Under the pieces are notes generated by a model. That model saw nothing but the letters and a program-made list of their open reading frames with translations. It searched no databases and was not told the origin of the DNA. The position numbers and the translations under genes were made by a program. A stretch of 64,000 nt of DNA from Paenibacillus sp. FSL H8-0079 (lineage in GTDB: Bacteria > Bacillota > Bacilli > Paenibacillales > Paenibacillaceae), in the NCBI RefSeq assembly GCF_037991315.1, contig NZ_CP150300.1, forward strand, positions 3,968,001 through 4,032,000, in the 5' to 3' direction. This document shows, one piece after another, positions 1-64,000 of this stretch. Every line of letters begins with the position of its first letter. The first letter of the stretch is position 1.

Positions 1-1433
1 GCTTCTTCTTCACATGCAGCTGCAATTTCGTTTACTTTCTGTGAGGAGTTATTGACCATATCAATGATCTGATCAAATGCCTGTCCAGTCATGGAAGACT
101 GTTCAACACTGGCGGCTACCGCCTGTACGCTTTGTCTTGTGTTTTCCTGCATCGCTTTGATGATGGCTGTAATTTCTTTGGTCGCCTCGCCGCTACGCTC
201 TGCAAGCTTCCGGACTTCATCTGCGACTACGGCGAATCCTCGACCTTGTTCTCCCGCACGTGCTGCTTCAATGGCTGCATTCAGCGCGAGCAGATTGGTC
301 TGTTCAGCGATATCGTCAATCACTTCAATGATGTCACCGATTTTACGGGAATCATCTTCGAGTTTGGTCATTTTCGTATTCACAGCTTGCATGCCTTCCA
401 ATGAAGTTTGTACAACAAGTCCACCTTCACGAGCAGTCTTCACGGTATCATTGGACAATTCGGCAGCTTCTTCCGCACTTGCAGCAACGGAGTTAATGGC
501 AAGTGATAGCTCCTTGAACAATTCGGAGATGTTTCCTGCCTCGCTGGATTGGCTTGTGCTTGTACTTGCAATTTCCTGCGTGCTGGCTGAGATCTGTTCC
601 GAGGAAGCGGCAACGCTTTGGGAGTTCATTACGATATTGTTGATTAACTCTTTCAGGTTGTCGACCATACGATTCAGTGCCGCGGCCAGTTGACCCACTT
701 CATCTTTGCTGGAGATGTCTGACTTGAGGGTCAGATTTCCGCCGGCAACTTCCGTAGCCAGACCCAGCATGGCCATGAGTGGCTTAGAAATGGAGCGAGA
801 TATAATGTAACCGATGAGGATACTGAAGAGTACGGATGCAATCACCATAACAATCGTTACCGCAAAAGCAGTTGTATAAGCTTCTTCAGATTTCGTGTTG
901 GCCTGATCTGCCAAATTTACATTGAGGTTCACCAGGTCTGCGAGGTTTTTTACAACCTCATCACCAGGAGGTTTCAAAGTCGCTTTCAGGAATGTAATGA
1001 AAGCTGCATCATCATCTGATAACGCCATAGTGACGCCTTGATCATAAAGTTTCATGTAGCTGGTATATTGGGTATCTAACTTACGAAGCAATTCCGTTTC
1101 TTCCGGGGTAGTGGCAAGAGGACGGTACGTAGCAAGTCGATCCTCCAAAGATTGACGAATCGTGGCAATACTTTCTGTAATTCTGGTCTGCTCTGCTACT
1201 ACAGTTTCGTAATTCAAATCACGTACGTTAACTCGCAATCTCTGATAATCAACCTGAGCAGAAGAGAGCTCTCGAACCGAGATCAGATTATTGTTGTACA
1301 TCTCTTGCATCCGTTCATTCGTACTTCTCAATGTTACTACCGAGTAGACGCCAAGCGCCGCAAGGATTATCGACACAATTAAAAATGCTGAGATAATCTT
1401 TGTTGCTGTTTTTAAATTTCCAAACCACTTCAT
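1..1433 (-). CDS. Methyl-accepting chemotaxis protein (3' end cut by window)
   Basis: Reading the minus strand from the ATG at 1433 gives 477 residues before the window edge. An N-terminal membrane segment (about residues 12-34) is followed by a four-helix-type periplasmic sensor (to about 185), a second membrane segment (about 188-212), a HAMP region and a signalling domain. The highly conserved hairpin tip [20 protein letters not shown] is intact, which identifies the family firmly. The start has an AGGAGG site 7 bases upstream. The ligand cannot be told from the sequence. No other chemotaxis gene is nearby, so it is probably an orphan receptor feeding the general chemotaxis array. Confidence 0.95.
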
Positions 1434-1902
1434 GTAATCTCCTCCTAGGCATCTTAGTGTCCAGTTATGTATATAACGCTCGGCAAACCCTTCTCTTGGT
1501 CGCGCTCTAGACAACTTACGATTTATTTCGACAGAAATATATCAAAACTGAATAGGAGATTTTTAATTCTATAAATTTGCACTATTGCGAATTTTTATTT
1601 TAGATATTAAGTTTCTACTATTTTATTAAGTAACTAACTAATTACCTGTTTATTAAAATCAATAATTTCATATATACGAAATTCATATATTTTTAAATTA
1701 TATTACATATGATTTATTAGACATAACATTAGTAAACTGTATAACTTCATTTTTATGATTTGGTAAGGTACAATCTCGTAGTTCTTCGGTCTAACAAAGA
1801 TTACAATTTGTTTATCATTCATGCCTTAATTTCATATAAGTACAGTTCAACCCATGACTTAAGTCTAATATGTTGCAACTTTAACTAATGCCTTTGTCAT
1901 AC
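1434..1902. other. AT-rich intergenic region
   Basis: About 470 bases, very AT-rich, with no convincing reading frame. It must hold the promoter of the chemotaxis receptor gene. I could not single out one -35/-10 pair with confidence. Confidence 0.5.
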
Positions 1903-1938
1903 AAAAAAAATCAAACCCACATAAGGTGAGTTTGATTA
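1903..1938 (-). terminator. Rho-independent terminator
   Basis: An 11-bp stem (ATCAAACCCAC pairing with GTGAGTTTGAT, one mismatch), followed on the minus strand by a run of eight T. It ends the hypothetical gene at 1975-2655. Confidence 0.8.
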
Positions 1939-1974
1939 AATAGATATCAATTCTATGGATTAGTATGAATAGAA

Positions 1975-2655
1975 CTACGTGCTGTACAACTGCTCCAGTT
2001 CGATTAAGCGATCCTTAATCCGCTGCGGAATAATGTCAAACAACTGGTCCCAAGTCATGAACATTTCCGGTTTCAACAGATACTCTTCGAACTCCATGGA
2101 AGGCACGAACGCCTTGGTCTGCAGATAACTCGTTACCTGGGCATCAACCTGTTCATTCGTTTCAAAATACCCACGGAATAAATCATTCACGAGTAACCCA
2201 TCACACCCGGCTTTGGTACCTGCGGCACTATATAAGTCTGGCAATAATTCAAACACAACTGGCAGCGGTGAGAAAGCGTGCTTGCCAGGCTGTGAATACA
2301 GACATACATGACGTCCAACCACATTAACTCGATCCTTCAGCAATCCCCGCAGCACTTTACCATGAAAGCTGGCTTCACAGTCTACAACTTCACCGTCATG
2401 ACCCACATATATCCACACATGTTCCATCTCATACAGATGTCCGATCTCATAATCCCACCAGATCGCAAACTCAATTACATATTGAACTGCTTCAGCCGGG
2501 AATTGAATATCCCTCTTGAACGAAGGCGAAGGTCCTGAACGATCCAGTACAGAAACGCCAACAAAATCGGGATAGAAGGGCTCGTTCCGGTCAAACATTA
2601 ATACAGGTGCATAACTCATTGCAGTTTCAAGCATTTCCGTTTCGGACATTGTCAT
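1975..2655 (-). CDS. Hypothetical protein, 226 aa
   Basis: Not assigned to a family with confidence. The N-terminal phrase YAPVLMFDRNEPFYPDFVGV resembles the opening of Vps62-type proteins, but this is only a loose impression. The protein is acidic, has no signal peptide or membrane segment, and is rich in aromatic residues (HLYEMEHVWIYVGHDG). The start ATG at 2655 follows GGGGGAT by 6 bases; the ATG two codons later is an alternative. A clear terminator follows, so it is probably a single-gene unit. Confidence 0.6.
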   Translation of the reverse strand: MTMSETEMLETAMSYAPVLMFDRNEPFYPDFVGVSVLDRSGPSPSFKRDIQFPAEAVQYVIEFAIWWDYEIGHLYEMEHVWIYVGHDGEVVDCEASFHGKVLRGLLKDRVNVVGRHVCLYSQPGKHAFSPLPVVFELLPDLYSAAGTKAGCDGLLVNDLFRGYFETNEQVDAQVTSYLQTKAFVPSMEFEEYLLKPEMFMTWDQLFDIIPQRIKDRLIELEQLYST

Positions 2656-2729
2656 GGATGGTATCCCCCATTTTCATCGATGTTACAACTATATTAACAG
2701 AGAATCGTATAGGTGTTAACGTATAGAAT

Positions 2730-2764
2730 AAGCCCACAACTGGATAAGTTCCAGTTGCAGGCTT
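2730..2764 (-). terminator. Hairpin, probable terminator
   Basis: Stem AGCCCACAACTGG / CCAGTTGCAGGCT with a 7-base loop just past the cupin gene. The T-run on the minus strand is weak (TTATTCTAT). Confidence 0.55.
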
Positions 2765-2797
2765 GAATGGTTATATTTTCTTAGAGTGGAATTGCTC

Positions 2798-3391
2798 CTA
2801 TTCTTTAGATCCTTTTGTTGGTTTGAGTGCATTGGATGGTTGGGTAGACAGGTCAGAAACAGCAGTATCGCACCCTATTGGAGGACCCAGGATGGCATCA
2901 TTTTTAATGGATGCAACGGCTTTGGCATACGCCTCTTCATCCAAACAGTACGCGCGGTGAGCCACCTCCGGCGGTGTAGCTGCCAAGAAATCCGCTCCAA
3001 ACACAATATCAGGCGTTGGTTGATCAAAGATAGTTAATACATATACATCATCTGTCTCAGCGACAAACCAGTGAAACCAACCTTTCGGAAATACAACAAC
3101 CTGACCTGGTTTCAGACGATATGTCAATCGTTCACGCGTAAACGGATTGAAGACTGACGCTGTAATTTCACCGGTGATGACCACAACCATCTCCGTGACA
3201 TTGGTGTGCCAGTGCGGCTGCACAATAATCCCTTTGCTTAAGTACACGTTGAAGAAACCATTTGCAATGGTCGGCAGCTGTTCTCCAAACAACTGGGTTA
3301 TATAGTTTCGTGAATCCCTTTGATAATTGACAACCGCATTAGAATCGGCAGCTAATGGAACATTCGGAGCTTGCAAAATCGGATCAATCAT
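2798..3391 (-). CDS. Cupin domain protein (oxalate-decarboxylase-like single cupin)
   Basis: A 197-residue single-domain cupin. Motif 1 is seen as PHWHTNVTEMVVVITGEI (HxHxxxxE metal ligands) and motif 2 as PKGWFHWF (fourth ligand His). It closely resembles the gene at 19025-19822: both contain NPFT[RN]E, the [IVL]FGxDxL stretch, YCLDE and [IL]GPPI.C at matching places, so they are paralogues. The C-terminal 25 residues are low-complexity. Such proteins usually bind Mn or Fe; the substrate is unknown. AAGGAGGAG stands 10 bases before the ATG. Confidence 0.8.
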   Translation of the reverse strand: MIDPILQAPNVPLAADSNAVVNYQRDSRNYITQLFGEQLPTIANGFFNVYLSKGIIVQPHWHTNVTEMVVVITGEITASVFNPFTRERLTYRLKPGQVVVFPKGWFHWFVAETDDVYVLTIFDQPTPDIVFGADFLAATPPEVAHRAYCLDEEAYAKAVASIKNDAILGPPIGCDTAVSDLSTQPSNALKPTKGSKE

Positions 3392-3635
3392 ACGGTTATT
3401 TCTCCTCCTTGGGCATACATCTCATTATTGTACTGTATGCCGAGGAAATGCGGCTCATACCTGTATCCATAGACATCGTTCAGTTTAATAAAAGTATTCA
3501 AGCAAGTCATGCTCTATTATCACAAAATGGAAGTCTCTGAACGGCTTTGATATAATTCATCTATTATTAGTTATGCAGGATACTTGGTGCAATAGTAGCT
3601 TAGCTTCGATTGGTACAGAACGAAAGGAGCATACA

Positions 3636-5174
3636 ATGATCCCTAATGTTGGAGATATATACTGCGTGTACGTCGAAAAATTACAACAATACACAGCCTG
3701 CCAGGTAACTGGACTGAAAGAAACGGAGGGTAAAACTTCCGACACGCTTGCCTCAGTTCTTCAATTGGATTGGACTGGTGACCAACTGCCGAATGAAATG
3801 CAGCTTCATCAGATGAAGCCACTGATCTGTAATTTTTATTTTTGGAATGATCGAGTTGACCATAGTTTCGTGAGTGCTAATGTTCCTTCACAGTATGTGC
3901 TTGCAGGCAATATCCCGCCTCTCTATACCAAGGAAACGAATACGTATGGCGGAGGCTGGCCAATCGGAGAAAAGCTCTATCTCCAGCGTGAATGGGAAGG
4001 TATTGATGCGATCCGAAGAGAACAGTTCAAACAAGCTGCGGATGATGACGAAGAAATCATGATTGGCGATCGTGTAATGCGGCGAAGTACGAGCACACTC
4101 CGCGATTTCAGCCCTAAGTTTGAGGAAGATATAACCGAACTCACAAAGCTACCCTGTCTAACACATATTGAAATGAATGGATATACGGAATCGATCTTTC
4201 CATTTATAGAAGATAATCCGTTTATTAATGAACTTCATATCATAGATCATGGTCAAACGATGCTGGATATCAGCAAGAGTCACCTGACCAAACTTATTGT
4301 GGATGTCAGCGGGTTGGAGCGGTTAATTTTGAACACGAAGATGACGAGTCTGAACTTCACAGGAGAGCTGTCCCCTAGTCTTTGTATCGTAGCTCATGAA
4401 GATGGTAAACGCATCACTCTGAATGTCCCAGTGGACTTGCCACAGGTTACTGGTATTTCGCGACTTGAAGGTCTGTATATCAGAGATATCACGGAACTCA
4501 ATCTGGAGCCAATTGTCCAGTACTATCCTGAGCTTTCAGAATTACGATTGTGGGGCAAACCCGGCAATGTATCCCATATAGAAACGATTCAGCATTTGGC
4601 GAATTTGCAAACCTTCACTACATATGACCTGTTCGGCTTCGACGGTGATCAATTCCCTGATCCAGAGCAGCTTCCCGAATTGGCTACGCTGTGGCTAACC
4701 AGCCTGCCTGCCGATGCAGCCAAATCGATCAAAACAAAATTCAAAAAACTTGCTGCTGCCGGACTTGATGTGGAGATCACCAAAGCACGCAAACCGGAAT
4801 GGCTTGCCGAGAACCTGAACAATCCGTTTCGGGATTGGGATGGAAGGGACCACATCAAGGCAGAACACGCAAAAAAAGCAGCTCATTTGTACAAGCAGTG
4901 CTTGAAGGAAATTCGTCAATTAAGTCAAGGTCCAATGGATCAGGAGTCTATACACAAGCAGCTCGTCTCCATGGTTGAAAACTACACCCAGACCTTCAAC
5001 AAGATGGATGCGAAGACCGGCTTTATTGAAACCGTTGAGCGGGAAGAGATTTATGTTGTTCTAACGGAGCTACTGGATCAGTTGAATGAGCAATTGGAAC
5101 TGCATCAAGATGATTCAGTTAAGGTTAATCACGAGGAATTATTTGAGGTATTTGATCGTTTGAGAGATTTCTAG
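3636..5174 (+). CDS. LRR-like hypothetical protein, 512 aa
   Basis: The start chosen is the ATG at 3636, which has AAAGGAG 6 bases upstream; an in-frame ATG 63 bases earlier has no such site. Residues 1-110 (GDIYCVYVEKLQQYTACQV...) form a distinct domain with a flavour of Imm26-type immunity domains, an inference only. From about 160 to 390 come irregular leucine-rich units (LTHIEMNGY, INELHIIDH, LSELRLWGK, LATLWLTSL). The last 120 residues are helical (DGRDHIKAEHAKKAAHLYKQ). No signal peptide or membrane segment, so cytoplasmic. Function unknown; LRRs suggest protein binding. Confidence 0.75.
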   Translation: MIPNVGDIYCVYVEKLQQYTACQVTGLKETEGKTSDTLASVLQLDWTGDQLPNEMQLHQMKPLICNFYFWNDRVDHSFVSANVPSQYVLAGNIPPLYTKETNTYGGGWPIGEKLYLQREWEGIDAIRREQFKQAADDDEEIMIGDRVMRRSTSTLRDFSPKFEEDITELTKLPCLTHIEMNGYTESIFPFIEDNPFINELHIIDHGQTMLDISKSHLTKLIVDVSGLERLILNTKMTSLNFTGELSPSLCIVAHEDGKRITLNVPVDLPQVTGISRLEGLYIRDITELNLEPIVQYYPELSELRLWGKPGNVSHIETIQHLANLQTFTTYDLFGFDGDQFPDPEQLPELATLWLTSLPADAAKSIKTKFKKLAAAGLDVEITKARKPEWLAENLNNPFRDWDGRDHIKAEHAKKAAHLYKQCLKEIRQLSQGPMDQESIHKQLVSMVENYTQTFNKMDAKTGFIETVEREEIYVVLTELLDQLNEQLELHQDDSVKVNHEELFEVFDRLRDF

Positions 5175-5244
5175 GTTACATGTTTCGATTCGTTCAGTCG
5201 CTAGGGCGCCAATATTTCATCCAAAAAACAGCTGTTTACGCAAT

Positions 5245-5282
5245 AGAGGGTTCTGTAATGAATTTTGCAGGATCCTCTTTTT
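5245..5282 (+). terminator. Rho-independent terminator
   Basis: AGAGGGTTCTG pairs with CAGGATCCTCT around a 12-base loop and is followed by a T-run, 70 bases past the LRR-like gene. Confidence 0.7.
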
Positions 5283-5469
5283 ATGAATACATTTTCTTCT
5301 ACTATACTTATCCCTTTACGTATAATTTAATATAACATCAACGAGTTTAAGCAGGGCTAGGAAGTGAAGATTCTCAATGTATTCTGTTTCACGGTATGTG
5401 TAGTTGTTCTTATTTTAACCGCTCATTAATTCGACATCTTCTGTCTCTGAAATTTGAAGTTACTATTCC

Positions 5470-5682
5470 TCACCCCTTCCTAAAGAAAGAATTTGTTTTA
5501 TGTATCTTTTTTTTCTCGAATGCGATCCATGAATAATACGATACCCAGAATAGTAACGGAAATATCGCTACTGCAATATAGCGTTTATCATGAGGGAGCG
5601 TAAAGATAGTAACAATGGCGATCGGTAAAATAATGGCAAGTAGAATTAAATATTTGCCCCAATGTCTTTTTAATATCTCCAA
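5470..5682 (-). CDS. Small membrane protein, 70 aa
   Basis: Two hydrophobic segments (about residues 9-27 and 35-54) and a basic C-terminal tail (FEKKKIHKTNSFFRKG). The TTG at 5682 follows AGGAGG by only 2 bases, which is too close to be ideal, so the exact start is open. Not recognised; the two-segment hairpin is all that can be said. Confidence 0.45.
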   Translation of the reverse strand: MEILKRHWGKYLILLAIILPIAIVTIFTLPHDKRYIAVAIFPLLFWVSYYSWIAFEKKKIHKTNSFFRKG

Positions 5683-5796
5683 CCCCTCCTTAATCGTTTT
5701 TTTTTACTTGATAAAGATACGACGAACATCTTTTTTGTATTAAATTAACAGAGCATGTACTATATTAACAAGCGTTTAATAGGAGGGATATATTTA

Positions 5797-6267
5797 ATGG
5801 AGGTTTCATTATGTAAAGCAGATTTAAAAGATGCAGCGACTATTCATGAAATGAAAGTCAAAGCATTTATGCCTTTGTTGGAAAAATATCAGGATTTTGA
5901 AACAAGCCCCGCCAATGAAACCGTAGAAAGAATTGTTACTCAACTCAATCAATCTTGTACAGATTATTTTATAATTCTTCATCTTGAAGTTGCTATTGGT
6001 GGAATTAGAATCGTGAAAAAGGATAATCAAATCTACAGTGTTAGCCCCATTTTTATACTGCCAGAACATCAAGGAAAAGGAATTGCTCAAAAAGTCTTTA
6101 TAATGGTTGAGCAGATTTATGATGAGGCGAAATCATGGAAATTGGGTACCATCTTACAAGAGAAAGGAAACTGTTATTTGTATGAAAAGATTGGCTATAA
6201 AAAAACGGGTGCAACAAAAGTGATTAACAACAAAATGACAATGGTATTTTATGAAAAGCATTTATAG
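5797..6267 (+). CDS. GNAT family N-acetyltransferase
   Basis: 156 residues with GNAT layout: an N-terminal strand-helix, a central beta strand (IGGIRIVKK) and the acetyl-CoA loop ILPEHQGKGIAQKVFIMVEQ (Q/RxxGxG/A) at about residues 85-104. The C-terminal NCYLYEKIGYKKTG matches the usual F/YYEKxGF motif. The ATG at 5797 follows AGGAGGG by 9 bases and is preferred over an in-frame ATG 42 bases upstream. Substrate unknown. It transfers acetyl groups from acetyl-CoA to an amine, as in the family. Confidence 0.85.
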   Translation: MEVSLCKADLKDAATIHEMKVKAFMPLLEKYQDFETSPANETVERIVTQLNQSCTDYFIILHLEVAIGGIRIVKKDNQIYSVSPIFILPEHQGKGIAQKVFIMVEQIYDEAKSWKLGTILQEKGNCYLYEKIGYKKTGATKVINNKMTMVFYEKHL

Positions 6268-6287
6268 ATGCATAAACATTGGATTAA

Positions 6288-6315
6288 GTTAACCGCCTTA
6301 CGGTGGGCGGTTAAC
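6288..6315 (+). terminator. Hairpin after GNAT gene
   Basis: Perfect 10-bp stem GTTAACCGCC / GGCGGTTAAC with an 8-base loop, 20 bases past the stop codon. The T-run after it is weak. Confidence 0.6.
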
Positions 6316-6414
6316 GTTTGTATGAAATTCACAAGCAAGTTTAACATAGCTGATCACTGTGTTGCCTTCTTAAGTTATATTAACCTAACGTTTCTATTAA
6401 TAAGCAGTGAGCAA

Positions 6415-6720
6415 TCATACAGTTAGTCCAAGCTTATTAATGAGTAAATCACCTTGTTCGATTTTCAATGAGTTCTTTTCTTGTTTGAATTCCCAACCAA
6501 TTTCATTCGCATACCTTATTAAAAGTTCGCAATTCCTAGGTCTGTGTGGGTTAAAGTGCCAACTAGCTTCCCATGTAAATAAGACTTCAAAATATGTGGT
6601 TCTAGATGAATAAACCTTAAAATTAACAAACTTATTACTAGGAATCTCATTGATAACACAGTGAAATTGATAACCATTTACCATTATCTTTTTAGCTCTC
6701 TTGCTGAATGTCTTTCCCAT
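6415..6720 (-). CDS. Hypothetical protein, 101 aa
   Basis: The ATG at 6720 follows AGGAGGGG by 7 bases and is chosen over an in-frame start at 6759. The protein is basic at its N-terminus (GKTFSKRAKKI) and rich in Trp and aromatics (VLFTWEASWHFNPHRPRN, EIGWEFKQEKNSLKIEQGDL). Not recognised. It is the last unit of the motif-bounded series of minus-strand genes; the 11-bp motif lies 87 bases upstream of its start, but its downstream boundary copy is missing or too degraded to call (only CTAAC remains near 6427). Confidence 0.55.
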   Translation of the reverse strand: MGKTFSKRAKKIMVNGYQFHCVINEIPSNKFVNFKVYSSRTTYFEVLFTWEASWHFNPHRPRNCELLIRYANEIGWEFKQEKNSLKIEQGDLLINKLGLTV

Positions 6721-6806
6721 ACATATGCCCCTCCTGAAACACAATAGTTTTTCAAGCATGGCAAGTCATACCTTAGTCCAAAATTATATCACATATTAGA
6801 ACTATA

Positions 6807-6817
6807 CTGCCCGTTAG
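6807..6817 (-). repeat. Unit-boundary motif, copy A
   Basis: Minus strand CTAACGGGCAG, overlapping the stop codon region of the AAA ATPase gene and 87 bases upstream of the next gene. One of five copies that each fall between two consecutive genes. Confidence 0.6.
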
Positions 6818-6818
6818 C

Positions 6819-7589
6819 TTAATCTTGAGCTTCTTCGAATAACTCTCTGAGCATCCTATCCTTATTATTTACAAACTCTTTCATAATCATAAAATGGTCG
6901 GTTTCTTCCAATACTTGGACCTCGATACCATCCGGCTTTAGATTGTAAATAATCGAATCTGGGTATGCCATAAGGATTGGGGAATGGGTCGCAATAATAA
7001 ATTGAGAGTTTTGCAAAACAAGTTCATGGATTCGTGTCAGCATCGCCATTTGGCGAAGGGGAGACAATGCAGCCTCAGGCTCATCCAGTATATATAATCC
7101 ATTCTCCCCAAACCGATGAATGAACGTGGAAAAGAACGACTCTCCATGCGATTGCTCATGCAAGGACTTGCCACCGTACGAATCTTTAATAGGGCGAATC
7201 GGGCGACCGAATGAAGGTTGGCTGTCCAACTCATCGATCGTCGTGGCTAAATTATAATAACTTTCTGCCCGGAAGAAGAAGCCATCCCTCGGGCGTCGCG
7301 GGCCTCTGATCAATTGTATATATTCATATAAGCTCGAGTGGGTAGCCTGGGTTGAGAAGGAAAAGTTGATCGTCCCACCCTCCGGGTTAAATCCCCATGC
7401 GACAGCAATGGACTCCATCAGTGTTGATTTGCCCATCCCATTTTCACCTACGATATAGGTTACCTGGGGGTGGAAATCAAGAGTATGTAGGCTTCGAATG
7501 ACTGCCAAATTAAAGGGGTAACGATTATAAGTGGGTACTTGGTGCCTTTTGAGCTGAATTTGTCGTAAATAGGAATGCTGTACATTCAA
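6819..7589 (-). CDS. AAA family ATPase (ABC/SMC-type fold)
   Basis: 256 residues with Walker A GENGMGKST (about 48-56), a signature-like SHGES (about 147-151), Walker B LYILDEPEAALS (about 165-176) and a switch His in IATHSPILMA. This is the compact single-polypeptide ATPase head related to the RecF/OLD group, without a nuclease domain. TTG start with AAGGGAG 9 bases upstream. Function is unknown: homologues occur singly as accessory genes. It is one unit of the motif-bounded array. Confidence 0.8.
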   Translation of the reverse strand: MNVQHSYLRQIQLKRHQVPTYNRYPFNLAVIRSLHTLDFHPQVTYIVGENGMGKSTLMESIAVAWGFNPEGGTINFSFSTQATHSSLYEYIQLIRGPRRPRDGFFFRAESYYNLATTIDELDSQPSFGRPIRPIKDSYGGKSLHEQSHGESFFSTFIHRFGENGLYILDEPEAALSPLRQMAMLTRIHELVLQNSQFIIATHSPILMAYPDSIIYNLKPDGIEVQVLEETDHFMIMKEFVNNKDRMLRELFEEAQD

Positions 7590-7649
7590 TATAGTTCACT
7601 CCCTTTAGTTTACTGCATCAATCAGATAATACCACATACCGAAATTACC

Positions 7650-7660
7650 CTGCCCGTTAG
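7650..7660 (-). repeat. Unit-boundary motif, copy B
   Basis: Minus strand CTAACGGGCAG, preceded by TTATTGAA and beginning within three bases of the stop codon of the lipoprotein gene at 7662. The 35 bases after it (GGTAATTTCGGTATGTGGTA...) resemble those after copy A. Confidence 0.6.
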
Positions 7661-7661
7661 T

Positions 7662-8174
7662 TCAATAAGATAGATGAACAGTATCGTCCGGGTCTGAACC
7701 AGCATATCCCCATACTTCCCCTTCAACGTGATAACCGCCACCACTCCATTGAAGCAAGTAGCCTCCAGTATCCATACCTTGTGTGATACCTTCTTTACTA
7801 TTTATCCAATTTAAAGATTCCCCGGGAGCAATCGTTCTAGCGAGATACACTTTACTAGTATCTAAGTGCGTTAAGCTAACATTAACTTCATGGCTACTAT
7901 TGTTCTTCATAAGCAGTTTTATATGTACAAATTCAGGATTTACGGAAAAGGGTTGCTGTACCGTTGCGCCTCCAGAAACAATATAGTGAGAGGGTTTGCT
8001 CTCACGTTCGCTTAAAGAATTGGTATGGGTTGTACTTTCGGAATTGCTTGATAATACAACAGATTTTGGAGTAGACATATTCTCTTGAGTTGAACTTGTT
8101 GAATCACAGGCAGTTCCTGTCGCTGCTGTTAAGGCTAATGATACAACAGTAAAAAATAGTCTCTTTTTCTTCAA
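7662..8174 (-). CDS. Putative secreted protein or lipoprotein, 170 aa
   Basis: The N-terminus KKKRLFFTVVSLALTAATGTAC is a signal peptide; the Cys at residue 23 follows GTA, an imperfect lipobox, so lipidation is likely but not certain. A Ser/Thr-rich spacer (to about 60) leads to a beta-rich domain with VHIKLLMKNNSSHEVNVSL and YLLQWSGGGYHVEGEVWGY. TTG start after GGGGAT with 6 bases between. Not assigned to a family. It is one unit of the motif-bounded array. Confidence 0.65.
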   Translation of the reverse strand: MKKKRLFFTVVSLALTAATGTACDSTSSTQENMSTPKSVVLSSNSESTTHTNSLSERESKPSHYIVSGGATVQQPFSVNPEFVHIKLLMKNNSSHEVNVSLTHLDTSKVYLARTIAPGESLNWINSKEGITQGMDTGGYLLQWSGGGYHVEGEVWGYAGSDPDDTVHLSY

Positions 8175-8297
8175 TACTTCATCCCCAGTTTTCTTTTATA
8201 AGTTATTCTAAAACCCTATAAGAAGTTCCTCGTTATTAACAACACTATCAATCAATAAAAGTTACACCTGTAATTCGCAAGATGGCATTGAGTTAAC

Positions 8298-8308
8298 CTG
8301 TCCGTTAC
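8298..8308 (-). repeat. Unit-boundary motif, copy C
   Basis: Minus strand GTAACGGACAG, 5 bases after the T-run of the terminator that ends the lipoprotein gene at 8390. Slightly diverged from copies A and B. Confidence 0.5.
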
Positions 8309-8345
8309 TGGAACAAAAGCAGCAGATCACATTGATCAGCTGCTT
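8309..8345 (-). terminator. Rho-independent terminator
   Basis: Minus strand AAAGCAGC-T-GATC / GATC-T-GCTGCTTT stem followed by TTTTGTTCC, 45 bases past the gene at 8390. Confidence 0.75.
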
Positions 8346-8389
8346 TCTTCGTATTATTGAGCTATCATTTCCTTTTGGCTTAACCAATT

Positions 8390-8836
8390 TTAGTTTTGGA
8401 CAAATTCAGCAGATACAATAGTTTTGTTCCATTCCACATGGATTGTGTAGGAGCCGGGCTTCAGTTTCGAAAATGTCTTTATATCTGTATAGTCCTGACC
8501 AGGCTCCAAATCAATATAGTCTTTTGTTGGTACAACACCTTCGTCTACTTCTTTGTTGTTTTTTATCAACCTATACCTTGCTCCGCCAATAACATTCACT
8601 ATTTTTTCGCTTTGATTTTTGAAAGTATACATTACGTTAGTATCGGAACCTACGTTTTCTACCTTAACGGAACCGACTAAATTAGATTGATTTGTATTTC
8701 TGTTTGGTCCTAATGGTTCCTTTTTTAAAATATTTGTGGCTATTGGTTCTGACTCCATATTTTCCTTGGTACAGCCTGCAAAAATCATGCACACTACTAA
8801 AACTAACATTATGATGGAGCTATTCATTTTCGTCAT
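8390..8836 (-). CDS. Putative lipoprotein, 148 aa
   Basis: The ATG at 8836 (CGGAG 9 bases upstream) gives MTKMNSSIIMLVLVVCM followed by lipobox IFAGC, a textbook lipoprotein signal. The mature part has a short spacer and one beta-sandwich-like domain (VGSVKVENVGSDTNVMYTFKN, LEPGQDYTDIKTFSKLKPG, SYTIHVEWN) like extracellular Ig/BsuPI-type domains. A longer reading to 8893 exists but has no ribosome binding site. Function unknown. Confidence 0.7.
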   Translation of the reverse strand: MTKMNSSIIMLVLVVCMIFAGCTKENMESEPIATNILKKEPLGPNRNTNQSNLVGSVKVENVGSDTNVMYTFKNQSEKIVNVIGGARYRLIKNNKEVDEGVVPTKDYIDLEPGQDYTDIKTFSKLKPGSYTIHVEWNKTIVSAEFVQN

Positions 8837-8916
8837 TAGTATCATCTCCGTATAATTAGACGAACACTTTCTTGAATAGGTTGCTAATTTCAATGTTGTG
8901 TCACTATTCAGGTAAA

Positions 8917-8927
8917 ACGCCCATTAG
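8917..8927 (-). repeat. Unit-boundary motif, copy D
   Basis: Minus strand CTAATGGGCGT, preceded by TTATTCAA. It contains the stop codon of the phosphotransferase gene. Confidence 0.5.
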
Positions 8928-9898
8928 TTGAATAAGAAACTTTCTCCTTTAGAATATTTTATAAAATAATGTTGAATAACTGATGGGAGACTAGCTGCCA
9001 AAGATTGTTGTTCGTTTGGATTTAAAGAATGAAATGCAAAAATCCTTATTATTGACCATATAAAGAAAGCTTCTAATAACTCTATATAATTTTCTTCTAG
9101 TTGATTTACTTTACTATATGATTTAATGAATATTTTCCTATTTTCAACTGAAAGATGCAGAAATGTTTCAGCCATATCAAATAAATAAAAGCCATAACCA
9201 CAATTCGAAAAATCTATTGGTCGAGGAATATCTTCATAAAACACATAATTACTCTCGTGAAGGTCGGAATGAATGATTCCCCAGTTACACTGTTCTCCCT
9301 TATGTCTTTCTATCATTTTTGCTATTTTATGTGCTGACTCCTCCACATAAGAAAATGCTTCACTTGACACAAGTTCTAAATTTACCAACTGTTTTAATTG
9401 ATTAAGTGAAGAATATAAATGATCGGAATTGTATATTGGTCTATTAAAGCCGTCAGGTGCATTCCACTTCATAGAATGTTTATGTAAAGCCGCCATTAAA
9501 AGAGCCAAATTGGCAGTTTCATTACTTGTTGGCTCTCTGTTAAGCACCTTACCATTAACCCACTGGTGAACAGTCACAAGGAATTTATTGTCATTATAAT
9601 CAGTTGATATAACTGTGACCAGATCACCTTCGAGATTCCTTATAGGATTAGGTACAACAAGACCTGTATCTTCATTCAAGGCTTCAAGCCACATGAGTTC
9701 TGATTCGATATTTTCCTTTGAGTAATTGGAGCTCTTCGAGATATGGATTTTGATAAGAAACTTCGGATTATCGTCTTTTGTATGAACTCGGAATGTAACA
9801 TTATCACTTTCCCCGAGGTATACAATTTCACTAAAAATTATCGGGTATTGAATTAAGGCTTCTTTTGCTACCTTCGTATAATCCTCTTCAGAAAACAT
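8924..9898 (-). CDS. Aminoglycoside/choline-kinase-type phosphotransferase
   Basis: 324 residues with the APH fold. The catalytic loop is seen as IIHSDLHESNY (HxDxxxxN) and the metal-binding motif as PIDFSNCGYG (the usual D-F-G/E). An N-terminal ATP-binding lobe contains FLIKIHISK. It is closest in style to the Ser/Thr protein-kinase-like YihE/APH group found widely in Bacillota; antibiotic resistance is possible but not shown. The ATG at 9898 follows GGGGTGG by 5 bases; an ATG 24 bases upstream is an alternative. It is one unit of the motif-bounded array. Confidence 0.8.
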   Translation of the reverse strand: MFSEEDYTKVAKEALIQYPIIFSEIVYLGESDNVTFRVHTKDDNPKFLIKIHISKSSNYSKENIESELMWLEALNEDTGLVVPNPIRNLEGDLVTVISTDYNDNKFLVTVHQWVNGKVLNREPTSNETANLALLMAALHKHSMKWNAPDGFNRPIYNSDHLYSSLNQLKQLVNLELVSSEAFSYVEESAHKIAKMIERHKGEQCNWGIIHSDLHESNYVFYEDIPRPIDFSNCGYGFYLFDMAETFLHLSVENRKIFIKSYSKVNQLEENYIELLEAFFIWSIIRIFAFHSLNPNEQQSLAASLPSVIQHYFIKYSKGESFLFN

Positions 9899-9990
9899 AA
9901 CATCCACCCCAGTTGTTTCCATTTTTATAAAATGATTATATCAGGAATATTTATGCTATGAAGACCAAGATTGATTATAAACAAACTCTA

Positions 9991-10001
9991 CTGTCCATCA
10001 G
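9991..10001 (-). repeat. Unit-boundary motif, copy E
   Basis: Minus strand CTGATGGACAG, preceded by TTTTTAAA, 93 bases upstream of the phosphotransferase start. It is the most diverged copy and closes the array on its upstream side. Confidence 0.45.
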
Positions 10002-10269
10002 TTTAAAAAGATGCGCATTGCACAGTGTTGTCCGGATGCAACAGAAAAAGACCAAAAATTAATTAATATGTTGGCGACTTAAGTAGTGGTAAAAGAATAA
10101 ACGAAAATTAACGTGAATAATCTAGGGAGTGTCTTGTGCTCTTCTGATGACAATTATATAAGATTGACAGAAAAAGATGGGGGTTTATGCACTATTCGCA
10201 TTTGATTTTTATCGCTTTCATAGAGAATCGCATTTAACATGCTTACTTTGACATAATAATGTATGCTTG
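10002..10269. other. Intergenic region
   Basis: No gene that I can support. The last codons before copy E on the minus strand read ...CAMRIFLN then stop, so a lost array gene may have ended here, but no ORF remains. Confidence 0.35.
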
Positions 10270-10299
10270 TTGAGCCCCACCTTGGGAGTATGCTAAGAT
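10270..10299 (+). promoter_or_regulatory. Possible sigma-A promoter
   Basis: TTGAGC at 10270 and TAAGAT at 10294 with an 18-base spacer, 55 bases before the serine hydrolase start. Confidence 0.4.
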
Positions 10300-10354
10300 A
10301 ATGGACACCTATTTCCACAAAATCAATACAAATCAAACGCATAGAAAGGACACT

Positions 10355-11335
10355 ATGAATCCTTCATCACTGTCATCCAAGTTACAACAGATCGTTCCAC
10401 AACTGGATCTGCGAAGCTGCCTTGTCAGCGTACGCGGTGAGATTATGTACGAACACTACCGCAACCAAGAGGCTGCGACTGATATTGCAAAAATCAATTC
10501 TTGTACCAAGAGTGTGCTATCCGCACTCATTTGTATAGCGATGGATAAGGGGATTTTGCCTGAGGCATCTACCCCAATATCCACCTTTTTCCCGCAGTTG
10601 ACATCTGATCCTGATCCGCGCAAACCAGCGATCACACTGGAACAACTGCTTACCATGACAGCCGGATTCAACTGGGACGAGTTCGGCGGGCAGAATTCAT
10701 TCCCTCGCATGACCCGCACCGATCATTGGGTGGATTTTGCATTGGAACAACGCTTAAGTCATGAACCGGGTACATACATGGAATACAACTCCGGAGTATC
10801 ACAGATCCTATCCGCCATCCTGATGCAAAATGCAGGTATGAACGTAGCCGAGTTCGCAGAACGTTATCTTTTTGGCCCGCTGGGAATTAAGGATTATGAA
10901 TGGGAAAGTGACCCTCAAGGTGTACATACTGGCGGATTCGGTCTTAAAATGTTGCCCGCGGATCTACTGAAATTCGGTCAGCTGTTTCTACAGCAAGGTA
11001 TGTGGGAGGGTGAATCTCTCATTTCAAGTGATCTGGTATCGCGTTCGACGCAGCCTTTCATTACAGTCACTCCACCGAATCACGTAAGTTATGCTTGGCA
11101 TTGGTGGGTGGATGTCTATCCGAATGAAAGGTCTGTTGCCGAAGATATTACTGCTGAAGACGACAAACCCAATCTCCATTATTATTACGCGCGAGGGTTC
11201 GGTGGGCAGTATGTATACATTGTCCCAGAGCTGGAACTCGTTACGGTTTTAACTAATGACAAACGAAAGAAAGAGAAGCCTCCGCTGGATGTTTTCCCTC
11301 GATTAATCGCCCCTGAGCTATGGAAAATCTTATAA
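10355..11335 (+). CDS. Serine hydrolase, beta-lactamase/DD-peptidase fold
   Basis: 326 residues. The SxxK nucleophile motif is SCTKS (about residue 50), the second-motif Tyr is in MEYNSGVSQ (YxN, about 148-150), and a third motif-like HTGGFGLKM follows. No signal peptide is visible, so it is probably cytoplasmic: an esterase or amide hydrolase of the AmpC/class C-like group rather than a secreted penicillin-binding protein. The ATG at 10355 has AAAGGA 4 bases upstream and is preferred over 10301. It converges on a second, broken hydrolase of the same superfamily. Confidence 0.85.
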   Translation: MNPSSLSSKLQQIVPQLDLRSCLVSVRGEIMYEHYRNQEAATDIAKINSCTKSVLSALICIAMDKGILPEASTPISTFFPQLTSDPDPRKPAITLEQLLTMTAGFNWDEFGGQNSFPRMTRTDHWVDFALEQRLSHEPGTYMEYNSGVSQILSAILMQNAGMNVAEFAERYLFGPLGIKDYEWESDPQGVHTGGFGLKMLPADLLKFGQLFLQQGMWEGESLISSDLVSRSTQPFITVTPPNHVSYAWHWWVDVYPNERSVAEDITAEDDKPNLHYYYARGFGGQYVYIVPELELVTVLTNDKRKKEKPPLDVFPRLIAPELWKIL

Positions 11336-11370
11336 CCGGAGGCAGTCCTATCTATCCTGTTCGACCAATG

Positions 11371-11414
11371 AACCCCCAATCTTGTGGCCATAACCTGACC
11401 ATAGGTTGGGGGTT
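11371..11414. terminator. Bidirectional terminator
   Basis: AACCCCCAA and TTGGGGGTT arms around an inner AACCT/AGGTT stem, between two convergent genes. Confidence 0.65.
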
Positions 11415-11419
11415 ATTCG

Positions 11420-12440
11420 TCATGCCAAAGCTTCTTCGATAGCAATTGTTATTGGATACGGACCAGACTCTTGATTAGAGACCACAACCAGTTGTAGATC
11501 ATAGTCCGGATACACGGAAGACATGAACGACACCCCTGGATCAAACCCCATGACATGAAATTTGAAAATGTCTTCCTCCTTGCGGTCAATCCAGATACCC
11601 TGCCCATAGTACTCTTCATCCTCTTGATGAGCATGTGGTGTTAATAACTGCTGTGTCGTCTCTTCATTCAACAATTGGGGACCCAGCAAAGCATCCCAAA
11701 ATCGAATCATATCCGGTGCCGTAACATAGGCCCCACCGTCCGATCCACCTTTGACAGGAATGGAGAACATATTGGTATTCCAAGAGCCATCTTCATGATC
11801 GATATACCCTAAAGCTGTGTTACGCGGGAGCTGATCTGTTAAGAAATAACCGGAGTCTTTCATGCCACACCTTTTGAAAATGTGCTCTTCCACATAATCT
11901 GTAAACGCCAGTCCTGAATGTTGCTCCACGATAAGCCCCAGCACAATGAAACCCGCATTGTTGTAGTGAAAACGTTCACCCGGAGCAGACTTCATTGGCA
12001 AATGCTGAAACATGGGCAGAAAGTCACTTAATCGCCGCATCGTGTAGACGGGTCTGTCTTTCCATAATTCTGAAAAGTCATCCATCACTTCTTCATCGAA
12101 ATAATCCGGAATGCCTGACGTGTGTGTTAACAACTGCTGGATGGTGATTCTTTTGTCCCATAGTGGAAACTCCACATCCAACACATCCGTAAGCTTGGAA
12201 TCCGCAGACAACTTGCCTGCTTCAAATAGTTGCTACACTCACTGCCGTGAAGATCTTACATCCTGATGCAATACCGAACCGTGTATGCACCTGATTAGCC
12301 AGTTCTTCGCTGCGATTCGCATAGCCACGTTTCATATTCAAAAGGGTTTTCCCGCCTTGCTGGAGTAATACAACACCCGAAAAATTCACGCGTTCCATGA
12401 CTTCTTCTACTTTTGTTGTTAGCTCTAATACATTCAACAT
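11420..12440 (-). pseudogene. Serine hydrolase (beta-lactamase fold), frameshifted
   Basis: The N-terminal part reads from an ATG at 12440 (AGGTGG 8 bases upstream) through FGIASGCKIFTAVSV, containing SxxK as SGCK, and then stops at about 12222. Shifting the frame by one base at about 12227 continues smoothly as QLFEAGKLSADSKLTDVL, then LLTHTSGIPDYF and FHYNNAGF (YxN) to 11420. One extra base in GTGTAGCAACTA explains the break. All catalytic motifs are otherwise intact, so this is either a recent mutation or a sequencing error. The intact protein would be about 340 residues and paralogous to the gene it faces. Confidence 0.8.
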
Positions 12441-12526
12441 TTTGTTTTCCACCTACTTGTCTATGTATTCTTTATACTCTCATTTTCAATTCTTCGTCAT
12501 ATCCTGCATACCTGCCAAACTCCCAT

Positions 12527-12570
12527 AAAAAGAAGGATTACTCCCTTATAAAAGGAAATAACCCTTCTTC
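12527..12570 (-). terminator. Probable terminator
   Basis: Interrupted stem GAAGGATTACTCC / GGAAATAACCCTTC with a T-run on the minus strand (CTTCTTTTTATG), downstream of the DUF1361 gene. Confidence 0.6.
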
Positions 12571-12679
12571 AAACAACGTAAGTTTAAGTTGGACAAAGCA
12601 TGCTCAACTGCCGTTCAATCATTTGTTCCACTCGTTTTACGGAGATTTTATCTGGCTGCATGTCTCGAGTCAACATGAA

Positions 12680-13408
12680 TTAGCGCAACGCTTGTATGTC
12701 TGCTTCAGGATTTACTGCACTCTTCTTCGTTTCACGGGGAGACCTCGTATTGATCAGATAGTACAATGTGGCATAGATTGTAGTGATAAACGTACCAAAA
12801 AACAAACAAAACGCAAGAGAAGGGCGGCTTACACTTTCGTGCATCAGCTCAATCAGCGTCTCGCGATTCGTCAGTGCATCCCAGCTATTCAGTCGATATA
12901 CACGTCCAAGCAATACCCCATAACTTCCCAAAGCACACCCAGCCAATACAAAGATCCAAGATGCCCATCGTCCAACACGGCGATAGATCACTTCCTGAAG
13001 CTGATACATCGATAGGAATCCAAGTAGGAGTCCAGTCCAGACAAACATTAATACAACGCTCAAGTCGTACCAATAGGTGTAGTCCACTCCGTTCCCACCA
13101 TAATAACGGGAACTTCTCGCTGTCAGATGAACCAAATCCGTAACAATGTAAGAAGAGTTCGGGAAAAATAACAACCACAGCAGACCACTTGCGACTGCAA
13201 GCCACGTGGCACCTTTCCATTTCACATCACTTAGAAGATAGGCTGCATAAGAGAACACAAAAGGAATCCAGCCCAAGAACAGATTCCAGATCAGGAAGCG
13301 GAAATAACGCTGATCCAGCCAATCTGCGGCTACGTAGTACAAGCCAAGCGTTACTATAGTAACCACACTAAGGAAAATAAATATGCGAATATAATTCAGT
13401 TTTCTCAA
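12680..13408 (-). CDS. DUF1361 family integral membrane protein
   Basis: About 242 residues with six or seven hydrophobic segments. Family-type phrases are present: RFLIWNLFLGWIPF, WLLFFPNSSYIVTDLVHL and YGVLLGRVYRLNSWD. The TTG at 13408 has GAGGT 8 bases upstream and is preferred; a GTG at 13423 is also in frame. It follows the unknown gene at 13438 closely and is probably cotranscribed. The function of DUF1361 proteins is not known. Confidence 0.8.
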   Translation of the reverse strand: MRKLNYIRIFIFLSVVTIVTLGLYYVAADWLDQRYFRFLIWNLFLGWIPFVFSYAAYLLSDVKWKGATWLAVASGLLWLLFFPNSSYIVTDLVHLTARSSRYYGGNGVDYTYWYDLSVVLMFVWTGLLLGFLSMYQLQEVIYRRVGRWASWIFVLAGCALGSYGVLLGRVYRLNSWDALTNRETLIELMHESVSRPSLAFCLFFGTFITTIYATLYYLINTRSPRETKKSAVNPEADIQALR

Positions 13409-13437
13409 TGATTCTGACCTCACTTGATAAAATTCAA

Positions 13438-13989
13438 TTAATTGCGAAAATATCGGATGATTTCTTCCTTATTCTTTTCCACACGTAAATTCAATCCTCG
13501 CTTATCCTTTAATCCATATTGCTGCAATTCATGCCCCGGATCAAGCACCAACGGTTTAGTCGCCACATCGACCAGCAAATCCATCGTCAGTTGATAGGTT
13601 TCCCGTAACTTGTCCATCGGCAGAGAAGATTCATACCGTTTAATCAGCTCAATCAGACGTTCAGCATACACGAGACGAACCATACTGTCCGCACTCTTCA
13701 ATTGTCTTGAAGCAAATGCTGTAATTGCCTTAATTATACTGGGTTCTGTCCGATGTTTGGCAATCAACGCAAGTTCATCCACCGCATCCCAATTCATGAT
13801 AGACAGCTCAGAACTTAATTGTTGAATTCGCTCCTCTATCCATTGTTCCTCTAACTCTTGGGGTACGTCCCATCGCTTATAGTCCGCATATACGCCTTCT
13901 CGATGCATTTGTATTGCGCTTCCGTAATGTTTGACGAACAAATCCTTTGCTACACCCCAATCGGTCTCTTCCATCTTAACCACCACCAT
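13438..13989 (-). CDS. Hypothetical protein, about 183 aa
   Basis: Mostly helical, acidic, with no membrane segment or signal peptide. Phrases such as DELALIAKHRTEPSIIKAITAFASRQL and MVRLVYAERLIELIKRYESSLP suggest HEAT-like helical pairs. The start is unclear: ATG at 13989, GTG codons at 13986/13983 or ATG at 13974 all fit the AAAAGG site imperfectly. Not recognised. It precedes the DUF1361 gene by 29 bases. Confidence 0.6.
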   Translation of the reverse strand: MVVVKMEETDWGVAKDLFVKHYGSAIQMHREGVYADYKRWDVPQELEEQWIEERIQQLSSELSIMNWDAVDELALIAKHRTEPSIIKAITAFASRQLKSADSMVRLVYAERLIELIKRYESSLPMDKLRETYQLTMDLLVDVATKPLVLDPGHELQQYGLKDKRGLNLRVEKNKEEIIRYFRN

Positions 13990-14105
13990 GCCTTTTCCTA
14001 TTTGTGCTTACGCTTTTACCCCACTCACATGTCATATTACATAAATTTACTACTCTCCAAGCATACTAGGATCATACCATTTACCAAAGGAGAATCAAAT
14101 TTACA

Positions 14106-14762
14106 ATGAATCCGAATTCGATGCACCCTCAAAATCTAGTACAACCCACTATGAATGCAAATCCAAATGTCACTCCTAACATGAATCATGGCGGCCATGA
14201 GATGTTCGATGTGCATGAGATTCTGTCCTCCACTATTAACGTGCTGGATCAATATATGATCTTTCGTACATTTGTGCAGAGCCAGGAACTGATTGGCATT
14301 CTGGACCGGCAGTACAATTTCATTTTATCCCAGTACAATCTGACAGCAGAGTGTTTTGCATCCGGACAGAAGCCTCATCAAGAGACGGCAACCTATATGA
14401 TTCCCAACATCGTTCCGCCGGTATATGGTCTTAAGCCCTCGGCACCGAAGAAACCGAACCAGAGCTTGGCTGATGTAAAGGATGCCGGAATTAGCGGTCA
14501 TATGCTGGGACTGATCAAGTCACATGCAAGTCTGCTCGGCATGTCGTGCAGCGAGATCACGAATGGCACGGTTCGCCGAGTCATCGCTTCTCAGATCCAA
14601 CATTTTATCGAGATGGCCTATGAAATTTTCATGTTCCAGAATCAAAACGCCTACTATCAAGTACCTCAACTCACTATAAGTGATACACAACAGATGCTTC
14701 AGGCATACATTCCAGCAACCGGAGCACCTCAGATGCCTACCAGCAATAAACCACTTCATTAA
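14106..14762 (+). CDS. CotF-like spore coat protein
   Basis: 218 residues: an Asn/Pro/Met-rich N-terminal tail, then a ferritin-like four-helix region (FDVHEILSSTINVLDQYMIF, QELIGILDRQYNFILSQYN, ISGHMLGLIKSHASLLGMSC), ending in a Pro-rich tail. This layout matches CotF-type coat proteins of Bacillales, which assemble on the outside of the forespore under late sigma factors. AAAGGAG lies about 13 bases before the ATG, which is long. Confidence 0.75.
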   Translation: MNPNSMHPQNLVQPTMNANPNVTPNMNHGGHEMFDVHEILSSTINVLDQYMIFRTFVQSQELIGILDRQYNFILSQYNLTAECFASGQKPHQETATYMIPNIVPPVYGLKPSAPKKPNQSLADVKDAGISGHMLGLIKSHASLLGMSCSEITNGTVRRVIASQIQHFIEMAYEIFMFQNQNAYYQVPQLTISDTQQMLQAYIPATGAPQMPTSNKPLH

Positions 14763-14801
14763 TTAGAAAATAAAGTCCGATTCCCCAGAACAGTCTCTTC
14801 A

Positions 14802-14831
14802 ACCCATTCGGGTTTTAGGGACTTTTTTTTG
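14802..14831 (+). terminator. Rho-independent terminator
   Basis: AGTCTCTTCAACCC / GGGTTTTAGGGACT stem followed by eight T. Confidence 0.85.
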
Positions 14832-15003
14832 ACTATTTGCAATCATTTTCCTACTGAAGACTCTTGATTCGGTTACCAGAAACTGGTTTAATCAAAGACA
14901 AACACGTACATAGTCAACTTATGGATCATACATATACAATTCGGTGAAATGCGGTTATACGAGAATTCAAATGGCTTTTTCTTCATTATGGGAGGTTATA
15001 CGA

Positions 15004-15957
15004 ATGAGATGGAAGCAACCTGCTAAACTTGGTTTACTGGCTATGGCTCTCGGCTGTACTGCCATTGGCTCAACACTTACGACCTCAACAACACTGGCTG
15101 CACCTATCCCTGCTTCCAAAACCGTGTATCATCAATTCCAAACCTATCGAACAGCAGCAGTGAAGTCCACAGAAAGTCTGGTTAAAGCGCGTAAATACCT
15201 GATGAATCATATCGATAAAGTCGGCCCTTGGCAGGCCACATTAATGACGCTGCAATTAGAGAACATGCAGAACGTGAAGCTGGCTGATGTGGATTACCAA
15301 ATGTATACGGAACAGTTTCAACAAGCCATATCTCAAGCCCATGAACAACTTGGTTACGAACAGAAGCTTACATATAGTCGTCTCCTCAAAGAAATTAAAG
15401 ATCCGACAGCGAAGAAGCTTCTGCAGGAAGCATCTGAACTCGGGTTCAAACTGGAAACCAGTGAAGGCTTGTATTACCCCATCATCAATTATGAGATATA
15501 CCAAAAGTTCAAACCCTTTGTCCAGGCAGACATTGGCGCGTACATTGAAATTATGGCTACCGAGTCCAATCAAATGACGACTTCAGATGGTGGCATTATC
15601 ATCTCCTGGGACGAATTAATTCAGCGTACATTGAAGAAAGAAGCCTTTTTGAATAACTTCCCGAATTCCAATCGTACAACCAAAATAAAACAGTGGTTAT
15701 TTGTGGATTATCTGTTTTACGGAAGTGACAATACGCCTGCTTACGACTGGTACACTGACGAAGAAATCCGCACCATGGACCCTGAAGTGAAAAAAGCTTA
15801 CGAGAAAGCGTTGGCTACGCGGGAGCCCGAAACGAAGAGTATTCTTCTCGATACCATGGAAAAGATTTTGCTGGTTCTCAATCAGAACAATGATGAGCTT
15901 ACACCTGAAGTCCGAGCAATCATTGAACCTGTTCAACAACAATTTGCCCGTGAATAA
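15004..15957 (+). CDS. Secreted hypothetical protein, 317 aa
   Basis: A signal peptide (RWKQPAKLGLLAMALG...) ends at about residue 33 at an Ala-Ala-Pro site. The mature protein is mostly helical and charged (TYSRLLKEIKDPTAKKLLQEAS, MDPEVKKAYEKALATREPETK) and contains WLFVDYLFYGSDNTPAYDWYTDEE. The ATG at 15004 has GGGAGG 8 bases upstream; the longer reading from 14944 would bury the signal peptide. Not recognised; no catalytic motif seen. Confidence 0.65.
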   Translation: MRWKQPAKLGLLAMALGCTAIGSTLTTSTTLAAPIPASKTVYHQFQTYRTAAVKSTESLVKARKYLMNHIDKVGPWQATLMTLQLENMQNVKLADVDYQMYTEQFQQAISQAHEQLGYEQKLTYSRLLKEIKDPTAKKLLQEASELGFKLETSEGLYYPIINYEIYQKFKPFVQADIGAYIEIMATESNQMTTSDGGIIISWDELIQRTLKKEAFLNNFPNSNRTTKIKQWLFVDYLFYGSDNTPAYDWYTDEEIRTMDPEVKKAYEKALATREPETKSILLDTMEKILLVLNQNNDELTPEVRAIIEPVQQQFARE

Positions 15958-15988
15958 TCGGATAGTGAATAGCAGAATGTGAATGCAA

Positions 15989-16025
15989 AAAAGCGGCAAT
16001 CCTCATGACAGAGGTTGTCGCTTTT
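15989..16025. terminator. Bidirectional terminator
   Basis: AAAAGCGGCAATCCTC / GAGGTTGTCGCTTTT stem between convergent genes, with A- and T-runs on both sides. Confidence 0.8.
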
Positions 16026-16055
16026 AAGTTTATATATCATGTCCTTAAACTTTAA

Positions 16056-16991
16056 TCAAAGAGTTGAAGTGTCTATCGATGTAAGTTTGTTCGGATTGAC
16101 GACGAGATAAGCTCCCTCAATCCGCTCACCGGAAGGGTCCAACTCTATACAGAGTACCTCGGACAACTGCCCTTCTTTCATCAACGCGAGTTGAAGCTCG
16201 CCATTGATCCACATGGGCACCCATTCTCTATCACGCAATCGAGTAAGGACTCGTCGTGAGGTCAGGAGGGCAAGCACGCCTTTGTGAACGTTCATCGTTC
16301 TCATAACGGTATGCACAACGCCACCGCCATCTGCTGTAAATACAGGATGATCCGCCAGTAACTCGAGCATGGTAGAGACGTCATAACGAAGGAAAGCCGT
16401 TGTAAAACGGCTCAGCAATTCACCTTTGGCTATCAAATCCGCATCACTCTGCTCGATCGGCGGAAGTCTTTCGGGCAGATTTCGTCTGGCGCGGCTAAAG
16501 ATTTGGCGGCAGTTACTCTCCGTTTTGCCCAGCCAATCCGCTATTTCGGAATAATCATATCGGAACGCTTCACGAAGGACAAACACTGCCCGTTCCATGG
16601 GCGATAGACGCTCCAACATGATCAGATAGGCGTAGGAGATCAGTTCTTTTTTCTCCATCGTTTCCTCTGGCATGTTCTCCTCTTCACTGTCACCCATCGG
16701 CTCTGGCAGCCACTCACCAACATAACTTTCCCGCTGGTTGCGGGCGGAATTTAGCAGATTCAAGCTTCGGTTCACAACCAGTCTGGCGATGTAGGACTTG
16801 GGATTACGAATATCCTGAGCAGACGTACTCTGAATCCCAGCAAAGCAATCCTGCACAATATCTTCAGCTTCTACCACACTGCCCAGCATGCGGTAAGCTA
16901 TTGAAAATGCATATTTTTTATAACGAATATACAGCTCACCAACATCCAGAGAAGACAATTCTGGCTCATTAGCGTGGATATTAGAATTCAT
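16056..16991 (-). CDS. ECF sigma factor, ECF41 (SigJ-like) type
   Basis: 311 residues, longer than a plain ECF sigma. Sigma region 2 (YKKYAFSIAYRMLGSVVEAEDIVQDCF, about 25-52) and region 4 (LSPMERAVFVLREAFRYDYSEIADWLGKTESNCRQIFSRAR, about 125-165) are followed by a SnoaL-like C-terminal domain of about 120 residues. This extension and the neighbouring carboxymuconolactone decarboxylase define the ECF41 group, where the extension replaces a separate anti-sigma factor. The ATG at 16991 has AGAGGAGG 8 bases upstream. It is cotranscribed with the gene at 17026. Confidence 0.9.
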   Translation of the reverse strand: MNSNIHANEPELSSLDVGELYIRYKKYAFSIAYRMLGSVVEAEDIVQDCFAGIQSTSAQDIRNPKSYIARLVVNRSLNLLNSARNQRESYVGEWLPEPMGDSEEENMPEETMEKKELISYAYLIMLERLSPMERAVFVLREAFRYDYSEIADWLGKTESNCRQIFSRARRNLPERLPPIEQSDADLIAKGELLSRFTTAFLRYDVSTMLELLADHPVFTADGGGVVHTVMRTMNVHKGVLALLTSRRVLTRLRDREWVPMWINGELQLALMKEGQLSEVLCIELDPSGERIEGAYLVVNPNKLTSIDTSTL

Positions 16992-17025
16992 GAGAACGGC
17001 CTCCTCTGGCATGGTGCGTGTAGTT

Positions 17026-17472
17026 TTAGTTAAAGCAACCCGGATACATTCCAGTTGTAATCGCAATCCGGTTCCAGTTATTAATCGTGTTAATGGCCAA
17101 GATCAGATCCACCAGTTCGGATTCACTGAAGTGCTCACGAACCTTATCGTACAATGCAAGTGGTACGCCCTGCTCCAAGATTTTAGTCACCGCTTCAGCC
17201 AGTTCCAGCATAACACGTTCTTGATCCGTGAAGAAAGCCACCTCACGCCACACACTTAACAAGAGAATATGATCCGCATAATCTCCCAGTTTCATCAGAT
17301 CTTTGGCATGCATATCGAGACAAAAGGCACAGCCATTGATCTGGGACACGCGGATTTTCAACAACTCGTATAACACTTTATTCTCAAATTGCCCGGATAT
17401 ATATTGCTCCATCGCCATCATCGCTTTAAAAGCACCTGGACTCACTGCTCTGTAGTTCGTTCTTAAATTCAT
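17026..17472 (-). CDS. Carboxymuconolactone decarboxylase / AhpD-like protein
   Basis: 148 residues with the AhpD-type redox motif NGCAFCLDMHAKD (CxxC plus His, about 47-59) and the C-terminal INTINNWNRIAI. Such proteins are the usual partner of ECF41 sigma factors (known of the family) and may act as peroxide or electrophile reductases. It lies 34 bases upstream of the sigma gene, so the two form one operon. GGAGG precedes the ATG by 10 bases. The upstream promoter fits the ECF41 consensus. Confidence 0.85.
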   Translation of the reverse strand: MNLRTNYRAVSPGAFKAMMAMEQYISGQFENKVLYELLKIRVSQINGCAFCLDMHAKDLMKLGDYADHILLLSVWREVAFFTDQERVMLELAEAVTKILEQGVPLALYDKVREHFSESELVDLILAINTINNWNRIAITTGMYPGCFN

Positions 17473-17509
17473 TTCTCATTCGCCTCCGTCATTTGGTCTA
17501 CATACTGAA

Positions 17510-17536
17510 GACAAACGACCGTAGGGATCTGTGACA
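17510..17536 (-). promoter_or_regulatory. ECF41-type autoregulated promoter
   Basis: Minus strand TGTCACA at 17536-17530, a 16-base spacer, then TGTC at 17513-17510. The published ECF41 consensus is TGTCACA with CGTC at a similar distance. It sits 38 bases before the CMD gene. Confidence 0.65.
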
Positions 17537-17879
17537 TTCTTTGCGAAAATCTTTTTATGTCCATAAGAATGGTTGCTCAACTAACGAATATTCACATTGC
17601 AATTCTAAACAGTAAACCTCCATAAAGCCATCAATGAGTAAAAGAAATAACATACTGAATGTCTGTCCTCTTTCTATAAAATTAACATATGACGTAAGAA
17701 AAATCCGGATTTTTCCGTATCCATGTACGGTTTTTACTGAGCTGTTTGTGATTTCAACCAAAAGTAGGTTGGGAATATTGATACATTGACCAAAAGAGTA
17801 GTAACATACGGCTAATCAAGTTAACTTTTCTAACATTAAAAAGAGAATCGTTTATTCATATCAGCAAGGAGTGTTTCAT
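17537..17879. other. Intergenic region before the Rieske gene
   Basis: Between divergent genes. Small frames here have poor composition and no ribosome binding site. The Rieske gene promoter must lie here but is not clear. Confidence 0.4.
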
Positions 17880-18926
17880 ATGATAACTTCCAACGCAAAC
17901 CGTAATGTGACATCCGAATTACCTAGGGGCTGTACATTCACCGCTGAAGACTGGCATGTATTATCCCAATATTGGTACCCGGTAGCCCAAGCAACCGAAG
18001 TAACAGACAAACCCCTGGCTGCTCAATTACTCGATGTGAAGCTGGTTCTTTATCGCAGTAATGATCAGGTTGTGGTAGCCAAAGATCTTTGTTTTCACCG
18101 CGGGGCTCCACTTAGCAAAGGTTGGGTAGAAAATGGTGAGATTGTCTGCCCGTATCACGGTTTCCGTTATAATTGTGAAGGAAAATGTACCGCCGTGCCT
18201 GCGCACCCAAGCTCCAAAATCTCACCTAAGCTCAAACTCATCGTGTATCCGGCAGTCGAACGTTATGGCTTAATATGGACCACACTGGCGGGAACGGAAG
18301 AACAAATTCCAACCTTTCCTGGATGGGATGATCCGGATTATATCAATATTTTAATACCCAACTTTGATATTGCTGGTTCGTCTGGACGACAAATGGAAGG
18401 ATTCCTGGATGTATCCCATTTTGCCTATGTGCATACGGAAACATTTGGTGACCGAAACAACACAGAAGTCCCCCAGTACAAAGTGAAACGCGAGGGAAAT
18501 GAGTTGCTGGCCGAGTATTGGAGTACAGTCAGCAATTATGGCAAAGGGCAAGATCTTGTTGCACCTGAAGGTTTCCAATGGTTGCGAGAGTTTCGGGTGT
18601 TCCCACCCTTTGCGGCTTCTCTGACGGTACATTTCCCAGGAGACGACAAGCTGAATATTCTGAATTGTGCTTCGCCAATGTCTGCTCGGTACACACGTCT
18701 ATTCTGTCCAATTACACGCAACTTTGACAAAGATGCTCCCATTGAAGATACGATCAAGTTCAACTTGCAGGTATTCGAAGAAGATCGCGAGATGGTCGAG
18801 TCACAGAAACCGGAGGATCTGCCCCTTGATCTGCATGCCGAGGCCCATATTCCCGCGGACCGTACTTCAATTGCCTATCGTCAATTATTAACGGAAATTG
18901 GTTTGGGACGAAATTACACATCGTAA
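17880..18926 (+). CDS. Rieske [2Fe-2S] ring-hydroxylating oxygenase, PaO/vanillate demethylase-like
   Basis: 348 residues. The Rieske motif is CFHRGAPLSKGW ... CPYHGFRYNCEG (CxH and CxxH, about 62-88). The catalytic mononuclear-iron region includes EGFLDVSHFAYVHTETFGD (Asp/His ligands, about 170-190). The length and layout match oxygenases that demethylate or hydroxylate aromatic or chlorin compounds with electrons from a reductase, which is not encoded nearby. AAGGAG stands 8 bases before ATG 17880, three codons inside a longer frame. Substrate unknown. Confidence 0.85.
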   Translation: MITSNANRNVTSELPRGCTFTAEDWHVLSQYWYPVAQATEVTDKPLAAQLLDVKLVLYRSNDQVVVAKDLCFHRGAPLSKGWVENGEIVCPYHGFRYNCEGKCTAVPAHPSSKISPKLKLIVYPAVERYGLIWTTLAGTEEQIPTFPGWDDPDYINILIPNFDIAGSSGRQMEGFLDVSHFAYVHTETFGDRNNTEVPQYKVKREGNELLAEYWSTVSNYGKGQDLVAPEGFQWLREFRVFPPFAASLTVHFPGDDKLNILNCASPMSARYTRLFCPITRNFDKDAPIEDTIKFNLQVFEEDREMVESQKPEDLPLDLHAEAHIPADRTSIAYRQLLTEIGLGRNYTS

Positions 18927-18936
18927 AAAATAAAAA

Positions 18937-18968
18937 AGAAGCGTTCCGTTGCGGACGCTTCTTTTTCT
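18937..18968 (+). terminator. Rho-independent terminator
   Basis: AAGAAGCGTTCCG / CGGACGCTTCTT stem with a 3-base loop and following T-run. Confidence 0.85.
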
Positions 18969-19024
18969 ATACCTAATTTAATTGAAGTACCTATGTGTAT
19001 TAGATAAACCTCGCCTCATAAACG

Positions 19025-19822
19025 TCATCTTTCCTCTTGATTAGTCGTATTCAAAGGAAGTTCTCTATAATATGGGCAACCTGGTTCGTGGATAATACGC
19101 GGGTCAACCCAAGTGCCCCAGTACGGAAGGCGGTTTACATAAGGTTGGATGTTAGGCTGTGTATTTGGCTGCATGTTTGGTTGTACATTGGGTTGTGTGT
19201 TTGGTTGCATGTTTGGCTGTACATTAGGCATTACGTAAGGCTGATGATTGACATTCGGAGCACTGTTAGAGGCAGGAGCAGTTGAAGGCTGGCAATCTAT
19301 CGGCGGGCCAATAATCACTGTTTTTTGGATGGGAGCCAGTGCTTCTTGAACTTTTTTCTCGTCCAGACAGTACGTATAAGCCAGAAGTTTTGCAGGTGTA
19401 AGACGCAAAATATCTGAGCCAAATATCGCTTCAGGCACAGGAGCATCAAAGATTGCAAGTAAGTGCGTATGATCGACAGTAGCCACTTCATAGTGCCACC
19501 AGCCTTGAGGTACATTAGCTACTTGCCCTGGTGTAATCGGGAAATGAAGCAACTCGTTCGTGAACGGATTAATGAGTGACACGACTGCCGCACCGCTGAT
19601 GCAGTATACCAGTTCGGTTGCATTCTGATGAATATGAGGTTCAACCACATTGCCTGTGCTGAGGAAAATATCCAGTAAAGAAGTATTGCCGAGTGTGTTT
19701 AACTGGTTGATGGAAAGAGAATTAATGTAGTTGTCCTCATCCTTCTTGAATAACGGGTTATTGCTTAAATCATAAGTAAATTGGGTGGTTGGTAAAGTGT
19801 AATCCATGGTTGAGGTTGCCAA
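19025..19822 (-). CDS. Cupin protein with QPN-repeat tail
   Basis: 265 residues. The cupin core has PHIHQNATELVYCISG (HxHxxxxE) and VPQGWWHYEV (His), and matches the protein at 2798-3391 along its length. Beyond residue 185 it carries an extension with seven QPN[MTVI] tetrapeptides, then a Tyr/Pro-rich end (PYWGTWVDPRIIHEPGCPYY). Such a tail recalls coat or surface attachment, an inference. The TTG at 19822 has no good ribosome binding site; the ATG at 19807 five codons in may be the true start. Confidence 0.75.
   Translation of the reverse strand: MATSTMDYTLPTTQFTYDLSNNPLFKKDEDNYINSLSINQLNTLGNTSLLDIFLSTGNVVEPHIHQNATELVYCISGAAVVSLINPFTNELLHFPITPGQVANVPQGWWHYEVATVDHTHLLAIFDAPVPEAIFGSDILRLTPAKLLAYTYCLDEKKVQEALAPIQKTVIIGPPIDCQPSTAPASNSAPNVNHQPYVMPNVQPNMQPNTQPNVQPNMQPNTQPNIQPYVNRLPYWGTWVDPRIIHEPGCPYYRELPLNTTNQEER
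19140..19236 (-). repeat. 12-bp in-frame tandem repeat
   Basis: About eight imperfect copies of a 12-base unit coding for QPN plus a variable residue inside the cupin gene. It is prone to slippage, so copy number may vary between strains. Confidence 0.75.
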
Positions 19823-19936
19823 AATAAAACGCCTGCCCTTCGCTCTCGGTTTAGGTCATAACCTATATGCCAGCTTATGCCCAGTGCCCAGATGCGTGAG
19901 CCCATTTCCGCTATGTTTGCGGAGCATGACAAATAT

Positions 19937-19962
19937 CCCTGACTCGGACATCCCGAGCAGGG
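19937..19962 (-). terminator. Hairpin after LRR gene
   Basis: CCCTGACTCGG / CCCGAGCAGGG with a short loop, 12 bases past the stop. The T-run is weak. Confidence 0.5.
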
Positions 19963-19973
19963 CTCATTTGATA

Positions 19974-21023
19974 TTAAGATTCTTCCTCGCCCAAGATGTG
20001 CTCCCAACTAATTCCTAATGGAGTACTGTTCAGATTCACATCCAGAAGCCAGGTCATTCGATTCACCATGTCCGGCATTTCCTCAATTAAACCATTAGTT
20101 ACACTCAAATAACGTAGCTTCTTCAGTTGCTCCAGTTCAGGCGGAAGCTCACGAATGCCCGAGTATCCTATATCCAGAGTCACCAGTTCGCTCAATTCAC
20201 CAATCTCGGCTGGAATATGTTTCAGACCAAGATCCGACTTTTCCTTTGGCTTCCATCCGGTAGGAACATGATAAGAACTACCGCAATAAATTCTAAGCTC
20301 TCGAAGTTGTTTCAATTTTCCAATGTCTTGGTGAATACCTTCTAAATCCGCCGTCATAATCTCCAATTCTTCCAACGTTGTCAGTTCAAAAAGAGCTGGA
20401 GGAAGCGTATAAACATCCTGCTCAAAAATCGTCAAGCGGCTCAAGTGCTGTAGTTCCCGAATCCGTTCGGGAATCTCTTTCAAGTAATGTGAACTAATAT
20501 TCAGCACATCCGTCTGATGCCTGATTGCATCGTCCAGTAAGCGATGAATGTCCTGATGTCGATCTAATCTAAAGAACAACCCAGTGATTCGCTCCATTAG
20601 CTCAATTGCTTCTTCTTGTGTAATGTGCATGCCATACATATTCTCATGAGCAACAGTATAGAAGTGATCACTCCCGTCCTCTTTTAGAAAACAAAGATCA
20701 TCCGGCATTGACGGATATAACCAGTCACGAAAGCGAGAAGCTTCCTCCTTAAGAACCTGCCCTGATTCCGGCGTGCAACGGTATATGTAATAGATTCCCT
20801 CTGAGTACATGGCGCCACTTTTCATCATCATTTCTTCCATCGTACTGTTTTCAATCAGATACGGCTCAAGTCTCTGTAACACTTTGGCAACTTTTTCAGG
20901 TGTAGCTTCTTCAGCATACTTTCTGTCAACTAGCATAAAACGATCCGTCTTTTCGATCAATTCGTCAATCAACAGTTCATAGGCAGTTCCTCTTGGATCG
21001 GTGTGAAAAGCTACGGCTACCAT
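19974..21023 (-). CDS. Leucine-rich repeat protein, 349 aa
   Basis: The N-terminal 170 residues have no known motif. From about 175 to 340 come at least six typical LRR units (LSRLTIFEQDVYTLPPALFE, LEELEIMTADLEGI, LVTLDIGYSGIRELPPELE, LRYLSVTNGLIEEMPDMV) with the LxxLxxLxLxxN pattern spaced by 21-24 residues. No signal peptide. GAGGGGG is 6 bases upstream of the ATG. LRRs bind proteins; the partner is unknown. Confidence 0.8.
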   Translation of the reverse strand: MVAVAFHTDPRGTAYELLIDELIEKTDRFMLVDRKYAEEATPEKVAKVLQRLEPYLIENSTMEEMMMKSGAMYSEGIYYIYRCTPESGQVLKEEASRFRDWLYPSMPDDLCFLKEDGSDHFYTVAHENMYGMHITQEEAIELMERITGLFFRLDRHQDIHRLLDDAIRHQTDVLNISSHYLKEIPERIRELQHLSRLTIFEQDVYTLPPALFELTTLEELEIMTADLEGIHQDIGKLKQLRELRIYCGSSYHVPTGWKPKEKSDLGLKHIPAEIGELSELVTLDIGYSGIRELPPELEQLKKLRYLSVTNGLIEEMPDMVNRMTWLLDVNLNSTPLGISWEHILGEEES

Positions 21024-21131
21024 AGGTTCCCCCTCATTACTCTATATTCTTTAATCTTCAATCTGCTGTATCATCTGATTAAACTGTGGCATAGGCTGAT
21101 ATCATCAATCCAGTTATTGGAGGCTTGTTAC

Positions 21132-21440
21132 ATGGCATACGGCCCTGGTTCAGTGTCATCCCCGCAACCTGCGGGTTATCCTTACCCTTATTACCCACCA
21201 CCTCCGCCACCCCCACCGTATCCTTACCCTTATCCTTATCCATACCCGCCCATTGTTCCTTTCCCACTGCCATTTCCGATCGGCGGTCCTTGGTGGCATG
21301 GTGGTTATCCCGGAGGTGGTTACCCAGGTGGGCACCATGGTCCTTTCCCAGGAGGTGGCTATCCCGGCGGACCTCACGGAGGTGGACACGGAGGACCTCC
21401 AGGCGGAGGATTTCACGGACATCGTTTCTTTCAGTGGTAA
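21132..21440 (+). CDS. Pro/Tyr- and Gly/His-rich small protein
   Basis: 102 residues, almost wholly low-complexity: a poly-Pro/Tyr block (residues 14-48), a hydrophobic bridge (IVPFPLPFPIGGPWW), then GYPGG and GGPHGGGHGG repeats. This composition is seen in spore coat or exosporium-linked proteins of Bacillales, but I cannot name a family. ATG 21132 has GGAGG 8 bases upstream. His-rich parts could bind metal. Confidence 0.65.
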   Translation: MAYGPGSVSSPQPAGYPYPYYPPPPPPPPYPYPYPYPYPPIVPFPLPFPIGGPWWHGGYPGGGYPGGHHGPFPGGGYPGGPHGGGHGGPPGGGFHGHRFFQW

Positions 21441-21475
21441 TCGAGACTTATTCAAAGTACTGGTTCAGATCAGAT

Positions 21476-21503
21476 AAAGGAGCTGCTTCGGCAGCTTCTT
21501 TGT
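21476..21503 (+). terminator. Rho-independent terminator
   Basis: GAGCTGC / GCAGCTTC stem with TTCG loop and short T-run, 35 bases past the stop. Confidence 0.7.
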
Positions 21504-21529
21504 TATTGAAGGAATTGTATTATTGTTTG

Positions 21530-21764
21530 GTCTCTCGGAGCTCTTGATCCTGTATTCTCTCATCTAACAAGTGATTCAGCCATGTGAGTAATTCCCCATA
21601 GACATGCTATGACTTCCCGATCCAGTGAAGGCCGTGCAAGTTCTGGTACGTCCACGAAAAGGCCACAGACTGCCAATAAAATCATTCTCCATCTTGGGAT
21701 GACTCAGATCATCATAGAAGAAGGAGTGACATTTTAATAAAATTACAGCCTCTTCACGTTCCAT
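21530..21764 (-). pseudogene. Small hypothetical gene with two frame breaks
   Basis: From the ATG at 21764 (AAGGGG 7 bases upstream) the frame reads MEREEAVILLKCHSFFYDDL and on to GSLWPF. One base over it continues VDVPELARPSLDREVIA, and one further over HVYGELLTWLNHLLDERIQD to a stop at 21530. Each segment has normal protein composition only in its own frame, so two single-base indels are likely (about 21653 and 21605). It follows the propeller-like gene by 32 bases in the same operon. Not recognised. Confidence 0.5.
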
Positions 21765-21796
21765 TCCTTCACCCCTTTGCAGGTTGTAATACGAAC

Positions 21797-23098
21797 TCAC
21801 CATCGCAGAGGTTCTTCTCCACGCCACAACACATACCGCTCCAACTCACGAAGAGTGCCTGTCCCGATCCCGTACTCGTCCATTTCTTTGGAACGAAGAT
21901 CGAGCCCATGCAGCATGCCACCATAGGTACCGACTGCCAGCTTGGACTGCTCTGGCGATACGGCGAGAGAATAGATCGTACTGCCCACAAAATGACGCCA
22001 TACTTCTTTACCCTCGCCATTCACGCAGTACAAATAACCATATGCATCCCCAAGCACCATGCCCGCTTCTAATTCCACTGCTGCATACACTCGTGCATTC
22101 TCATCCATGACCGGCCAATCTTCCTTCGTTTCGTTGCCTGCGATTGATTCCAGCGGAACCTGTATCGTTACCCCGTTATAGAAATGACATGCGTTAAACC
22201 AGACGTTCTGGTTATCACTTGTGAATGCCGCATAATGAGGATAGCTCGATTCCGGATATAGGGAGTATGTCTTGCTCAGCTGACGGTCCATCACCATATG
22301 ATTGCTCCCTTGGCTGCCATAGGCAATCCATCGACCATCACGTGATACAGCTGCATGTCCCATATCTATCTGTGTATCCTCTAGCTCATACTCTTCGATC
22401 TCTGCCAGATCGGGATGAAGCAAGGTCACTTGATCTTGCGTTACCAGATATATCCCGTATCGTGAATGTATAAGTAGTGCACTGCCTTCATCCATAGGTA
22501 TAAGTCCCTCAAGTGTCCGTTCGGGATGCTCACAGTCCGCAAGTGATTCAATCCGAGGTAATGCCGACTGTATCCGGGCTTGAATATCTTCCCATCGATA
22601 TGTCGCTATCTCCTGTCCTTCCAACTTGCGATCTGGCTGACGAATGACACGAATCCCATCCGGTCCTGCAAGCGCAAAGTCAAGTCCATCCGATGAGCAA
22701 CCTGCAAAAGTATATGGAGAGATCAACTGCCATCCGTGCTGATCCATCGTATATATATGACTATTCTCCGTGAAAATCCCCGTATTACATACAATCGTTT
22801 CCTCGTTCAGATAACCTACAACTTTGACCGCTTGCATGGAACCCTGAAACGCCTCGTTCAATGGCCACGTCGCTGCGGGCAGCTCACGTCGAAGCACCTC
22901 CACGTCACCATGGAGATTGGCCTGTCTCACCATCTGGAATACTTCAGTACTCAAGCCGCTTCTGGAGTCTCCCTCCAGCTCGGATTCATCCGGTTGCTCT
23001 CCCTCCATACTTCTCCGTACAAATGCATTGACATCCCTTGCATAACGCTTGCCTTCATTGCGCCATTGTTCCGCGATGTCTTCTTTTAACCAACTCAT
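21797..23098 (-). CDS. WD40/PQQ-like beta-propeller protein
   Basis: 433 residues. The N-terminal 60 residues are helical and charged. The rest consists of recurring four-strand blades: AAVSRDGRWIAYGSQG, YAAFTSDNQNVWF, DAYGYLYCVNGEGKEVWRHF, IYSLAVSPEQSKLAVGTYGG. These are WD40- or PQQ-type repeats. No signal peptide. GGAGGG lies 6 bases before the ATG. It probably serves as a cytoplasmic binding platform; the partner is unknown. It is a member of the 21.5-25.4 kb operon, 21 bases after the SUKH gene. Confidence 0.7.
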   Translation of the reverse strand: MSWLKEDIAEQWRNEGKRYARDVNAFVRRSMEGEQPDESELEGDSRSGLSTEVFQMVRQANLHGDVEVLRRELPAATWPLNEAFQGSMQAVKVVGYLNEETIVCNTGIFTENSHIYTMDQHGWQLISPYTFAGCSSDGLDFALAGPDGIRVIRQPDRKLEGQEIATYRWEDIQARIQSALPRIESLADCEHPERTLEGLIPMDEGSALLIHSRYGIYLVTQDQVTLLHPDLAEIEEYELEDTQIDMGHAAVSRDGRWIAYGSQGSNHMVMDRQLSKTYSLYPESSYPHYAAFTSDNQNVWFNACHFYNGVTIQVPLESIAGNETKEDWPVMDENARVYAAVELEAGMVLGDAYGYLYCVNGEGKEVWRHFVGSTIYSLAVSPEQSKLAVGTYGGMLHGLDLRSKEMDEYGIGTGTLRELERYVLWRGEEPLRW

Positions 23099-23119
23099 AA
23101 GTTTCCCTCCACTCCAGCC

Positions 23120-23854
23120 CTATTCATATGCCGTACAATGATGTGCTTGCAAAAACAGACTGATTTCGTTATCCGTCGCCTCCTCCGCACCATTCTTTTC
23201 TTCATAGAACAGGGCAACTTCTCTTCCAGTCGCATAGTTAAACCGTAAGTATCCGCCCATCGATACCATAAACAGCTTGCACATGTACTCATTCTCCAAC
23301 ACAGAATCCCACTTAAATTCTGTTTTGCACTTGTTGGCCAGTTCCTTCATGGAGATTCCCTGTTCCGTCCCTGTAAAATGGTAAAACGTATGCTTCCGCA
23401 GCTCATTCCACGGTTCATAGTATAGTGGCGATATCGGTTTATCCTGACGGTAGTACCCGCAATAGATCCGGTCCAGTGTTTCGCCAAATTCAGCCTCCAG
23501 GCAAGTCCACAAGGTAATATGCTCATCATGACGCGGTAGCCACAACAGCCCCTCTACTTCTGGATGAACAGCAAGGAAATCTCCATCCACAGAACTGCCG
23601 ATCGTAATGCATTGTTCAAGTTGATGCTGACTTATTGGCGAATCGTCCGTATGTATCCAAAAATCATATTCAACAAAAGGCTTCAGCACTTCCGGGTCCG
23701 GTCTCTGCACATTCATCCAACCCGTGTATGTTCCTTCTCCGTAATGTTCAATCCAGGTAAGGTATGACGAAGGTAGCGAGATGGCATATTGCTGTTCAAA
23801 TTGATTCAGTTCCTCTGCTGGAACCGGTTTAAGTGCACGGGATACCATATACAT
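23120..23854 (-). CDS. SMI1/KNR4 (SUKH) family protein
   Basis: 244 residues. The SUKH signature is in the N-terminal half: ELNQFEQQYAISLPSSYLTW, then GSSVDGDFLAVHPE and LWLPRHDEHITLW. SUKH proteins are a known group of immunity proteins for polymorphic toxins, though many have no identified toxin. No toxin gene lies in this window. GGGAG lies about 10 bases before the ATG. It belongs to the minus-strand operon of unknown genes. Confidence 0.8.
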   Translation of the reverse strand: MYMVSRALKPVPAEELNQFEQQYAISLPSSYLTWIEHYGEGTYTGWMNVQRPDPEVLKPFVEYDFWIHTDDSPISQHQLEQCITIGSSVDGDFLAVHPEVEGLLWLPRHDEHITLWTCLEAEFGETLDRIYCGYYRQDKPISPLYYEPWNELRKHTFYHFTGTEQGISMKELANKCKTEFKWDSVLENEYMCKLFMVSMGGYLRFNYATGREVALFYEEKNGAEEATDNEISLFLQAHHCTAYE

Positions 23855-23899
23855 TTGTCGACATCTCCCATCTCAGTTTGGTTCATTCGTTTTCAGAAT

Positions 23900-24460
23900 C
23901 TAAGCAAGTTCTTCCTGTACAATTTCAGTCCATACCCCTTTACGATTCAGAATGCGAATGGCAAAGGCATCATATCCATCACGTTTGACCTGATCAAAAT
24001 GCATGCGTTCTCCCGTAATCAGTTCATATGCACCATTTCCATCTACATCTTCGCCAAACTCTTCATCCCAAGGCACATTGTAGTAAGCCGTCAACTCTAC
24101 TTCAAATATGTCCTCTCCTTCAACATCCAGGTAAGGACGAAGGGGTCTGTCATGTAACGCTTCTTCCAAATAGGTCTCACATAACATGGCATCATATCCG
24201 TGCTTTGCGGTATCAATGAGCAGATAGCGCTCACCCGTGACCGTATGCTCCGCATATACAAGAAGCGGTGTCGAATCATGCCAGGTAATCAGATCATCTT
24301 CCATCAAGTCACCATAATAATAAATATGGAATTTATCATGACCATCACTCATTTGAAGTTTGCCTTTCCACTCTACTCCATCTGACTCTATGTCCTCTAT
24401 CTTACTTGTTAATCCTTCCAGATAAACGGGTCCGTGTTGCACACCATGCTCATTCATCAT
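23900..24460 (-). CDS. Hypothetical protein, 186 aa
   Basis: Very acidic and aromatic (YYYGDLMEDDLITW, DVEGEDIFEVELTAYYN, EEFGEDVDGNGAYEL). No membrane segment or signal peptide. Its ATG overlaps the stop of the upstream gene, so the two are translationally coupled; GGAGG lies in that gene's last codons. The composition resembles small immunity-type proteins, but I cannot assign a family. Confidence 0.6.
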   Translation of the reverse strand: MMNEHGVQHGPVYLEGLTSKIEDIESDGVEWKGKLQMSDGHDKFHIYYYGDLMEDDLITWHDSTPLLVYAEHTVTGERYLLIDTAKHGYDAMLCETYLEEALHDRPLRPYLDVEGEDIFEVELTAYYNVPWDEEFGEDVDGNGAYELITGERMHFDQVKRDGYDAFAIRILNRKGVWTEIVQEELA

Positions 24461-25110
24461 CTCGCCTCCGATTTGTTCATTCGAATAGTAACTACTTTGT
24501 GTTCCTCATCCACCGTCAGCTTCACATCGATGTTTAGCTTGTCGCGAAATAACGCCGTTATATTGATATAAGGATCGCGAACAGCCTCACCGCCACCACC
24601 ATTAGTAGAACGGCTCATTCCCTGATGAATAATGGATTCTACCAGCTGTTTATCTCCCTTGCCGGTGTTATTGTAGGTGTAGATCACCTGCCCATTCTGA
24701 TCATACAGATTCAAAACCATTGTGAAATCAGTGGCGTTCTCATACTGTCTCTCGGTCTGCACATAGTTGTGATCTGTGCGTTGATAGTTTACCGTACCAG
24801 CCAGATACGGATTGTCTCCGCCAGGCTTCACATCATACTCCTGGTAGGCCAGATTAAACAGGTATTGGATATGATTCATATCAATCCGGTAATAGAGCTG
24901 ACGGTTATCTTCCTCTTTGTCCATCGCTGCAAAACTGTTAATAAGCGGCCAGGCTTCATAGGACTTCCCATTAACATCAACAGCGAGAGCATAGTCAGAT
25001 AATACTGTCTCTTTTTGAAATACACCGAATGCCTGTAAAATAAAATAAGACGGAATCATCAACACACCAAGAATGACTGCAAAAATAGTCAGTTTTACAC
25101 GTAGTTTCAT
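24457..25110 (-). CDS. Membrane-anchored hypothetical protein, 217 aa
   Basis: One N-terminal membrane helix (KLTIFAVILGVLMIPSYFILQ, residues 6-26) and an extracellular part with beta-strand character (FTMVLNLYDQNGQVIYTYNN, LNIDVKLTVDEEHKVVTIRM). There is a Gly-rich loop STNGGGGEA. AAGGAGAG precedes the ATG. It overlaps the next gene by 4 bases. Not recognised. Confidence 0.6.
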   Translation of the reverse strand: MKLRVKLTIFAVILGVLMIPSYFILQAFGVFQKETVLSDYALAVDVNGKSYEAWPLINSFAAMDKEEDNRQLYYRIDMNHIQYLFNLAYQEYDVKPGGDNPYLAGTVNYQRTDHNYVQTERQYENATDFTMVLNLYDQNGQVIYTYNNTGKGDKQLVESIIHQGMSRSTNGGGGEAVRDPYINITALFRDKLNIDVKLTVDEEHKVVTIRMNKSEAR

Positions 25111-25143
25111 ATCTTCTCTCCTTGCGGCTTTAACTCTTCATCT

Positions 25144-25409
25144 TCACAGGGTCTTTTCCAGCACGAATTTTGGAAAAACACATTCGGTAGTCGGCTTGGC
25201 ATGTAATTCAACCTGATTAATGGAACTACAATGCGGACATTCCACATGCGTAGACGGTGAGACGTCTTCTTCTCGTCTGTGACCTCCACGTTAAACCAAC
25301 GTTCACCTATTGCACAATAACATTCGAAACACTTCCATCCCAGTTGACCAATCCGTTGTTCAATCGAAGCGTGCCCACACACAGCATGAAAATACTCAAC
25401 ATTTACCAA
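25144..25409 (-). pseudogene. Zinc-ribbon-like small protein, frameshifted
   Basis: The first half reads FHAVCGHASIEQRIGQLGWK and CFECYCAIGERWFNVEVTDE, with paired Cys. After HRLR the open frame turns into Arg/Pro-rich nonsense, while the next frame reads HVECPHCSSINQVELHAKPT to a stop at 25144, supplying the CPHC that a zinc ribbon needs. One missing base near 25243 restores the gene. It is the first gene of the minus-strand operon. Start uncertain (TTG at 25409). Confidence 0.6.
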
Positions 25410-25500
25410 TCGATCTCTCTAAAATTATATGAAACTCCGTTCCTCAACACAAGAATTGAAGGCAGTTTGTTGGAAATGCTTCTAATACGACATACCCAAG

Positions 25501-25516
25501 TGTGTGCCTCATCACA
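25501..25516. promoter_or_regulatory. CRP/FNR-type box upstream of nirK
   Basis: TGTGT-GCCTCA-TCACA, one mismatch to TGTGA-N6-TCACA. A TATAAC lies 26 bases downstream at 25543. The spacing is a few bases longer than ideal class II geometry. Confidence 0.45.
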
Positions 25517-25588
25517 CCCGTACTTGCCTCAATAACGTAATCTATAACTAAATAACTACTGGAATGAAAGAATACCTGCTTTTTAGAT

Positions 25589-25604
25589 TGTGAAAAACAT
25601 CACT
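25589..25604. promoter_or_regulatory. Second CRP/FNR-type box at nirK
   Basis: TGTGA-AAAACA-TCACT immediately before the ribosome binding site. It is too close to the start codon for activation at -41.5, so if real it would more likely repress or fine-tune. Confidence 0.4.
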
Positions 25605-25624
25605 TGAGTAAAGGTTGTGTACCT

Positions 25625-26614
25625 ATGTTTTCCTTAATGAATGTATATAAATGGTCACTCGTATTCGCCATATTTACAGCAACTCTCTCTCACTGTAGTA
25701 CAACCGATACGGTTAAACCTGTTCACCACGATGAAGTCTCCTCCACTGCGGTAAGTCAACCCCCGGTGGACCCTATCATTCGCAGAGAAGGTACTACGGT
25801 ATATATTGAAATGACGGCCCAAGTTACAGATGTCGAAATCTCCGAAGGTGTGATGTATAACGCTTGGACGTTTAATGGCACCGTTCCCGGACCCGTCCTA
25901 CGAGTGACAGAGGGAGATACCCTGGTGTTCACATTAAAAAATAAAGATTCCAGCTTGCCTCACTCTATGGATTTTCACGCTGTACATGCTGCTCCAAGCA
26001 GCAAATTTATTGATGTTATGCCAGGTGAGGAAGGTACGTTCACCTATCCAACCTCCTCACCCGGCGTATTCATGTATCACTGTGGAACCAAACCAGTCCT
26101 TGCCCATATCGCGAACGGTATGTACGGCATGATTATTGTTGAACCCAAGGCAGGATACCCTTCCGATCACTTGGTTGATCGTGAGTATACCCTTGTTCAG
26201 AGTGAATGGTATAAAGAGCATGATTACGAAGCTTTTTTGAACGGTGAACCGGATTATGTCGTATTTAACGGTAATGATTATGGATTAGTAAAACATCCCC
26301 TGTTAGCCAAAGTAGGAGATACGGTACGGATCTATGTCAGTAATGCCGGACCCAATGAAGTCTCATCCTTCCACGTTGTGGGTACCATTATGGACCGTGT
26401 GTATACCGATGGGAATCCACGCAACATCCAGTATGGAATACAGACGGTTATGCTTCCCGCAAGTGGTGGAGCTGTCGTAGAGTTCACGGTGACCGAAGAA
26501 GGCGATTATGCGATTGTAACCCATCAGTTCAACCATGTAGCCAAAGGCGCTGCCGCTGTTCTGCGTGTGACCAAGGATGGTACTGATCATGGCGGACCCG
26601 CGATGTCTCACTGA
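25625..26614 (+). CDS. nirK: Copper-containing nitrite reductase (NO-forming)
   Basis: 329 residues, two cupredoxin domains. Type 1 copper ligands: His of SLPHSMDFH, Cys of MYHCGTKPVLAHIANGM, and the His and Met of that same stretch. Type 2 ligands: His of DFH, His before the Cys, and His of IVTHQFNHV. Catalytic Asp is in MDFH and His in SSFHVVG. The Cys-to-His loop is one residue shorter than in proteobacterial NirK, as I recall for Geobacillus-type enzymes. The N-terminus is a signal peptide ending LSHC, so probably a lipoprotein on the outer membrane face. It reduces nitrite to NO. ATG 25625 with AAAGG upstream is preferred over 25604. Confidence 0.9.
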   Translation: MFSLMNVYKWSLVFAIFTATLSHCSTTDTVKPVHHDEVSSTAVSQPPVDPIIRREGTTVYIEMTAQVTDVEISEGVMYNAWTFNGTVPGPVLRVTEGDTLVFTLKNKDSSLPHSMDFHAVHAAPSSKFIDVMPGEEGTFTYPTSSPGVFMYHCGTKPVLAHIANGMYGMIIVEPKAGYPSDHLVDREYTLVQSEWYKEHDYEAFLNGEPDYVVFNGNDYGLVKHPLLAKVGDTVRIYVSNAGPNEVSSFHVVGTIMDRVYTDGNPRNIQYGIQTVMLPASGGAVVEFTVTEEGDYAIVTHQFNHVAKGAAAVLRVTKDGTDHGGPAMSH

Positions 26615-26670
26615 GACATGACAATAGATAATGGCTATACCTATCCTGAACAATTCGAGGTGATTGAACG

Positions 26671-27357
26671 ATGATCTGTACACACGAAGCGAAGGATGCC
26701 TGTTTCTCCAAAGTATCTCTGTTCCAGCATCTTGATCCATCCGAGGCTGCCTTGCTGACCTCCCTTTTGCATACCCGCAAATATAACAAAGGCGAAGTTG
26801 TCGTCCAGGAGGGAGAACGCTCAGATACGCTTTATGTGGTTCATCAGGGATGTTTGAAGTTATCCAAATACAATGAAAATGGCAAGGAACATATTATCCG
26901 GTTTCTGTTTCCCGGAGATTTCTTCGGACAAGATTCCCTGTTACACCAAAAACCACATGCTGCGAACGCCGAAGTTCTGGAGCCTTCGGCCATCTGCTCT
27001 ATCAGCAAGCATGACTTTGACCAGTTACTGGAACATGATCCGAAGCTTGCTTATCATTTCCTGCTTGCCATTTCTAATCTGCTCCGTGAAACAGATGAAT
27101 GGAATAGCTCGCTCAGTGCGATGACAACGGAACAGAAGATTGCCAAGTTGCTATTGTATTTTCATACCCGAAATCATGCAAAGCATGAGATTCGCTTGCC
27201 TGTTTTCAAAAAAGATATGGCTCTGCTGCTCGGGATCACACCCGAAACACTTAGTCGCAAACTTGCCATGATGCAAACCCAGGGACTGCTTCAGGTTACA
27301 GGGAACTGTATCCTTATTCTGCAATTGGAGCAGCTTAGGGAAATGGTTCCGTTCTGA
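26671..27357 (+). CDS. Crp/Fnr family regulator, Dnr/FNR-type recognition helix
   Basis: 228 residues: cNMP-like beta-barrel (about 15-125), dimer helix, winged HTH (about 165-215). The recognition helix reads TPETLSRKL, the ExxSR pattern that in FNR and Dnr reads TTGAT half-sites. The N-terminus has Cys3 and Cys11 (CTHEAKDACFSKV), with further Cys in the barrel; whether these hold an iron-sulfur cluster is open. It lies 56 bases after nirK in the same direction, so it is likely a nitrite/NO- or oxygen-responsive regulator of the denitrification genes. GAGGTGA precedes the ATG by 7 bases. Confidence 0.85.
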   Translation: MICTHEAKDACFSKVSLFQHLDPSEAALLTSLLHTRKYNKGEVVVQEGERSDTLYVVHQGCLKLSKYNENGKEHIIRFLFPGDFFGQDSLLHQKPHAANAEVLEPSAICSISKHDFDQLLEHDPKLAYHFLLAISNLLRETDEWNSSLSAMTTEQKIAKLLLYFHTRNHAKHEIRLPVFKKDMALLLGITPETLSRKLAMMQTQGLLQVTGNCILILQLEQLREMVPF

Positions 27358-27443
27358 ACTAAAGATTATTTGCACTAACACCGCGAGGGCAGAATAACCT
27401 TCCCATCACTGTTAACGTGTGAATGATCAGTTCAGCTTATATA
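27354..27443. repeat. MITE-like palindromic element, short copy
   Basis: Starts TGAACTAAAGATTATTTGCAC and ends GTGTGAATGATCAGTTCA, with inner GGCAGAATAACCTTCCCATC. Both ends and the inner block match the 191-bp element at 54616. The middle third is missing. Its first bases provide the stop codon of the regulator gene. Confidence 0.7.
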
Positions 27444-27475
27444 GCTTTGGGACAAGTATTATATTTCACATTGGA

Positions 27476-27491
27476 TGTGAGTATCATCACA
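27476..27491. promoter_or_regulatory. CRP/FNR-type box upstream of the YlbF-like gene
   Basis: Perfect TGTGA-GTATCA-TCACA. TATACA at 27511 lies close to the class II -10 position (2 bases short). Confidence 0.65.
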
Positions 27492-27547
27492 GTGCCGCCT
27501 AGCGTTACAGTATACAGTTAAGAAAAGATCTTCAGGAGGTTTATGCG

Positions 27548-27973
27548 ATGAATACGGTTGTTAAATTGGACAAACAGATCATTATGCACAAAATGCAGGA
27601 GCTCTGTTCACTGCTGCTACAGGATGAAGGCTACAAAGAGATGCGGGACATGATTAATCAGTTTGCTGCAGATGAGCAGGCTACGACTCAGTATGAGAAA
27701 TTTATGGAGAAACATCAGGCACTGGAAGAAAAGGAACGGCAGAATATTGAGTTGCTTGCTTCTGAAATTCAGGTATATGAAGAGGAAGAACGCGCACTCT
27801 ATGATCATCCCCTCATTCGCCGGTTCATCTATGCACAACGGGAATTCAGCCAGCTACATCAGCAGATCAGTCACTATTTCACGAAATCCGTGGAATTGAA
27901 TCGCCTGCCCGAGGCGAATGAACTAGGTAAGGAAGCTTGCGGGTGCGGAGGAAGCTGTTCCGGCAACCATTAA
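27548..27973 (+). CDS. YlbF/YmcA-family protein with Cys-rich C-terminus
   Basis: 141 residues. The helical YlbF-type core covers residues 8-118 (LLQDEGYKEMRDMINQFAAD, HPLIRRFIYAQREFSQLHQQ). It ends in EACGCGGSCSGNH, with three Cys, which B. subtilis YlbF/YmcA lack in this form; there these proteins form a complex carrying iron-sulfur clusters and control RNase Y. Here the gene sits beside nirK behind a perfect CRP/FNR box, suggesting a role in anaerobic or NO metabolism (inference). AGGAGGT lies 7 bases before the ATG; a strong terminator follows. Confidence 0.75.
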   Translation: MNTVVKLDKQIIMHKMQELCSLLLQDEGYKEMRDMINQFAADEQATTQYEKFMEKHQALEEKERQNIELLASEIQVYEEEERALYDHPLIRRFIYAQREFSQLHQQISHYFTKSVELNRLPEANELGKEACGCGGSCSGNH

Positions 27974-27997
27974 TATCATCCTTTTGGTTAAATAATC

Positions 27998-28043
27998 AAA
28001 AAGAGTATCCGATCAGAAATCACACTGTTCGGATACTCTTTTT
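27998..28043 (+). terminator. Rho-independent terminator
   Basis: Perfect 15-bp stem AAAAAGAGTATCCGA / TCGGATACTCTTTTT. Confidence 0.9.
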
Positions 28044-28159
28044 ATATAAATTCAACTAATATTTACACAAAAACGGAGAGGACAAAAATAAGCTGAAGAA
28101 GCGAAGTGTGCGCCTTAAAGCTTTCTGAAAGAAAGCTGCATCGGAAGCTTATTCTGTCA
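28044..28159. repeat. MITE-like palindromic element, one-ended copy
   Basis: Begins TATATAAATTCAACTAATAT then TTTACACAAAAACGGAGAGG, matching the reverse complement of the right half of the element at 54616 through GCTGAAGAAGCG and CGGAAG..TTCTGTC. An inner hairpin AGCTTTC/GAAAGCT replaces the one in the 54-kb copy. The other terminal repeat is absent where the ZIP gene begins. Confidence 0.7.
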
Positions 28160-28160
28160 T

Positions 28161-28880
28161 CTACAGATCCAACAACAGCGATACGAGCAATCCCATGGAT
28201 GCAATCAAACCCACAATTGGACCACCCTCTTCAAAGGCTTCCGGCATCATCGTCGAGCAGATCATGGCAATGATTCCACCACCTGCAAATGCACCAATCG
28301 CCGCACCCATCTCCTCTGGAAGTTGTTCCAGAAACAGATATCCACCCAACGCGGCAAGCGCGGAGATCAACAGTACACTCAGCCACATTAATATGATTTT
28401 GCCACGACTGTACTTGCCCTGTAGTCCAACCGTACTGGACAGACCTTCAGGAATGTTGCTGACAAAGATCGATACCACCAGCACCACACTCACGCCGTTG
28501 CCGGCCAGCAAGCTGGCTCCAAGCATGATGGATTCCGGAATAGCATCCATTACCGTACCTGCAAAGATCCCGAGCCCGCTTTGATTCGAGTCTCCTGACT
28601 TTGCCGAACGTTTACGCCCTGCCCCTCCCTTTGCAGAAACAAGCAGGTCAAACAGCGTATACACGACGGCACCCGCCGTAAATCCAATGGCTGTAGGTAT
28701 TATCCCTCCATCATTCAGCGCATCTCCGAGAAGTTCAAAGGTCGCTGCACCGATTAATGTTCCTGTCCCAAAAGCCATAATCCAGCCAATGACTCGTTTG
28801 GGAATCTTCAGAAACAAGGCTGCAAGTGCGCCTATGACAACCGCTGAGGAGAGATGCCGCCCCACATGAATGCAGTCCAC
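28161..28880 (-). CDS. ZIP family metal transporter (N-terminus in a shifted frame)
   Basis: About 239 residues, seven to eight membrane segments. ZIP hallmarks: HTM4-like AGTVMDAIPESIMLGASLL and IFVSNIPEGLSSTVGL, with metal-binding Asp/Glu in amphipathic helices. It moves divalent metals such as Zn or Fe into the cytoplasm. The frame opens with a GTG at 28880, but the natural start MWTAFMWGGIS lies one frame over from ATG 28882, behind GAGAGGGG; one missing base at about 28848 joins the two. So it is either a fresh frameshift or a sequence error. A TGTGA-type box lies 85 bases upstream. Confidence 0.8.
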   Translation of the reverse strand: MDCIHVGRHLSSAVVIGALAALFLKIPKRVIGWIMAFGTGTLIGAATFELLGDALNDGGIIPTAIGFTAGAVVYTLFDLLVSAKGGAGRKRSAKSGDSNQSGLGIFAGTVMDAIPESIMLGASLLAGNGVSVVLVVSIFVSNIPEGLSSTVGLQGKYSRGKIILMWLSVLLISALAALGGYLFLEQLPEEMGAAIGAFAGGGIIAMICSTMMPEAFEEGGPIVGLIASMGLLVSLLLDL

Positions 28881-28964
28881 ATCTGGGCCGACCCCTCTCT
28901 TGTTCGATCATGTTCTATCATTCCATTAACCTTGGCAGAGCAATCAAAAACAATCCTGTGACGT

Positions 28965-28980
28965 TGTGATCTATATCACC
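28965..28980. promoter_or_regulatory. CRP/FNR-type box upstream of the ZIP gene
   Basis: TGTGA-TCTATA-TCACC. No clear -10 at class II distance on the minus strand. Confidence 0.5.
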
Positions 28981-29020
28981 TGTTGTGTTCAAAAATCACG
29001 CTATGATGAAATGATGCGGA

Positions 29021-29749
29021 TTACAACAGAATAGACCAGAGCAGGAACTGCACGGCTCCAATAATTTCAATAATCCCGACCTTCATAGGGCGCAGTGTTC
29101 TGCCTGCATATATGAAGCTACGCACAGCGGAGTAGACATACGCCAAAGACATCCAAGGATATCCGATCACGATCGGTATGAGAATTAGAAGGATATGTAC
29201 CAGACGAGTTAGCATCAGCCAACGCTTATTCGTCCGCTCTCGAAAGACCGATTTCACAAAGAACGTACTTCCTGTAAAATGTAAGAAAGAAAACAAAACT
29301 ACGATTGCCATTCTATAGTCCCAGTGGCCACTTCCAATGAGATAAGCAGCCGCTCCCCCTAGAGAGAACATCAGCATGGCACACAGATCATTGGTAAGCG
29401 AGCGTTCTACTTTGTGTCTTACATGCCAGATGTTCACGAGCAACAGTCCGCCCAGAACCGGACCAAAGAATAGTAGTGAGGTCTGACCCAGAACGGGTGG
29501 GATTAGACAGATTAGAGCCACTGTACCGTAGATTGCAGCCCACTTGTATAAGCGATGTCGATTAGCATTTCTTTTCAAAGACTGCAGTAACGGATACGCG
29601 GTTAGATATAGTCCAAGCCAGGCTACAAATAATGGCACATGCAGCCAGTGCGGCCCACTTGCAATCATACCTACCAGAAAAGGTACACTAACCATGGCCC
29701 AGCCGCCATGTTCATGAGGGATAACGATTGTATGCGTATTGGTTTTCAC
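29021..29749 (-). CDS. ywiC: YwiC-like integral membrane protein
   Basis: 242 residues with about eight hydrophobic segments. The N-terminal IPHEHGGWAMVSVPFLVG is the hallmark of the YwiC family. In B. subtilis ywiC sits in the narK-fnr / narGHJI neighbourhood, as it does here. Function unknown. GTG start with AGGAGG 11 bases upstream. It is divergent from the Crp/Fnr gene at 29820. Confidence 0.85.
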   Translation of the reverse strand: MKTNTHTIVIPHEHGGWAMVSVPFLVGMIASGPHWLHVPLFVAWLGLYLTAYPLLQSLKRNANRHRLYKWAAIYGTVALICLIPPVLGQTSLLFFGPVLGGLLLVNIWHVRHKVERSLTNDLCAMLMFSLGGAAAYLIGSGHWDYRMAIVVLFSFLHFTGSTFFVKSVFRERTNKRWLMLTRLVHILLILIPIVIGYPWMSLAYVYSAVRSFIYAGRTLRPMKVGIIEIIGAVQFLLWSILL

Positions 29750-29819
29750 TTCACAGTTAACCTCCTAGGATTGAATAATATCGTTTTTAGAAATATGAAC
29801 ACAGAGAGGAAAGATTCTC

Positions 29820-30521
29820 ATGAGCAGGGTCAACAAAGATACAGCAGCGGAGTTTCTACAACAGTTCCCCATCTTCCAGGACCTTAGCCCCGAGGAATTA
29901 AAGCAGGTCGAAGATATCGCCATTTCCAGAAGTATTCACAAGAAAACGGTCATTTTTAGCGAAGGTAGCGAAAAAGAAGCTGTTTTTTTCATTCGTACCG
30001 GCATTGTAAAAGCTTATAAAACGGATGAAAATGGACATGAACAGATTGTCTCTTTCCTCAAAACAGGAGATATGTTCCCACACACCGGCTTTTTTAACGC
30101 ACACCCCTACCCGGCTACCGCTGAAGCGATTACGCCTACCGAACTACTGGCCATACCTGTCAGATTGTTCGAACGATTAATGCTGAGTACTCCATCGATT
30201 GCAATCAAAATTATGCGTGTACTCGGAGACAAAATACGTGAACTACAGGACAAATTGCAGGTGCTCTCTGGTCAGGATGTACGCAACCGTGTGCTCTCCT
30301 TCCTTCTCATGCTCGCAGAGCAGCACGGGCAGACGCATGGAGATCAAATTGTCATCAACCTGCCCATGACACATCAGGAGTTCGCCAATTCCATCGGAAC
30401 TACAAGGGAAACAGCGAACCGGCTTCTAAACCAGCTTACGAAAGAGCATTTGCTCGAAGTGGATCGTAGCCGGATTATCATTCTTGATTTACAAGCATTG
30501 AAGCAACAAAGGGATGCTTAA
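29820..30521 (+). CDS. Crp/Fnr family regulator, RExxNR recognition helix, no cysteine
   Basis: 233 residues: cNMP-like barrel (about 15-130), dimer helix, winged HTH (about 185-220). The recognition helix GTTRETANRLLNQL matches the RExxNR pattern of B. subtilis Fnr and the RExxGR of CRP, which both read TGTGA half-sites. Unlike B. subtilis Fnr it has no Cys at all, so it cannot hold an iron-sulfur cluster. It is therefore the best candidate in the window to bind the TGTGA-N6-TCACA boxes (inference). What signal it senses is unknown. GAGAGGAAAG stands before the ATG. Confidence 0.85.
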   Translation: MSRVNKDTAAEFLQQFPIFQDLSPEELKQVEDIAISRSIHKKTVIFSEGSEKEAVFFIRTGIVKAYKTDENGHEQIVSFLKTGDMFPHTGFFNAHPYPATAEAITPTELLAIPVRLFERLMLSTPSIAIKIMRVLGDKIRELQDKLQVLSGQDVRNRVLSFLLMLAEQHGQTHGDQIVINLPMTHQEFANSIGTTRETANRLLNQLTKEHLLEVDRSRIIILDLQALKQQRDA

Positions 30522-30577
30522 CCACCCAGCTCCACTGCTGGTTTCCCCCCACGCCCCTTAAACCAATCTCTGTGTGC

Positions 30578-30619
30578 AAAAAGAGACCTTAACGCCTGCA
30601 ATCGATGTTAAGGTCTCTT
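30578..30619. terminator. Bidirectional terminator
   Basis: Perfect 13-bp stem AAGAGACCTTAAC / GTTAAGGTCTCTT between convergent genes. Confidence 0.9.
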
Positions 30620-30647
30620 GCTGTATGCACAATTACCGACACATGTA

Positions 30648-32159
30648 TCAGGCTATTGTGAGCTCCGGCCTGCCCATGTCACTGAACATGCCCGCATAAT
30701 ATTTGACTTCGCCGGCTTCATTACGGATCGCTGTAATACTCAGCCATTCCTGATAGACTTCTCCGTTTTTCTTCCGATTCCAGATCTCGCCCTGCCAATA
30801 TCCTTTCTCACGTAATTCCAACCATAATTGGTCATAGAAACGTTTATCTTGCTTGCCGGATTTCAGCAGACTTGGCTTCTGTCCAACCGCCTCTTCAGCG
30901 CTATAACCAGTGACTGCAGTGAAGGCCGGGTTCACGGAAGTAATAACACTGTTCGTATCCGTGATCAGAATCGCTTCAATAGTATTCTCCAGAATGCTGG
31001 CAGATAACTGAAGCTTCTCTTGGTAGAACATCCAGATCACAAGTACCAGGCTGACCAGCGCGATCTGTGACAAAGCCATGAAACCAATGGCGTAATGTCC
31101 CGTCATGCTGTACAACAAAGTCAACATCAACGGAGGGAAGAATCCGCCCAGACCACCCATAGCCGAGATCATCCCATTCGCTACACCTGGTTGTTTGACG
31201 AAATACATTGGCACTAATTTGAAAATAGTTCCGTTACCTGTTCCTGCGCATAAGGCCACAGTCAGGCACCCAATGGTGTAGATATAGAATGACGGCGCGA
31301 ATGATAATACAATTGCAGCAATCGTTAATCCGCCGAAGACAAACATTAATATTTTGAAGGGATTAAATCGATCTCCAAGCCAGCCTCCAATAGGTCGCAT
31401 GATGGTAGCAACGAGAATGAATCCCGCTGTACGAATACCTGCATCGACTTTGTCCATCTGGAAGTGACTGACTAAGAAATTTGGCAAATATACCGTAAAT
31501 GCCACGAAAGAACCAAATGTCAGAAAATAGAACAAGCAGAGCAACCATAGTTTATTGTTGCTTGATATGGCCTTCAGTTGCTGCATAAGCGGAACATTAA
31601 CACGTGTTTCCTTTTTGTCCCCCAGAACAAAATTCAGCGCTGCCATTCCTAGTAGCAGAATACTGTAGAGCAGAACCGTCGTAGACCATCCCATACGATC
31701 AGCAATCAGCGGGGCTCCGAATGCAGACAGTGCTGTCCCCAGGTTACCAATTCCGTAGATCCCGTTAACAAACCCATGTCGCTCTTTCGGATAATATTTG
31801 GGCAATGAAGTTACACCGACGGAGAAGACAGCCCCCCCAATACCGAGGAACAGTCCACCAATCACCAGATCACTGAACGATGTCGCACGGCTAATCCACC
31901 ATACAGGAGCCAGCAACAGGACAAAGCTAATCATAAAAATATTACGTGCTCCATATCGATTCGTCCAATAACCAATTGGAATACGGGCAATCGATCCAAT
32001 CAATACGGGAATTGCTGTCGCCCATGCGAGCTGGGAAGATGTAAGCGCAATATCCTCTTTAATAAATGGCATCAGAGATGACAGAATAACCCATACCATG
32101 AAACCAAGAACCAGACTTGCGGTTTGCAAGGGCAGTTGAACCTTTCCTTTATGTTGCAT
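30648..32159 (-). CDS. narK: Nitrate/nitrite transporter NarK fused to a PAS domain
   Basis: 503 residues. Residues 1-380 are a 12-helix MFS transporter with the NarK signatures GGLFLGIGGAVFSVG and CAGTGNGTIFKLVPMYF (nitrate signature). From about 383 to 496 comes a PAS/PAC domain: ILENTIEAILITDTNSVITS, then NPAFTAVTGYSAEEAVGQKP and WQGEIWNRKKNGEVYQEW. Plain NarK ends at about 395-400 residues. The last membrane helix runs straight into the PAS domain, with no frameshift. It follows narI directly and is the last gene of moaA-narGHJI-narK. The PAS domain may sense redox, a ligand or membrane state. Confidence 0.9.
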   Translation of the reverse strand: MQHKGKVQLPLQTASLVLGFMVWVILSSLMPFIKEDIALTSSQLAWATAIPVLIGSIARIPIGYWTNRYGARNIFMISFVLLLAPVWWISRATSFSDLVIGGLFLGIGGAVFSVGVTSLPKYYPKERHGFVNGIYGIGNLGTALSAFGAPLIADRMGWSTTVLLYSILLLGMAALNFVLGDKKETRVNVPLMQQLKAISSNNKLWLLCLFYFLTFGSFVAFTVYLPNFLVSHFQMDKVDAGIRTAGFILVATIMRPIGGWLGDRFNPFKILMFVFGGLTIAAIVLSFAPSFYIYTIGCLTVALCAGTGNGTIFKLVPMYFVKQPGVANGMISAMGGLGGFFPPLMLTLLYSMTGHYAIGFMALSQIALVSLVLVIWMFYQEKLQLSASILENTIEAILITDTNSVITSVNPAFTAVTGYSAEEAVGQKPSLLKSGKQDKRFYDQLWLELREKGYWQGEIWNRKKNGEVYQEWLSITAIRNEAGEVKYYAGMFSDMGRPELTIA

Positions 32160-32885
32160 TTACATCGCCCTTTCCTTTTTTTGTTCCTGATTCGGATACA
32201 CAGCTCCATCTCTTCTGCGATACAACACATAACTGCGTTTCAGATAACCCAGTGGCATACTTAGCATGTGAACCAGACGAGTAAATGGAAATACGCAGTA
32301 CAGTACAAAGGTAAGCAGAATGTGTACTTTGAAGTTCAGCGGTACCGTCTGCATCAGAACCGGATCAGGCTGGAATACGATCAGACCGCGCAACCAAGGA
32401 TTAATTGTTGTTCGATAGTCGAAACCTGTGTGATTCACCGCATTGGCCGAGGTCGCCAGTATGCCGGTGACAATGACAATGGTCAACATGGCAAGGGCCA
32501 ACCAATCCCCGATGCTGCTCGTTGCCCGGACCCTGCGAGAAACATAACGGCGAACCAGCAGAATGACTGCACCTGCAAATGCAATGATCCCCGCAGGCAA
32601 TCCTCCTGCGATAGCCATCAAGTGATATCCTTCATCACTCAGGCCGATCCAGCGATAGAACTCCACCGGAACAAGCAAACCGGCAATATGTCCGCAGATT
32701 ACGGCGAATATTCCAATATGAAAGAGTAAACTGCCCCATTTCAACATGCGTTTCTCCAACATCTCACTGGACTTGGACGTCCAACTGAAGGGATTCGTCA
32801 CATATCTCCAGATCGTTGCTGTAATACAGAAAACAATGACCATATAGGGAAGAGCGCCCCATAACAACAGTTCCAGTGTACTCAC
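32160..32885 (-). CDS. narI: Respiratory nitrate reductase gamma subunit (cytochrome b)
   Basis: 241 residues with five membrane helices. Haem b ligand His residues lie in FHIGIFAVICGHIAG (about 56 and 66) and in the C-terminal FKVHILLTFVLY...RLVH. It passes electrons from menaquinol to NarH at the inner face. Its ATG overlaps the narJ stop by 4 bases and its stop abuts the narK start, so translation is tightly coupled. Confidence 0.95.
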   Translation of the reverse strand: MSTLELLLWGALPYMVIVFCITATIWRYVTNPFSWTSKSSEMLEKRMLKWGSLLFHIGIFAVICGHIAGLLVPVEFYRWIGLSDEGYHLMAIAGGLPAGIIAFAGAVILLVRRYVSRRVRATSSIGDWLALAMLTIVIVTGILATSANAVNHTGFDYRTTINPWLRGLIVFQPDPVLMQTVPLNFKVHILLTFVLYCVFPFTRLVHMLSMPLGYLKRSYVLYRRRDGAVYPNQEQKKERAM

Positions 32886-33559
32886 CGATTCCCCCTCCTC
32901 ATCTGAGCCGCGATCTGCATGAGATCTTCAGGTTGTTGGTTAGCTGCTTCTTCTTGTTTGGGTACATCAGGAGCTGGGGGCTCAGGAATTACTTGTAACA
33001 TCAGAACGAGCAATGGTCCATATGGGCTGTTCTGTCCGGTAATGCTTTCGGTCATTGTGACCAGAGCCTTATGGCAACTGGAGAGCACCCCCAGGGCATC
33101 TTCCTCGGGAGCCTCAGCTACAAATTCAAGCACCATAGGCAGATAATCCGGCAACTCACTTACTTCCATATAAAATCCCGCAGCTTCATATCTGCGTTTC
33201 AATTCAATCAGAGCCGGGCCCCGATCCCGTTCATCTCCATGAAGAGCATACGTGAGATAGAGGTTACACTTTTTATCAAAATCGAATGTTCGAACATAGG
33301 AATCCTGCCACTCAATCGAGCTAACAGCCTGTGCCTCATCTACAAATGTCAGCAAGATCTGGTTCACCGTCTCATCGGAAATGGACTGTATAGCTTCTTT
33401 CACTCCCTGCAGCCCTTCTCTCCACGCTGTATCGGGATATTGCAACAGATAGGAGATCAGTTTACAGACCATTCTTCTCGTATTCGTATCGTAAACCAGA
33501 GCCTGACCTGTTCCTTCATTGGGTTCGATCGTCATCGTTGTCGTTGTCTCCTCTCCCAT
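32882..33559 (-). CDS. narJ: Nitrate reductase assembly chaperone
   Basis: 225 residues from ATG 33559, which overlaps the narH stop (TGATG); GGAG 7 bases upstream supports this start over 33574. The TorD/NarJ-type helical core shows LISYLLQYPDTAW, DFDKKCNLYLTYALHGDERDRG and LPDYLPMVLEFVA, the usual NarJ signatures. It guides molybdenum cofactor insertion into NarG. The C-terminal 30 residues are a Pro/Glu/Gln-rich tail. Confidence 0.95.
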   Translation of the reverse strand: MGEETTTTMTIEPNEGTGQALVYDTNTRRMVCKLISYLLQYPDTAWREGLQGVKEAIQSISDETVNQILLTFVDEAQAVSSIEWQDSYVRTFDFDKKCNLYLTYALHGDERDRGPALIELKRRYEAAGFYMEVSELPDYLPMVLEFVAEAPEEDALGVLSSCHKALVTMTESITGQNSPYGPLLVLMLQVIPEPPAPDVPKQEEAANQQPEDLMQIAAQMRRGNR

Positions 33560-35028
33560 CAGAATACTCCGCAAGAACCTGGACCACCTGCAAAATCAAG
33601 TCCGCAGCTGCCCTGTTCACTGAAGAGATCTTCCACTTCCTCACGGTGAGCTGGCGGGATGACAAAACGGTCATTGTATTTTGCAATAGCGAGCAGTCGG
33701 TACATGTCCTCCACTTCCTGAGCATCCATGCCTACTCTTTCCAGTAATTCCGATTCACTGGTCTTACCCGTCTGCTGGTTACGCATGTGAATGCGCATAA
33801 CTGCCATTTTCCGTAGTACTTCACGGATTCGATCTGTATCTCCTGCCGTAAGCAGATTGGCCAAATATTCCACTGGAATACGCATGTTATCAATCGCCGG
33901 GAAAATATCATTGGCCTCCAGCGAACTTCCCTGTCCCTCTACCCGATTGGTAATCGGGCTAAGCGGTGGAATATACCATACCATTGGCATGGTGCGGTAT
34001 TCTGGGTGAAGCGGGAGCGCAATTTTCCAGTCGATAACCATTTTATAAATAGGGGACTGCTGCGCTGCAATAATCCAATCCTCTGGAATTCCGGCCTCGC
34101 GCGCTTCGCGAATCACCTCAGGGTCATTCGGATCAAGGAAAATATCCATCTGGGATTCATAGAGATCCTGATCATTTTCAACGGAAGCAGCGGCTTCAAC
34201 ACGGTCTGCATCATACAGCATCAGGCCGATATAACGGATACGTCCCACACAAGTTTCGGAACAGATCGTTGGCAGACCTGCTTCAATCCGAGGGAAACAA
34301 AGGGTACATTTCTCCGCCTTGTTCGTCTGCCAGTTGAAATAGACTTTTTTGTAAGGGCAGCTCGATACACAGAATCTCCATGCGCGGCATGCATTTTGGT
34401 CAACCAGGACAATCCCGTCTTCTTCCCGTTTGTACATTGCTCCGGAAGGGCAGGAGGACACACAGGCCGGATTGAGACAGTGTTCACAGATTCGTGGCAA
34501 GTACATCATAAATACCTGTTCAAAATCCATTTTGATCGAGTCCTCGACACCCTTCATATTGGGATCTTCCATCCCGGTTACATGGGCACCTGCCAGATCA
34601 TCTTCCCAGTTCGGCCCCCACTCCAGATTCATATACTCACCGGTAATCTGGGATTTCGGTCTTGCTACAGGCTGATGTTTTTTCTCTGGACTGTTCGTCA
34701 GTTTCTCATACTCGTATGTCCATGGCTCGTAATAATCGTCAATGGTAGGCTGATCCGGGTTATGGAAAATGTTAAGCAAGCGTCTTGCCCGTGTGCCGGA
34801 CTTCAATTCCAGTTTGCCATTCTTCATCTCCCAGCCACCGCGATAACGCTCCTGGTCCTCCCATTGTTTTGGATAACCGACCCCTGGCTTGGTCTCCACA
34901 TTGTTCCAGTACATATATTCTGCACCTGGACGATTAGTCCAGGTGTTTTTGCACGTTACACTACATGTATGGCACCCTATGCATTTGTCCAGATTCATGA
35001 CCATACTGACTTGTGCTTTAATCTTCAA
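33559..35028 (-). CDS. narH: Respiratory nitrate reductase beta subunit
   Basis: 489 residues. Iron-sulfur cluster motifs in order: CIGCHTCSVTCKNTW (about 16-30), CEHCLNPACVSSCPSGA (about 184-200), CRAWRFCVSSCPYKK (the Trp in place of a Cys marks the [3Fe-4S] cluster) and CTLCFPRIEAG...CSETC. It carries electrons from NarI to NarG. TTG start inside the narG 3' end, with CAGGAGGTGG 6 bases upstream. The last bases overlap narJ. Confidence 0.97.
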   Translation of the reverse strand: MKIKAQVSMVMNLDKCIGCHTCSVTCKNTWTNRPGAEYMYWNNVETKPGVGYPKQWEDQERYRGGWEMKNGKLELKSGTRARRLLNIFHNPDQPTIDDYYEPWTYEYEKLTNSPEKKHQPVARPKSQITGEYMNLEWGPNWEDDLAGAHVTGMEDPNMKGVEDSIKMDFEQVFMMYLPRICEHCLNPACVSSCPSGAMYKREEDGIVLVDQNACRAWRFCVSSCPYKKVYFNWQTNKAEKCTLCFPRIEAGLPTICSETCVGRIRYIGLMLYDADRVEAAASVENDQDLYESQMDIFLDPNDPEVIREAREAGIPEDWIIAAQQSPIYKMVIDWKIALPLHPEYRTMPMVWYIPPLSPITNRVEGQGSSLEANDIFPAIDNMRIPVEYLANLLTAGDTDRIREVLRKMAVMRIHMRNQQTGKTSESELLERVGMDAQEVEDMYRLLAIAKYNDRFVIPPAHREEVEDLFSEQGSCGLDFAGGPGSCGVF

Positions 35029-38000
35029 GCCAATCCACCTCCTGCAGTTTTCTTATGATGACGTTGAGGTCACGCTGGTTGCCTGTCGGGCCGTAGTAGT
35101 TGAAGCCATAACTTAACTGGGCATAACCACCGATCATATGTGTTGGCTTCACATGAATACGTGTCGGACTGTTATGCGTACCCCCACGTGTCTGTGATAT
35201 TTTGGTACCCGGGACGTTAATGTGACGGTCCTGAGCATGATACATGAATGCCATGCCGCGAGGAATACGGTGTGTTACTACGGCTCTGGCAACGACTACC
35301 CCGTTACGGTTGAAACATTCGATCCAGTCGTTGTCGACCAGTCCGGCTTCTTCTGCATCTTCGTAGTTCATCCAGATTGTCGGGCCACCTCGGAACAACG
35401 TCAGCATCGGCAGCGCATCATAGTACATACTGTGGATCGACCACTTGTTATGCGGTGTCAGGTAATTCAGGACAATTTCTTTGCCACCTTCGATCGGACG
35501 TTTGCTGTTCGGATGGAACGGCGTATGCTTCAGCACAGGTTTAAATGTCGCTAATGTCTCTCCGAATTCGCGGAGCATCGCATGATCAATATAGAACTGC
35601 TGTCTGCCCGTCAATGTACGCCATGGAATCAGGCGCTCCACATTGGTGGTGAATGGCGAGTATCGACGTCCGCCTTTTTCCGATCCGCTGAATGCAGGTG
35701 AAGTTATAACCGTTTTCGGTTTGGAAGTGATCTCGTCAAATGTAAAACATTCCTCAGACCGTTCCTCAGCCAAATCTTTCAGATGCAGTGCCGTTTTCTG
35801 TTCCAGCGCTTCCCACGCACGTACAGCCATCTTGCCGTTCGTTGTACTAGACAAGGTCAGAATTGCCTCCGCAACATTGCGGTCGGTGCTCAGATCCGGA
35901 CATCCTTGTCCAACGCCATCTTTACGATTCACGCCCAGAATACCCTTGAGTTTTTCATACTCTTCACTGGCAGACCAGGATATGCCTTTGGTACCGATTG
36001 GTTTATCCTTCACCACAGGTCCTAGACTGATCATTTTGTTATATACGGCACCATAATCACGTTCCACGACCTGAATATGCGGCATCGTTTTCCCCGGGAT
36101 CGCTTCACATTCTCCCGCGCTCCAGTCTTTGATCTCTCCGTACGGTTGAGCAAGCTCATCCGGTGAATCATGCAAGAGCGGTGTAGCAATAATCTCCTTC
36201 TGCGGCCCATCGAATTGCTGCGCAGCCATCTCGGAGAATACACGTGCAATTTCCTTGAAGGTATCCCAGTCGGAACGGGATTCCCACTGCGCGGCTACCG
36301 CCGGATTGAATGGATGAACGAACGGATGCATATCCGTACTGCTCAGATCGCTTTTCTCATACCAGGTCGCTGCTGGCAGCACAATATCGGAATACATCGC
36401 TGTTCCTGCCATGCGGAAATCCATGTTGATCATCAGGTCAAGCTTGCCTTCCGGTGCTTCATCCACCCACTCCACATGCTCTGGGCGCAGTCCATGATCG
36501 TCATCGTTCAGCAATCCGTTCGTTGCACCGAGCAAATGTTTCAGGAAATACTCATGCCCTTTGCCGGAACTTGAGATCAGATTCGCTCTCCAGACAAATA
36601 GTACACGCGGGAAGTTCGCCGGATCATCCGGTTGCTCGATCGAGAACTTCAGATTTTTGTTCTGTAGCTCGGAAGCAACATAAGCGCCAATCTCTTCCTT
36701 CGTCGTTGCTCCGGCCTGTAATGCATCCTGATGCAGATCAATCGAGTTACGATTGAATTGTGGATAGGATGGAAGCCAGCCCATACGCGCAGCCATCACA
36801 TTATAATCAGCCACATGCTGGAACCGCGGTTCACCTTCAAGCGCCGAAGTCAACTCTCCGACTTGGGTCTCCTCGTATCTCCATTGATCTGTTGCAAAGT
36901 AGAAGAAGGAGGTTCCGTTCTGCAGACGTGCAGGTCCGGTCCAGTCACGAGCAAAGGCAATCGTCTGCCAGCCTTCAGCCGGACGCAATTTTTCTTGACC
37001 GACATAATGGGCCCAGCCTCCACCATTCACACCCTGACAACCTGTCATCAGAATTAAGTTAATAATGGCGCGATAGATGACGTCGGAGTTGTACCAGTGA
37101 TTAATACCGGCTCCCATGATGATCATGGAACGACCTTTGGTATCGATCGCATTCTGTGCGAACTCACGTGCAATCTGTAGGACAGTCTCTTGGTCCACAC
37201 CAGTGATTTTCTCTTGCCACTCTGGAGTGAATGGTTTTACCTGTGGTGCATGCAAGATGTCATCTCCATGGTTAACACGTACACTCAACTGTTCCACACC
37301 AGTGACTACTTCTGCTGAATCCGCTGAACGCGTCATTTCACGTTCAATTCCGTATTTGGCAAGTACCAGATCGTATACGGCTGTTACTGTAATCCATTTG
37401 TCTCCTAACCATATCTGTCGTACAGGAATCTGCCGCTCCATGACATGTTTTCCCTCATCATCAAAGTACGGAAGTTGAATCGTTACAAGATCATGATGGA
37501 CGCCGAGCATGGATAGTCTTGGATCAATCGGCTCACCGTTCTCCACCTGTTCCATTTTGAGATTCCATGTGCCTTCTTCACCCCAACGGAAGCCCAAACT
37601 TCCTTTTGGCATCGCATAGGTTCCACTGTTTTCATCGTAAACGAGCGTTTTCCAAGCCATGTTATTGCCTGTGATGCCCAGATCTTCCCCAACGAGAAAT
37701 CTGCCTGCTGTGTGTACGCCATCCTTTTCTTCCACGATCAGCAGATTTGGAAAGTCCGTATACTGTTTGGCATATTGCATGAAATAGTCCGTAGGTTTTT
37801 CAATATAAAACTCTTTTAGAATGACATGGCCCATAGCCATCGCCAGAGCGCCGTCCGTTCCTTGTTTTACTGACATCCACGTATCTGCGAATTTCACATA
37901 CTCCGCATAATCCGGGCTGATCGACACCACTTTCGTTCCCCGATAACGTGCCTCAGCCAAGAAGTGGGCATCCGGTGTCCGCGTCATTGGCAGATTGGAG

Positions 38001-38770
38001 CCCCATACCAGAATATATCCCGAATTGTACCAGTCGCTGCTCTCCGGCACATCCGTTTGATCGCCCCAGATCTGAGGTGAAGCCGGTGGGAGATCGGCAT
38101 ACCAGTCGTAAAAACTAAGCAATGGTGATCCCATCAGAGATAAGAAGCGTGATCCTGCTGCATAACTGACCATCGACATGGCAGGAATCGGAGAGAAACC
38201 AATAATCCGGTCCGGCCCGTATTCTTTGATCGTATGAATCAGCGAAGCGGCGATAATCTGTGTCACTTCACCCCATGACGCGCGAATTAATCCCCCTTTA
38301 CCACGGACCGATTTGTATCTTTTCACTTTGGCCGGATCATCCGCAATGCTGGACCATGCTTGAATTGGGTCACCATGCGTCTGAAGCGCATCACGCCACA
38401 TGTCCAGCAATGCACCACGTACGTAAGGATGTTTGACACGCAGCGGGCTGTACAGATACCATGAAAAACTCGCTCCGCGTGGACATCCACGGGGTTCAAA
38501 TTCCGGCATATCCGGTCCGGTTGAAGGATAGTCGGTAGCCTGCGTTTCCCAAGTGACAATGCCGTCTTTCACATAGATCTGCCAGCTGCATGATCCTGTA
38601 CAATTGACGCCGTGTGTGGAACGCACCACTTTGTCATGCTGCCAGCGGCGGCGGTAGACATCTTCCCAATCCCGGTTGACCGGGGACATTTCACTCCAGC
38701 CCTCCGCACTTTTTTCACGTTTAGCAAAATACTTGAGTTTGCCCATCCAGGGCATGCTTTTGTTACTCAT
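35018..38770 (-). CDS. narG: Respiratory nitrate reductase alpha subunit
   Basis: 1250 residues, the full NarG length. The N-terminal [4Fe-4S] motif is HGVNCTGSCSW with a distant GCPRG (His ligand as in NarG), followed by the molybdopterin-binding domains; DWYADLPPASPQIWGDQTD includes the Mo-ligand Asp region. No twin-arginine motif with SRRxFLK is present, so the active site faces the cytoplasm as in the membrane-bound Nar type. It reduces nitrate to nitrite. GGGAGG lies upstream of the ATG. It lies 57 bases downstream of moaA. Confidence 0.97.
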   Translation of the reverse strand: MSNKSMPWMGKLKYFAKREKSAEGWSEMSPVNRDWEDVYRRRWQHDKVVRSTHGVNCTGSCSWQIYVKDGIVTWETQATDYPSTGPDMPEFEPRGCPRGASFSWYLYSPLRVKHPYVRGALLDMWRDALQTHGDPIQAWSSIADDPAKVKRYKSVRGKGGLIRASWGEVTQIIAASLIHTIKEYGPDRIIGFSPIPAMSMVSYAAGSRFLSLMGSPLLSFYDWYADLPPASPQIWGDQTDVPESSDWYNSGYILVWGSNLPMTRTPDAHFLAEARYRGTKVVSISPDYAEYVKFADTWMSVKQGTDGALAMAMGHVILKEFYIEKPTDYFMQYAKQYTDFPNLLIVEEKDGVHTAGRFLVGEDLGITGNNMAWKTLVYDENSGTYAMPKGSLGFRWGEEGTWNLKMEQVENGEPIDPRLSMLGVHHDLVTIQLPYFDDEGKHVMERQIPVRQIWLGDKWITVTAVYDLVLAKYGIEREMTRSADSAEVVTGVEQLSVRVNHGDDILHAPQVKPFTPEWQEKITGVDQETVLQIAREFAQNAIDTKGRSMIIMGAGINHWYNSDVIYRAIINLILMTGCQGVNGGGWAHYVGQEKLRPAEGWQTIAFARDWTGPARLQNGTSFFYFATDQWRYEETQVGELTSALEGEPRFQHVADYNVMAARMGWLPSYPQFNRNSIDLHQDALQAGATTKEEIGAYVASELQNKNLKFSIEQPDDPANFPRVLFVWRANLISSSGKGHEYFLKHLLGATNGLLNDDDHGLRPEHVEWVDEAPEGKLDLMINMDFRMAGTAMYSDIVLPAATWYEKSDLSSTDMHPFVHPFNPAVAAQWESRSDWDTFKEIARVFSEMAAQQFDGPQKEIIATPLLHDSPDELAQPYGEIKDWSAGECEAIPGKTMPHIQVVERDYGAVYNKMISLGPVVKDKPIGTKGISWSASEEYEKLKGILGVNRKDGVGQGCPDLSTDRNVAEAILTLSSTTNGKMAVRAWEALEQKTALHLKDLAEERSEECFTFDEITSKPKTVITSPAFSGSEKGGRRYSPFTTNVERLIPWRTLTGRQQFYIDHAMLREFGETLATFKPVLKHTPFHPNSKRPIEGGKEIVLNYLTPHNKWSIHSMYYDALPMLTLFRGGPTIWMNYEDAEEAGLVDNDWIECFNRNGVVVARAVVTHRIPRGMAFMYHAQDRHINVPGTKISQTRGGTHNSPTRIHVKPTHMIGGYAQLSYGFNYYGPTGNQRDLNVIIRKLQEVDWLED

Positions 38771-38827
38771 TGTTGTCCTCCCACATATACGACCTGTTGA
38801 TGCAAATTGAATCCTGAACTACTGTTG

Positions 38828-39829
38828 CTAACCTCCGATTTGCGACATATGTCGCAGCGTTGGCGTGCCGTTGATCTGTTGCCCGTTTAAGGCTTTTAAC
38901 ATGTCATGTGTTTCGGGTTTGGCTCCGAGCGCCTTGTAAAATAAATCCTGCACCGCCTTGTCATCACCTACGAGTGGACGAACATTGAACTCATCCGACC
39001 AGTAGAGACAAGGTTTGATATTACCGTCTGCCGTCAGCCTAAGCCGATTGCAATTCCCGCAGAAATGGCTGCTCACCGGGTGAATCAGACCAAAGGTTCC
39101 GGCAGCTCCCACAATGCGATAACTGTCTGCAGGACCATTCCCGTAAATCTCTCCACAGCTTTCGTAATCCCATCGGGCTCCACATGTTTCCAGCACATGT
39201 TCGAGAGGCATATACCCTGATCTCCAGCCATTTCCACTTTCTCCAATAGGCATGTACTCAATAAAACGAATATGAATGGGTTCATCCCGGGTCATCCGCA
39301 GAAAATCTTCCACCTCATCGTCGTTCACACCTTTCATAAGCACCACGTTCAGCTTGATCGGATGAAATCCGGCCTTTTGGCTGGCTTTAATACCTTCCAG
39401 CACACGCTGTACCTTGCCGCCTCGAGTAATGCTTGCGAATCGTTCGGGCTTCAAAGAATCCAGGCTTATGTTCACCCTGGTTAGTCCCGCAGCCTTCAGC
39501 AAATCCGCATAAGCTGCCAAATAGATGCCATTGGTTGTCAATGCGATGTCCTCAATTCCCGGAATAGCGGATAACATCGCGATCAGTTGATCCAGCCCCT
39601 TGCGAACAAGAGGCTCCCCTCCGGTCAAACGCAATTTCCGAATGCCCAGTGGAGCAAGCGCCTTAACGATGGACGTGATTTCTTCATAGGACAGGATGCG
39701 TTCTGTCGGTTCAAACTGCATTCCTTCCTCCGGCATGCAATACACACAGCGGAGATTACAACGATCCGTAACCGAGATTCTCAAATAATCATGTACTCTT
39801 CCAAACGGGTCCATTAATTTTGATTCCAT
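38828..39829 (-). CDS. moaA: GTP 3',8-cyclase, molybdenum cofactor biosynthesis
   Basis: 333 residues. The radical SAM motif is DRCNLRCVYCMPEEG (CxxxCxxC) and the C-terminal second cluster is FCGNCNRLRLTADGNIKPCL. It converts GTP to 3',8-cyclo-dihydro-GTP, the first step of molybdopterin synthesis. It heads the nar operon, so cofactor supply is induced with the enzyme that needs it. GGGAGGT precedes the ATG by 6 bases. The promoter at 39918-39960 has a CRP/FNR-type box. Confidence 0.97.
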   Translation of the reverse strand: MESKLMDPFGRVHDYLRISVTDRCNLRCVYCMPEEGMQFEPTERILSYEEITSIVKALAPLGIRKLRLTGGEPLVRKGLDQLIAMLSAIPGIEDIALTTNGIYLAAYADLLKAAGLTRVNISLDSLKPERFASITRGGKVQRVLEGIKASQKAGFHPIKLNVVLMKGVNDDEVEDFLRMTRDEPIHIRFIEYMPIGESGNGWRSGYMPLEHVLETCGARWDYESCGEIYGNGPADSYRIVGAAGTFGLIHPVSSHFCGNCNRLRLTADGNIKPCLYWSDEFNVRPLVGDDKAVQDLFYKALGAKPETHDMLKALNGQQINGTPTLRHMSQIGG

Positions 39830-39917
39830 ACACGTACCTCCCTTCTCTAGGGTGCTGTCTTAACATCGGCTGAAGGAGGGAACTTTCTTCCTCTCATCGC
39901 TTGTCATCTTGACGCTA

Positions 39918-39960
39918 AATATAAGGATCTCTCGCTCTGCGAACTGTGCAAAATATCACA
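39918..39960 (-). promoter_or_regulatory. Class II CRP/FNR-dependent promoter of moaA-narGHJI-narK
   Basis: Minus strand TGTGA-TATTTT-GCACA (39960-39945), 21 bases, then TATATT as -10 (39923-39918). The centre of the box lies 29.5 bases from the first -10 base, that is at -41.5, the class II activator position. No -35 hexamer is needed or seen. Confidence 0.75.
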
Positions 39961-40064
39961 AGAAGTGAAACATAGCGCACAGTTGCACATTTATATATGC
40001 TCCACAACGCCTTTCCAAACAGGATTCTAGTCTAAATAAGGCAAAATTATGGCAAAAGAAAATG

Positions 40065-40107
40065 TGTGAGCAGGCTCACACAGCCCCCTCTTCACGTTTT
40101 CTATAAT
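40065..40107 (+). promoter_or_regulatory. Class II CRP/FNR-dependent promoter of the DUF2249 operon
   Basis: Perfect TGTGA-GCAGGC-TCACA (40065-40080) inside the 18-bp palindrome GTGTGAGCAGGCTCACAC, then 21 bases and a perfect TATAAT at 40102. The centre is at -41.5, the same geometry as the divergent moaA promoter. Confidence 0.85.
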
Positions 40108-40148
40108 CAAATTGCAACACACACTATCCCTATTTGGAGGAATGACAC

Positions 40149-40382
40149 ATGAACACATACGCAGCAACCATTAATGCCACGGAGTACCCACCGCATTTGA
40201 AACATAAAGTTATTTTCGAAACGTTTGATCAGTTGCAACCACAGGAATCCATGCTGCTCATTAACGATCACGATCCAAAGCCACTTCGATTCCAGTTCCA
40301 GTCCACACATCCTGATGGCTTCAACTGGGAGTATATTGAGCAGGGCCCTACAACCTTCCAAGTCAAAATCAGTAAATTATAG
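40149..40382 (+). CDS. DUF2249 domain protein, 77 aa
   Basis: A single DUF2249 domain: HKVIFETFDQLQPQESMLLI, then NDHDPKPLRFQFQ, HPDGFNWEYIEQGPTTFQVKI. DUF2249 proteins resemble the SirA/TusA fold and often lie beside haemerythrin, NO-reductase or denitrification genes (known of the family); their reaction is not established. First gene of a five-gene operon. GGAGG lies 8 bases before the ATG. Confidence 0.85.
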   Translation: MNTYAATINATEYPPHLKHKVIFETFDQLQPQESMLLINDHDPKPLRFQFQSTHPDGFNWEYIEQGPTTFQVKISKL

Positions 40383-40399
40383 ATTGGAGCTGAACCGCT

Positions 40400-40774
40400 A
40401 TGGCGCACGTTGAAATCATTGACGATACTACACTTCGCATCACGCTGCGGCTGGAAGACGCCACAACCATGGTTCAATTGGCACAGCGTGAGCAAGCGGA
40501 ATATGCGCAAGAGATTACCACCATTTACGAAAAAATGCCTGTGTTCGAATATACTCATTTCTGTTTTTACGCCTTTGACAGTGCAAGACTTTTTGAGCGT
40601 GTGCTCGGCATGGACCCCAAAGCCTATCTGTCCTTCTCCCTCGATGCGCCGGAGTCATTCTTCTATGCGCTGTACGGTGGGATGGCCGCCCTGTATGAAT
40701 CATCTCTACAGTTGGTACAGCAGGCGGATGCAGCTAGTGCAGGATCGGATGTGAACGCACATGTCTCCATCTGA
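40400..40774 (+). CDS. Hypothetical protein, 124 aa
   Basis: Not recognised. Soluble, acidic; an N-terminal beta section (VEIIDDTTLRITLRLEDATT) leads into helices (AQREQAEYAQEITTIYEKMP, SFFYALYGGMAALYESSLQL). One Cys in HFCFYAFDSARLF. It sits between two DUF2249 genes and overlaps the next by 14 bases, so it surely belongs to the same pathway. Confidence 0.65.
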   Translation: MAHVEIIDDTTLRITLRLEDATTMVQLAQREQAEYAQEITTIYEKMPVFEYTHFCFYAFDSARLFERVLGMDPKAYLSFSLDAPESFFYALYGGMAALYESSLQLVQQADAASAGSDVNAHVSI

Positions 40775-41366
40775 TATCCATATTGTTGAATTGGATGTGC
40801 GTCCTCATCTGAGTAAAAAGTTGGAGCCGTTTCAACTAATCATGGACACGGTCAAAGGCCTTCAACATGAAGATGTCTTTGTACTCCATGCTCCATTCAA
40901 ACCAACGCCTCTGCTCGGTATTCTCAAGATGAAAGGGTACTCCAGCACTTCGGAACGAAAGGGTTCAGATCACTGGGTTACCACGTTTGTGCACAAAAAA
41001 AATAAAACCGGTGCAAAAGTATTATCTGCAATGGTTTTATCTGAATCGGAAGCTGATTCTGAGCCCGGTTCAGACGAAGAATCAGCTTCATGCAAAGGCC
41101 ATCCGGAGGAGCAAGCTGTTGCGATTGAAAACTTTGAATCTCTACAGGCGCCCAACGTTATACTGGACAATCGCGGATTGGAACCGCCACAACCCATGAT
41201 GCGAACACTTGCCGCACTTGAGCGTTGCAAACCTGGGGAAGTCGTACTGATTCACAATGACCGTGTACCAGTCTTCTTGATTGAAGAGTTAAATAATCTC
41301 GGTTGCCCCTTCACGGTTGAGGATCAAGCTGATGGTACGGCGAAAGTGAGAATTGAAAAAGGGTAA
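40761..41366 (+). CDS. Tandem DUF2249 protein, 201 aa
   Basis: Two DUF2249 domains: residues 5-75 (IVELDVRPHLSKKLEPFQLI, HEDVFVLHAPFKPTPLLGIL, SDHWVTTFVHK) and 125-200 (LDNRGLEPPQPMMRTLAALE, GEVVLIHNDRVPVFLIEELN). The acidic linker between them contains ESEADSEPGSDEESASC. The second repeat is closer to the TusA-like form with the conserved LDNRG start. It overlaps the preceding gene by 14 bases and is 13 bases before the membrane protein. Confidence 0.8.
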   Translation: MSPSDIHIVELDVRPHLSKKLEPFQLIMDTVKGLQHEDVFVLHAPFKPTPLLGILKMKGYSSTSERKGSDHWVTTFVHKKNKTGAKVLSAMVLSESEADSEPGSDEESASCKGHPEEQAVAIENFESLQAPNVILDNRGLEPPQPMMRTLAALERCKPGEVVLIHNDRVPVFLIEELNNLGCPFTVEDQADGTAKVRIEKG

Positions 41367-41379
41367 GGAGGCGAAAGCC

Positions 41380-42612
41380 ATGTCCAGGTTGCCGTTTCTT
41401 TTTATCATCACGGGCATCTTTGGATTTGTAATGTATCACGCATTCTCCCTGCTCTCGCTGACAGGCTGGCTTGGTGATGAACTAAGAGGACCCGAAGGCT
41501 GGTTTCATGCCCATCTGTTTGTACTCGGGTGGGCAACCATGCTGGCTATGGGTGCCGTTTATCAGTTGATACATGTTATTCTGCAATCCAATATCTACAG
41601 TCTGTTTCTCGGTTATTGTCATTATTTCTTGTTCAGTATCGGAATCGTGGGCATGTTATACGGCTTCATTCGTGCAGATGTCATCTGGATTGCCGGTTCT
41701 GCTACACTCGCTCTCTCGGGCATTCTGTTGTTCGGGTGGAATATGGGCGTTACCCTCTTCCGTGCCTCACAGTGGAATCCGGTAACGATCAGTGCAGCTT
41801 GTTCCTGTCTTTATCTGGTTCTTACCGGGATTTCCGGTATGCTGATGGGTCTGAATTTTGCCTTTGGTGATTGGAATGGTCTGCATGAACGATTATTCGG
41901 CGCACATATCTGGATGGGAACACTCGGCTGGTTTGGCATGTTAATTACCGGCTTCAGTTACAAAATGCTGCCCATGTTCTACCTGTCCCATAATTATTCC
42001 ATCCGATTGCAGAAAGTGGTCTTGGTTCTGTGGAATACAGCTGTAGTTACAGGTGTTGTCGCATTTCTGACAGGTATTAAGGGAGGCCTGCTCTGGCTCG
42101 CACTCCTACTTCTAACCTCAGCCCTGCTCTTCTATGTGTATCACTTGGAGCAAATTCAGGAGAAACGGCACAAAAGTAACCCAGGTCCGGGTATCCGCTG
42201 GTCTGTATATGTAAGCCGTGCGTTTGCTGTATATGCTCTTGCCCTACTGATCTATTCCTCCCAAGGGACTGAGCTGCTGCTCCATCCACGTGTTGTTCTA
42301 CTGTCTGGATGGGTATATCTCGGGGGTTGGGTGTCTCTCACCATACTTGGCTATGCCTCCAAAATCGTGCCTTTTCTGTGGTGGACCCACAAATATGGCA
42401 AGCAGGCAGGCAGACCCGGAACACCGCTAATGGCAGGTATGCTGAGTGAACGGTATGTCAATTGGGGTATGCTCGCCATGGTCGCTGGAAGTGTTCTACT
42501 TGTCAGTGGAATTCTAATTAATCTGGCAGAGGTCATGATGGTTGGAGGGACGATTTTGTCTCTTGTATCCATCGTTTATATAACAAATATTGCTTTAGTA
42601 TTCAGACGTTAA
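41380..42612 (+). CDS. Haem-copper-oxidase-like / NnrS-like 12-helix membrane protein
   Basis: 410 residues with about twelve membrane helices. WFHAHLFVLGWATMLAMGAVYQLI and HIWMGTLGWFGMLITGFSYKMLPMFYLS resemble the His-bearing helices of cbb3/NorB-like subunits, but the full six-His set for two haems and Cu is not obvious. Similar stand-alone proteins are found beside NO-related genes. ATG 41380 has AAGGAGG 8 bases upstream. Likely role: NO or redox stress handling in the membrane (inference). Confidence 0.65.
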   Translation: MSRLPFLFIITGIFGFVMYHAFSLLSLTGWLGDELRGPEGWFHAHLFVLGWATMLAMGAVYQLIHVILQSNIYSLFLGYCHYFLFSIGIVGMLYGFIRADVIWIAGSATLALSGILLFGWNMGVTLFRASQWNPVTISAACSCLYLVLTGISGMLMGLNFAFGDWNGLHERLFGAHIWMGTLGWFGMLITGFSYKMLPMFYLSHNYSIRLQKVVLVLWNTAVVTGVVAFLTGIKGGLLWLALLLLTSALLFYVYHLEQIQEKRHKSNPGPGIRWSVYVSRAFAVYALALLIYSSQGTELLLHPRVVLLSGWVYLGGWVSLTILGYASKIVPFLWWTHKYGKQAGRPGTPLMAGMLSERYVNWGMLAMVAGSVLLVSGILINLAEVMMVGGTILSLVSIVYITNIALVFRR

Positions 42613-42640
42613 CATAACTAAGGTGGACTGGAGAGTGAAC

Positions 42641-42943
42641 ATGATGGAACAAACCACGCATTTGCTGGAATGTCTCAAGGAAGTATATGACCCTGAATTA
42701 GGTGTCAATATCGTTGACCTGGGTCTGGTGTATGAAGTAAGGGAAGAGTCTGAACGGGTTCATGTACGAATGACGCTGACTACACCAGGTTGCCCGCTGC
42801 ACGATACAATTGTCGGAGCGGTGAAATGGGTTTTGCAGGAAAATACAAATAAGACCGATATTGATGTTCAAGTCGTGTGGGAGCCACAATGGTCTCCACA
42901 GCTGATGTCGAATGAAGCCAAGGAAATGCTGGGATACTTCTAG
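42641..42943 (+). CDS. DUF59/MIP18-type iron-sulfur assembly factor
   Basis: 100 residues. Signatures: CLKEVYDPELGVNIVDLGLV and MTLTTPGCPLHDTIVGAVKW, with the conserved Cys in TPGCP. This is the SufT/PaaD-like family that helps mature Fe-S proteins. Last gene of the DUF2249 operon. ATG 42641 has GGAG 7 bases upstream. It may repair or load clusters of nitrate reductase or of a partner in this operon (inference). Confidence 0.85.
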   Translation: MMEQTTHLLECLKEVYDPELGVNIVDLGLVYEVREESERVHVRMTLTTPGCPLHDTIVGAVKWVLQENTNKTDIDVQVVWEPQWSPQLMSNEAKEMLGYF

Positions 42944-42992
42944 GCAGAATGACTATAGACCGGATGATTGGACAAGTTGCGGGCGAAATACG

Positions 42993-43045
42993 AAAAAGCA
43001 TACTTAAGATCTGATGTTCTCAGACCCAGGTATGCTTTTTGTTTT
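42993..43045 (+). terminator. Rho-independent terminator
   Basis: Perfect 11-bp arms AAAAAGCATAC / GTATGCTTTTT around a 26-base loop. Confidence 0.8.
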
Positions 43046-43089
43046 GCGATGGGAACACACACTTGATCAAGGCATTCTTGAATAAAAAA

Positions 43090-43123
43090 TAAATAAGGAA
43101 ACTCCAGAAAAGAGTTTCCCTTA
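43090..43123 (-). terminator. Rho-independent terminator
   Basis: Arms AAGGAAACTC / GAGTTTCCCTT, then TTATTTATTTTTTATT on the minus strand, downstream of the cupin gene. Confidence 0.8.
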
Positions 43124-43174
43124 CGTTTAAGTGCCGTTAAGTGAATCATTCTATCGATTCCTTGATATTAGATG

Positions 43175-43516
43175 TTAGATGTCCTTTGCATACGATGCTG
43201 CTGGCACTTTGTTTAACACCACGAACAAACGAACTTCCTGAGCTCCTGTATTATGGAATGCGAACTCTACTTCACCGCCGCAATGGATCACATCCTCTTG
43301 TTTCACCACTTGTTCTTTTCCATCCAGAATAAGTGTACCTGTGCCTTCGACTACCAGTAAAATAACGTCTGTGCCCGGATGTTTATGAACGGGAAGCTGC
43401 TGACCTGGCAAAAAATGAAGTACAAAGGTCACTCCACCACCCTGTTGGAATAAAACCCGTTTCGTGAAACGGTCCTCACTGAATACTTTGACTTCTTGCA
43501 ATGACGTAATACTCAT
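43175..43516 (-). CDS. Small cupin domain protein, 113 aa
   Basis: A single minimal cupin: LPVHKHPGTDVILLVVEG (HxHxxxxxE-like) and EDVIHCGGEVEFAFHNTG. The second motif's His is offset, so metal binding may differ from the usual. Small cupins of this size often lie next to FNR/Dnr-controlled genes. ATG 43516 has GGAGG 9 bases upstream. Behind it is a perfect TTGAT-N4-ATCAA box at class II distance, pointing to anaerobic or NO control. Confidence 0.8.
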   Translation of the reverse strand: MSITSLQEVKVFSEDRFTKRVLFQQGGGVTFVLHFLPGQQLPVHKHPGTDVILLVVEGTGTLILDGKEQVVKQEDVIHCGGEVEFAFHNTGAQEVRLFVVLNKVPAASYAKDI

Positions 43517-43557
43517 GATAATCGTCCTCCTCGATAATATAATCTGTGAATGCATTC

Positions 43558-43599
43558 ATCTTAACGCAAGAAAGCCCGCGTTTCCTTGATCTGAATCAA
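43558..43599 (-). promoter_or_regulatory. FNR/Dnr-type (TTGAT-N4-ATCAA) class II promoter
   Basis: Perfect TTGAT-CTGA-ATCAA at 43586-43599. TAAGAT on the minus strand at 43563-43558 begins exactly 29.5 bases from the box centre, so the box is at -41.5. Confidence 0.65.
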
Positions 43600-43617
43600 G
43601 AAAATGCGAGCTTTCTC
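43569..43617 (-). terminator. Long hairpin, probable terminator of the NAD-kinase-like gene
   Basis: Outer arms GAAAGC / GCTTTC with inner CGC/GCG and CTTGAT/ATCAAG. It overlaps the TTGAT box, so the same DNA may serve as operator and as terminator hairpin. Confidence 0.55.
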
Positions 43618-43701
43618 AGTATCAAAATAGATCCTATCTTCACAAATTCATCCAATACATGACAGAAACGTCTGTGATTTGTACCTGAAATTTATTTCGG
43701 G

Positions 43702-44751
43702 TCAGACCACGAGACGTCCCCTCTTCTCTGCCAAACCAATGATAGCTTCCACCCCTGAATTAAACTCAAGGAAATCCTGCTCGACCCCATCGCTGAAAAT
43801 GACACCATCCTCTGGCATCTGGGATACAATGTGCAATGGCTGCTTCGAATGGATCTGTCCAAACACGAGATTGGCCGCAGTCGTCCGGCTCGGGAATGGT
43901 TCACGTACTGAAAAATATAAATAAGGCGCATCCCAGTTAAAATGATTCTGCTCCTGTCTGCTTCCATGAATGGATGCCGATGCTGTAGCAACCTCACCTT
44001 CAGAGTTCAGGTTCTGCCAAGCCGCCGATCCTACAATTCCGGTGGCTCCGGCCAGCACACTTTTGAACCAGCCTGTCGACCCCATGCCTGTGGATACAAT
44101 GATGCCACTAGAAGATTGTTGTTCTGCGGATGAACCCAAACGCACTTCATAACGTGCCGATACATGCGTCTTCCGACCAATGAACAGATCGTTCACGCCA
44201 TATAGATACTGTCCATCATTTAGTTCCACTTTGGCGAGAGTGACTTCTTTCAATGTTCGTTGCTTTCGAATGACATCAGGGACAATGAAGCTGAGATCCT
44301 CCACGGTAAAAGGTAATAATACCCCGTCCCAACGCATCGGGTCCGGATTCACACCGATGAGCGGCTGCTCGGTTACGTATTTGAGGGTGTTGGCTACAAG
44401 CCCATCCTGCCCAACCACGACCACGATATCTTGCTCACCAAAGATAAAATTGGGCACATGTTCGCGATCAATCGTCTGAACGCGGCCCAATTGACCCAGT
44501 TGCTGCTGTGCCTGCTGCACAGATAGCCGATAACGACGGTCTTCCTCCATATAATCACTGAAGTCTGCACCCAGACGTTCAATATAGAACTGCGCTTGTT
44601 GCACCGTGTTATATCGAACTACCAGCTCTTCCAGTCTGGTCCGGCGCTTCACCAGAATCAGTTTATGTTCGCTCATTCGATCATCCGCCACAGGCTGCTG
44701 ACGTACAGATTTCCCTGCCTGCTCTGCTTGCTCTCTTCTTCCTAATCTCAT
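43702..44751 (-). CDS. NAD-kinase-like protein
   Basis: 349 residues. The diacylglycerol/NAD kinase fold shows VVVVGQDGLVANTLKYV (a GGDG-like motif written GQDG), YGVNDLFIGRKTHVSARYEV (the NE/D motif) and GIIVSTGMGSTGWFKSVLAG, all in NAD-kinase order. It is longer than housekeeping NadK (about 270) by an N-terminal coiled region. The altered GGDG motif makes another substrate possible. It overlaps the SPFH gene by 4 bases, so the two are cotranscribed and likely work together. Confidence 0.75.
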   Translation of the reverse strand: MRLGRREQAEQAGKSVRQQPVADDRMSEHKLILVKRRTRLEELVVRYNTVQQAQFYIERLGADFSDYMEEDRRYRLSVQQAQQQLGQLGRVQTIDREHVPNFIFGEQDIVVVVGQDGLVANTLKYVTEQPLIGVNPDPMRWDGVLLPFTVEDLSFIVPDVIRKQRTLKEVTLAKVELNDGQYLYGVNDLFIGRKTHVSARYEVRLGSSAEQQSSSGIIVSTGMGSTGWFKSVLAGATGIVGSAAWQNLNSEGEVATASASIHGSRQEQNHFNWDAPYLYFSVREPFPSRTTAANLVFGQIHSKQPLHIVSQMPEDGVIFSDGVEQDFLEFNSGVEAIIGLAEKRGRLVV

Positions 44752-45791
44752 CTCGCTCGACCTCCCTGATCTCGGCCTGGCGCAGGAGACATTAATCCCT
44801 GTAACAGATCCGGCGAGATATTAAGCTGCCCAATCTTGCCTGCATTTTCAGCTAGTTCCTGGAACGCGAGTGCGATCAGCTTATCAGAATTCATGCCCAT
44901 GTTCGCCATCGCTTGCAGCACATTAGGCTGTACATTTTGTAACGAATTCATCACGGCAGCAATCTCATACGCTTTAGCATCCGCTTCGGCATTGTGATTG
45001 GCAATAGTTAACTCAATCAGTTGCTGCTTACGTTCTTCCATCGCTGTATTGAACTGAAGCTGCTCCTGCTCCATCTCGTTTTGTTTCTGTTTCACCGAGC
45101 GTTCTGCCTGTAATTGGGTCTCACGAATTTGCTGTTTCTTCGTCTCTACGGCAATTTCGGTGTTCAGTTCGTTCTCTTTCACTCGTCTTTCCTGTTCAAT
45201 CGATGCATTCCGACGCACATAGAGTGCTTCATCTGCCTGACGTAAAATCTCTTCCCGCGCTTGTGCTTCCAATGCACGCATCGTCTCTTTATTAGGCAGA
45301 ATGGCCAGGATGGATAGACTCATTAGCTCAACGCCCAGTTTCTCCAACTCTTCACTTTGCACAACTTCGCGTTTCATGCTGCTTGCCAGCCGTTCACTGG
45401 ATTGAATAGCTTCTTTCAGCGGCATTTGTTCCAGATGTTTCTTGGTCAGTACTTTGGCTGTGGTGATCACCCGTTGATCCAGCTTGCCGGGGTCGTCGGA
45501 GATATACCGATTTTTGCGCAAATTGTACGTGTAATTCAGACTCTGCGTTATTTTCAAATAATCTACAATGCGATAGCTTAGCTGCCCTTGCACAGTAACG
45601 GTCTGATAGTCCGCCGTAATCTCTTCGAACATGAACGGTACATCTACCGAGGACACGGGTAGAACGACTACCGATGTGGTTGGCTCATAATAATAGAAGG
45701 ACAATCCCACACCTTGACGCTGTACCTCACCATTTTTCACTTTCATGACATACTCACTGGGTTGAAATTTCGCAAATCGGAATCCAAACAT
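44748..45791 (-). CDS. SPFH/band 7 domain protein
   Basis: 347 residues. Band 7/SPFH domain about residues 10-190 (FEEITADYQTVTVQGQLSYR, YISDDPGKLDQRVITTAKVL), then a long coiled coil (about 190-270, EEILRQADEALYVRRNASIE, ETQLQAERSVKQKQNEMEQE). There is no N-terminal membrane helix, unlike flotillins. Such proteins oligomerise at membranes. Coupled with a NAD-kinase-like gene; their joint function is not known to me. GGGG stands 8 bases before the ATG. Confidence 0.8.
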   Translation of the reverse strand: MFGFRFAKFQPSEYVMKVKNGEVQRQGVGLSFYYYEPTTSVVVLPVSSVDVPFMFEEITADYQTVTVQGQLSYRIVDYLKITQSLNYTYNLRKNRYISDDPGKLDQRVITTAKVLTKKHLEQMPLKEAIQSSERLASSMKREVVQSEELEKLGVELMSLSILAILPNKETMRALEAQAREEILRQADEALYVRRNASIEQERRVKENELNTEIAVETKKQQIRETQLQAERSVKQKQNEMEQEQLQFNTAMEERKQQLIELTIANHNAEADAKAYEIAAVMNSLQNVQPNVLQAMANMGMNSDKLIALAFQELAENAGKIGQLNISPDLLQGLMSPAPGRDQGGRAR

Positions 45792-45816
45792 AGCTCATTC
45801 CCCATTTCTTAATATT

Positions 45817-45871
45817 GTCGTTTTGATATTATCGAAATGATAACAAACAAATTCGATATTGTCAATACGAC
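45817..45871 (-). promoter_or_regulatory. Sigma-A promoter framed by a 20-bp inverted repeat
   Basis: Minus strand TTGACA (45865-45860), 17 bases, TATCAT (45842-45837). Arms at 45817-45836 and 45852-45871 match at 17 of 20 positions in inverted orientation; one covers the -35, the other lies just after the -10. A typical repressor operator layout. Confidence 0.75.
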
Positions 45872-45944
45872 ATTAACAAAATAATCAGATGCCTATTTAG
45901 AGAAAGGGATTCCGTCATAACCTCTTTTCTTCCGCAAAAAATAA

Positions 45945-45974
45945 AGAGATCGAATCATATGACCCGACCTCTTT
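45945..45974 (-). terminator. Rho-independent terminator
   Basis: AAAGAGGTCG / CGATCTCTTT stem on the minus strand followed by TTTTTT, downstream of the galactanase gene. Confidence 0.8.
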
Positions 45975-45990
45975 ACCTGCTTCGTTATTT

Positions 45991-48900
45991 CTAATACAGT
46001 TTTTCCATCAGTCTCGCGATTGCAACAGCTCCCTGTGCACGGTTCGCTGTTTCTTTCGGAGCAAACGTGCCATCAGGCATGCCATTTAGCAGTCCAAGTT
46101 GTTGCATCGAGGCTACAGCTTCTTTGGCGTATGCTGCGATCTCGGCGTTGTCTACAAACACCATATTTCCTTGTACAGAATTGGTTGCATCCTCACCCTG
46201 CACAACCTTCAGTGCTCTGTTCAGCATAACGGCCATGTCTTCTCGTGAAATGCGTTCATTGGCTCCAAAGCTTCCATCTGCCCGGCCTTGAACAATGTTC
46301 ATTTCAATGCCAAGTCGTACTGAATCGGCATACCACTGCCCTTCCTTAACATCCGTTGGGATCGAAATAGATGGATCAGGCTGGCGTACATCACCAATAC
46401 CTTTAATAATCATTTGCAAAAATTGCGCTCTAGTCAGCTCACCTTGCGGGGCAAAACGAGTTGCACTCATGCCCGAAATAATCCCTTTACCATAGAGGTT
46501 CTGTACCTCTTCGATTGCCCAATTGTGATTTTGCAGATCATTTAATGGCACTTCAACTTCTGCAATGACATAACTACCGGATTCCAGCGGTTTAAACGCC
46601 ATCGCCTTCGTCTTGTCATCGTACTTGGAATACGTAACAGGTCTCATCTCCCCACTTGGAGATACCGAATGCACGACCATAACTACATCATTCTTCTTAG
46701 GCTGCTCTACATTGGATAGAGCAACTTCAACAGCTCTGTTTGTCCATTGCAATGGCTTATTGTTCATTAACAAATTCACTTCAACAATTGCATGATTACC
46801 GATCGCTGCTTTTTGAGATGTGGAGAGTATATCTGTCGATCCTGTTGCCACTACGATGTCGAACGTTCCAGCAGTCTCCGCAATGGTTAGCGGGAGTGAT
46901 CTCAGAGGAACACGGACGGTAGTCGATCCTACCACTACATCCAGGGATTGCACTTCCTCAGAACGAACCCATGCTGCCAGTTGACTTGCAGCCAATTGGA
47001 ATGTGACTGTCTTCGCTGTGTCAGGCACATCTGCAATCAGCTTCAACGTACGATTTCCTGCATCCATGGATTGCAGTGCCTTAGTTAATTGAGATGCATC
47101 TGGACGAATCGAATACTTGTCATCCCCAGTTGCTGTTCCTTTTACCCTTATTGAACCCTTCGCTGGTGCAGCACCCGAATCAACCGGCGGCGTTACAGCC
47201 GGATTCCCTGGCGTTGGAACTATTCCCGGGTTGGAAGGTTGTGATGGTACACTTGGTTGTGATGGTTGGCTAGGGCCAGGTGTAACATCTTGACGTACAA
47301 GCTTACTCACAGCATCTTGTAACGCACGATCCGCATTGCTTACATCTTGCGATGAAGATTCAACATCCAGAATGAATGCCTTCGCTTCAGAAAGTGCCTT
47401 ACTGAATACATTCCAGCTTGAAGTCGTGTACTCGGTTTGCTTTAATTTCTCAGCGGTATCTACCGTAGCTTGCAGTGCAGACTTGTCCGCCGGGAACGTA
47501 CCGTAGGCTTCAAAATCCATAAACCCTACCCATTCTGGACCTTCTGTAATCGTTACAAGAATATAACGCGCTTCTGTATTGTTCGAGAACACGTGTCTTG
47601 GCGCTGTTGAAACGACAACGTCGCTCGTGGTATCGATCACTTTCACAAAATTTTTGTTATCATTAGACACTTCGATCTTATATTTGATTCCGCCACTCCA
47701 CATCGACATTTCGATCTTACGGAGGTTAGCAACCTGTCCCAAATCCACTTGCCACCAGCTACCTTTACTCTGGTCTGTTCCCCATGAACTATTGGGATTG
47801 CTGTCAATTGCACCTTCTGGGGAGTTGGGTTGATTGTCCCCCGTACCTGCACTTGTTGAAGCCGTCGCCGTCTTATCTGTAGTTAATGCTTGCAACTGAA
47901 CGAGACTCTGATTCGCTTGTTGCAGTACTTCATGCGCTTGATTCACCTCAGCTTGCACTGCATTTTGATGGTCTCTCACTGTGATAGCATTCTCTAATGC
48001 ATCCATTAGTGTTTGCCAGCTACGATGAGTATATGAAGATTCATTTTGCTGTTGCGTCTCACCGATAAGCAGAGCCAATTTTGTTTTATCTACATCGGAT
48101 AATCCGTTTATAGCATCTTGCAACCGTTTCTCTGCAGCATTCACTTCAGTCTGGGTTGCTCTAGGATCTGTCATAACCTTATCTGCATTAGCAAGAGCCT
48201 TGGCAAAAATATCCCAAGTTAAGGCTGACCAATCCGACTCCTTGTATGTCTGAGCATCAGTCAGCTTAGATTGGAGGGAATCCCTCTTCGCAGGGATCAC
48301 GTTCATTTGCAACATAACTTGTTCAAGCGCAGCTGTTGCAGAATTGGTGTCCGATTGCGTCACTCCAGTTGATGTATACGCTTGGTTGTACACATCCTCT
48401 GCTGCCTTAATCGCAGGAGCAAGTGAGTTCCAGCTCGTTTCTTCAAAATCCGGAGCTACCAAACCTTTGGCACGTGTAATTGCAGCCGCTAAATGCTGAC
48501 GATCCGCAGGTACATTTTCTAGCCCCCGCTTGTAAACATCCAGTGATGGCAAGGCACGTCCTTCGTAGGAGTATCCACCATTCCCAGGAAATTCATCATA
48601 ATCGAACATCGCATGATTCTCCCAAGCATCGCCTTCGGAAGCAATCCAGCCTACATTCGCCGCTATCCATGCAGGCTCCCAATAGAAGAACCCGGCTCCA
48701 CGGTTCTCAGGTACGTCAGCAATCATATCCATTATGCCAGCGATTGCATCATATTGACCTTGAACTGTTGCAGGGAATGTTGCTCCTCCAACATGTAGCG
48801 CTTCATCCGATCCAATGATATTGCCATGAGCATCCCCATTTTTATAGGAAAATGGATAGGAAGTCTCGGCAATAATCACGTCTTTTTCGAACTTATCCGA

Positions 48901-50355
48901 TACTTCATTCATCGTCTTTTGCACATCGGCAAATGTCCCATGCCAGAACGGATAATAGGAAAGTCCGATGATATCGTAATCAAGCCCACGACTCTCTAGT
49001 TCACTAAAGTAATCCTTAAACATTTGTGCTTTACCACCCTCAGCCAGATGGATCATAATCTGAACATGCTGGTCCTCTTCTTGGAGGGCACGCACAGCAT
49101 CAACACCTCGTTTTAACAATTCATAATTTTCCTGAGGGTTTATCCTGCTGTTGAATCCATTCAACACACCACTATTAATTTCGTTACCGATCTGTACCAT
49201 ATCAGGCATAGCGTTCGCAGCTTTCATCTCACTTACAACTTCATACGTATAATCATATACAGCTTGTTTCAACTGATCGAAAGTATAACTCTCCCAAGCT
49301 TTAGGACGAAGTTGCTGGCCCGGATGAGCCCACTCGTCAGAATAATGGAAATCAAGCAATATCTTCATGCCTTTTTCCTTCACCCGCTTGGCTAAACGAA
49401 TGACATCCTCTTTGTCGTTATAACCACCGGATTTCTGGGGGTCATTCCATAGACGAAGGCGCACGTAATTGACACCACGATCCTTGAGGATATCAAGCAA
49501 GTCCCTTTCTGTACCATTACTATCCAGATACTTTCCTCCATTATCCTCAATGGCGGTTAACGTGGAAATATCTACTCCTCTAACATAATCCGTCCGGTAT
49601 CCTCCAACGGTTACAGTGGCCTTCGGTTGAACAGGGGCTCCATATACTGCACCTGTCACGGTAAAAGTATCAGAAGATGCATACTTCAAAGGGTCAATAC
49701 TGTCCCATTCTACTGGAACCGAACCCGACTTTCCGTTCAGATACTGTGCTGTCACTTTTGTCGGCAGAACAGGAGCAACCCCAGCCATTGTTTTGACCTG
49801 AACCGCATTGTATCTGGTAATGTTTGCCGGATCAGTAGCTTCCTCTTCCCCCCAAACCTTAAGCTCGGATATTCCGGGCCACCAATTTGCTCCCGCATAG
49901 TATGGAATCGTGACCTTCACATACTGGACAGGTGTACTGATCTGGAATTCTTCACTGGCAACACTCTGTTTGATTTCGTTAGTCGTTTTGTCCACTGAAG
50001 TTGACCAGTTACTTCCATCAACAGATACTTCAATCAAATATTTTACAACTTGGTCTTTGTCCTTCCAGGTTAATTCCGCTCCGGAAAGATCATATGGCGC
50101 ACCTAGGTCTATGGTCAACCAATGAGGATTGCTCTCAGAAGAAGGTGAGCTCGCACTCCAATGAGTATTTACATCACCATCCACCGCCTTTTCTTTTTGC
50201 CCCCCATACAATAGATCTTCCTCACTTACCGTAACCGCCTTATTAAGTGCCACGTTCACTTTCGCATCTTCTGCAGCCGCTGGACGAACCATCAACCCCA
50301 GATCACAGAATAGCATCAGCAATACCAGACACCCGCTTATGTACCTTTTGTTCAC
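45991..50355 (-). CDS. Cell-surface endo-beta-1,4-galactanase (GH53) with discoidin and SLH domains
   Basis: 1454 residues from GTG 50355 (GGGGGAG 7 bases upstream). Order: signal peptide ending PAAAE; discoidin (F5/8 C) domain about 30-165; Ig-like domain about 170-245; GH53 barrel about 250-635 with acid/base Glu in VQIGNEINSGVLNG and nucleophile Glu in VIIAETSYPF; helical FIVAR-like repeats; a second discoidin domain about 860-985; Pro-rich linker; a beta domain; three SLH repeats (about 1270-1450). It cuts beta-1,4-galactan of pectin while held on the cell surface. A cre-like site 66 bases upstream suggests carbon catabolite control. Confidence 0.93.
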   Translation of the reverse strand: MNKRYISGCLVLLMLFCDLGLMVRPAAAEDAKVNVALNKAVTVSEEDLLYGGQKEKAVDGDVNTHWSASSPSSESNPHWLTIDLGAPYDLSGAELTWKDKDQVVKYLIEVSVDGSNWSTSVDKTTNEIKQSVASEEFQISTPVQYVKVTIPYYAGANWWPGISELKVWGEEEATDPANITRYNAVQVKTMAGVAPVLPTKVTAQYLNGKSGSVPVEWDSIDPLKYASSDTFTVTGAVYGAPVQPKATVTVGGYRTDYVRGVDISTLTAIEDNGGKYLDSNGTERDLLDILKDRGVNYVRLRLWNDPQKSGGYNDKEDVIRLAKRVKEKGMKILLDFHYSDEWAHPGQQLRPKAWESYTFDQLKQAVYDYTYEVVSEMKAANAMPDMVQIGNEINSGVLNGFNSRINPQENYELLKRGVDAVRALQEEDQHVQIMIHLAEGGKAQMFKDYFSELESRGLDYDIIGLSYYPFWHGTFADVQKTMNEVSDKFEKDVIIAETSYPFSYKNGDAHGNIIGSDEALHVGGATFPATVQGQYDAIAGIMDMIADVPENRGAGFFYWEPAWIAANVGWIASEGDAWENHAMFDYDEFPGNGGYSYEGRALPSLDVYKRGLENVPADRQHLAAAITRAKGLVAPDFEETSWNSLAPAIKAAEDVYNQAYTSTGVTQSDTNSATAALEQVMLQMNVIPAKRDSLQSKLTDAQTYKESDWSALTWDIFAKALANADKVMTDPRATQTEVNAAEKRLQDAINGLSDVDKTKLALLIGETQQQNESSYTHRSWQTLMDALENAITVRDHQNAVQAEVNQAHEVLQQANQSLVQLQALTTDKTATASTSAGTGDNQPNSPEGAIDSNPNSSWGTDQSKGSWWQVDLGQVANLRKIEMSMWSGGIKYKIEVSNDNKNFVKVIDTTSDVVVSTAPRHVFSNNTEARYILVTITEGPEWVGFMDFEAYGTFPADKSALQATVDTAEKLKQTEYTTSSWNVFSKALSEAKAFILDVESSSQDVSNADRALQDAVSKLVRQDVTPGPSQPSQPSVPSQPSNPGIVPTPGNPAVTPPVDSGAAPAKGSIRVKGTATGDDKYSIRPDASQLTKALQSMDAGNRTLKLIADVPDTAKTVTFQLAASQLAAWVRSEEVQSLDVVVGSTTVRVPLRSLPLTIAETAGTFDIVVATGSTDILSTSQKAAIGNHAIVEVNLLMNNKPLQWTNRAVEVALSNVEQPKKNDVVMVVHSVSPSGEMRPVTYSKYDDKTKAMAFKPLESGSYVIAEVEVPLNDLQNHNWAIEEVQNLYGKGIISGMSATRFAPQGELTRAQFLQMIIKGIGDVRQPDPSISIPTDVKEGQWYADSVRLGIEMNIVQGRADGSFGANERISREDMAVMLNRALKVVQGEDATNSVQGNMVFVDNAEIAAYAKEAVASMQQLGLLNGMPDGTFAPKETANRAQGAVAIARLMEKLY

Positions 50356-50420
50356 TCTTGATCTCCCCCTTTTTGTGTTTGATTGTGCATGGATCAATGA
50401 ATGTTATGAATCTTTCTCAT

Positions 50421-50434
50421 TGTAAGCGCTTAAT
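50421..50434. promoter_or_regulatory. Catabolite-responsive element (cre)
   Basis: TGTAAGCGCTTAAT, one or two mismatches to TGWAANCGNTNWCA. CcpA would repress the galactanase gene here. Confidence 0.65.
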
Positions 50435-50545
50435 AGTGATAGGCGACACGGCATAATCGAAAGGAAACAGCAGTTATTTTAACAATATGATCCTGTGACA
50501 GTTACATTTGAGCTATACCGATCACACTATTTTGCAAAAGAAAGC

Positions 50546-50591
50546 AAAAAATCTGTCCGTCCACCCTAAGGCAGAACAGAACAGATTTTTT
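50546..50591 (-). terminator. Rho-independent terminator
   Basis: Perfect 11-bp arms AAAAAATCTGT / ACAGATTTTTT after the YceI-like gene. Confidence 0.85.
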
Positions 50592-50613
50592 AGATATATG
50601 ATCATTGTTACAC

Positions 50614-51330
50614 TTATTTAGAAAGCTTCAATTCAAGTTGTACCTGGATATCATTTTCTGTCGAGAGCACCACGGAGTGTGGATTTTCCATTCCGAAATC
50701 TTCGAACGTTACCATGGATGTTGCCGACAACAATACTTCATTATTCTCATAAGCGGCTTTTGCATCAAAAGTCACTTCTTTTTCAACACCTCTAACCGTA
50801 ATCGTACCATTCATTTTGATATCAACCGTTTGACCGACTGGCCATTCCGCAGGTACACCTTCAAATGAAGTCGCTGTAAATGTTGCTTGTGGATACGTAG
50901 CAATGTCGAAGAAATCCGCTTGCTTCACGTGACCATCCCGTTGTCCATTTCCAGAATCAATCCCGTCCATCTCGATCTGTCCTTCTGCTTTCATCTGAGT
51001 AGCATCGTCTACATTAATTGTCCAATTGCCTGTTACCTGCTCGTCCACAAAGTTAACAGTCTCCTGCGATGTGGTTACAGAGAAGTATACTTTGGAACCT
51101 TCGCTGATGCTCCAGTCTCCATTCAGTTGCTCTGCTGCCGCAGTTTCATTAGCTACAACCGCTCCTGTGCTATCTACTGCTGTTGTGGAAGTTGCTGTGC
51201 TTGCAGGAAGAACCTGTTCAATCTCAACGTTGTTCCCCAAGTAACTATTGGTGAGATAGTAACCACCGCCACCGATTACAGCAACCGCCGCCACACCTGT
51301 AATAAGCCATGCTTTTGCTTTCTTGTTCAT
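50614..51330 (-). CDS. YceI family protein, membrane-anchored
   Basis: 238 residues. N-terminal membrane anchor (AWLITGVAAVAVIGGGGYYL), Ala/Thr-rich linker, then a YceI lipocalin-like barrel (about 70-238): GDWSISEGSKVYFSVTTSQE, GQRDGHVKQADFFDIATYPQ ATF and NPHSVVLST. The HVKQADFFD(I/V)xxYPxATF phrase is the family signature. YceI proteins bind isoprenoid-type lipids. GGAGG lies 10 bases upstream. It is divergent from the two-component genes. Confidence 0.9.
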   Translation of the reverse strand: MNKKAKAWLITGVAAVAVIGGGGYYLTNSYLGNNVEIEQVLPASTATSTTAVDSTGAVVANETAAAEQLNGDWSISEGSKVYFSVTTSQETVNFVDEQVTGNWTINVDDATQMKAEGQIEMDGIDSGNGQRDGHVKQADFFDIATYPQATFTATSFEGVPAEWPVGQTVDIKMNGTITVRGVEKEVTFDAKAAYENNEVLLSATSMVTFEDFGMENPHSVVLSTENDIQVQLELKLSK

Positions 51331-51522
51331 CTGTATGTTTCCTCCAGTATATTATTGTTTAGGTTGCTTGTTGATATGGATATTACCAGTCGAATGTGTC
51401 AGGAAGAAGTCAAGAAACGACAAGTTCCTTATTTTTTTCTAATCCCTAATACAGGATTGGCTTTATGCTCTTGCTCATGTAAAATCAGTACAAGCTTATG
51501 AAATGAAAGGAGACCGCTTTTC

Positions 51523-52209
51523 TTGAAATCCATACTCATCGTCGAGGATGAGCAAGCTATTGCACGAGTACTGGCTGCTTATCTGAGAAAAGCAGAATTT
51601 GAAGTTCATCATGCAGCAGATGGGCCGACTGCACTTACCCTTTTCGATTCCGTAACACCTTCCCTTGTATTACTTGATGTGATGCTACCAGGAATGGACG
51701 GATGGGATCTGCTGCGAATTATTCGTGAAAAAAGTGCTTGTCCCGTGATCATGCTAACCGCACTGGATGACATTTCAGATCGTCTCAACGGCTTGAACGC
51801 CGGTGCTGACGATTATATGAGCAAACCTTTTGTACCGGAAGAAGTGGTCGCCAGAGTTAATGCTGTGTTGCGCCGTAATCCACATTGGACCTCAGGTGGT
51901 GAGGAGAAGCGTTCCTTTGGTAATCTCGTCATTGATCTTGCTGCCAAGCAGGTGCTGCTTAACGGTGCAGAGGTTGCACTCACACCTCGTGACCTGTCGT
52001 TACTGTTATTCCTGTCCGATTATCCCAATCGTACATTTACCAGGGATCATCTTATTGAACAGGTATGGGGAATGGATTATGACGGCAGTGATCGTGCTGT
52101 GGATTTATCGATTAAACGACTACGTCAAGCCCTCTCCCACTGGTTACCAGAAACAGGAGAGATTCGGACGTTGCGAGGAATGGGGTATCAATTTTGGATC
52201 GCCAACTGA
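51523..52209 (+). CDS. OmpR-family response regulator
   Basis: 228 residues. Receiver domain 1-120 with acidic pocket VEDE, phospho-acceptor Asp in LVLLDVMLPGMDGW (about 51) and Lys in MSKPF; winged-helix DNA-binding domain about 130-225 (LTPRDLSLLLFLSDYPNRTF, GSDRAVDLSIKRLRQALSHW). TTG start with AGGAG 10 bases upstream. It overlaps the kinase gene by 16 bases. Target genes unknown; the divergent YceI gene is an obvious candidate. Confidence 0.95.
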   Translation: MKSILIVEDEQAIARVLAAYLRKAEFEVHHAADGPTALTLFDSVTPSLVLLDVMLPGMDGWDLLRIIREKSACPVIMLTALDDISDRLNGLNAGADDYMSKPFVPEEVVARVNAVLRRNPHWTSGGEEKRSFGNLVIDLAAKQVLLNGAEVALTPRDLSLLLFLSDYPNRTFTRDHLIEQVWGMDYDGSDRAVDLSIKRLRQALSHWLPETGEIRTLRGMGYQFWIAN

Positions 52210-53660
52210 AACAAAAGAAACCCAAACGATCGATATCCATTCTGTCACACTGGACACTGCGATATTTTCTAATTTTATGTATTGGTTTCACCATCATTGT
52301 GGCAGGGGCGCTCTACTGGATTCGAACAACCTCTATTGAAAAAAGCCTTAAGACCGCAGAACTGCTTGGTCTGGAGATCGCAGATCGAGTGACCAGTGAA
52401 AACAACGTGCTTCGGGTTCCACCCGATCTGGACAGAATGGTAACCAAGCGAGAGAAACTATTCAATACAGATCATTATTTTTGTGTCATGATCTTGGATA
52501 ACAATAATCAATTGATCTTTTCCCAGCCTAAAATGGAGCAAAAAGATGTGCATTATCGACTGTCAGACGACTATCGTGAACCGCGCAATAACAAATATGC
52601 AGGTGTAACGGTCAACATATCCGAAGGCGATCAAACCTTGGGTAAAGTGTGGGTCATGCAGTCGAAACAATCCATTACGTTTGGTCCAGAGACCATATGG
52701 CTCGTTGCTCTAATCCTGGGAGGACTAATCCTCTGTGGATGGTTTACGATCTATCTCCTATCCAGTAAGTTATCCAGACCTATTCGTCAGGTTGCCTATG
52801 CCGCTGAGCAGATTCGAGGTGGTAATTATGATGTGAGTCTTGATTTGAATACACGAGAGCGTGAGATCAACGAACTTGTAAATTCATTCCGCGATATGGC
52901 CACTCGTCTCCAACAACTCGAAGAATGGCGCACAATTTCGCTGGCAGGGGTGAGCCATGAACTCAAGACACCGGTAACTTCCATCAAGGGGCTCGTTATG
53001 GCGGTGCGTGACGATGTCGTGAGTCCACAGGAAGGAAAAGAATTTTTGGATATCGCTTTGAAGGAATCCGAACGTATGGAGCGCATGGTCGCGGATTTGC
53101 TTGACTATAATGCAATGGCTGCAGGAAGTGTTGCCGTTCGCAAGGAACGAACAGATCTGAAGCTATTGGTCGGTGAGATCATCTATCAGTGGAAGATTGC
53201 GTATGAGGATAAAATGCCAGAGGTTCAGCTGCACTCCCCTCCAGTTACATTCTTTACGATGGGGGATGCACTTCGCATTCAGCAGATCATTGTTAATTTG
53301 CTTAATAATGCACTTCATGCCACAGCTCCTGAACAAAAGGCTGTCTTCGATATTTATCTACGCGCAGAAGAACAGATGCTGTATGTTGAGGTCAAGGACA
53401 ACGGTACAGGAATCCCGGCAGAGGATCAACCCAAAATCTTCGAACGGTTCTACCGTGGAGAACTCAAGAAACGCCGTAACCGTGGTCTGGGTCTAGGATT
53501 AACTTATAGTCGCTTACTCGCTCAGGAACAGGGCGGTGAACTGACACTTGTCTCCAGCAGCCCGGAAGGGAGCATGTTCAGATTAAGCCTGCCACGCTGG
53601 ACTGCCACGCAAGAAGCCATCACTACAGAAAAGGCATACGGAGCAGCCGTTAAAGTGTAA
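52194..53660 (+). CDS. Sensor histidine kinase
   Basis: 488 residues. Two membrane helices (about 22-44 and 165-187) frame an extracellular sensor of about 120 residues; HAMP about 188-240; dimerisation/phospho-acceptor SHELKTPVTSIKG (about 255); HATPase with N box IVNLLNNALHA, DNGTGIPAEDQ, GLGLGLTYSRLL. The TTG start lies inside the regulator gene with GGAATGGGG upstream. Signal unknown. Confidence 0.95.
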   Translation: MDRQLKQKKPKRSISILSHWTLRYFLILCIGFTIIVAGALYWIRTTSIEKSLKTAELLGLEIADRVTSENNVLRVPPDLDRMVTKREKLFNTDHYFCVMILDNNNQLIFSQPKMEQKDVHYRLSDDYREPRNNKYAGVTVNISEGDQTLGKVWVMQSKQSITFGPETIWLVALILGGLILCGWFTIYLLSSKLSRPIRQVAYAAEQIRGGNYDVSLDLNTREREINELVNSFRDMATRLQQLEEWRTISLAGVSHELKTPVTSIKGLVMAVRDDVVSPQEGKEFLDIALKESERMERMVADLLDYNAMAAGSVAVRKERTDLKLLVGEIIYQWKIAYEDKMPEVQLHSPPVTFFTMGDALRIQQIIVNLLNNALHATAPEQKAVFDIYLRAEEQMLYVEVKDNGTGIPAEDQPKIFERFYRGELKKRRNRGLGLGLTYSRLLAQEQGGELTLVSSSPEGSMFRLSLPRWTATQEAITTEKAYGAAVKV

Positions 53661-53679
53661 CGCACCACGCTAACATGAC

Positions 53680-53717
53680 AAATAGCCCAGAACTCCACTC
53701 AGGAGACTGGGCTATTT
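53680..53717. terminator. Bidirectional terminator
   Basis: Perfect 11-bp stem AAATAGCCCAG / CTGGGCTATTT between convergent genes. Confidence 0.85.
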
Positions 53718-53756
53718 CATCTTTGTTCCCTTTTGCTTTATCCAAAACGGAAGCAC

Positions 53757-54569
53757 TCAACACTCTAATACACGTGGCCTGTATTCATCGTAAGCATCCG
53801 AGACCAATTGCTTATGAAGTGCACTGCTGGCAATAATCGCTTTCCGCTTTGCTTTCAGAACAATCTGCTCTACATCTGCATAACTGCACCCTGCCAAGCG
53901 TTCAGATATGTAATCTTCCAGCAGGCTCTCCTGTTCAAATGCCCCCACCAACTTGCTGATATACAATCTGCGACTTGCATCATCAGGCATACCATAGGTC
54001 ATCTTGGTATCAAAACGCCGCCAGATAGCGTGATCCAATTGGGTTTCAAGATTCGTCGCAGCCACCAGAATACTGTCCCCATCGAATTCGTCCAGACACT
54101 GCAACAACGTATTGACGACACGCGCCATCTCTTTCACTTCATCATTGCTCTCACGTGTACGGCCTATGGCATCAAATTCATCCAAAAATAACACACAGGG
54201 ATTAATTCTTGCATATTCGAATAACTTGCGTACATTACTCCCCGTCTCCCCAAGATGGCTATGAATGATCGCATCTAATCGCACGAGAACCAATGGTAGA
54301 TCAAGGCGCTCAGCCAGATGCGATGCCGTTAATGTTTTTCCCGTGCCCGGCGGCCCGAACATGACCATTTTGTTGGGAATTGATACATCATGCTCTCTGA
54401 ATTTCTCTTTCATGCCCAGAATGGTGATGAATTCATTAATGATGCGTTCATTTTCAGCGGAAAATACAATATGTTGGGCTTTGCGCCTACACTCTTTCGG
54501 GGTGTAAAAAGCAGCCATATCGATGCCTTTCGCTCGGGGAATCCGATTCATATGATTTATTTTGCTCAT
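53757..54569 (-). CDS. AAA+ ATPase (CbbX/FtsH-like single module)
   Basis: 270 residues: a short N-terminal region, Walker A GPPGTGKT (about 73-80), Walker B VLFLDEFDAIG, sensor 1 AATN, Arg-finger WRRFDTK, and a small C-terminal helical lid. The layout is a lone AAA+ module of the group that often accompanies subtilisin-like proteases, but none is present here. It lies on its own, with AAGGAG 11 bases upstream. Probable protein remodelling ATPase; substrate unknown. Confidence 0.85.
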   Translation of the reverse strand: MSKINHMNRIPRAKGIDMAAFYTPKECRRKAQHIVFSAENERIINEFITILGMKEKFREHDVSIPNKMVMFGPPGTGKTLTASHLAERLDLPLVLVRLDAIIHSHLGETGSNVRKLFEYARINPCVLFLDEFDAIGRTRESNDEVKEMARVVNTLLQCLDEFDGDSILVAATNLETQLDHAIWRRFDTKMTYGMPDDASRRLYISKLVGAFEQESLLEDYISERLAGCSYADVEQIVLKAKRKAIIASSALHKQLVSDAYDEYRPRVLEC

Positions 54570-54615
54570 GTATACACGTGCTCCTTCATTTATAGTTTCA
54601 GTCCATGATTCAAGT

Positions 54616-54806
54616 TATATAAGTTGAACTAATGAATATTTACACTGACCACTTCGTTGACAGAACAACCTTCCGATCGCTGTTATCCCCAGATTTTTTG
54701 ATTATTTCCCTAGAGGGGAAATCCGGGGATAAAGGCGAACGCTCCGCTTCTTCAGGTTCTTTCTGTCCTCTCCGTTTTCGTGTAAATGTTTAGTTCAATT
54801 TATATA
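54616..54806. repeat. MITE-like palindromic element, full copy, 191 bp
   Basis: Terminal inverted repeats TATATAAGTTGAACTAATGA and its near-complement at the right end (GTTTAGTTCAATTTATATA); TTTACAC/GTGTAAA just inside. An inner long stem pairs TTATCCCC with GGGGATAA. No reading frame. Shorter relatives lie at 27354 and 28044. Confidence 0.8.
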
Positions 54807-55095
54807 GAATCAATTAGACTTTTAATCGTAATTATTACTATTAAATAATAACACACTACTGCCTTTTTGCAAAGATAACCACAGTGCGTCCACTATTTTG
54901 CCACAGAAGGGGGGCATTTGGTTGCAAGCATCATGAAAATTTGCTATTCTAAGTATGCATCGTTGTGTATAATGCAAAAAAGCCCTCTGAATTTCATGAG
55001 AGCAACAAAATTTTCCAGATTCGCAAGCGGCAACTTGCTATATCCGGATTCTTTATACCAACGAATGTAATCCAATTAAAGTGAGGTTAACAATC
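54807..55095. other. AT-rich intergenic region
   Basis: No gene supported. It must contain the promoter of the DUF1540 gene; several A/T-rich -10-like words occur and I cannot choose one. Confidence 0.4.
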
Positions 55096-55251
55096 ATGGC
55101 AAAAGACGTATTGTGTGAAGTTAATTCCTGTCGTCATTGGGCTCAAGAAAACAAATGTAGCGCTTCTTCAATCTACATCGTGAGCCACACTTCCAAAGAT
55201 GAAGTTCGTCAGTCTGCTGAAACAGACTGCAAAACTTTCGAAGTGAAATAA
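55096..55251 (+). CDS. DUF1540 domain peptide, 51 aa
   Basis: Too short for most gene finders. Four Cys in the DUF1540 pattern: LCEVNSCRHWAQENKCSASS and then TDCKTFEVK. DUF1540 peptides are small, probably metal-binding, and common in spore formers. GTGAGGT lies 8 bases before the ATG and a terminator follows, so it is a complete single-gene unit. Confidence 0.85.
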   Translation: MAKDVLCEVNSCRHWAQENKCSASSIYIVSHTSKDEVRQSAETDCKTFEVK

Positions 55252-55272
55252 GAAATTGCATATGATCCACAT

Positions 55273-55300
55273 AAAGGAGCCCTTACCGGTTCCTTTTTTC
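55273..55300 (+). terminator. Rho-independent terminator
   Basis: AAAGGAGCC / GGTTCCTTT stem followed by TTTCTTTG, 22 bases past the DUF1540 gene. Confidence 0.75.
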
Positions 55301-55320
55301 TTTGTCTATTGTAACAAGAA

Positions 55321-55335
55321 TGATAATTATTATCA
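55321..55335. promoter_or_regulatory. Fur box upstream of hpaB-like gene
   Basis: TGATAATTATTATCA, a perfect 7-1-7 inverted repeat of the Bacillus Fur consensus, 115 bases before the start codon. Confidence 0.85.
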
Positions 55336-55450
55336 AGCCCTAATCTGCAAAAATGCTCACCTCTTAAATGCACATTGGACAGATTGCCTACGTACACTAC
55401 GTAAGAAGTCAGTCTGCCTATGAACGATTAGAACCAAGAGGTGAATAACA

Positions 55451-56908
55451 ATGCCTGTTAAAAGCGGCGCACAGTATCTTGAACGAATTAATGCCCAGTC
55501 CGTCCCCTGCTGGTACAAAGGTAAGCTTATTACTGGAAAACGCTCTGAACATGTTGCATTTTCTGGCTTGATGGAGACTCAGAAGTACATGTATAATCTG
55601 CAATCTGATCCTCAATTTGCGGAAACGATGACGTATGCCTCGCCGGCAGACGGCAAACCTGTGGGCATATCTTTCCTCCCTCCAACCAGTGTCGACGACC
55701 TCCGTAAACGCCGGGAAGGGATGAATATCTGGGCGAATGTGCATCATGGTTTTCTTGGTCGCTCACCCGATTACATGAATACAGCCATTATGGCCTTTTA
55801 CACAGGTGCGGATCTCCTGAACGAATTATCTCCCCAATATGCAGAAAATCTCAAGAATTATTATGCATACTGCCGTGACCATGATATCACACTATCCCAT
55901 GCTTTCATTCAGCCACACGCCAGCAAAATATCAGGGCAAATGGATGCTACTGAGGATGCTATTGCCGCGAAGGTCGTAGATCGCACTGAGGAAGGTCTCA
56001 TTATTAGCGGTGCATTCATGATGGCTACCCAAGCTGCAACTTCGGATGAGATTTTTGTCTATCCTTCACCTTCTCCTGCCCCATTTGATGATGAGAACCC
56101 ATTTGCATTTTCCTTTGCTGTCCCGAATGATCTGCCAGGAATCAGTCTAGTATGCAGGGATACTTATGCAGCCGAGTCTCACGCCAACTATCCGCTGAGT
56201 TCCAGATATGAAGAAATGGACAACATCGTCATCTTTGACCAGGTACTCGTTCCACATGAACGAATATTTTTTGCAGGAAGTGAGGAGATGTCCTCCCGTC
56301 TCTTCAGTGGCAGTCATTTTCATATTCACGCTGGTCATCAGGTATTGTGCCGTTATATTGCCAAGACGGAATTTGTTCTTGGTACACTCCAACTTCTCAC
56401 GGATACCCTTGATCTGAATACGGAAGCACATGTCGTAGAAAAAACAGCACGTGTATTCGCAGGTCTTGAATCGTTAAAAGCGTTGGCCTTGGCCGCAGAA
56501 GCAGGTGCCATCCCCGATGGACGGGGATTTATATTACCTGCACCCAAACCATTAATGGCAGCCAATCTCCTTTTTCCGAAACTTTATCCTGAGATGATTG
56601 AAATCCTGCAACTCTTGGGTTCAAGCGGGGTGATTATGGTGCCTCAAGAAGAAGAGTTTCAATCCAATATCGCTCCTTCACTAAATATGTATCTTAAAGG
56701 AAACGATATGGCTTCTCACGAACGCAACGCGCTGTTCCGCCTGATCTGGGAACTTGGGGCGGGATCATTCGGGGGCAGACAGACCCAATTCGAACGATTC
56801 TTTTTTGGCAATACTATAACGGTATCGAATCGATTATTCTCCGCCTGCAGCAAAGATCAGACGAATCGTCAGCTCGTTCGTGATTTTCTGGCTAACACCA
56901 GCAAATAA
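55451..56908 (+). CDS. HpaB/PvcC-type FAD-dependent monooxygenase
   Basis: 485 residues of the 4-hydroxyphenylacetate 3-hydroxylase large-component family. Hallmarks: the N-terminal MPVKSGAQYLERI, GFLGRSPDYMNT, DHDITLSHAFIQP (a catalytic Arg/His region) and the helical C-terminal half with FERFFFGNTITV. Such enzymes add an OH next to a phenol OH using free FADH2 from a separate flavin reductase; no HpaC is nearby. The Fur box makes a role in phenolic siderophore or catechol making, or in haem/chelate handling, more likely than aromatic breakdown (inference). GAGGTG lies 7 bases upstream. Confidence 0.88.
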   Translation: MPVKSGAQYLERINAQSVPCWYKGKLITGKRSEHVAFSGLMETQKYMYNLQSDPQFAETMTYASPADGKPVGISFLPPTSVDDLRKRREGMNIWANVHHGFLGRSPDYMNTAIMAFYTGADLLNELSPQYAENLKNYYAYCRDHDITLSHAFIQPHASKISGQMDATEDAIAAKVVDRTEEGLIISGAFMMATQAATSDEIFVYPSPSPAPFDDENPFAFSFAVPNDLPGISLVCRDTYAAESHANYPLSSRYEEMDNIVIFDQVLVPHERIFFAGSEEMSSRLFSGSHFHIHAGHQVLCRYIAKTEFVLGTLQLLTDTLDLNTEAHVVEKTARVFAGLESLKALALAAEAGAIPDGRGFILPAPKPLMAANLLFPKLYPEMIEILQLLGSSGVIMVPQEEEFQSNIAPSLNMYLKGNDMASHERNALFRLIWELGAGSFGGRQTQFERFFFGNTITVSNRLFSACSKDQTNRQLVRDFLANTSK

Positions 56909-56927
56909 GAGAACTAACGGATCATTT

Positions 56928-57494
56928 TTATACCAGATGGTCATAGACCGTCATCAGTTCAGAGGCTGGTCTGCTTGCATCCATATCCCGCATTGCAGGC
57001 TGGTCTCCGTAACCGATATGAAATACCCCGAGCACCTTCTCTTCACTAGTCAAGCCCATCAGATTCATAAACACAGGATGTTGTTGATAATCATTGATCT
57101 TCCATACGGCGTTCAAACCCTGCTCCGCAGCCAGAATACTAAAGCGTTTGCTCCAGGCTTTGGCGGGTAGAAGATCATCCTCACGGGCATTGGTAGGCGC
57201 CACGACAACCAGATGGGCAGGAATCGCTTCCGTGTATTGATATGTAGCCCAGTCGCCGTAACGATCGGCCAGATGGGGTGGATAGCTCTGTCTGACCGCT
57301 TCCAGGTAAAGCTGACGTCCTTCGCCTGCAAACAACATAAACCGCCAGGGTTCTGAACTCATTACATATAATGAAGGATCTGCTTCATCAAGCAGCTTTC
57401 GTATAACCGATTGTGGTACGGGCAACGGACTGAATTCGCAAGCTCCTAAACGCCTCTTGCCGCTGCTTATATCCTGACTTAGACCGGTAGACAT
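56928..57494 (-). CDS. Nitroreductase family protein
   Basis: 188 residues, FMN-dependent nitroreductase fold: SSGKRRLGACEFSPLPVPQS, SSEPWRFMLFAGEGRQLYLE, and a C-terminal EEKVLGVFHIGYGD. It lacks a fully standard RRSxRxF start. Family members use NAD(P)H to reduce nitro, quinone or flavin substrates. Here it is the last gene of a Fur-controlled unit with flavodoxin, so it may be a flavin or ferric reductase (inference). GAGGAGGGG lies upstream. Confidence 0.8.
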   Translation of the reverse strand: MSTGLSQDISSGKRRLGACEFSPLPVPQSVIRKLLDEADPSLYVMSSEPWRFMLFAGEGRQLYLEAVRQSYPPHLADRYGDWATYQYTEAIPAHLVVVAPTNAREDDLLPAKAWSKRFSILAAEQGLNAVWKINDYQQHPVFMNLMGLTSEEKVLGVFHIGYGDQPAMRDMDASRPASELMTVYDHLV

Positions 57495-57540
57495 GGAAAC
57501 TTCCCCTCCTCTATCTGCTTGATATATTCTTGGACTGTCT

Positions 57541-58347
57541 TCACATCAACCATGTTTTCTTCGGCTCGGCAGCTTCTGTTCTCCAGCGATCTACCTCTTC
57601 GTGTATCCGTGCTTTATCACGCGTTGTAAATCGCTCTGACTCCACCACTTCTGCTTGCGGCATACTGTCACGTATCAAGTGAATATAATCCATGGAACGT
57701 ACCAGCGATTTGCGACCAGGGATGTACCTGATTTTGCGTCCTTCCAACAGGCAATAAACCTCGATCATACCCGGTAATTTACCGAAGGCTTCCCAACAGA
57801 AAGCACTGACCATATGCTGAAATGCCTCAACTACGTTCGGATCATGGACAACCATATATTTCTGAACAAGCAGCGAATCCCAGCCTTCTGGTTGCCAGGC
57901 TGCCTGAAATATCATCGACAAATGCATGGATAATGAAGGTAACTCCGTTCTCCACTGTTCAAACAGAATAGCTGGATGCTTCAGATCATCGTTCATTGCA
58001 ATAGCGAGCGACAATTCATCCGTGATCTTGTTCTTCACATCCCAGTAATGGAGGACAGATTCAAAACCATTTGTCTTCTTGGGCCACCACTTCTCAAGTA
58101 AATACTGTATCGGTACCTCTTTGCGAACATCGGGGTCAAGACTGTAAAAGGCATTGACCGCATGGCTGACCGCATATTGTACACGGTGCCTCCATTGCAG
58201 AGGAGAACGTTGCTCAGACACCGGCTCAGGGCGGATGAATCGGTGTGGACTGCGCAACATCTCTTCCAATCTGTAATCTTCAAGCAGACGTCCAGGAAGA
58301 TCATTCCTTCCGACGGGCATCGCTGCCTGAACATTATGTCTTAACAT
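57541..58347 (-). CDS. Hypothetical protein, 268 aa
   Basis: Not recognised. Soluble, rich in Trp, His and Arg: SPHRFIRPEPVSEQRSPLQW, HRVQYAVSHAVNAFYSLDPD, then GMIEVYCLLEGRKIRYIPGR. The last stretch resembles the conserved core of PD-(D/E)xK-like proteins (E-x-Y...GRK), but this is weak. It starts 5 bases after the flavodoxin stop, with AAAGG inside that gene's end, so it is cotranscribed under the same Fur box. Confidence 0.6.
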   Translation of the reverse strand: MLRHNVQAAMPVGRNDLPGRLLEDYRLEEMLRSPHRFIRPEPVSEQRSPLQWRHRVQYAVSHAVNAFYSLDPDVRKEVPIQYLLEKWWPKKTNGFESVLHYWDVKNKITDELSLAIAMNDDLKHPAILFEQWRTELPSLSMHLSMIFQAAWQPEGWDSLLVQKYMVVHDPNVVEAFQHMVSAFCWEAFGKLPGMIEVYCLLEGRKIRYIPGRKSLVRSMDYIHLIRDSMPQAEVVESERFTTRDKARIHEEVDRWRTEAAEPKKTWLM

Positions 58348-58352
58348 GACCT

Positions 58353-58805
58353 TTAGGACACCTGTAATCCGGCAGCAGCGAAGCGTTTGCCAAAGTCACG
58401 GCATGTATCCTTCTCCTGCTCAAGCGGACTGTATTCAATCTTTAACATCTCTGGAGATACCTCCGCCCCACGCTCTTGCAGCTTGGCAGCCGCGAGATCA
58501 ACAGCACCACAGAACTGCTCATACGAAGTGTCACCACTACCGAACACCGCAGCTCTCTTTCCACTCAGGTCAAGCTCATCCAGCTCCTCATAGAAATCCA
58601 GGAATTCATCTGGCAACTCCCCGTCTCCCCAGGTGTAGACGCCAATCATAACTCCGTCATAATCCAATACATCCGCTGCATTACAATCCGTTACGGATTT
58701 CAGGTCTGCCTCGTGGCCTCCCTGTGTAATTCCTTCCACAATCAGTTCTGCAATTTCTTCTGTATTTCCCGTCATACTCGCATAAGCCACTAACAATTTA
58801 GCCAT
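58353..58805 (-). CDS. Flavodoxin
   Basis: 150 residues. The FMN phosphate loop is YASMTGNTEEIAEL (residues 8-21), and the isoalloxazine contacts are in VYTWGDGELPDEF and GSGDTSYEQFCGAV. It is like B. subtilis YkuN/YkuP, which replace ferredoxin when iron is short and are Fur-regulated (known). A perfect Fur box lies about 80 bases upstream. First gene of the flavodoxin/unknown/nitroreductase unit. Confidence 0.92.
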   Translation of the reverse strand: MAKLLVAYASMTGNTEEIAELIVEGITQGGHEADLKSVTDCNAADVLDYDGVMIGVYTWGDGELPDEFLDFYEELDELDLSGKRAAVFGSGDTSYEQFCGAVDLAAAKLQERGAEVSPEMLKIEYSPLEQEKDTCRDFGKRFAAAGLQVS

Positions 58806-58885
58806 CTATTTTTCCCTCACTTTAGTTTGATCATATTAATATTCTCTCGGAAGAAAGAATGGATTTGAATTATCAAAATCATATG

Positions 58886-58900
58886 TGATAATGATTATCA
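58886..58900. promoter_or_regulatory. Fur box upstream of flavodoxin
   Basis: TGATAATGATTATCA, a perfect 7-1-7 Fur box, followed by TTGTCA. Confidence 0.88.
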
Positions 58901-59096
58901 TTGTCAAATTATTTTTTTGGATATCTTTGTTTTTCAGTATATGGTGAACGTCCGATTTCAACACAGCAAAAAATCTTCGTCTTTTCAGGTCAGCTGGGCT
59001 CTGTTCCTTCAATACTCCCGTCCCCCAACTGGCGTACAAGCCCTTTTTTGTTGTACAATAGTATCCAAATGACTTTTGAAGGATGGATAAATTATT

Positions 59097-59960
59097 ATGT
59101 ACGTAGCTAAGAATTGGAAGGACTATGAAGTAATCGATACAGGAGGCGGCGAGAAACTGGAGCGTTGGGGAGATGTCATTTTACGCAGACCCGACCCTCA
59201 GATCATCTGGCCTCTTGAGCAAGAAACGAATGAATGGCGTCAGGCGCATGGTCACTACCATCGTAGCTCCTCCGGTGGCGGTAACTGGGATATGAAAAAG
59301 CCCATTCCCGAGCGCTGGACAATCGGATACGAAAACTTGAAATTCCATATTAAACCGACCAGCTTCAAACATACCGGCCTGTTCCCTGAACAAGCGGCTA
59401 ACTGGAGCTGGATGATGGATAAAATCTCCAATGCAGGACGCCCTATTTCTGTCTTGAACCTGTTTGCATATACAGGCGGAGCAACGGTAGCCGCTGCTTA
59501 TGCAGGCGCTTCTGTAGTGCATGTGGATGCAGCTAAAGGCATGGTTCAATGGGCCAAGGAAAATGTTCAATTATCCGGACTGGCTGATCGCCCTGTTCGT
59601 TTTATTACAGATGATGTATTCAAATTCGTACAACGGGAACAACGGCGCGGGAATCGTTATGACGCCATTATAATGGACCCTCCTTCTTATGGCCGCGGTC
59701 CTAATGGAGAGACATGGAAGCTGGAAGAGAACCTCTATCCTTTCCTGAAGTCATGTATGACGATTTTGTCGGATAATCCATTATTCATGTTGGTAAACTC
59801 ATACACTACGGGCATCTCCTCCACGGTTCTGCGCAACATGCTGACCATGACGATGTCTGCCCAGTACGGTGGCCAAATCACTGCTGGTGAAATCGGTCTG
59901 CCGATTACACGCAGTGGTCTTGATCTGCCTTGTGGTATTCTGGGCCGTTGGGAGTCTTAA
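59097..59960 (+). CDS. RlmI-like SAM-dependent RNA methyltransferase
   Basis: 287 residues. SAM-binding motif I is LNLFAYTGGATVAAAYAGAS (about 120-140), with acidic motif VVHVDAAKG and catalytic-type IIMDPPSYGRG. The N-terminal part is a short RNA-binding/EEHEE-like region (FPEQAANWSWM). This matches the RlmI/K group of large-subunit rRNA cytosine methyltransferases, but the exact target base cannot be told. The next gene, an RNA pseudouridine synthase, starts 2 bases later, so the two are a translation-machinery operon. Confidence 0.85.
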   Translation: MYVAKNWKDYEVIDTGGGEKLERWGDVILRRPDPQIIWPLEQETNEWRQAHGHYHRSSSGGGNWDMKKPIPERWTIGYENLKFHIKPTSFKHTGLFPEQAANWSWMMDKISNAGRPISVLNLFAYTGGATVAAAYAGASVVHVDAAKGMVQWAKENVQLSGLADRPVRFITDDVFKFVQREQRRGNRYDAIIMDPPSYGRGPNGETWKLEENLYPFLKSCMTILSDNPLFMLVNSYTTGISSTVLRNMLTMTMSAQYGGQITAGEIGLPITRSGLDLPCGILGRWES

Positions 59961-59962
59961 TC

Positions 59963-60685
59963 ATGTCAGAACATCGGCATGATCACGATGCGATTCCGAT
60001 TTTGTTTGAAGACAACCATTTGTTAGGTATTACGAAGCCGGTCAATGTACCTACTCAGGAAGATGCATCAGGCGATCCGGATTTGCTTACATTGCTGAAG
60101 CAGGATCTGAAAGAGCGATATAACAAACCTGGTAATGTCTATCTCGGATTAGTACACCGACTTGACCGTCCTGTTGGAGGGGCAATGATCTTCGCCAAAA
60201 CATCCAAAGCAGCTTCGAGATTGTCCGAGACTGTGCGGGGACGTCATTTCCGTAAAATATATGCGGCTGTTGTACACGGCAAGTTGCCTGCACAGCAGGG
60301 AACGTTAAAGCACACGTTGCTGAAAGATGCACGCACGAATACCGTTACCGTTGTGCCTAAGGGCACGGCTGGGGGTAAGGATGCCGTTCTGGATTACCGG
60401 GTCATTGGCGAGACAGACGGATATAGCCTCGTTCATATCGAACTGCATACCGGCAGATCTCATCAGATTCGGGTGCAAATGAAAGAAATCGGCTGCCCTC
60501 TGTATGGAGATCAGAAATACGGCGCAAGCGTGAATAAACCCGGGCAACAGATTGCTCTTTGGTCTGTCATTGCAGCTTTTCCACATCCGGTTACCAAGGA
60601 AGAAGTTATTTTGCAATCCTTGCCTGCAAGAGAATTCCCTTGGGCAGAATGGCCAGCTGCCGTGTACCAAAAAGCTTTTGAATAA
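59963..60685 (+). CDS. RluA-family RNA pseudouridine synthase
   Basis: 240 residues from ATG 59963, with GGGAG 8 bases upstream inside the preceding gene's end. The catalytic motif is VHRLDRPVGGAMIF (Asp in HRLDR) with KIYAAVVHG and GRSHQIRVQM, all RluA-type. No S4 domain at the N-terminus. It converts uridine to pseudouridine in rRNA or tRNA; target not known. Confidence 0.92.
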   Translation: MSEHRHDHDAIPILFEDNHLLGITKPVNVPTQEDASGDPDLLTLLKQDLKERYNKPGNVYLGLVHRLDRPVGGAMIFAKTSKAASRLSETVRGRHFRKIYAAVVHGKLPAQQGTLKHTLLKDARTNTVTVVPKGTAGGKDAVLDYRVIGETDGYSLVHIELHTGRSHQIRVQMKEIGCPLYGDQKYGASVNKPGQQIALWSVIAAFPHPVTKEEVILQSLPAREFPWAEWPAAVYQKAFE

Positions 60686-60700
60686 CCTCTATTAAGTACG

Positions 60701-60750
60701 TGTTCAAAAAGACTGGTTTTCAGTTGTAATCAAAAGCGTTTTTTTGAACA
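60701..60750 (+). terminator. Long hairpin between direct repeats
   Basis: Perfect 10-bp outer arms TGTTCAAAAA / TTTTTGAACA with inner ACTG/CAGT. Near-identical direct repeats TTGAATAACCTCTATTAAGT (60679) and TTGAACAACCTCTATAAGT (60744) flank it. It probably terminates the methyltransferase/pseudouridine synthase operon. Confidence 0.6.
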
Positions 60751-60882
60751 ACCTCTATAAGTGCACAGGATCAGGTTAAATCTGTCCATACAACGTGTCG
60801 TTCAGATCCTGTATCTGAATGACACGTTTTTTAATATTTTCAGCTAAATACCTAAATACCTAAGCTACAGAGAGGAGACATC

Positions 60883-61230
60883 ATGATGACCCCATTTACC
60901 AAACAAGTCATTGCGATCATCGCGGCGATTCCTGAAGGTAAAGTGATGACTTACGGTCAGATTGCAGCCCACGCTGGAAGTCCAAGAGCCGCGAGACAAG
61001 TCGTACGAATCCTGCACTCGATGAGCCGCAAAGAACGCCTTCCTTGGCACCGTGTCGTCAATGCAAAAGGCGAAATCTCCATACCGGACGAACACTCGCG
61101 CATGATGCAGGAAACAGAACTGATTAGCGAAGGTGTCGAGTTTCAACTGAACGGAACCATTAATCTCAAACAGTTCGGACATGAGCCCGATCCTGTATTT
61201 CTTCTCGATCCATCGGCCCAGCCCGAATAA
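60883..61230 (+). CDS. MGMT-fold alkyltransferase-like protein (ATL)
   Basis: 115 residues. The MGMT DNA-binding domain is present (IPEGKVMTYGQIAAHAGSPR, RQVVRILHSMSRKERLPWHR), but the active-site PCHR is PWHR, so it cannot accept an alkyl group. ATL proteins of this kind bind alkylated DNA and flag it for nucleotide excision repair (known). GAGAGGAG is 5 bases upstream of the ATG. Confidence 0.9.
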   Translation: MMTPFTKQVIAIIAAIPEGKVMTYGQIAAHAGSPRAARQVVRILHSMSRKERLPWHRVVNAKGEISIPDEHSRMMQETELISEGVEFQLNGTINLKQFGHEPDPVFLLDPSAQPE

Positions 61231-61254
61231 GACGTCTCCCCTCATATCGCGCAC

Positions 61255-61314
61255 AAAAAAAGAGAACTCAGGCAGTTATGGGCTCCCCCATTTCAACTGC
61301 TAGAGTTCTCTTTT
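61255..61314. terminator. Bidirectional terminator
   Basis: AAAAAGAGAACTC and GAGTTCTCTTTT arms with inner GGCAGTT/AACTGC between convergent genes. Confidence 0.85.
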
Positions 61315-61333
61315 GTTATTTATCCGATATTCG

Positions 61334-62845
61334 TTATGCTGTTGCTGTCACTTTTTCCTGTTCTACAGTAACAGGTTCAATAGCTGGTTTCGTTTTACGG
61401 ATAAAGAATGCCATGATCAAAGCCACCACGGTCATTCCGGTAGCAACGATAAACGCATAGTTTACACCATAAATCGTTGCATCTGCCGTAGCACGCACCA
61501 TTGCTGCCTGATCATCCGGATTAACTTGACCTGCAGCCAATGTCTCTGCCAGATGCGTTTTGAGCTTGCTGCTCATAATGGTAACGAGAATCGCTGTACC
61601 GATCGCACCAGCAACTGTACGCAATGTGTTGGACATCGCTGTACCATGCGCGTTCAGACGTTGAGGCAGTTGATTCAAACCTGCTGTCTGGATCGGCATC
61701 ATCAGCATCGACATACCGAACATACGGGCCGTGTAGATAAACATCATGTAGCCATAAGTAGTATCGATTGCCAAGCGACTCAGTCCAAAAGTTGTAATTG
61801 CCGTAATCGCAAGACCTGCAACCGAAAGCCAGCGTGCGCCCACTTTATCAAATATGCGACCTGTAATTGGAGACATGATCCCCATCAATATCGCACCCGG
61901 CATCATCAGAAGCCCTGATTCAATTGGTGAGAACCCACGAATATTTTGCAGGAAAATAGGAAGCAGGATCATACCTGCAAACATCGCCATCGTCACGAGC
62001 ATATTGATGATCGTTGTTAATGTATACATGTTGTACTTGAAAATCCGGAACTCAAGCAGTGGATGATCTGTTGTCAACTGACGAATAACGAACAGAATCA
62101 AGGATATCGCACCTACAACAAGGCATCCAATGACAATTGCACTGCCCCATCCATCGGTACCCGCATCACTGAATCCGTAGAGCAAACTACCAAAACCAAG
62201 TGTAGATAAAATAACGCCTGGATAATCCAATTTAGGTTTGGACTGACGTGTTACATTTTTGACAAAAGCAATACCGATTGCCGTAGCAATAATAGAGAAT
62301 GGCAAGATGATGTAGAACAACAATCTCCAGGAATAATGCTCAACCACATAACCTGAAAGTGTAGGCCCAATCGCAGGAGCCAGAATCATCGCGATCCCCA
62401 TAGTTCCCATGGCCTGACCGCGTTTCTCAATCGGGAAGATGGTCAGGAATACAACGGTCATCAGAGGCATCAGGATACCTGCACCTGCCGCTTGAATAAC
62501 ACGACCTACCATCAGAATGGTGAAGGTTGGACTAAGACCACAGACTAACGTCCCTATGGTAAAGAGAGTCATGGCTGTAATAAAAATTTGACGTGTTGAG
62601 AATTTCGCAATCAGATATGCCGTAACTGGAATCAGTACACCGTTGACGAGCATATAACCCGTAGTTAACCATTGGGCTTTGTTAGCATTGATAGCGAGGT
62701 CTTCCATGATTTTAGGAAGCGCTACGTTCATCAGGGTTTGGTTCAGGAATGCCACAAAGGCACCAATTAACAATGCAGCTACAATCGGGCCTTTCTTGAT
62801 GTTGTCCATCGCGGAGGATGGAGCTGCAGCAGTAGTCGTACTCAT
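61334..62845 (-). CDS. DHA2-family MFS multidrug efflux transporter
   Basis: 503 residues with 14 membrane helices. DHA2 signatures: motif A-like YLIAKFSTRQIF, motif C LAPAIGPTLSGYVVEHYSWR, and FLNQTLMNVALPKIMEDL in helix 1. Close in pattern to EmrB/LmrB/MdrP proton-drug antiporters. Its start overlaps the end of the MarR gene, so pump and repressor are one operon. The substrate range cannot be told. Confidence 0.92.
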   Translation of the reverse strand: MSTTTAAAPSSAMDNIKKGPIVAALLIGAFVAFLNQTLMNVALPKIMEDLAINANKAQWLTTGYMLVNGVLIPVTAYLIAKFSTRQIFITAMTLFTIGTLVCGLSPTFTILMVGRVIQAAGAGILMPLMTVVFLTIFPIEKRGQAMGTMGIAMILAPAIGPTLSGYVVEHYSWRLLFYIILPFSIIATAIGIAFVKNVTRQSKPKLDYPGVILSTLGFGSLLYGFSDAGTDGWGSAIVIGCLVVGAISLILFVIRQLTTDHPLLEFRIFKYNMYTLTTIINMLVTMAMFAGMILLPIFLQNIRGFSPIESGLLMMPGAILMGIMSPITGRIFDKVGARWLSVAGLAITAITTFGLSRLAIDTTYGYMMFIYTARMFGMSMLMMPIQTAGLNQLPQRLNAHGTAMSNTLRTVAGAIGTAILVTIMSSKLKTHLAETLAAGQVNPDDQAAMVRATADATIYGVNYAFIVATGMTVVALIMAFFIRKTKPAIEPVTVEQEKVTATA

Positions 62846-63288
62846 ATGTTGTTCATCTCTCTTCCTTGTAACTTTTCAATCATTTGACTATGAATTCTAA
62901 GTAGGTGTTCGAGGTCTTCCTTCGATATATCCAGAATGGGTGACACTCTCTCCATCCACAAATGGTGTGTTTCCTGTTGGGCCTGCTCCCCTTTATCCGT
63001 GATCTGAAGTTTAACGGATCGGCGGTCAGCATCTGAACGTGTCCGAACGATATACTCGCCCTTGACCAACCGCTCCACAACAGCACTCATGGAACTGCTG
63101 CCCATATGGCATAGCTCAGCCACTTCGTTGATGCCGATCGAAGGACGCTCCCTCAGGATGGATAACACCATAAACTGAATCGAAGTCAGCTCGATCTCCT
63201 TGTTTTCATTCCAAAATGCTCGAAAAAGCATTTGATTCACCTGGCGGAACGAATTGATAATATAGAATACTTCATACGTATCAGTCAT
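62842..63288 (-). CDS. MarR family regulator of the efflux pump
   Basis: 148 residues with the MarR winged helix: LTSIQFMVLSILRERPSIGI, NEVAELCHMGSSSMSAVVER and the wing RTRSDADRRSVKLQITDKG. Upstream lies a promoter with a perfect 9-2-9 palindrome just past its -10, and the gene is translationally coupled to the pump, so it most likely represses its own operon. AAGGG is upstream of the ATG. Confidence 0.93.
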   Translation of the reverse strand: MTDTYEVFYIINSFRQVNQMLFRAFWNENKEIELTSIQFMVLSILRERPSIGINEVAELCHMGSSSMSAVVERLVKGEYIVRTRSDADRRSVKLQITDKGEQAQQETHHLWMERVSPILDISKEDLEHLLRIHSQMIEKLQGREMNNI

Positions 63289-63316
63289 TGTTTCACCCTT
63301 TTACTTTTGGAATATA

Positions 63317-63336
63317 ATATTTCGTACACGAAATAT
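63317..63336. promoter_or_regulatory. MarR operator
   Basis: ATATTTCGT-AC-ACGAAATAT, a perfect inverted repeat located about +11 to +30 of the predicted transcript. Confidence 0.75.
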
Positions 63337-63353
63337 CAGGGGAACAATTACTT

Positions 63354-63381
63354 ATTATAACAAAAATATTTACATAGTCAA
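63354..63381 (-). promoter_or_regulatory. Sigma-A promoter of marR-efflux operon
   Basis: Minus strand TTGACT (63381-63376), 16 bases, TATAAT (63359-63354). Confidence 0.7.
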
Positions 63382-63497
63382 CTCTTTACATATGATTTTG
63401 TCTGAATAATATTAGGACATACTAAATGTGATATATCCATGCCTTTAATCAACTAACTTGGACACAGTGTGTATCATATGTAATTTTCAAATAAAAT

Positions 63498-63541
63498 AAC
63501 CACAGGACTCCTGCATGAAACGCGCAGGCACACCTGTGGTT
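63498..63541 (-). terminator. Rho-independent terminator
   Basis: AACCACAGG / CCTGTGGTT arms with inner CCTGC/GCAGG, then a T-rich tract on the minus strand. Confidence 0.8.
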
Positions 63542-63563
63542 GTTCAAAAAAATCAACATCGGT

Positions 63564-64000
63564 TCATACCGAAGTCGATAATGCAGGCTCTTTGGTCTTG
63601 GGCGTTGTCATTTTGCCTAACAGATATACCAGCAGTTGTTGATTGTGCATTGAAATGTTACTAAGTACGGAATTCATGAATGCATTACGGATGGTGATGC
63701 CCCGCTCTGTCTCCATTCTTCCTTTGTCGGACAGAGATACCCATACAATGCGTCGATCCTGATTATCCCGATTCCTGCGAATCAGATCGTTCTTCTCCAT
63801 ACGATCGAGCAGCATGGTTACGGCAGCTGGCGTCGTCGCCAGAAAAGGAATCAGATCGGAAGGTTTCATCTTCTGATGATCCTCAAGTACCTCCAGAACA
63901 GCCAGCTGAGCCTCCGTCAATGAGGGTGCCAGCTCTTGATCCATATGCAGTTTATAATCTTTGGTTAATCTGGACCAACACTTGGCAAAATCGGAATTAT
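63564..64000 (-). CDS. MarR family regulator (5' end cut by window)
   Basis: At least 145 residues visible; the frame stays open past an internal ATG at 63944 to the window edge (NSDFAKCWSRLTKDYKLHMD), so the true start is outside. Winged HTH: LTEAQLAVLEVLEDHQKMKP, LIPFLATTPAAVTMLLDRME, wing RRNRDNQDRRIVWVSLSDKG. Its regulated gene is unknown. Confidence 0.9.
   Translation of the reverse strand, partial: NSDFAKCWSRLTKDYKLHMDQELAPSLTEAQLAVLEVLEDHQKMKPSDLIPFLATTPAAVTMLLDRMEKNDLIRRNRDNQDRRIVWVSLSDKGRMETERGITIRNAFMNSVLSNISMHNQQLLVYLLGKMTTPKTKEPALSTSV

Follow-up and report, generated by a model that had tools for sequence, protein, structure and literature searches.

A short repeated motif in Paenibacillus appears to mark the joints of mobile single-gene cassettes in an integron-like system of Bacilli

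A short motif that recurs at gene ends in Paenibacillus- and Bacillus-type bacteria appears, from the comparison of sequences, to mark the joints of swappable single-gene units that would be moved by a dedicated recombinase of their own. The window, i.e. the whole stretch of 64,000 nucleotides analysed here, very probably contains a small, decaying array of such mobile gene cassettes, which would belong to an integron-like system of Bacilli. The repeated motif is real and constitutes the core of a site of about 26 bp.

Results

The motif is the core of a longer site

The original prediction had reported five copies of the motif CTRAYGGRCAG on the minus strand, with exactly one gene of the same strand in each interval. 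Inspection of the sequence and its open reading frames confirmed all five places and the gene content of the intervals. The consensus itself fits the three copies at 6807, 7650 and 9991, but not those at 8298 (GTAACGGACAG) and 8917 (CTAATGGGCGT). The statement that four copies lie within one or two bases of CTAACGGGCAG was too generous, the mismatches across the five copies being 0, 0, 2, 3 and 3. Three copies do lie at stop codons, as had been noted (6819-6821, 7662-7664 and 8924-8926, each within the left arm of a site), and in cassettes generally the left arm sometimes supplies the stop codon.

The full site consists of the left arm TTNARCTAAC, the spacer GGGCAG and the right arm GATAGTTCAA (B type). 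A second type of unit opens with GGGNAAC (A type) and contains either a terminator-like hairpin (about 65 bp) or a recombinase gene. The first reading had overlooked the outer halves of the sites, another single-gene unit (6422-6812), and the second type of site, which comes with a terminator-like hairpin (8304-8383).

CTRAYGGRCAG has three matches in the window where 0.21 are expected, a number reached by none of 100 shuffles; the bare 11-mer with up to two mismatches occurs about as often as chance predicts (10 matches versus 8.96). A model of the 26-bp site was scored as well, trained on array loci of other genomes and on the window itself. Three of the five window copies score at least 20; no such site occurs in reversed sequence (2.64 Mb) or in 200 shuffled windows. 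The scan gave at least 118 stretches, of which 24 were excluded from the site statistics for their host, judged by title at our own choice (including two from Alicyclobacillus and one each from Sulfobacillus and Desulfosporosinus), and three for overlap. Among the array stretches listed, 413 sites were found, whereas reversal of these 851.5 kb gives 4, and neighbouring sites up to 3 kb apart share their orientation in 681 cases and oppose each other in 9. Single genomes contain more than 100 near-exact sites. Rfam at gathering score gave no match in the window and six array loci.

The array of the window

The array of the window is small and decayed (Table 1). Copies 4 and 5 score below the threshold of the site model and were recognised through better sites at the same cassette ends in relatives. 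At the same kinase gene end, L269 carries TTCAGCTAAC-GGGCAG-GTTAGTGTAA, and homology to the kinase unit in relatives begins at 9996, the first spacer base of copy 5. This unit is present in six other loci of relatives (80-81%), with ends at 8919/8924 and 9993/9996. The AAA ATPase unit, which has an extended -10 like motif (TGTGGTATTAT) directly past the site, occurs in six other genomes (93-97%); at the same gene end, G148 has GGGAAAC (A type) in place of the B type. The 114-aa unit adjoins the AAA gene in G136 too and is missing from that joint in G148. The lipoprotein-1 unit is common to the window and L035 from site to site (88.5% over 659 bp, with differing flanks), forms a single unit in Paenibacillus sp. 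MAEPY2 (88%), and its gene is also found in G079 and G127 (89-90%). For lipoprotein-2, no Pfam match and no homologue of the unit among the loci compared were detected. The fold of the hairpin in the mini-cassette (z -3.35) was equalled by none of 200 shuffles, and similar elements occur in other loci. A genome of the same species has unrelated DNA at the locus of the window.

Table 1. Sites and units of the array in the window, in order of position.
Feature	Position	Strand	Details
A-type spacer and right arm remnant	6380..6394	-	GAAAC-GTTAGGTTAA; aligned visually to the A joint in L272 and L268
114-aa ORF unit	6422..6812	-	gene 6415-6759, which extends into TTGGACTAAC (6422-6431), a decayed left arm
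Site copy 1, B type	6797..6822	-	TTAAGCTAAC-GGGCAG-TATAGTTCTA; score 26.0; AAA stop codon within left arm
AAA ATPase cassette	6813..7655	-	gene 6819-7589; PF13175/PF13304
Site copy 2, B type	7640..7665	-	TTGAACTAAC-GGGCAG-GGTAATTTCG; score 21.6
Lipoprotein-1 cassette	7656..8303	-	gene 7662-8174; stop codon within its left arm
Site copy 3, B type	8288..8313	-	TTCCAGTAAC-GGACAG-GTTAACTCAA; score 23.8
Terminator-like mini-cassette	8304..8373	-	A spacer AGGAAAT, right arm, hairpin ~8315-8346, left arm; A site 8357-8383
Lipoprotein-2 cassette	8374..8922	-	gene 8390-8893; ORF
Site copy 4, B type, decayed	8907..8932	-	TTCAACTAAT-GGGCGT-TTTACCTGAA; kinase stop codon within left arm
Kinase (APH family) cassette	8923..9996	-	spacer and right arm followed by gene 8924-9922 and left arm; PF01636
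Site copy 5, B type, decayed	9981..10006	-	TTAAACTGAT-GGACAG-TAGAGTTTGT; kinase cassette start; below threshold

Arrays in other genomes and the position of the breakpoints

In Paenibacillaceae and Bacillaceae, the sites form long arrays of one orientation, mostly with one gene per interval. Among the array stretches listed, the 303 intervals have a median length of 694 bp; the longest ORF is co-directional in 268 of them, lies on the opposite strand in 27 and is missing in 8, and exactly one ORF of at least 80 aa is present in 227 of 295 intervals. A strong hairpin was found in 142 of 167 hairpin units (shuffled: 40) and a T-rich tail in 55 (shuffled: 2), a count that omits 3 of the 170 A-B pairs with short interiors. 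The cargo includes acetyltransferases, NUDIX and HIT proteins, kinases and nucleotidyltransferase-like proteins; one plasmid has mercury-resistance genes as cargo. The scan of cassette proteins covered 91 of the 126 listed, all from two genomes. Some cassettes have their own promoter-like motif of the extended -10 type.

Where homologous units stand in different contexts, homology breaks at the border between left arm and spacer. Thus, a cassette comprises spacer, right arm, gene and left arm, and the earlier view of the cassettes has to be corrected: the unit boundary is this border within the 26-bp site, and there are two kinds of units, one bringing genes and the other a terminator or a recombinase. 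Among the array stretches listed, shared segments have a B core no more than 20 bp away at 116 of their 576 3' ends (random: 1.3%) and at 49 of their 585 5' ends (random: 1.5%). The test at base resolution comprised few independent pairs (12 AA, 4 AB and 22 BB; 19 and 15 in reverse); in BB pairs a break within the conserved spacer cannot be placed, and of the 152 BB pairs with the same gene end many belong to a small number of repeat families. Between joints with 6-nt and those with 7-nt spacers, the interchange is clean.

Three cases of single units common to two loci from site to site were observed, and the same gene end is repeatedly followed by a different unit. The comparison of close strains gave no clean pair of a filled and an empty joint in which both flanks and good sites were present; the best such case is the 114-aa unit, whose far site is decayed. 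The two tests that the original prediction had named, namely whether the motif is tied to gene ends and whether related genomes differ by whole units, were both carried out: the site is associated with gene ends and arrays, and site-to-site units do differ, which supports a row of mobile single-gene cassettes.

A dedicated recombinase accompanies the sites

No integrase had been seen in the window. Its genome indeed has no intact recombinase but only a fragment, whereas a dedicated, XerA/XerD-like recombinase of about 280 aa is present in other genomes. In a tree of the recombinases of ten Bacilli genomes, its copies form one clade (99/100). A site lies within 260 bp of the gene in 18 of 26 distinct copies, with A and B always on the expected sides; in the other 8 no site was recognised at this distance. 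In 5 of the 26 copies, and in L313, the recombinase lies between A and B. Since its gene occupies the same place as the hairpin, it probably moves as a hairpin-type unit.

This arrangement, together with the numerous copies of A-hairpin-B and of a longer A-X-B form, could also reflect an insertion element, A-recombinase-B, with A-hairpin-B as its short nonautonomous, MITE-like form, both inserting behind genes that are themselves immobile neighbours. We consider this improbable, as the genes themselves are common from site to site across different contexts and the breaks fall within the site, not at the outer ends. In part the two views are compatible, given that hairpin and recombinase units seem to be mobile, too.

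The number of sites tracks the recombinase, with a median of 18 sites in genomes with and 2 in genomes without it (p=1.2e-8). Of 99 genomes of these families without a match to the recombinase, 20 still have at least 8 sites. The latter, and the dif-like layout of arm, spacer and arm, would fit an action of the host's ordinary Xer recombinases, as proposed for Acinetobacter pdif modules, with the extra recombinase as a bystander. Against this quite improbable explanation stand the tracking of site number with the dedicated recombinase, the location of the latter between sites, and the single direction of the sites (681 to 9). In pdif modules, site orientation alternates.

All six recombinases analysed pass the Pfam cut-off of PF00589, and among the 217 proteins with a length of 270-300 aa that the two database searches gave, 183 show the residue pattern R-K-HxxR-H-Y. 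The XerA-type model NF040815 (cut-off 220 bits) is passed by one of the six (224.2 bits), the XerC and XerD models of NCBIfam (cut-offs 335 and 330 bits) by none. One NCBIfam match is named tyrosine recombinase/integron integrase, and the logic of one gene per cassette, one joint and directional arrays is that of integrons. A strongly diverged true integron with IntI and attC is nevertheless highly improbable: the integron integrase model TIGR02249 (NCBIfam) gives 82-97 bits in all six, against a cut-off of 265; the catalytic-domain insertion specific to IntI appears to be absent, this region being about 40 residues shorter than in IntI4 or the IntI profile (our estimate from aligned ranges); and arm-to-arm covariation, as a sign of an attC-type fold, was not detected (z -2.7 to 1.9). 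The folds show separate stems in L107 and mainly a central hairpin in L083 and the window, which agrees with the earlier remark that long attC-type paired arms are missing; a folded substrate in the cell may exist.

Least probable of all is a shuffling of genes by homologous recombination between short terminator repeats without a site-specific enzyme, for which the recurrence of hairpin units speaks, since the identity at the joints is short, informative pairs confine the break to a few bases, a hairpin is missing at several joints, and the recombinase is associated with the sites.

Discussion

For the preferred reading of mobile cassettes, we infer recombination from the junctions. The dedicated XerA/XerD-like tyrosine recombinase would be the actual catalyst and would exchange strands at the border of left arm and spacer, so that the stretch between two same-facing sites could be excised and inserted at another site. 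The presumed intermediate, a circle, would carry one complete site of about 26 bp, and the linear cassette would begin with the spacer and end with the left arm. Gene cassettes opening with GGGCAG, some with their promoter-like motif, would be joined by mini-cassettes opening with GGGNAAC that bring the terminator-like hairpin, and the recombinase gene probably travels like the latter. Perhaps only one strand is exchanged, because joints with both spacer lengths are interchangeable.

The system works like an integron and falls outside the integrons proper. Both have directional arrays with mostly one gene and one recombination joint per cassette, a boundary inside the site, a tyrosine recombinase, and arrays of sites alone in many genomes; sequence comparison also indicates that the cassettes move as units. 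In contrast to integrons with their folded attC, the sites described here are dif-like, the recombinase fails the IntI model, terminators form separate units, and some cassettes have their own promoter-like motif. The integrase gene of integrons adjoins a fixed platform of attI and common promoter at one end of the array; here, the recombinase gene lies amid the sites of the array, with A and B on its two sides wherever the pair was recognised, which may be a further difference. In a non-exhaustive look, no attI-like site was recognised. The pdif or Xer modules of Acinetobacter (PMC11705084, PMC12907356, PMC7399989) likewise have genes flanked by Xer-type sites with arms and spacer; a dedicated recombinase and a single site orientation set the present system apart. 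From XerA and XerH systems, in which, according to the relevant part of PMC8138268, a single recombinase resolves chromosome dimers at one dif site, it differs by its many sites and movable genes. The short A-hairpin-B form beside A-recombinase-B resembles insertion elements with MITE-type short forms, from which the breaks within the site and the movement of genes as units differ. Our literature search found no description of such a system.

Taken together, we lean towards the view that this is a second, independently evolved integron-like system that has spread among Paenibacillaceae, Bacillaceae and Planococcaceae. Its XerA/XerD-like recombinase, itself riding in a cassette, would shuffle both the genes and the separate transcription terminators, each as cassettes, by way of a single shared joint, possibly with the exchange of only one strand. 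Integrons are regarded as very rare in Firmicutes; the IntegronFinder 2.0 paper (PMC9024848) reports one complete example, in Limnochorda pilosa, and a few arrays without integrase. If true, Bacilli would have a cassette-shuffling system of their own, in bacteria that very rarely possess true integrons, and one could test whether such arrays have arisen repeatedly in evolution and whether terminators that move serve as insulators between cassettes.

Array sites and the contents of the units

All five copies of the 11-bp motif reported in the original prediction are present in the window. Three of the five match the consensus CTRAYGGRCAG given for them, the copies being less uniform than stated, and the claimed closeness to CTAACGGGCAG was overstated (0, 0, 2, 3 and 3 mismatches). 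With up to two mismatches allowed, the bare 11-mer occurs in the window about as often as expected by chance (10 versus 8.96 occurrences); a longer site carries the signal. The 16-mer TTGAACTAACGGGCAG matched at least 118 stretches, and among the matches listed about 74 of 118, counted from titles, belong to Paenibacillus. A 26-bp model was built from the flanks of these matches, the window itself being among the sequences used. It consists of a left arm TTNARCTAAC, a 6-nt spacer GGGCAG and a right arm GATAGTTCAA (B site). Three window sites score at least 20 under this model, and no site with this score was found in 2.64 Mb of reversed or 12.8 Mb of shuffled sequence. The site statistics reported here refer to our own site model and mostly to loci picked for holding the motif.

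In other genomes the sites form dense rows, in which a second type (A site) carries a mostly 7-nt spacer GGGNAAC. In Bacillaceae and Planococcaceae, the A spacer is GGGTGC (6 nt) and the B spacer GGGGCAG. Of 247 A sites with a co-oriented B site next in line, 162 are separated from it by 30-49 bp, and neighbouring sites up to 3 kb apart share their orientation in 681 cases and are opposed in 9. Near-exact B sites number 107 in Paenibacillus sp. V4I3, 163 in Bacillus sp. FJAT-28004 and 8 in the window's own genome, versus 1 in each for the backward-read pattern. The sites listed for the V4I3 chromosome face one way over one part of it and mostly the other way over another (see the table), as if the arrays tracked the direction of replication.

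The intervals from a B site to the next site (n=303) have a median length of 694 bp. Their longest ORF is co-directional in 268, opposite in 27 and absent in 8, and exactly one ORF of at least 80 aa is found in 227 of 295. In 28 of the 268 intervals, and at three places in the window, the stop codon is part of the left arm, a feature that accounts for the earlier remark on stop codons at motif copies. A strong hairpin is present in 142 of 167 A-to-B units (40 in shuffled sequences) and a hairpin plus T-rich tail in 55 (2 in shuffled sequences); thus, many of these units look like terminators. Downstream of 74 of 408 B sites there is an extended -10 motif, where shuffles predict 39 and the other strand gives 23; for A sites the figure is 13 of 410 against a predicted 20. 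Window copies 1 and 2 each have this motif after them. Among 91 scanned cassette proteins, GNAT acetyltransferases (6), NUDIX (3), HIT (2) and aminoglycoside-adenylyltransferase (2) families were seen, together with many families occurring once each.

Further features are collected in the table. Unrelated genes share a leader of about 75 nt that lies between the B site and the gene (8 cases by pattern) and may have a regulatory or recombination-accessory role. Longer units (about 130-190 bp) with a B site at the end are also present in many copies; one, running from A to B in L194, is present in most searched V4I3 relatives, and another has a constant upstream sequence and differing downstream DNA. 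A Sporosarcina psychrophila plasmid has merR, merA and a NUDIX gene enclosed by a B and an A site, so that mercury resistance may be mobile here as a single operon-sized unit.

Positions of array features (L-numbers, array loci from other genomes or plasmids and, for L216, the window's own genome; G-numbers, genomes of relatives)
Feature	Position	Strand	Remark
Variable block between conserved flanks	window 5180-10130		length in relatives from about 1.7 kb (G165) up to nearly 20 kb or more
Site-to-site segment 1	window lipoprotein-1 unit, L035 (Paenibacillus sp. MAEPY2)		88.5%
Site-to-site segment 2	P. alba, V4I3		98.3%
Site-to-site segment 3	duplicate inside V4I3		99.1%
About 75-nt leader	L034:219, L125:402, L180:6393, L194:8326
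About 75-nt leader	L038, L119, L202, L206	-
About 130-190 bp units	L194:8165-8350; L046, L050, L066, L074, L085, L132, L144, L148
merR, merA, NUDIX gene	L287:3111-5838		plasmid pSP10-266k
V4I3 sites	G005:~3.18-5.14 Mb	+
V4I3 sites	G005:5.44-8.07 Mb	mostly -
Partial or fragmentary recombinase	L184:12440-13123; L214; L216:7694-7861; L208:18251-18391

Sharing of units between genomes

Window positions 3573-12211 have some match in 58 of 60 genomes of the genus, and the locus was compared in 15 of these 58. The right flank is present in all 15 and the left flank lies on the same stretch in 14 (only its outer part in G148, G147 and G116); G141 is without it in the 20 kb taken. No window units were found between the flanks in 14 of the 15 genomes inspected, including the same-species genome G171, where 4.5 kb of unrelated DNA separates the flanks. 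The AAA unit is present here in G133, next to different neighbours. Elsewhere, the AAA unit occurs in six genomes (93-97%), the kinase unit in six (80-81%) and the lipoprotein-1 unit in two (89-90%).

The joints of these units vary. The AAA gene ends in TTAAGCTAAC-GGGCAG in the window versus TTAAGCTAAC-GGGAAAC in G148, and in four other genomes its stop codon is succeeded by a different sequence. The end of lipoprotein-1 carries GGGCAG in both the window and L035, and AGTAAAC in G079 and G127. The kinase unit of L266 starts at GGGCAG with unrelated DNA before it. Both the window and G136 have the 114-aa unit behind the AAA gene, G136 with a further 66-68 bp separating the two; in G148, the left arm of the AAA gene is directly joined to the A-type stretch that succeeds the 114-aa gene in the others. 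This is a good but not perfect presence/absence case, since the far joint of the unit has decayed in the window and G136.

In an all-against-all comparison, a B core is no more than 20 bp away from 116 of 576 3' ends and 49 of 585 5' ends of shared segments (random places: 1.3% and 1.5%, respectively). Where the upstream gene is common, likeness persists across the left arm's variable bases and is random by spacer position 2-3 (12 AA and 4 AB pairs). For the 22 BB pairs it stops just past the conserved spacer, which masks the exact break. Where the downstream unit is common, likeness starts at the spacer and the left arm is random (19 BB and 15 AA pairs). Judged by this base-resolution likeness in both kinds of pairs, a unit extends from a spacer as far as the left arm of the following site. 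Genes of 94-100% identity carry, in several cases, differing terminator units behind them, and three segments are common exactly from site to site.

An associated tyrosine recombinase

Array genomes repeatedly contain a tyrosine recombinase of about 280 aa. Its members share at least 50% identity across the two groups and less than 32% with other recombinases of the same genomes, and form a single clade (99/100; 19 rows versus 21 others). In Paenibacillus, where sites are recognised, A lies 64-124 bp 5' of the gene and B 22-45 bp 3'; in Bacillaceae and Planococcaceae the gene is reversed, with A located 44 bp downstream of it and B 67-94 bp upstream. Removal of one duplicate and two fragments from 29 rows left 26 distinct copies. 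A site is present within 260 bp of 18 of these, 5 of which have both A and B, and 8 are without one; no other A/B arrangement occurs among them. L313 carries an intact copy in the window's genus. In the window's own genome, no match was found at E 1e-50, and the only trace found is a fragment (56 aa at 50%, L216).

Family and class surveys were even samples, unlike the motif-chosen loci. The recombinase is present in 19 of 118 family genomes, with a median of 18 sites in genomes with it versus 2 in those without (Mann-Whitney p = 1.2e-8); at least 8 sites are found in 17 of 19 versus 20 of 99. Class-wide, matches that reach E 1e-60 came from 11 of 250 genomes; as this limit is strict, the figure is a lower bound. 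Seven plasmid records contain the recombinase, 60-80% identical to the Bacillus-type protein, and on the two plasmids inspected it lies among array sites. The recombinase is linked to the sites by association and position.

Relation to known systems

No published account of the array system was found in the open papers searched. The recombinase scores as Xer-like by profile, one of six being above the XerA-type cut-off, and its closest solved relatives are XerD and XerA, with IntI4 lower in the list. With the integron integrase model it reaches 82-97 bits, below the cut-off of 265. An attC mechanism is not supported, since the arms show no covariation (z -2.7 to 1.9) and folding of single strands gave no single attC-like stem. 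Because of the integrase-model scores, covariation and folding, the array system is not classed as an integron, though it would work like one.
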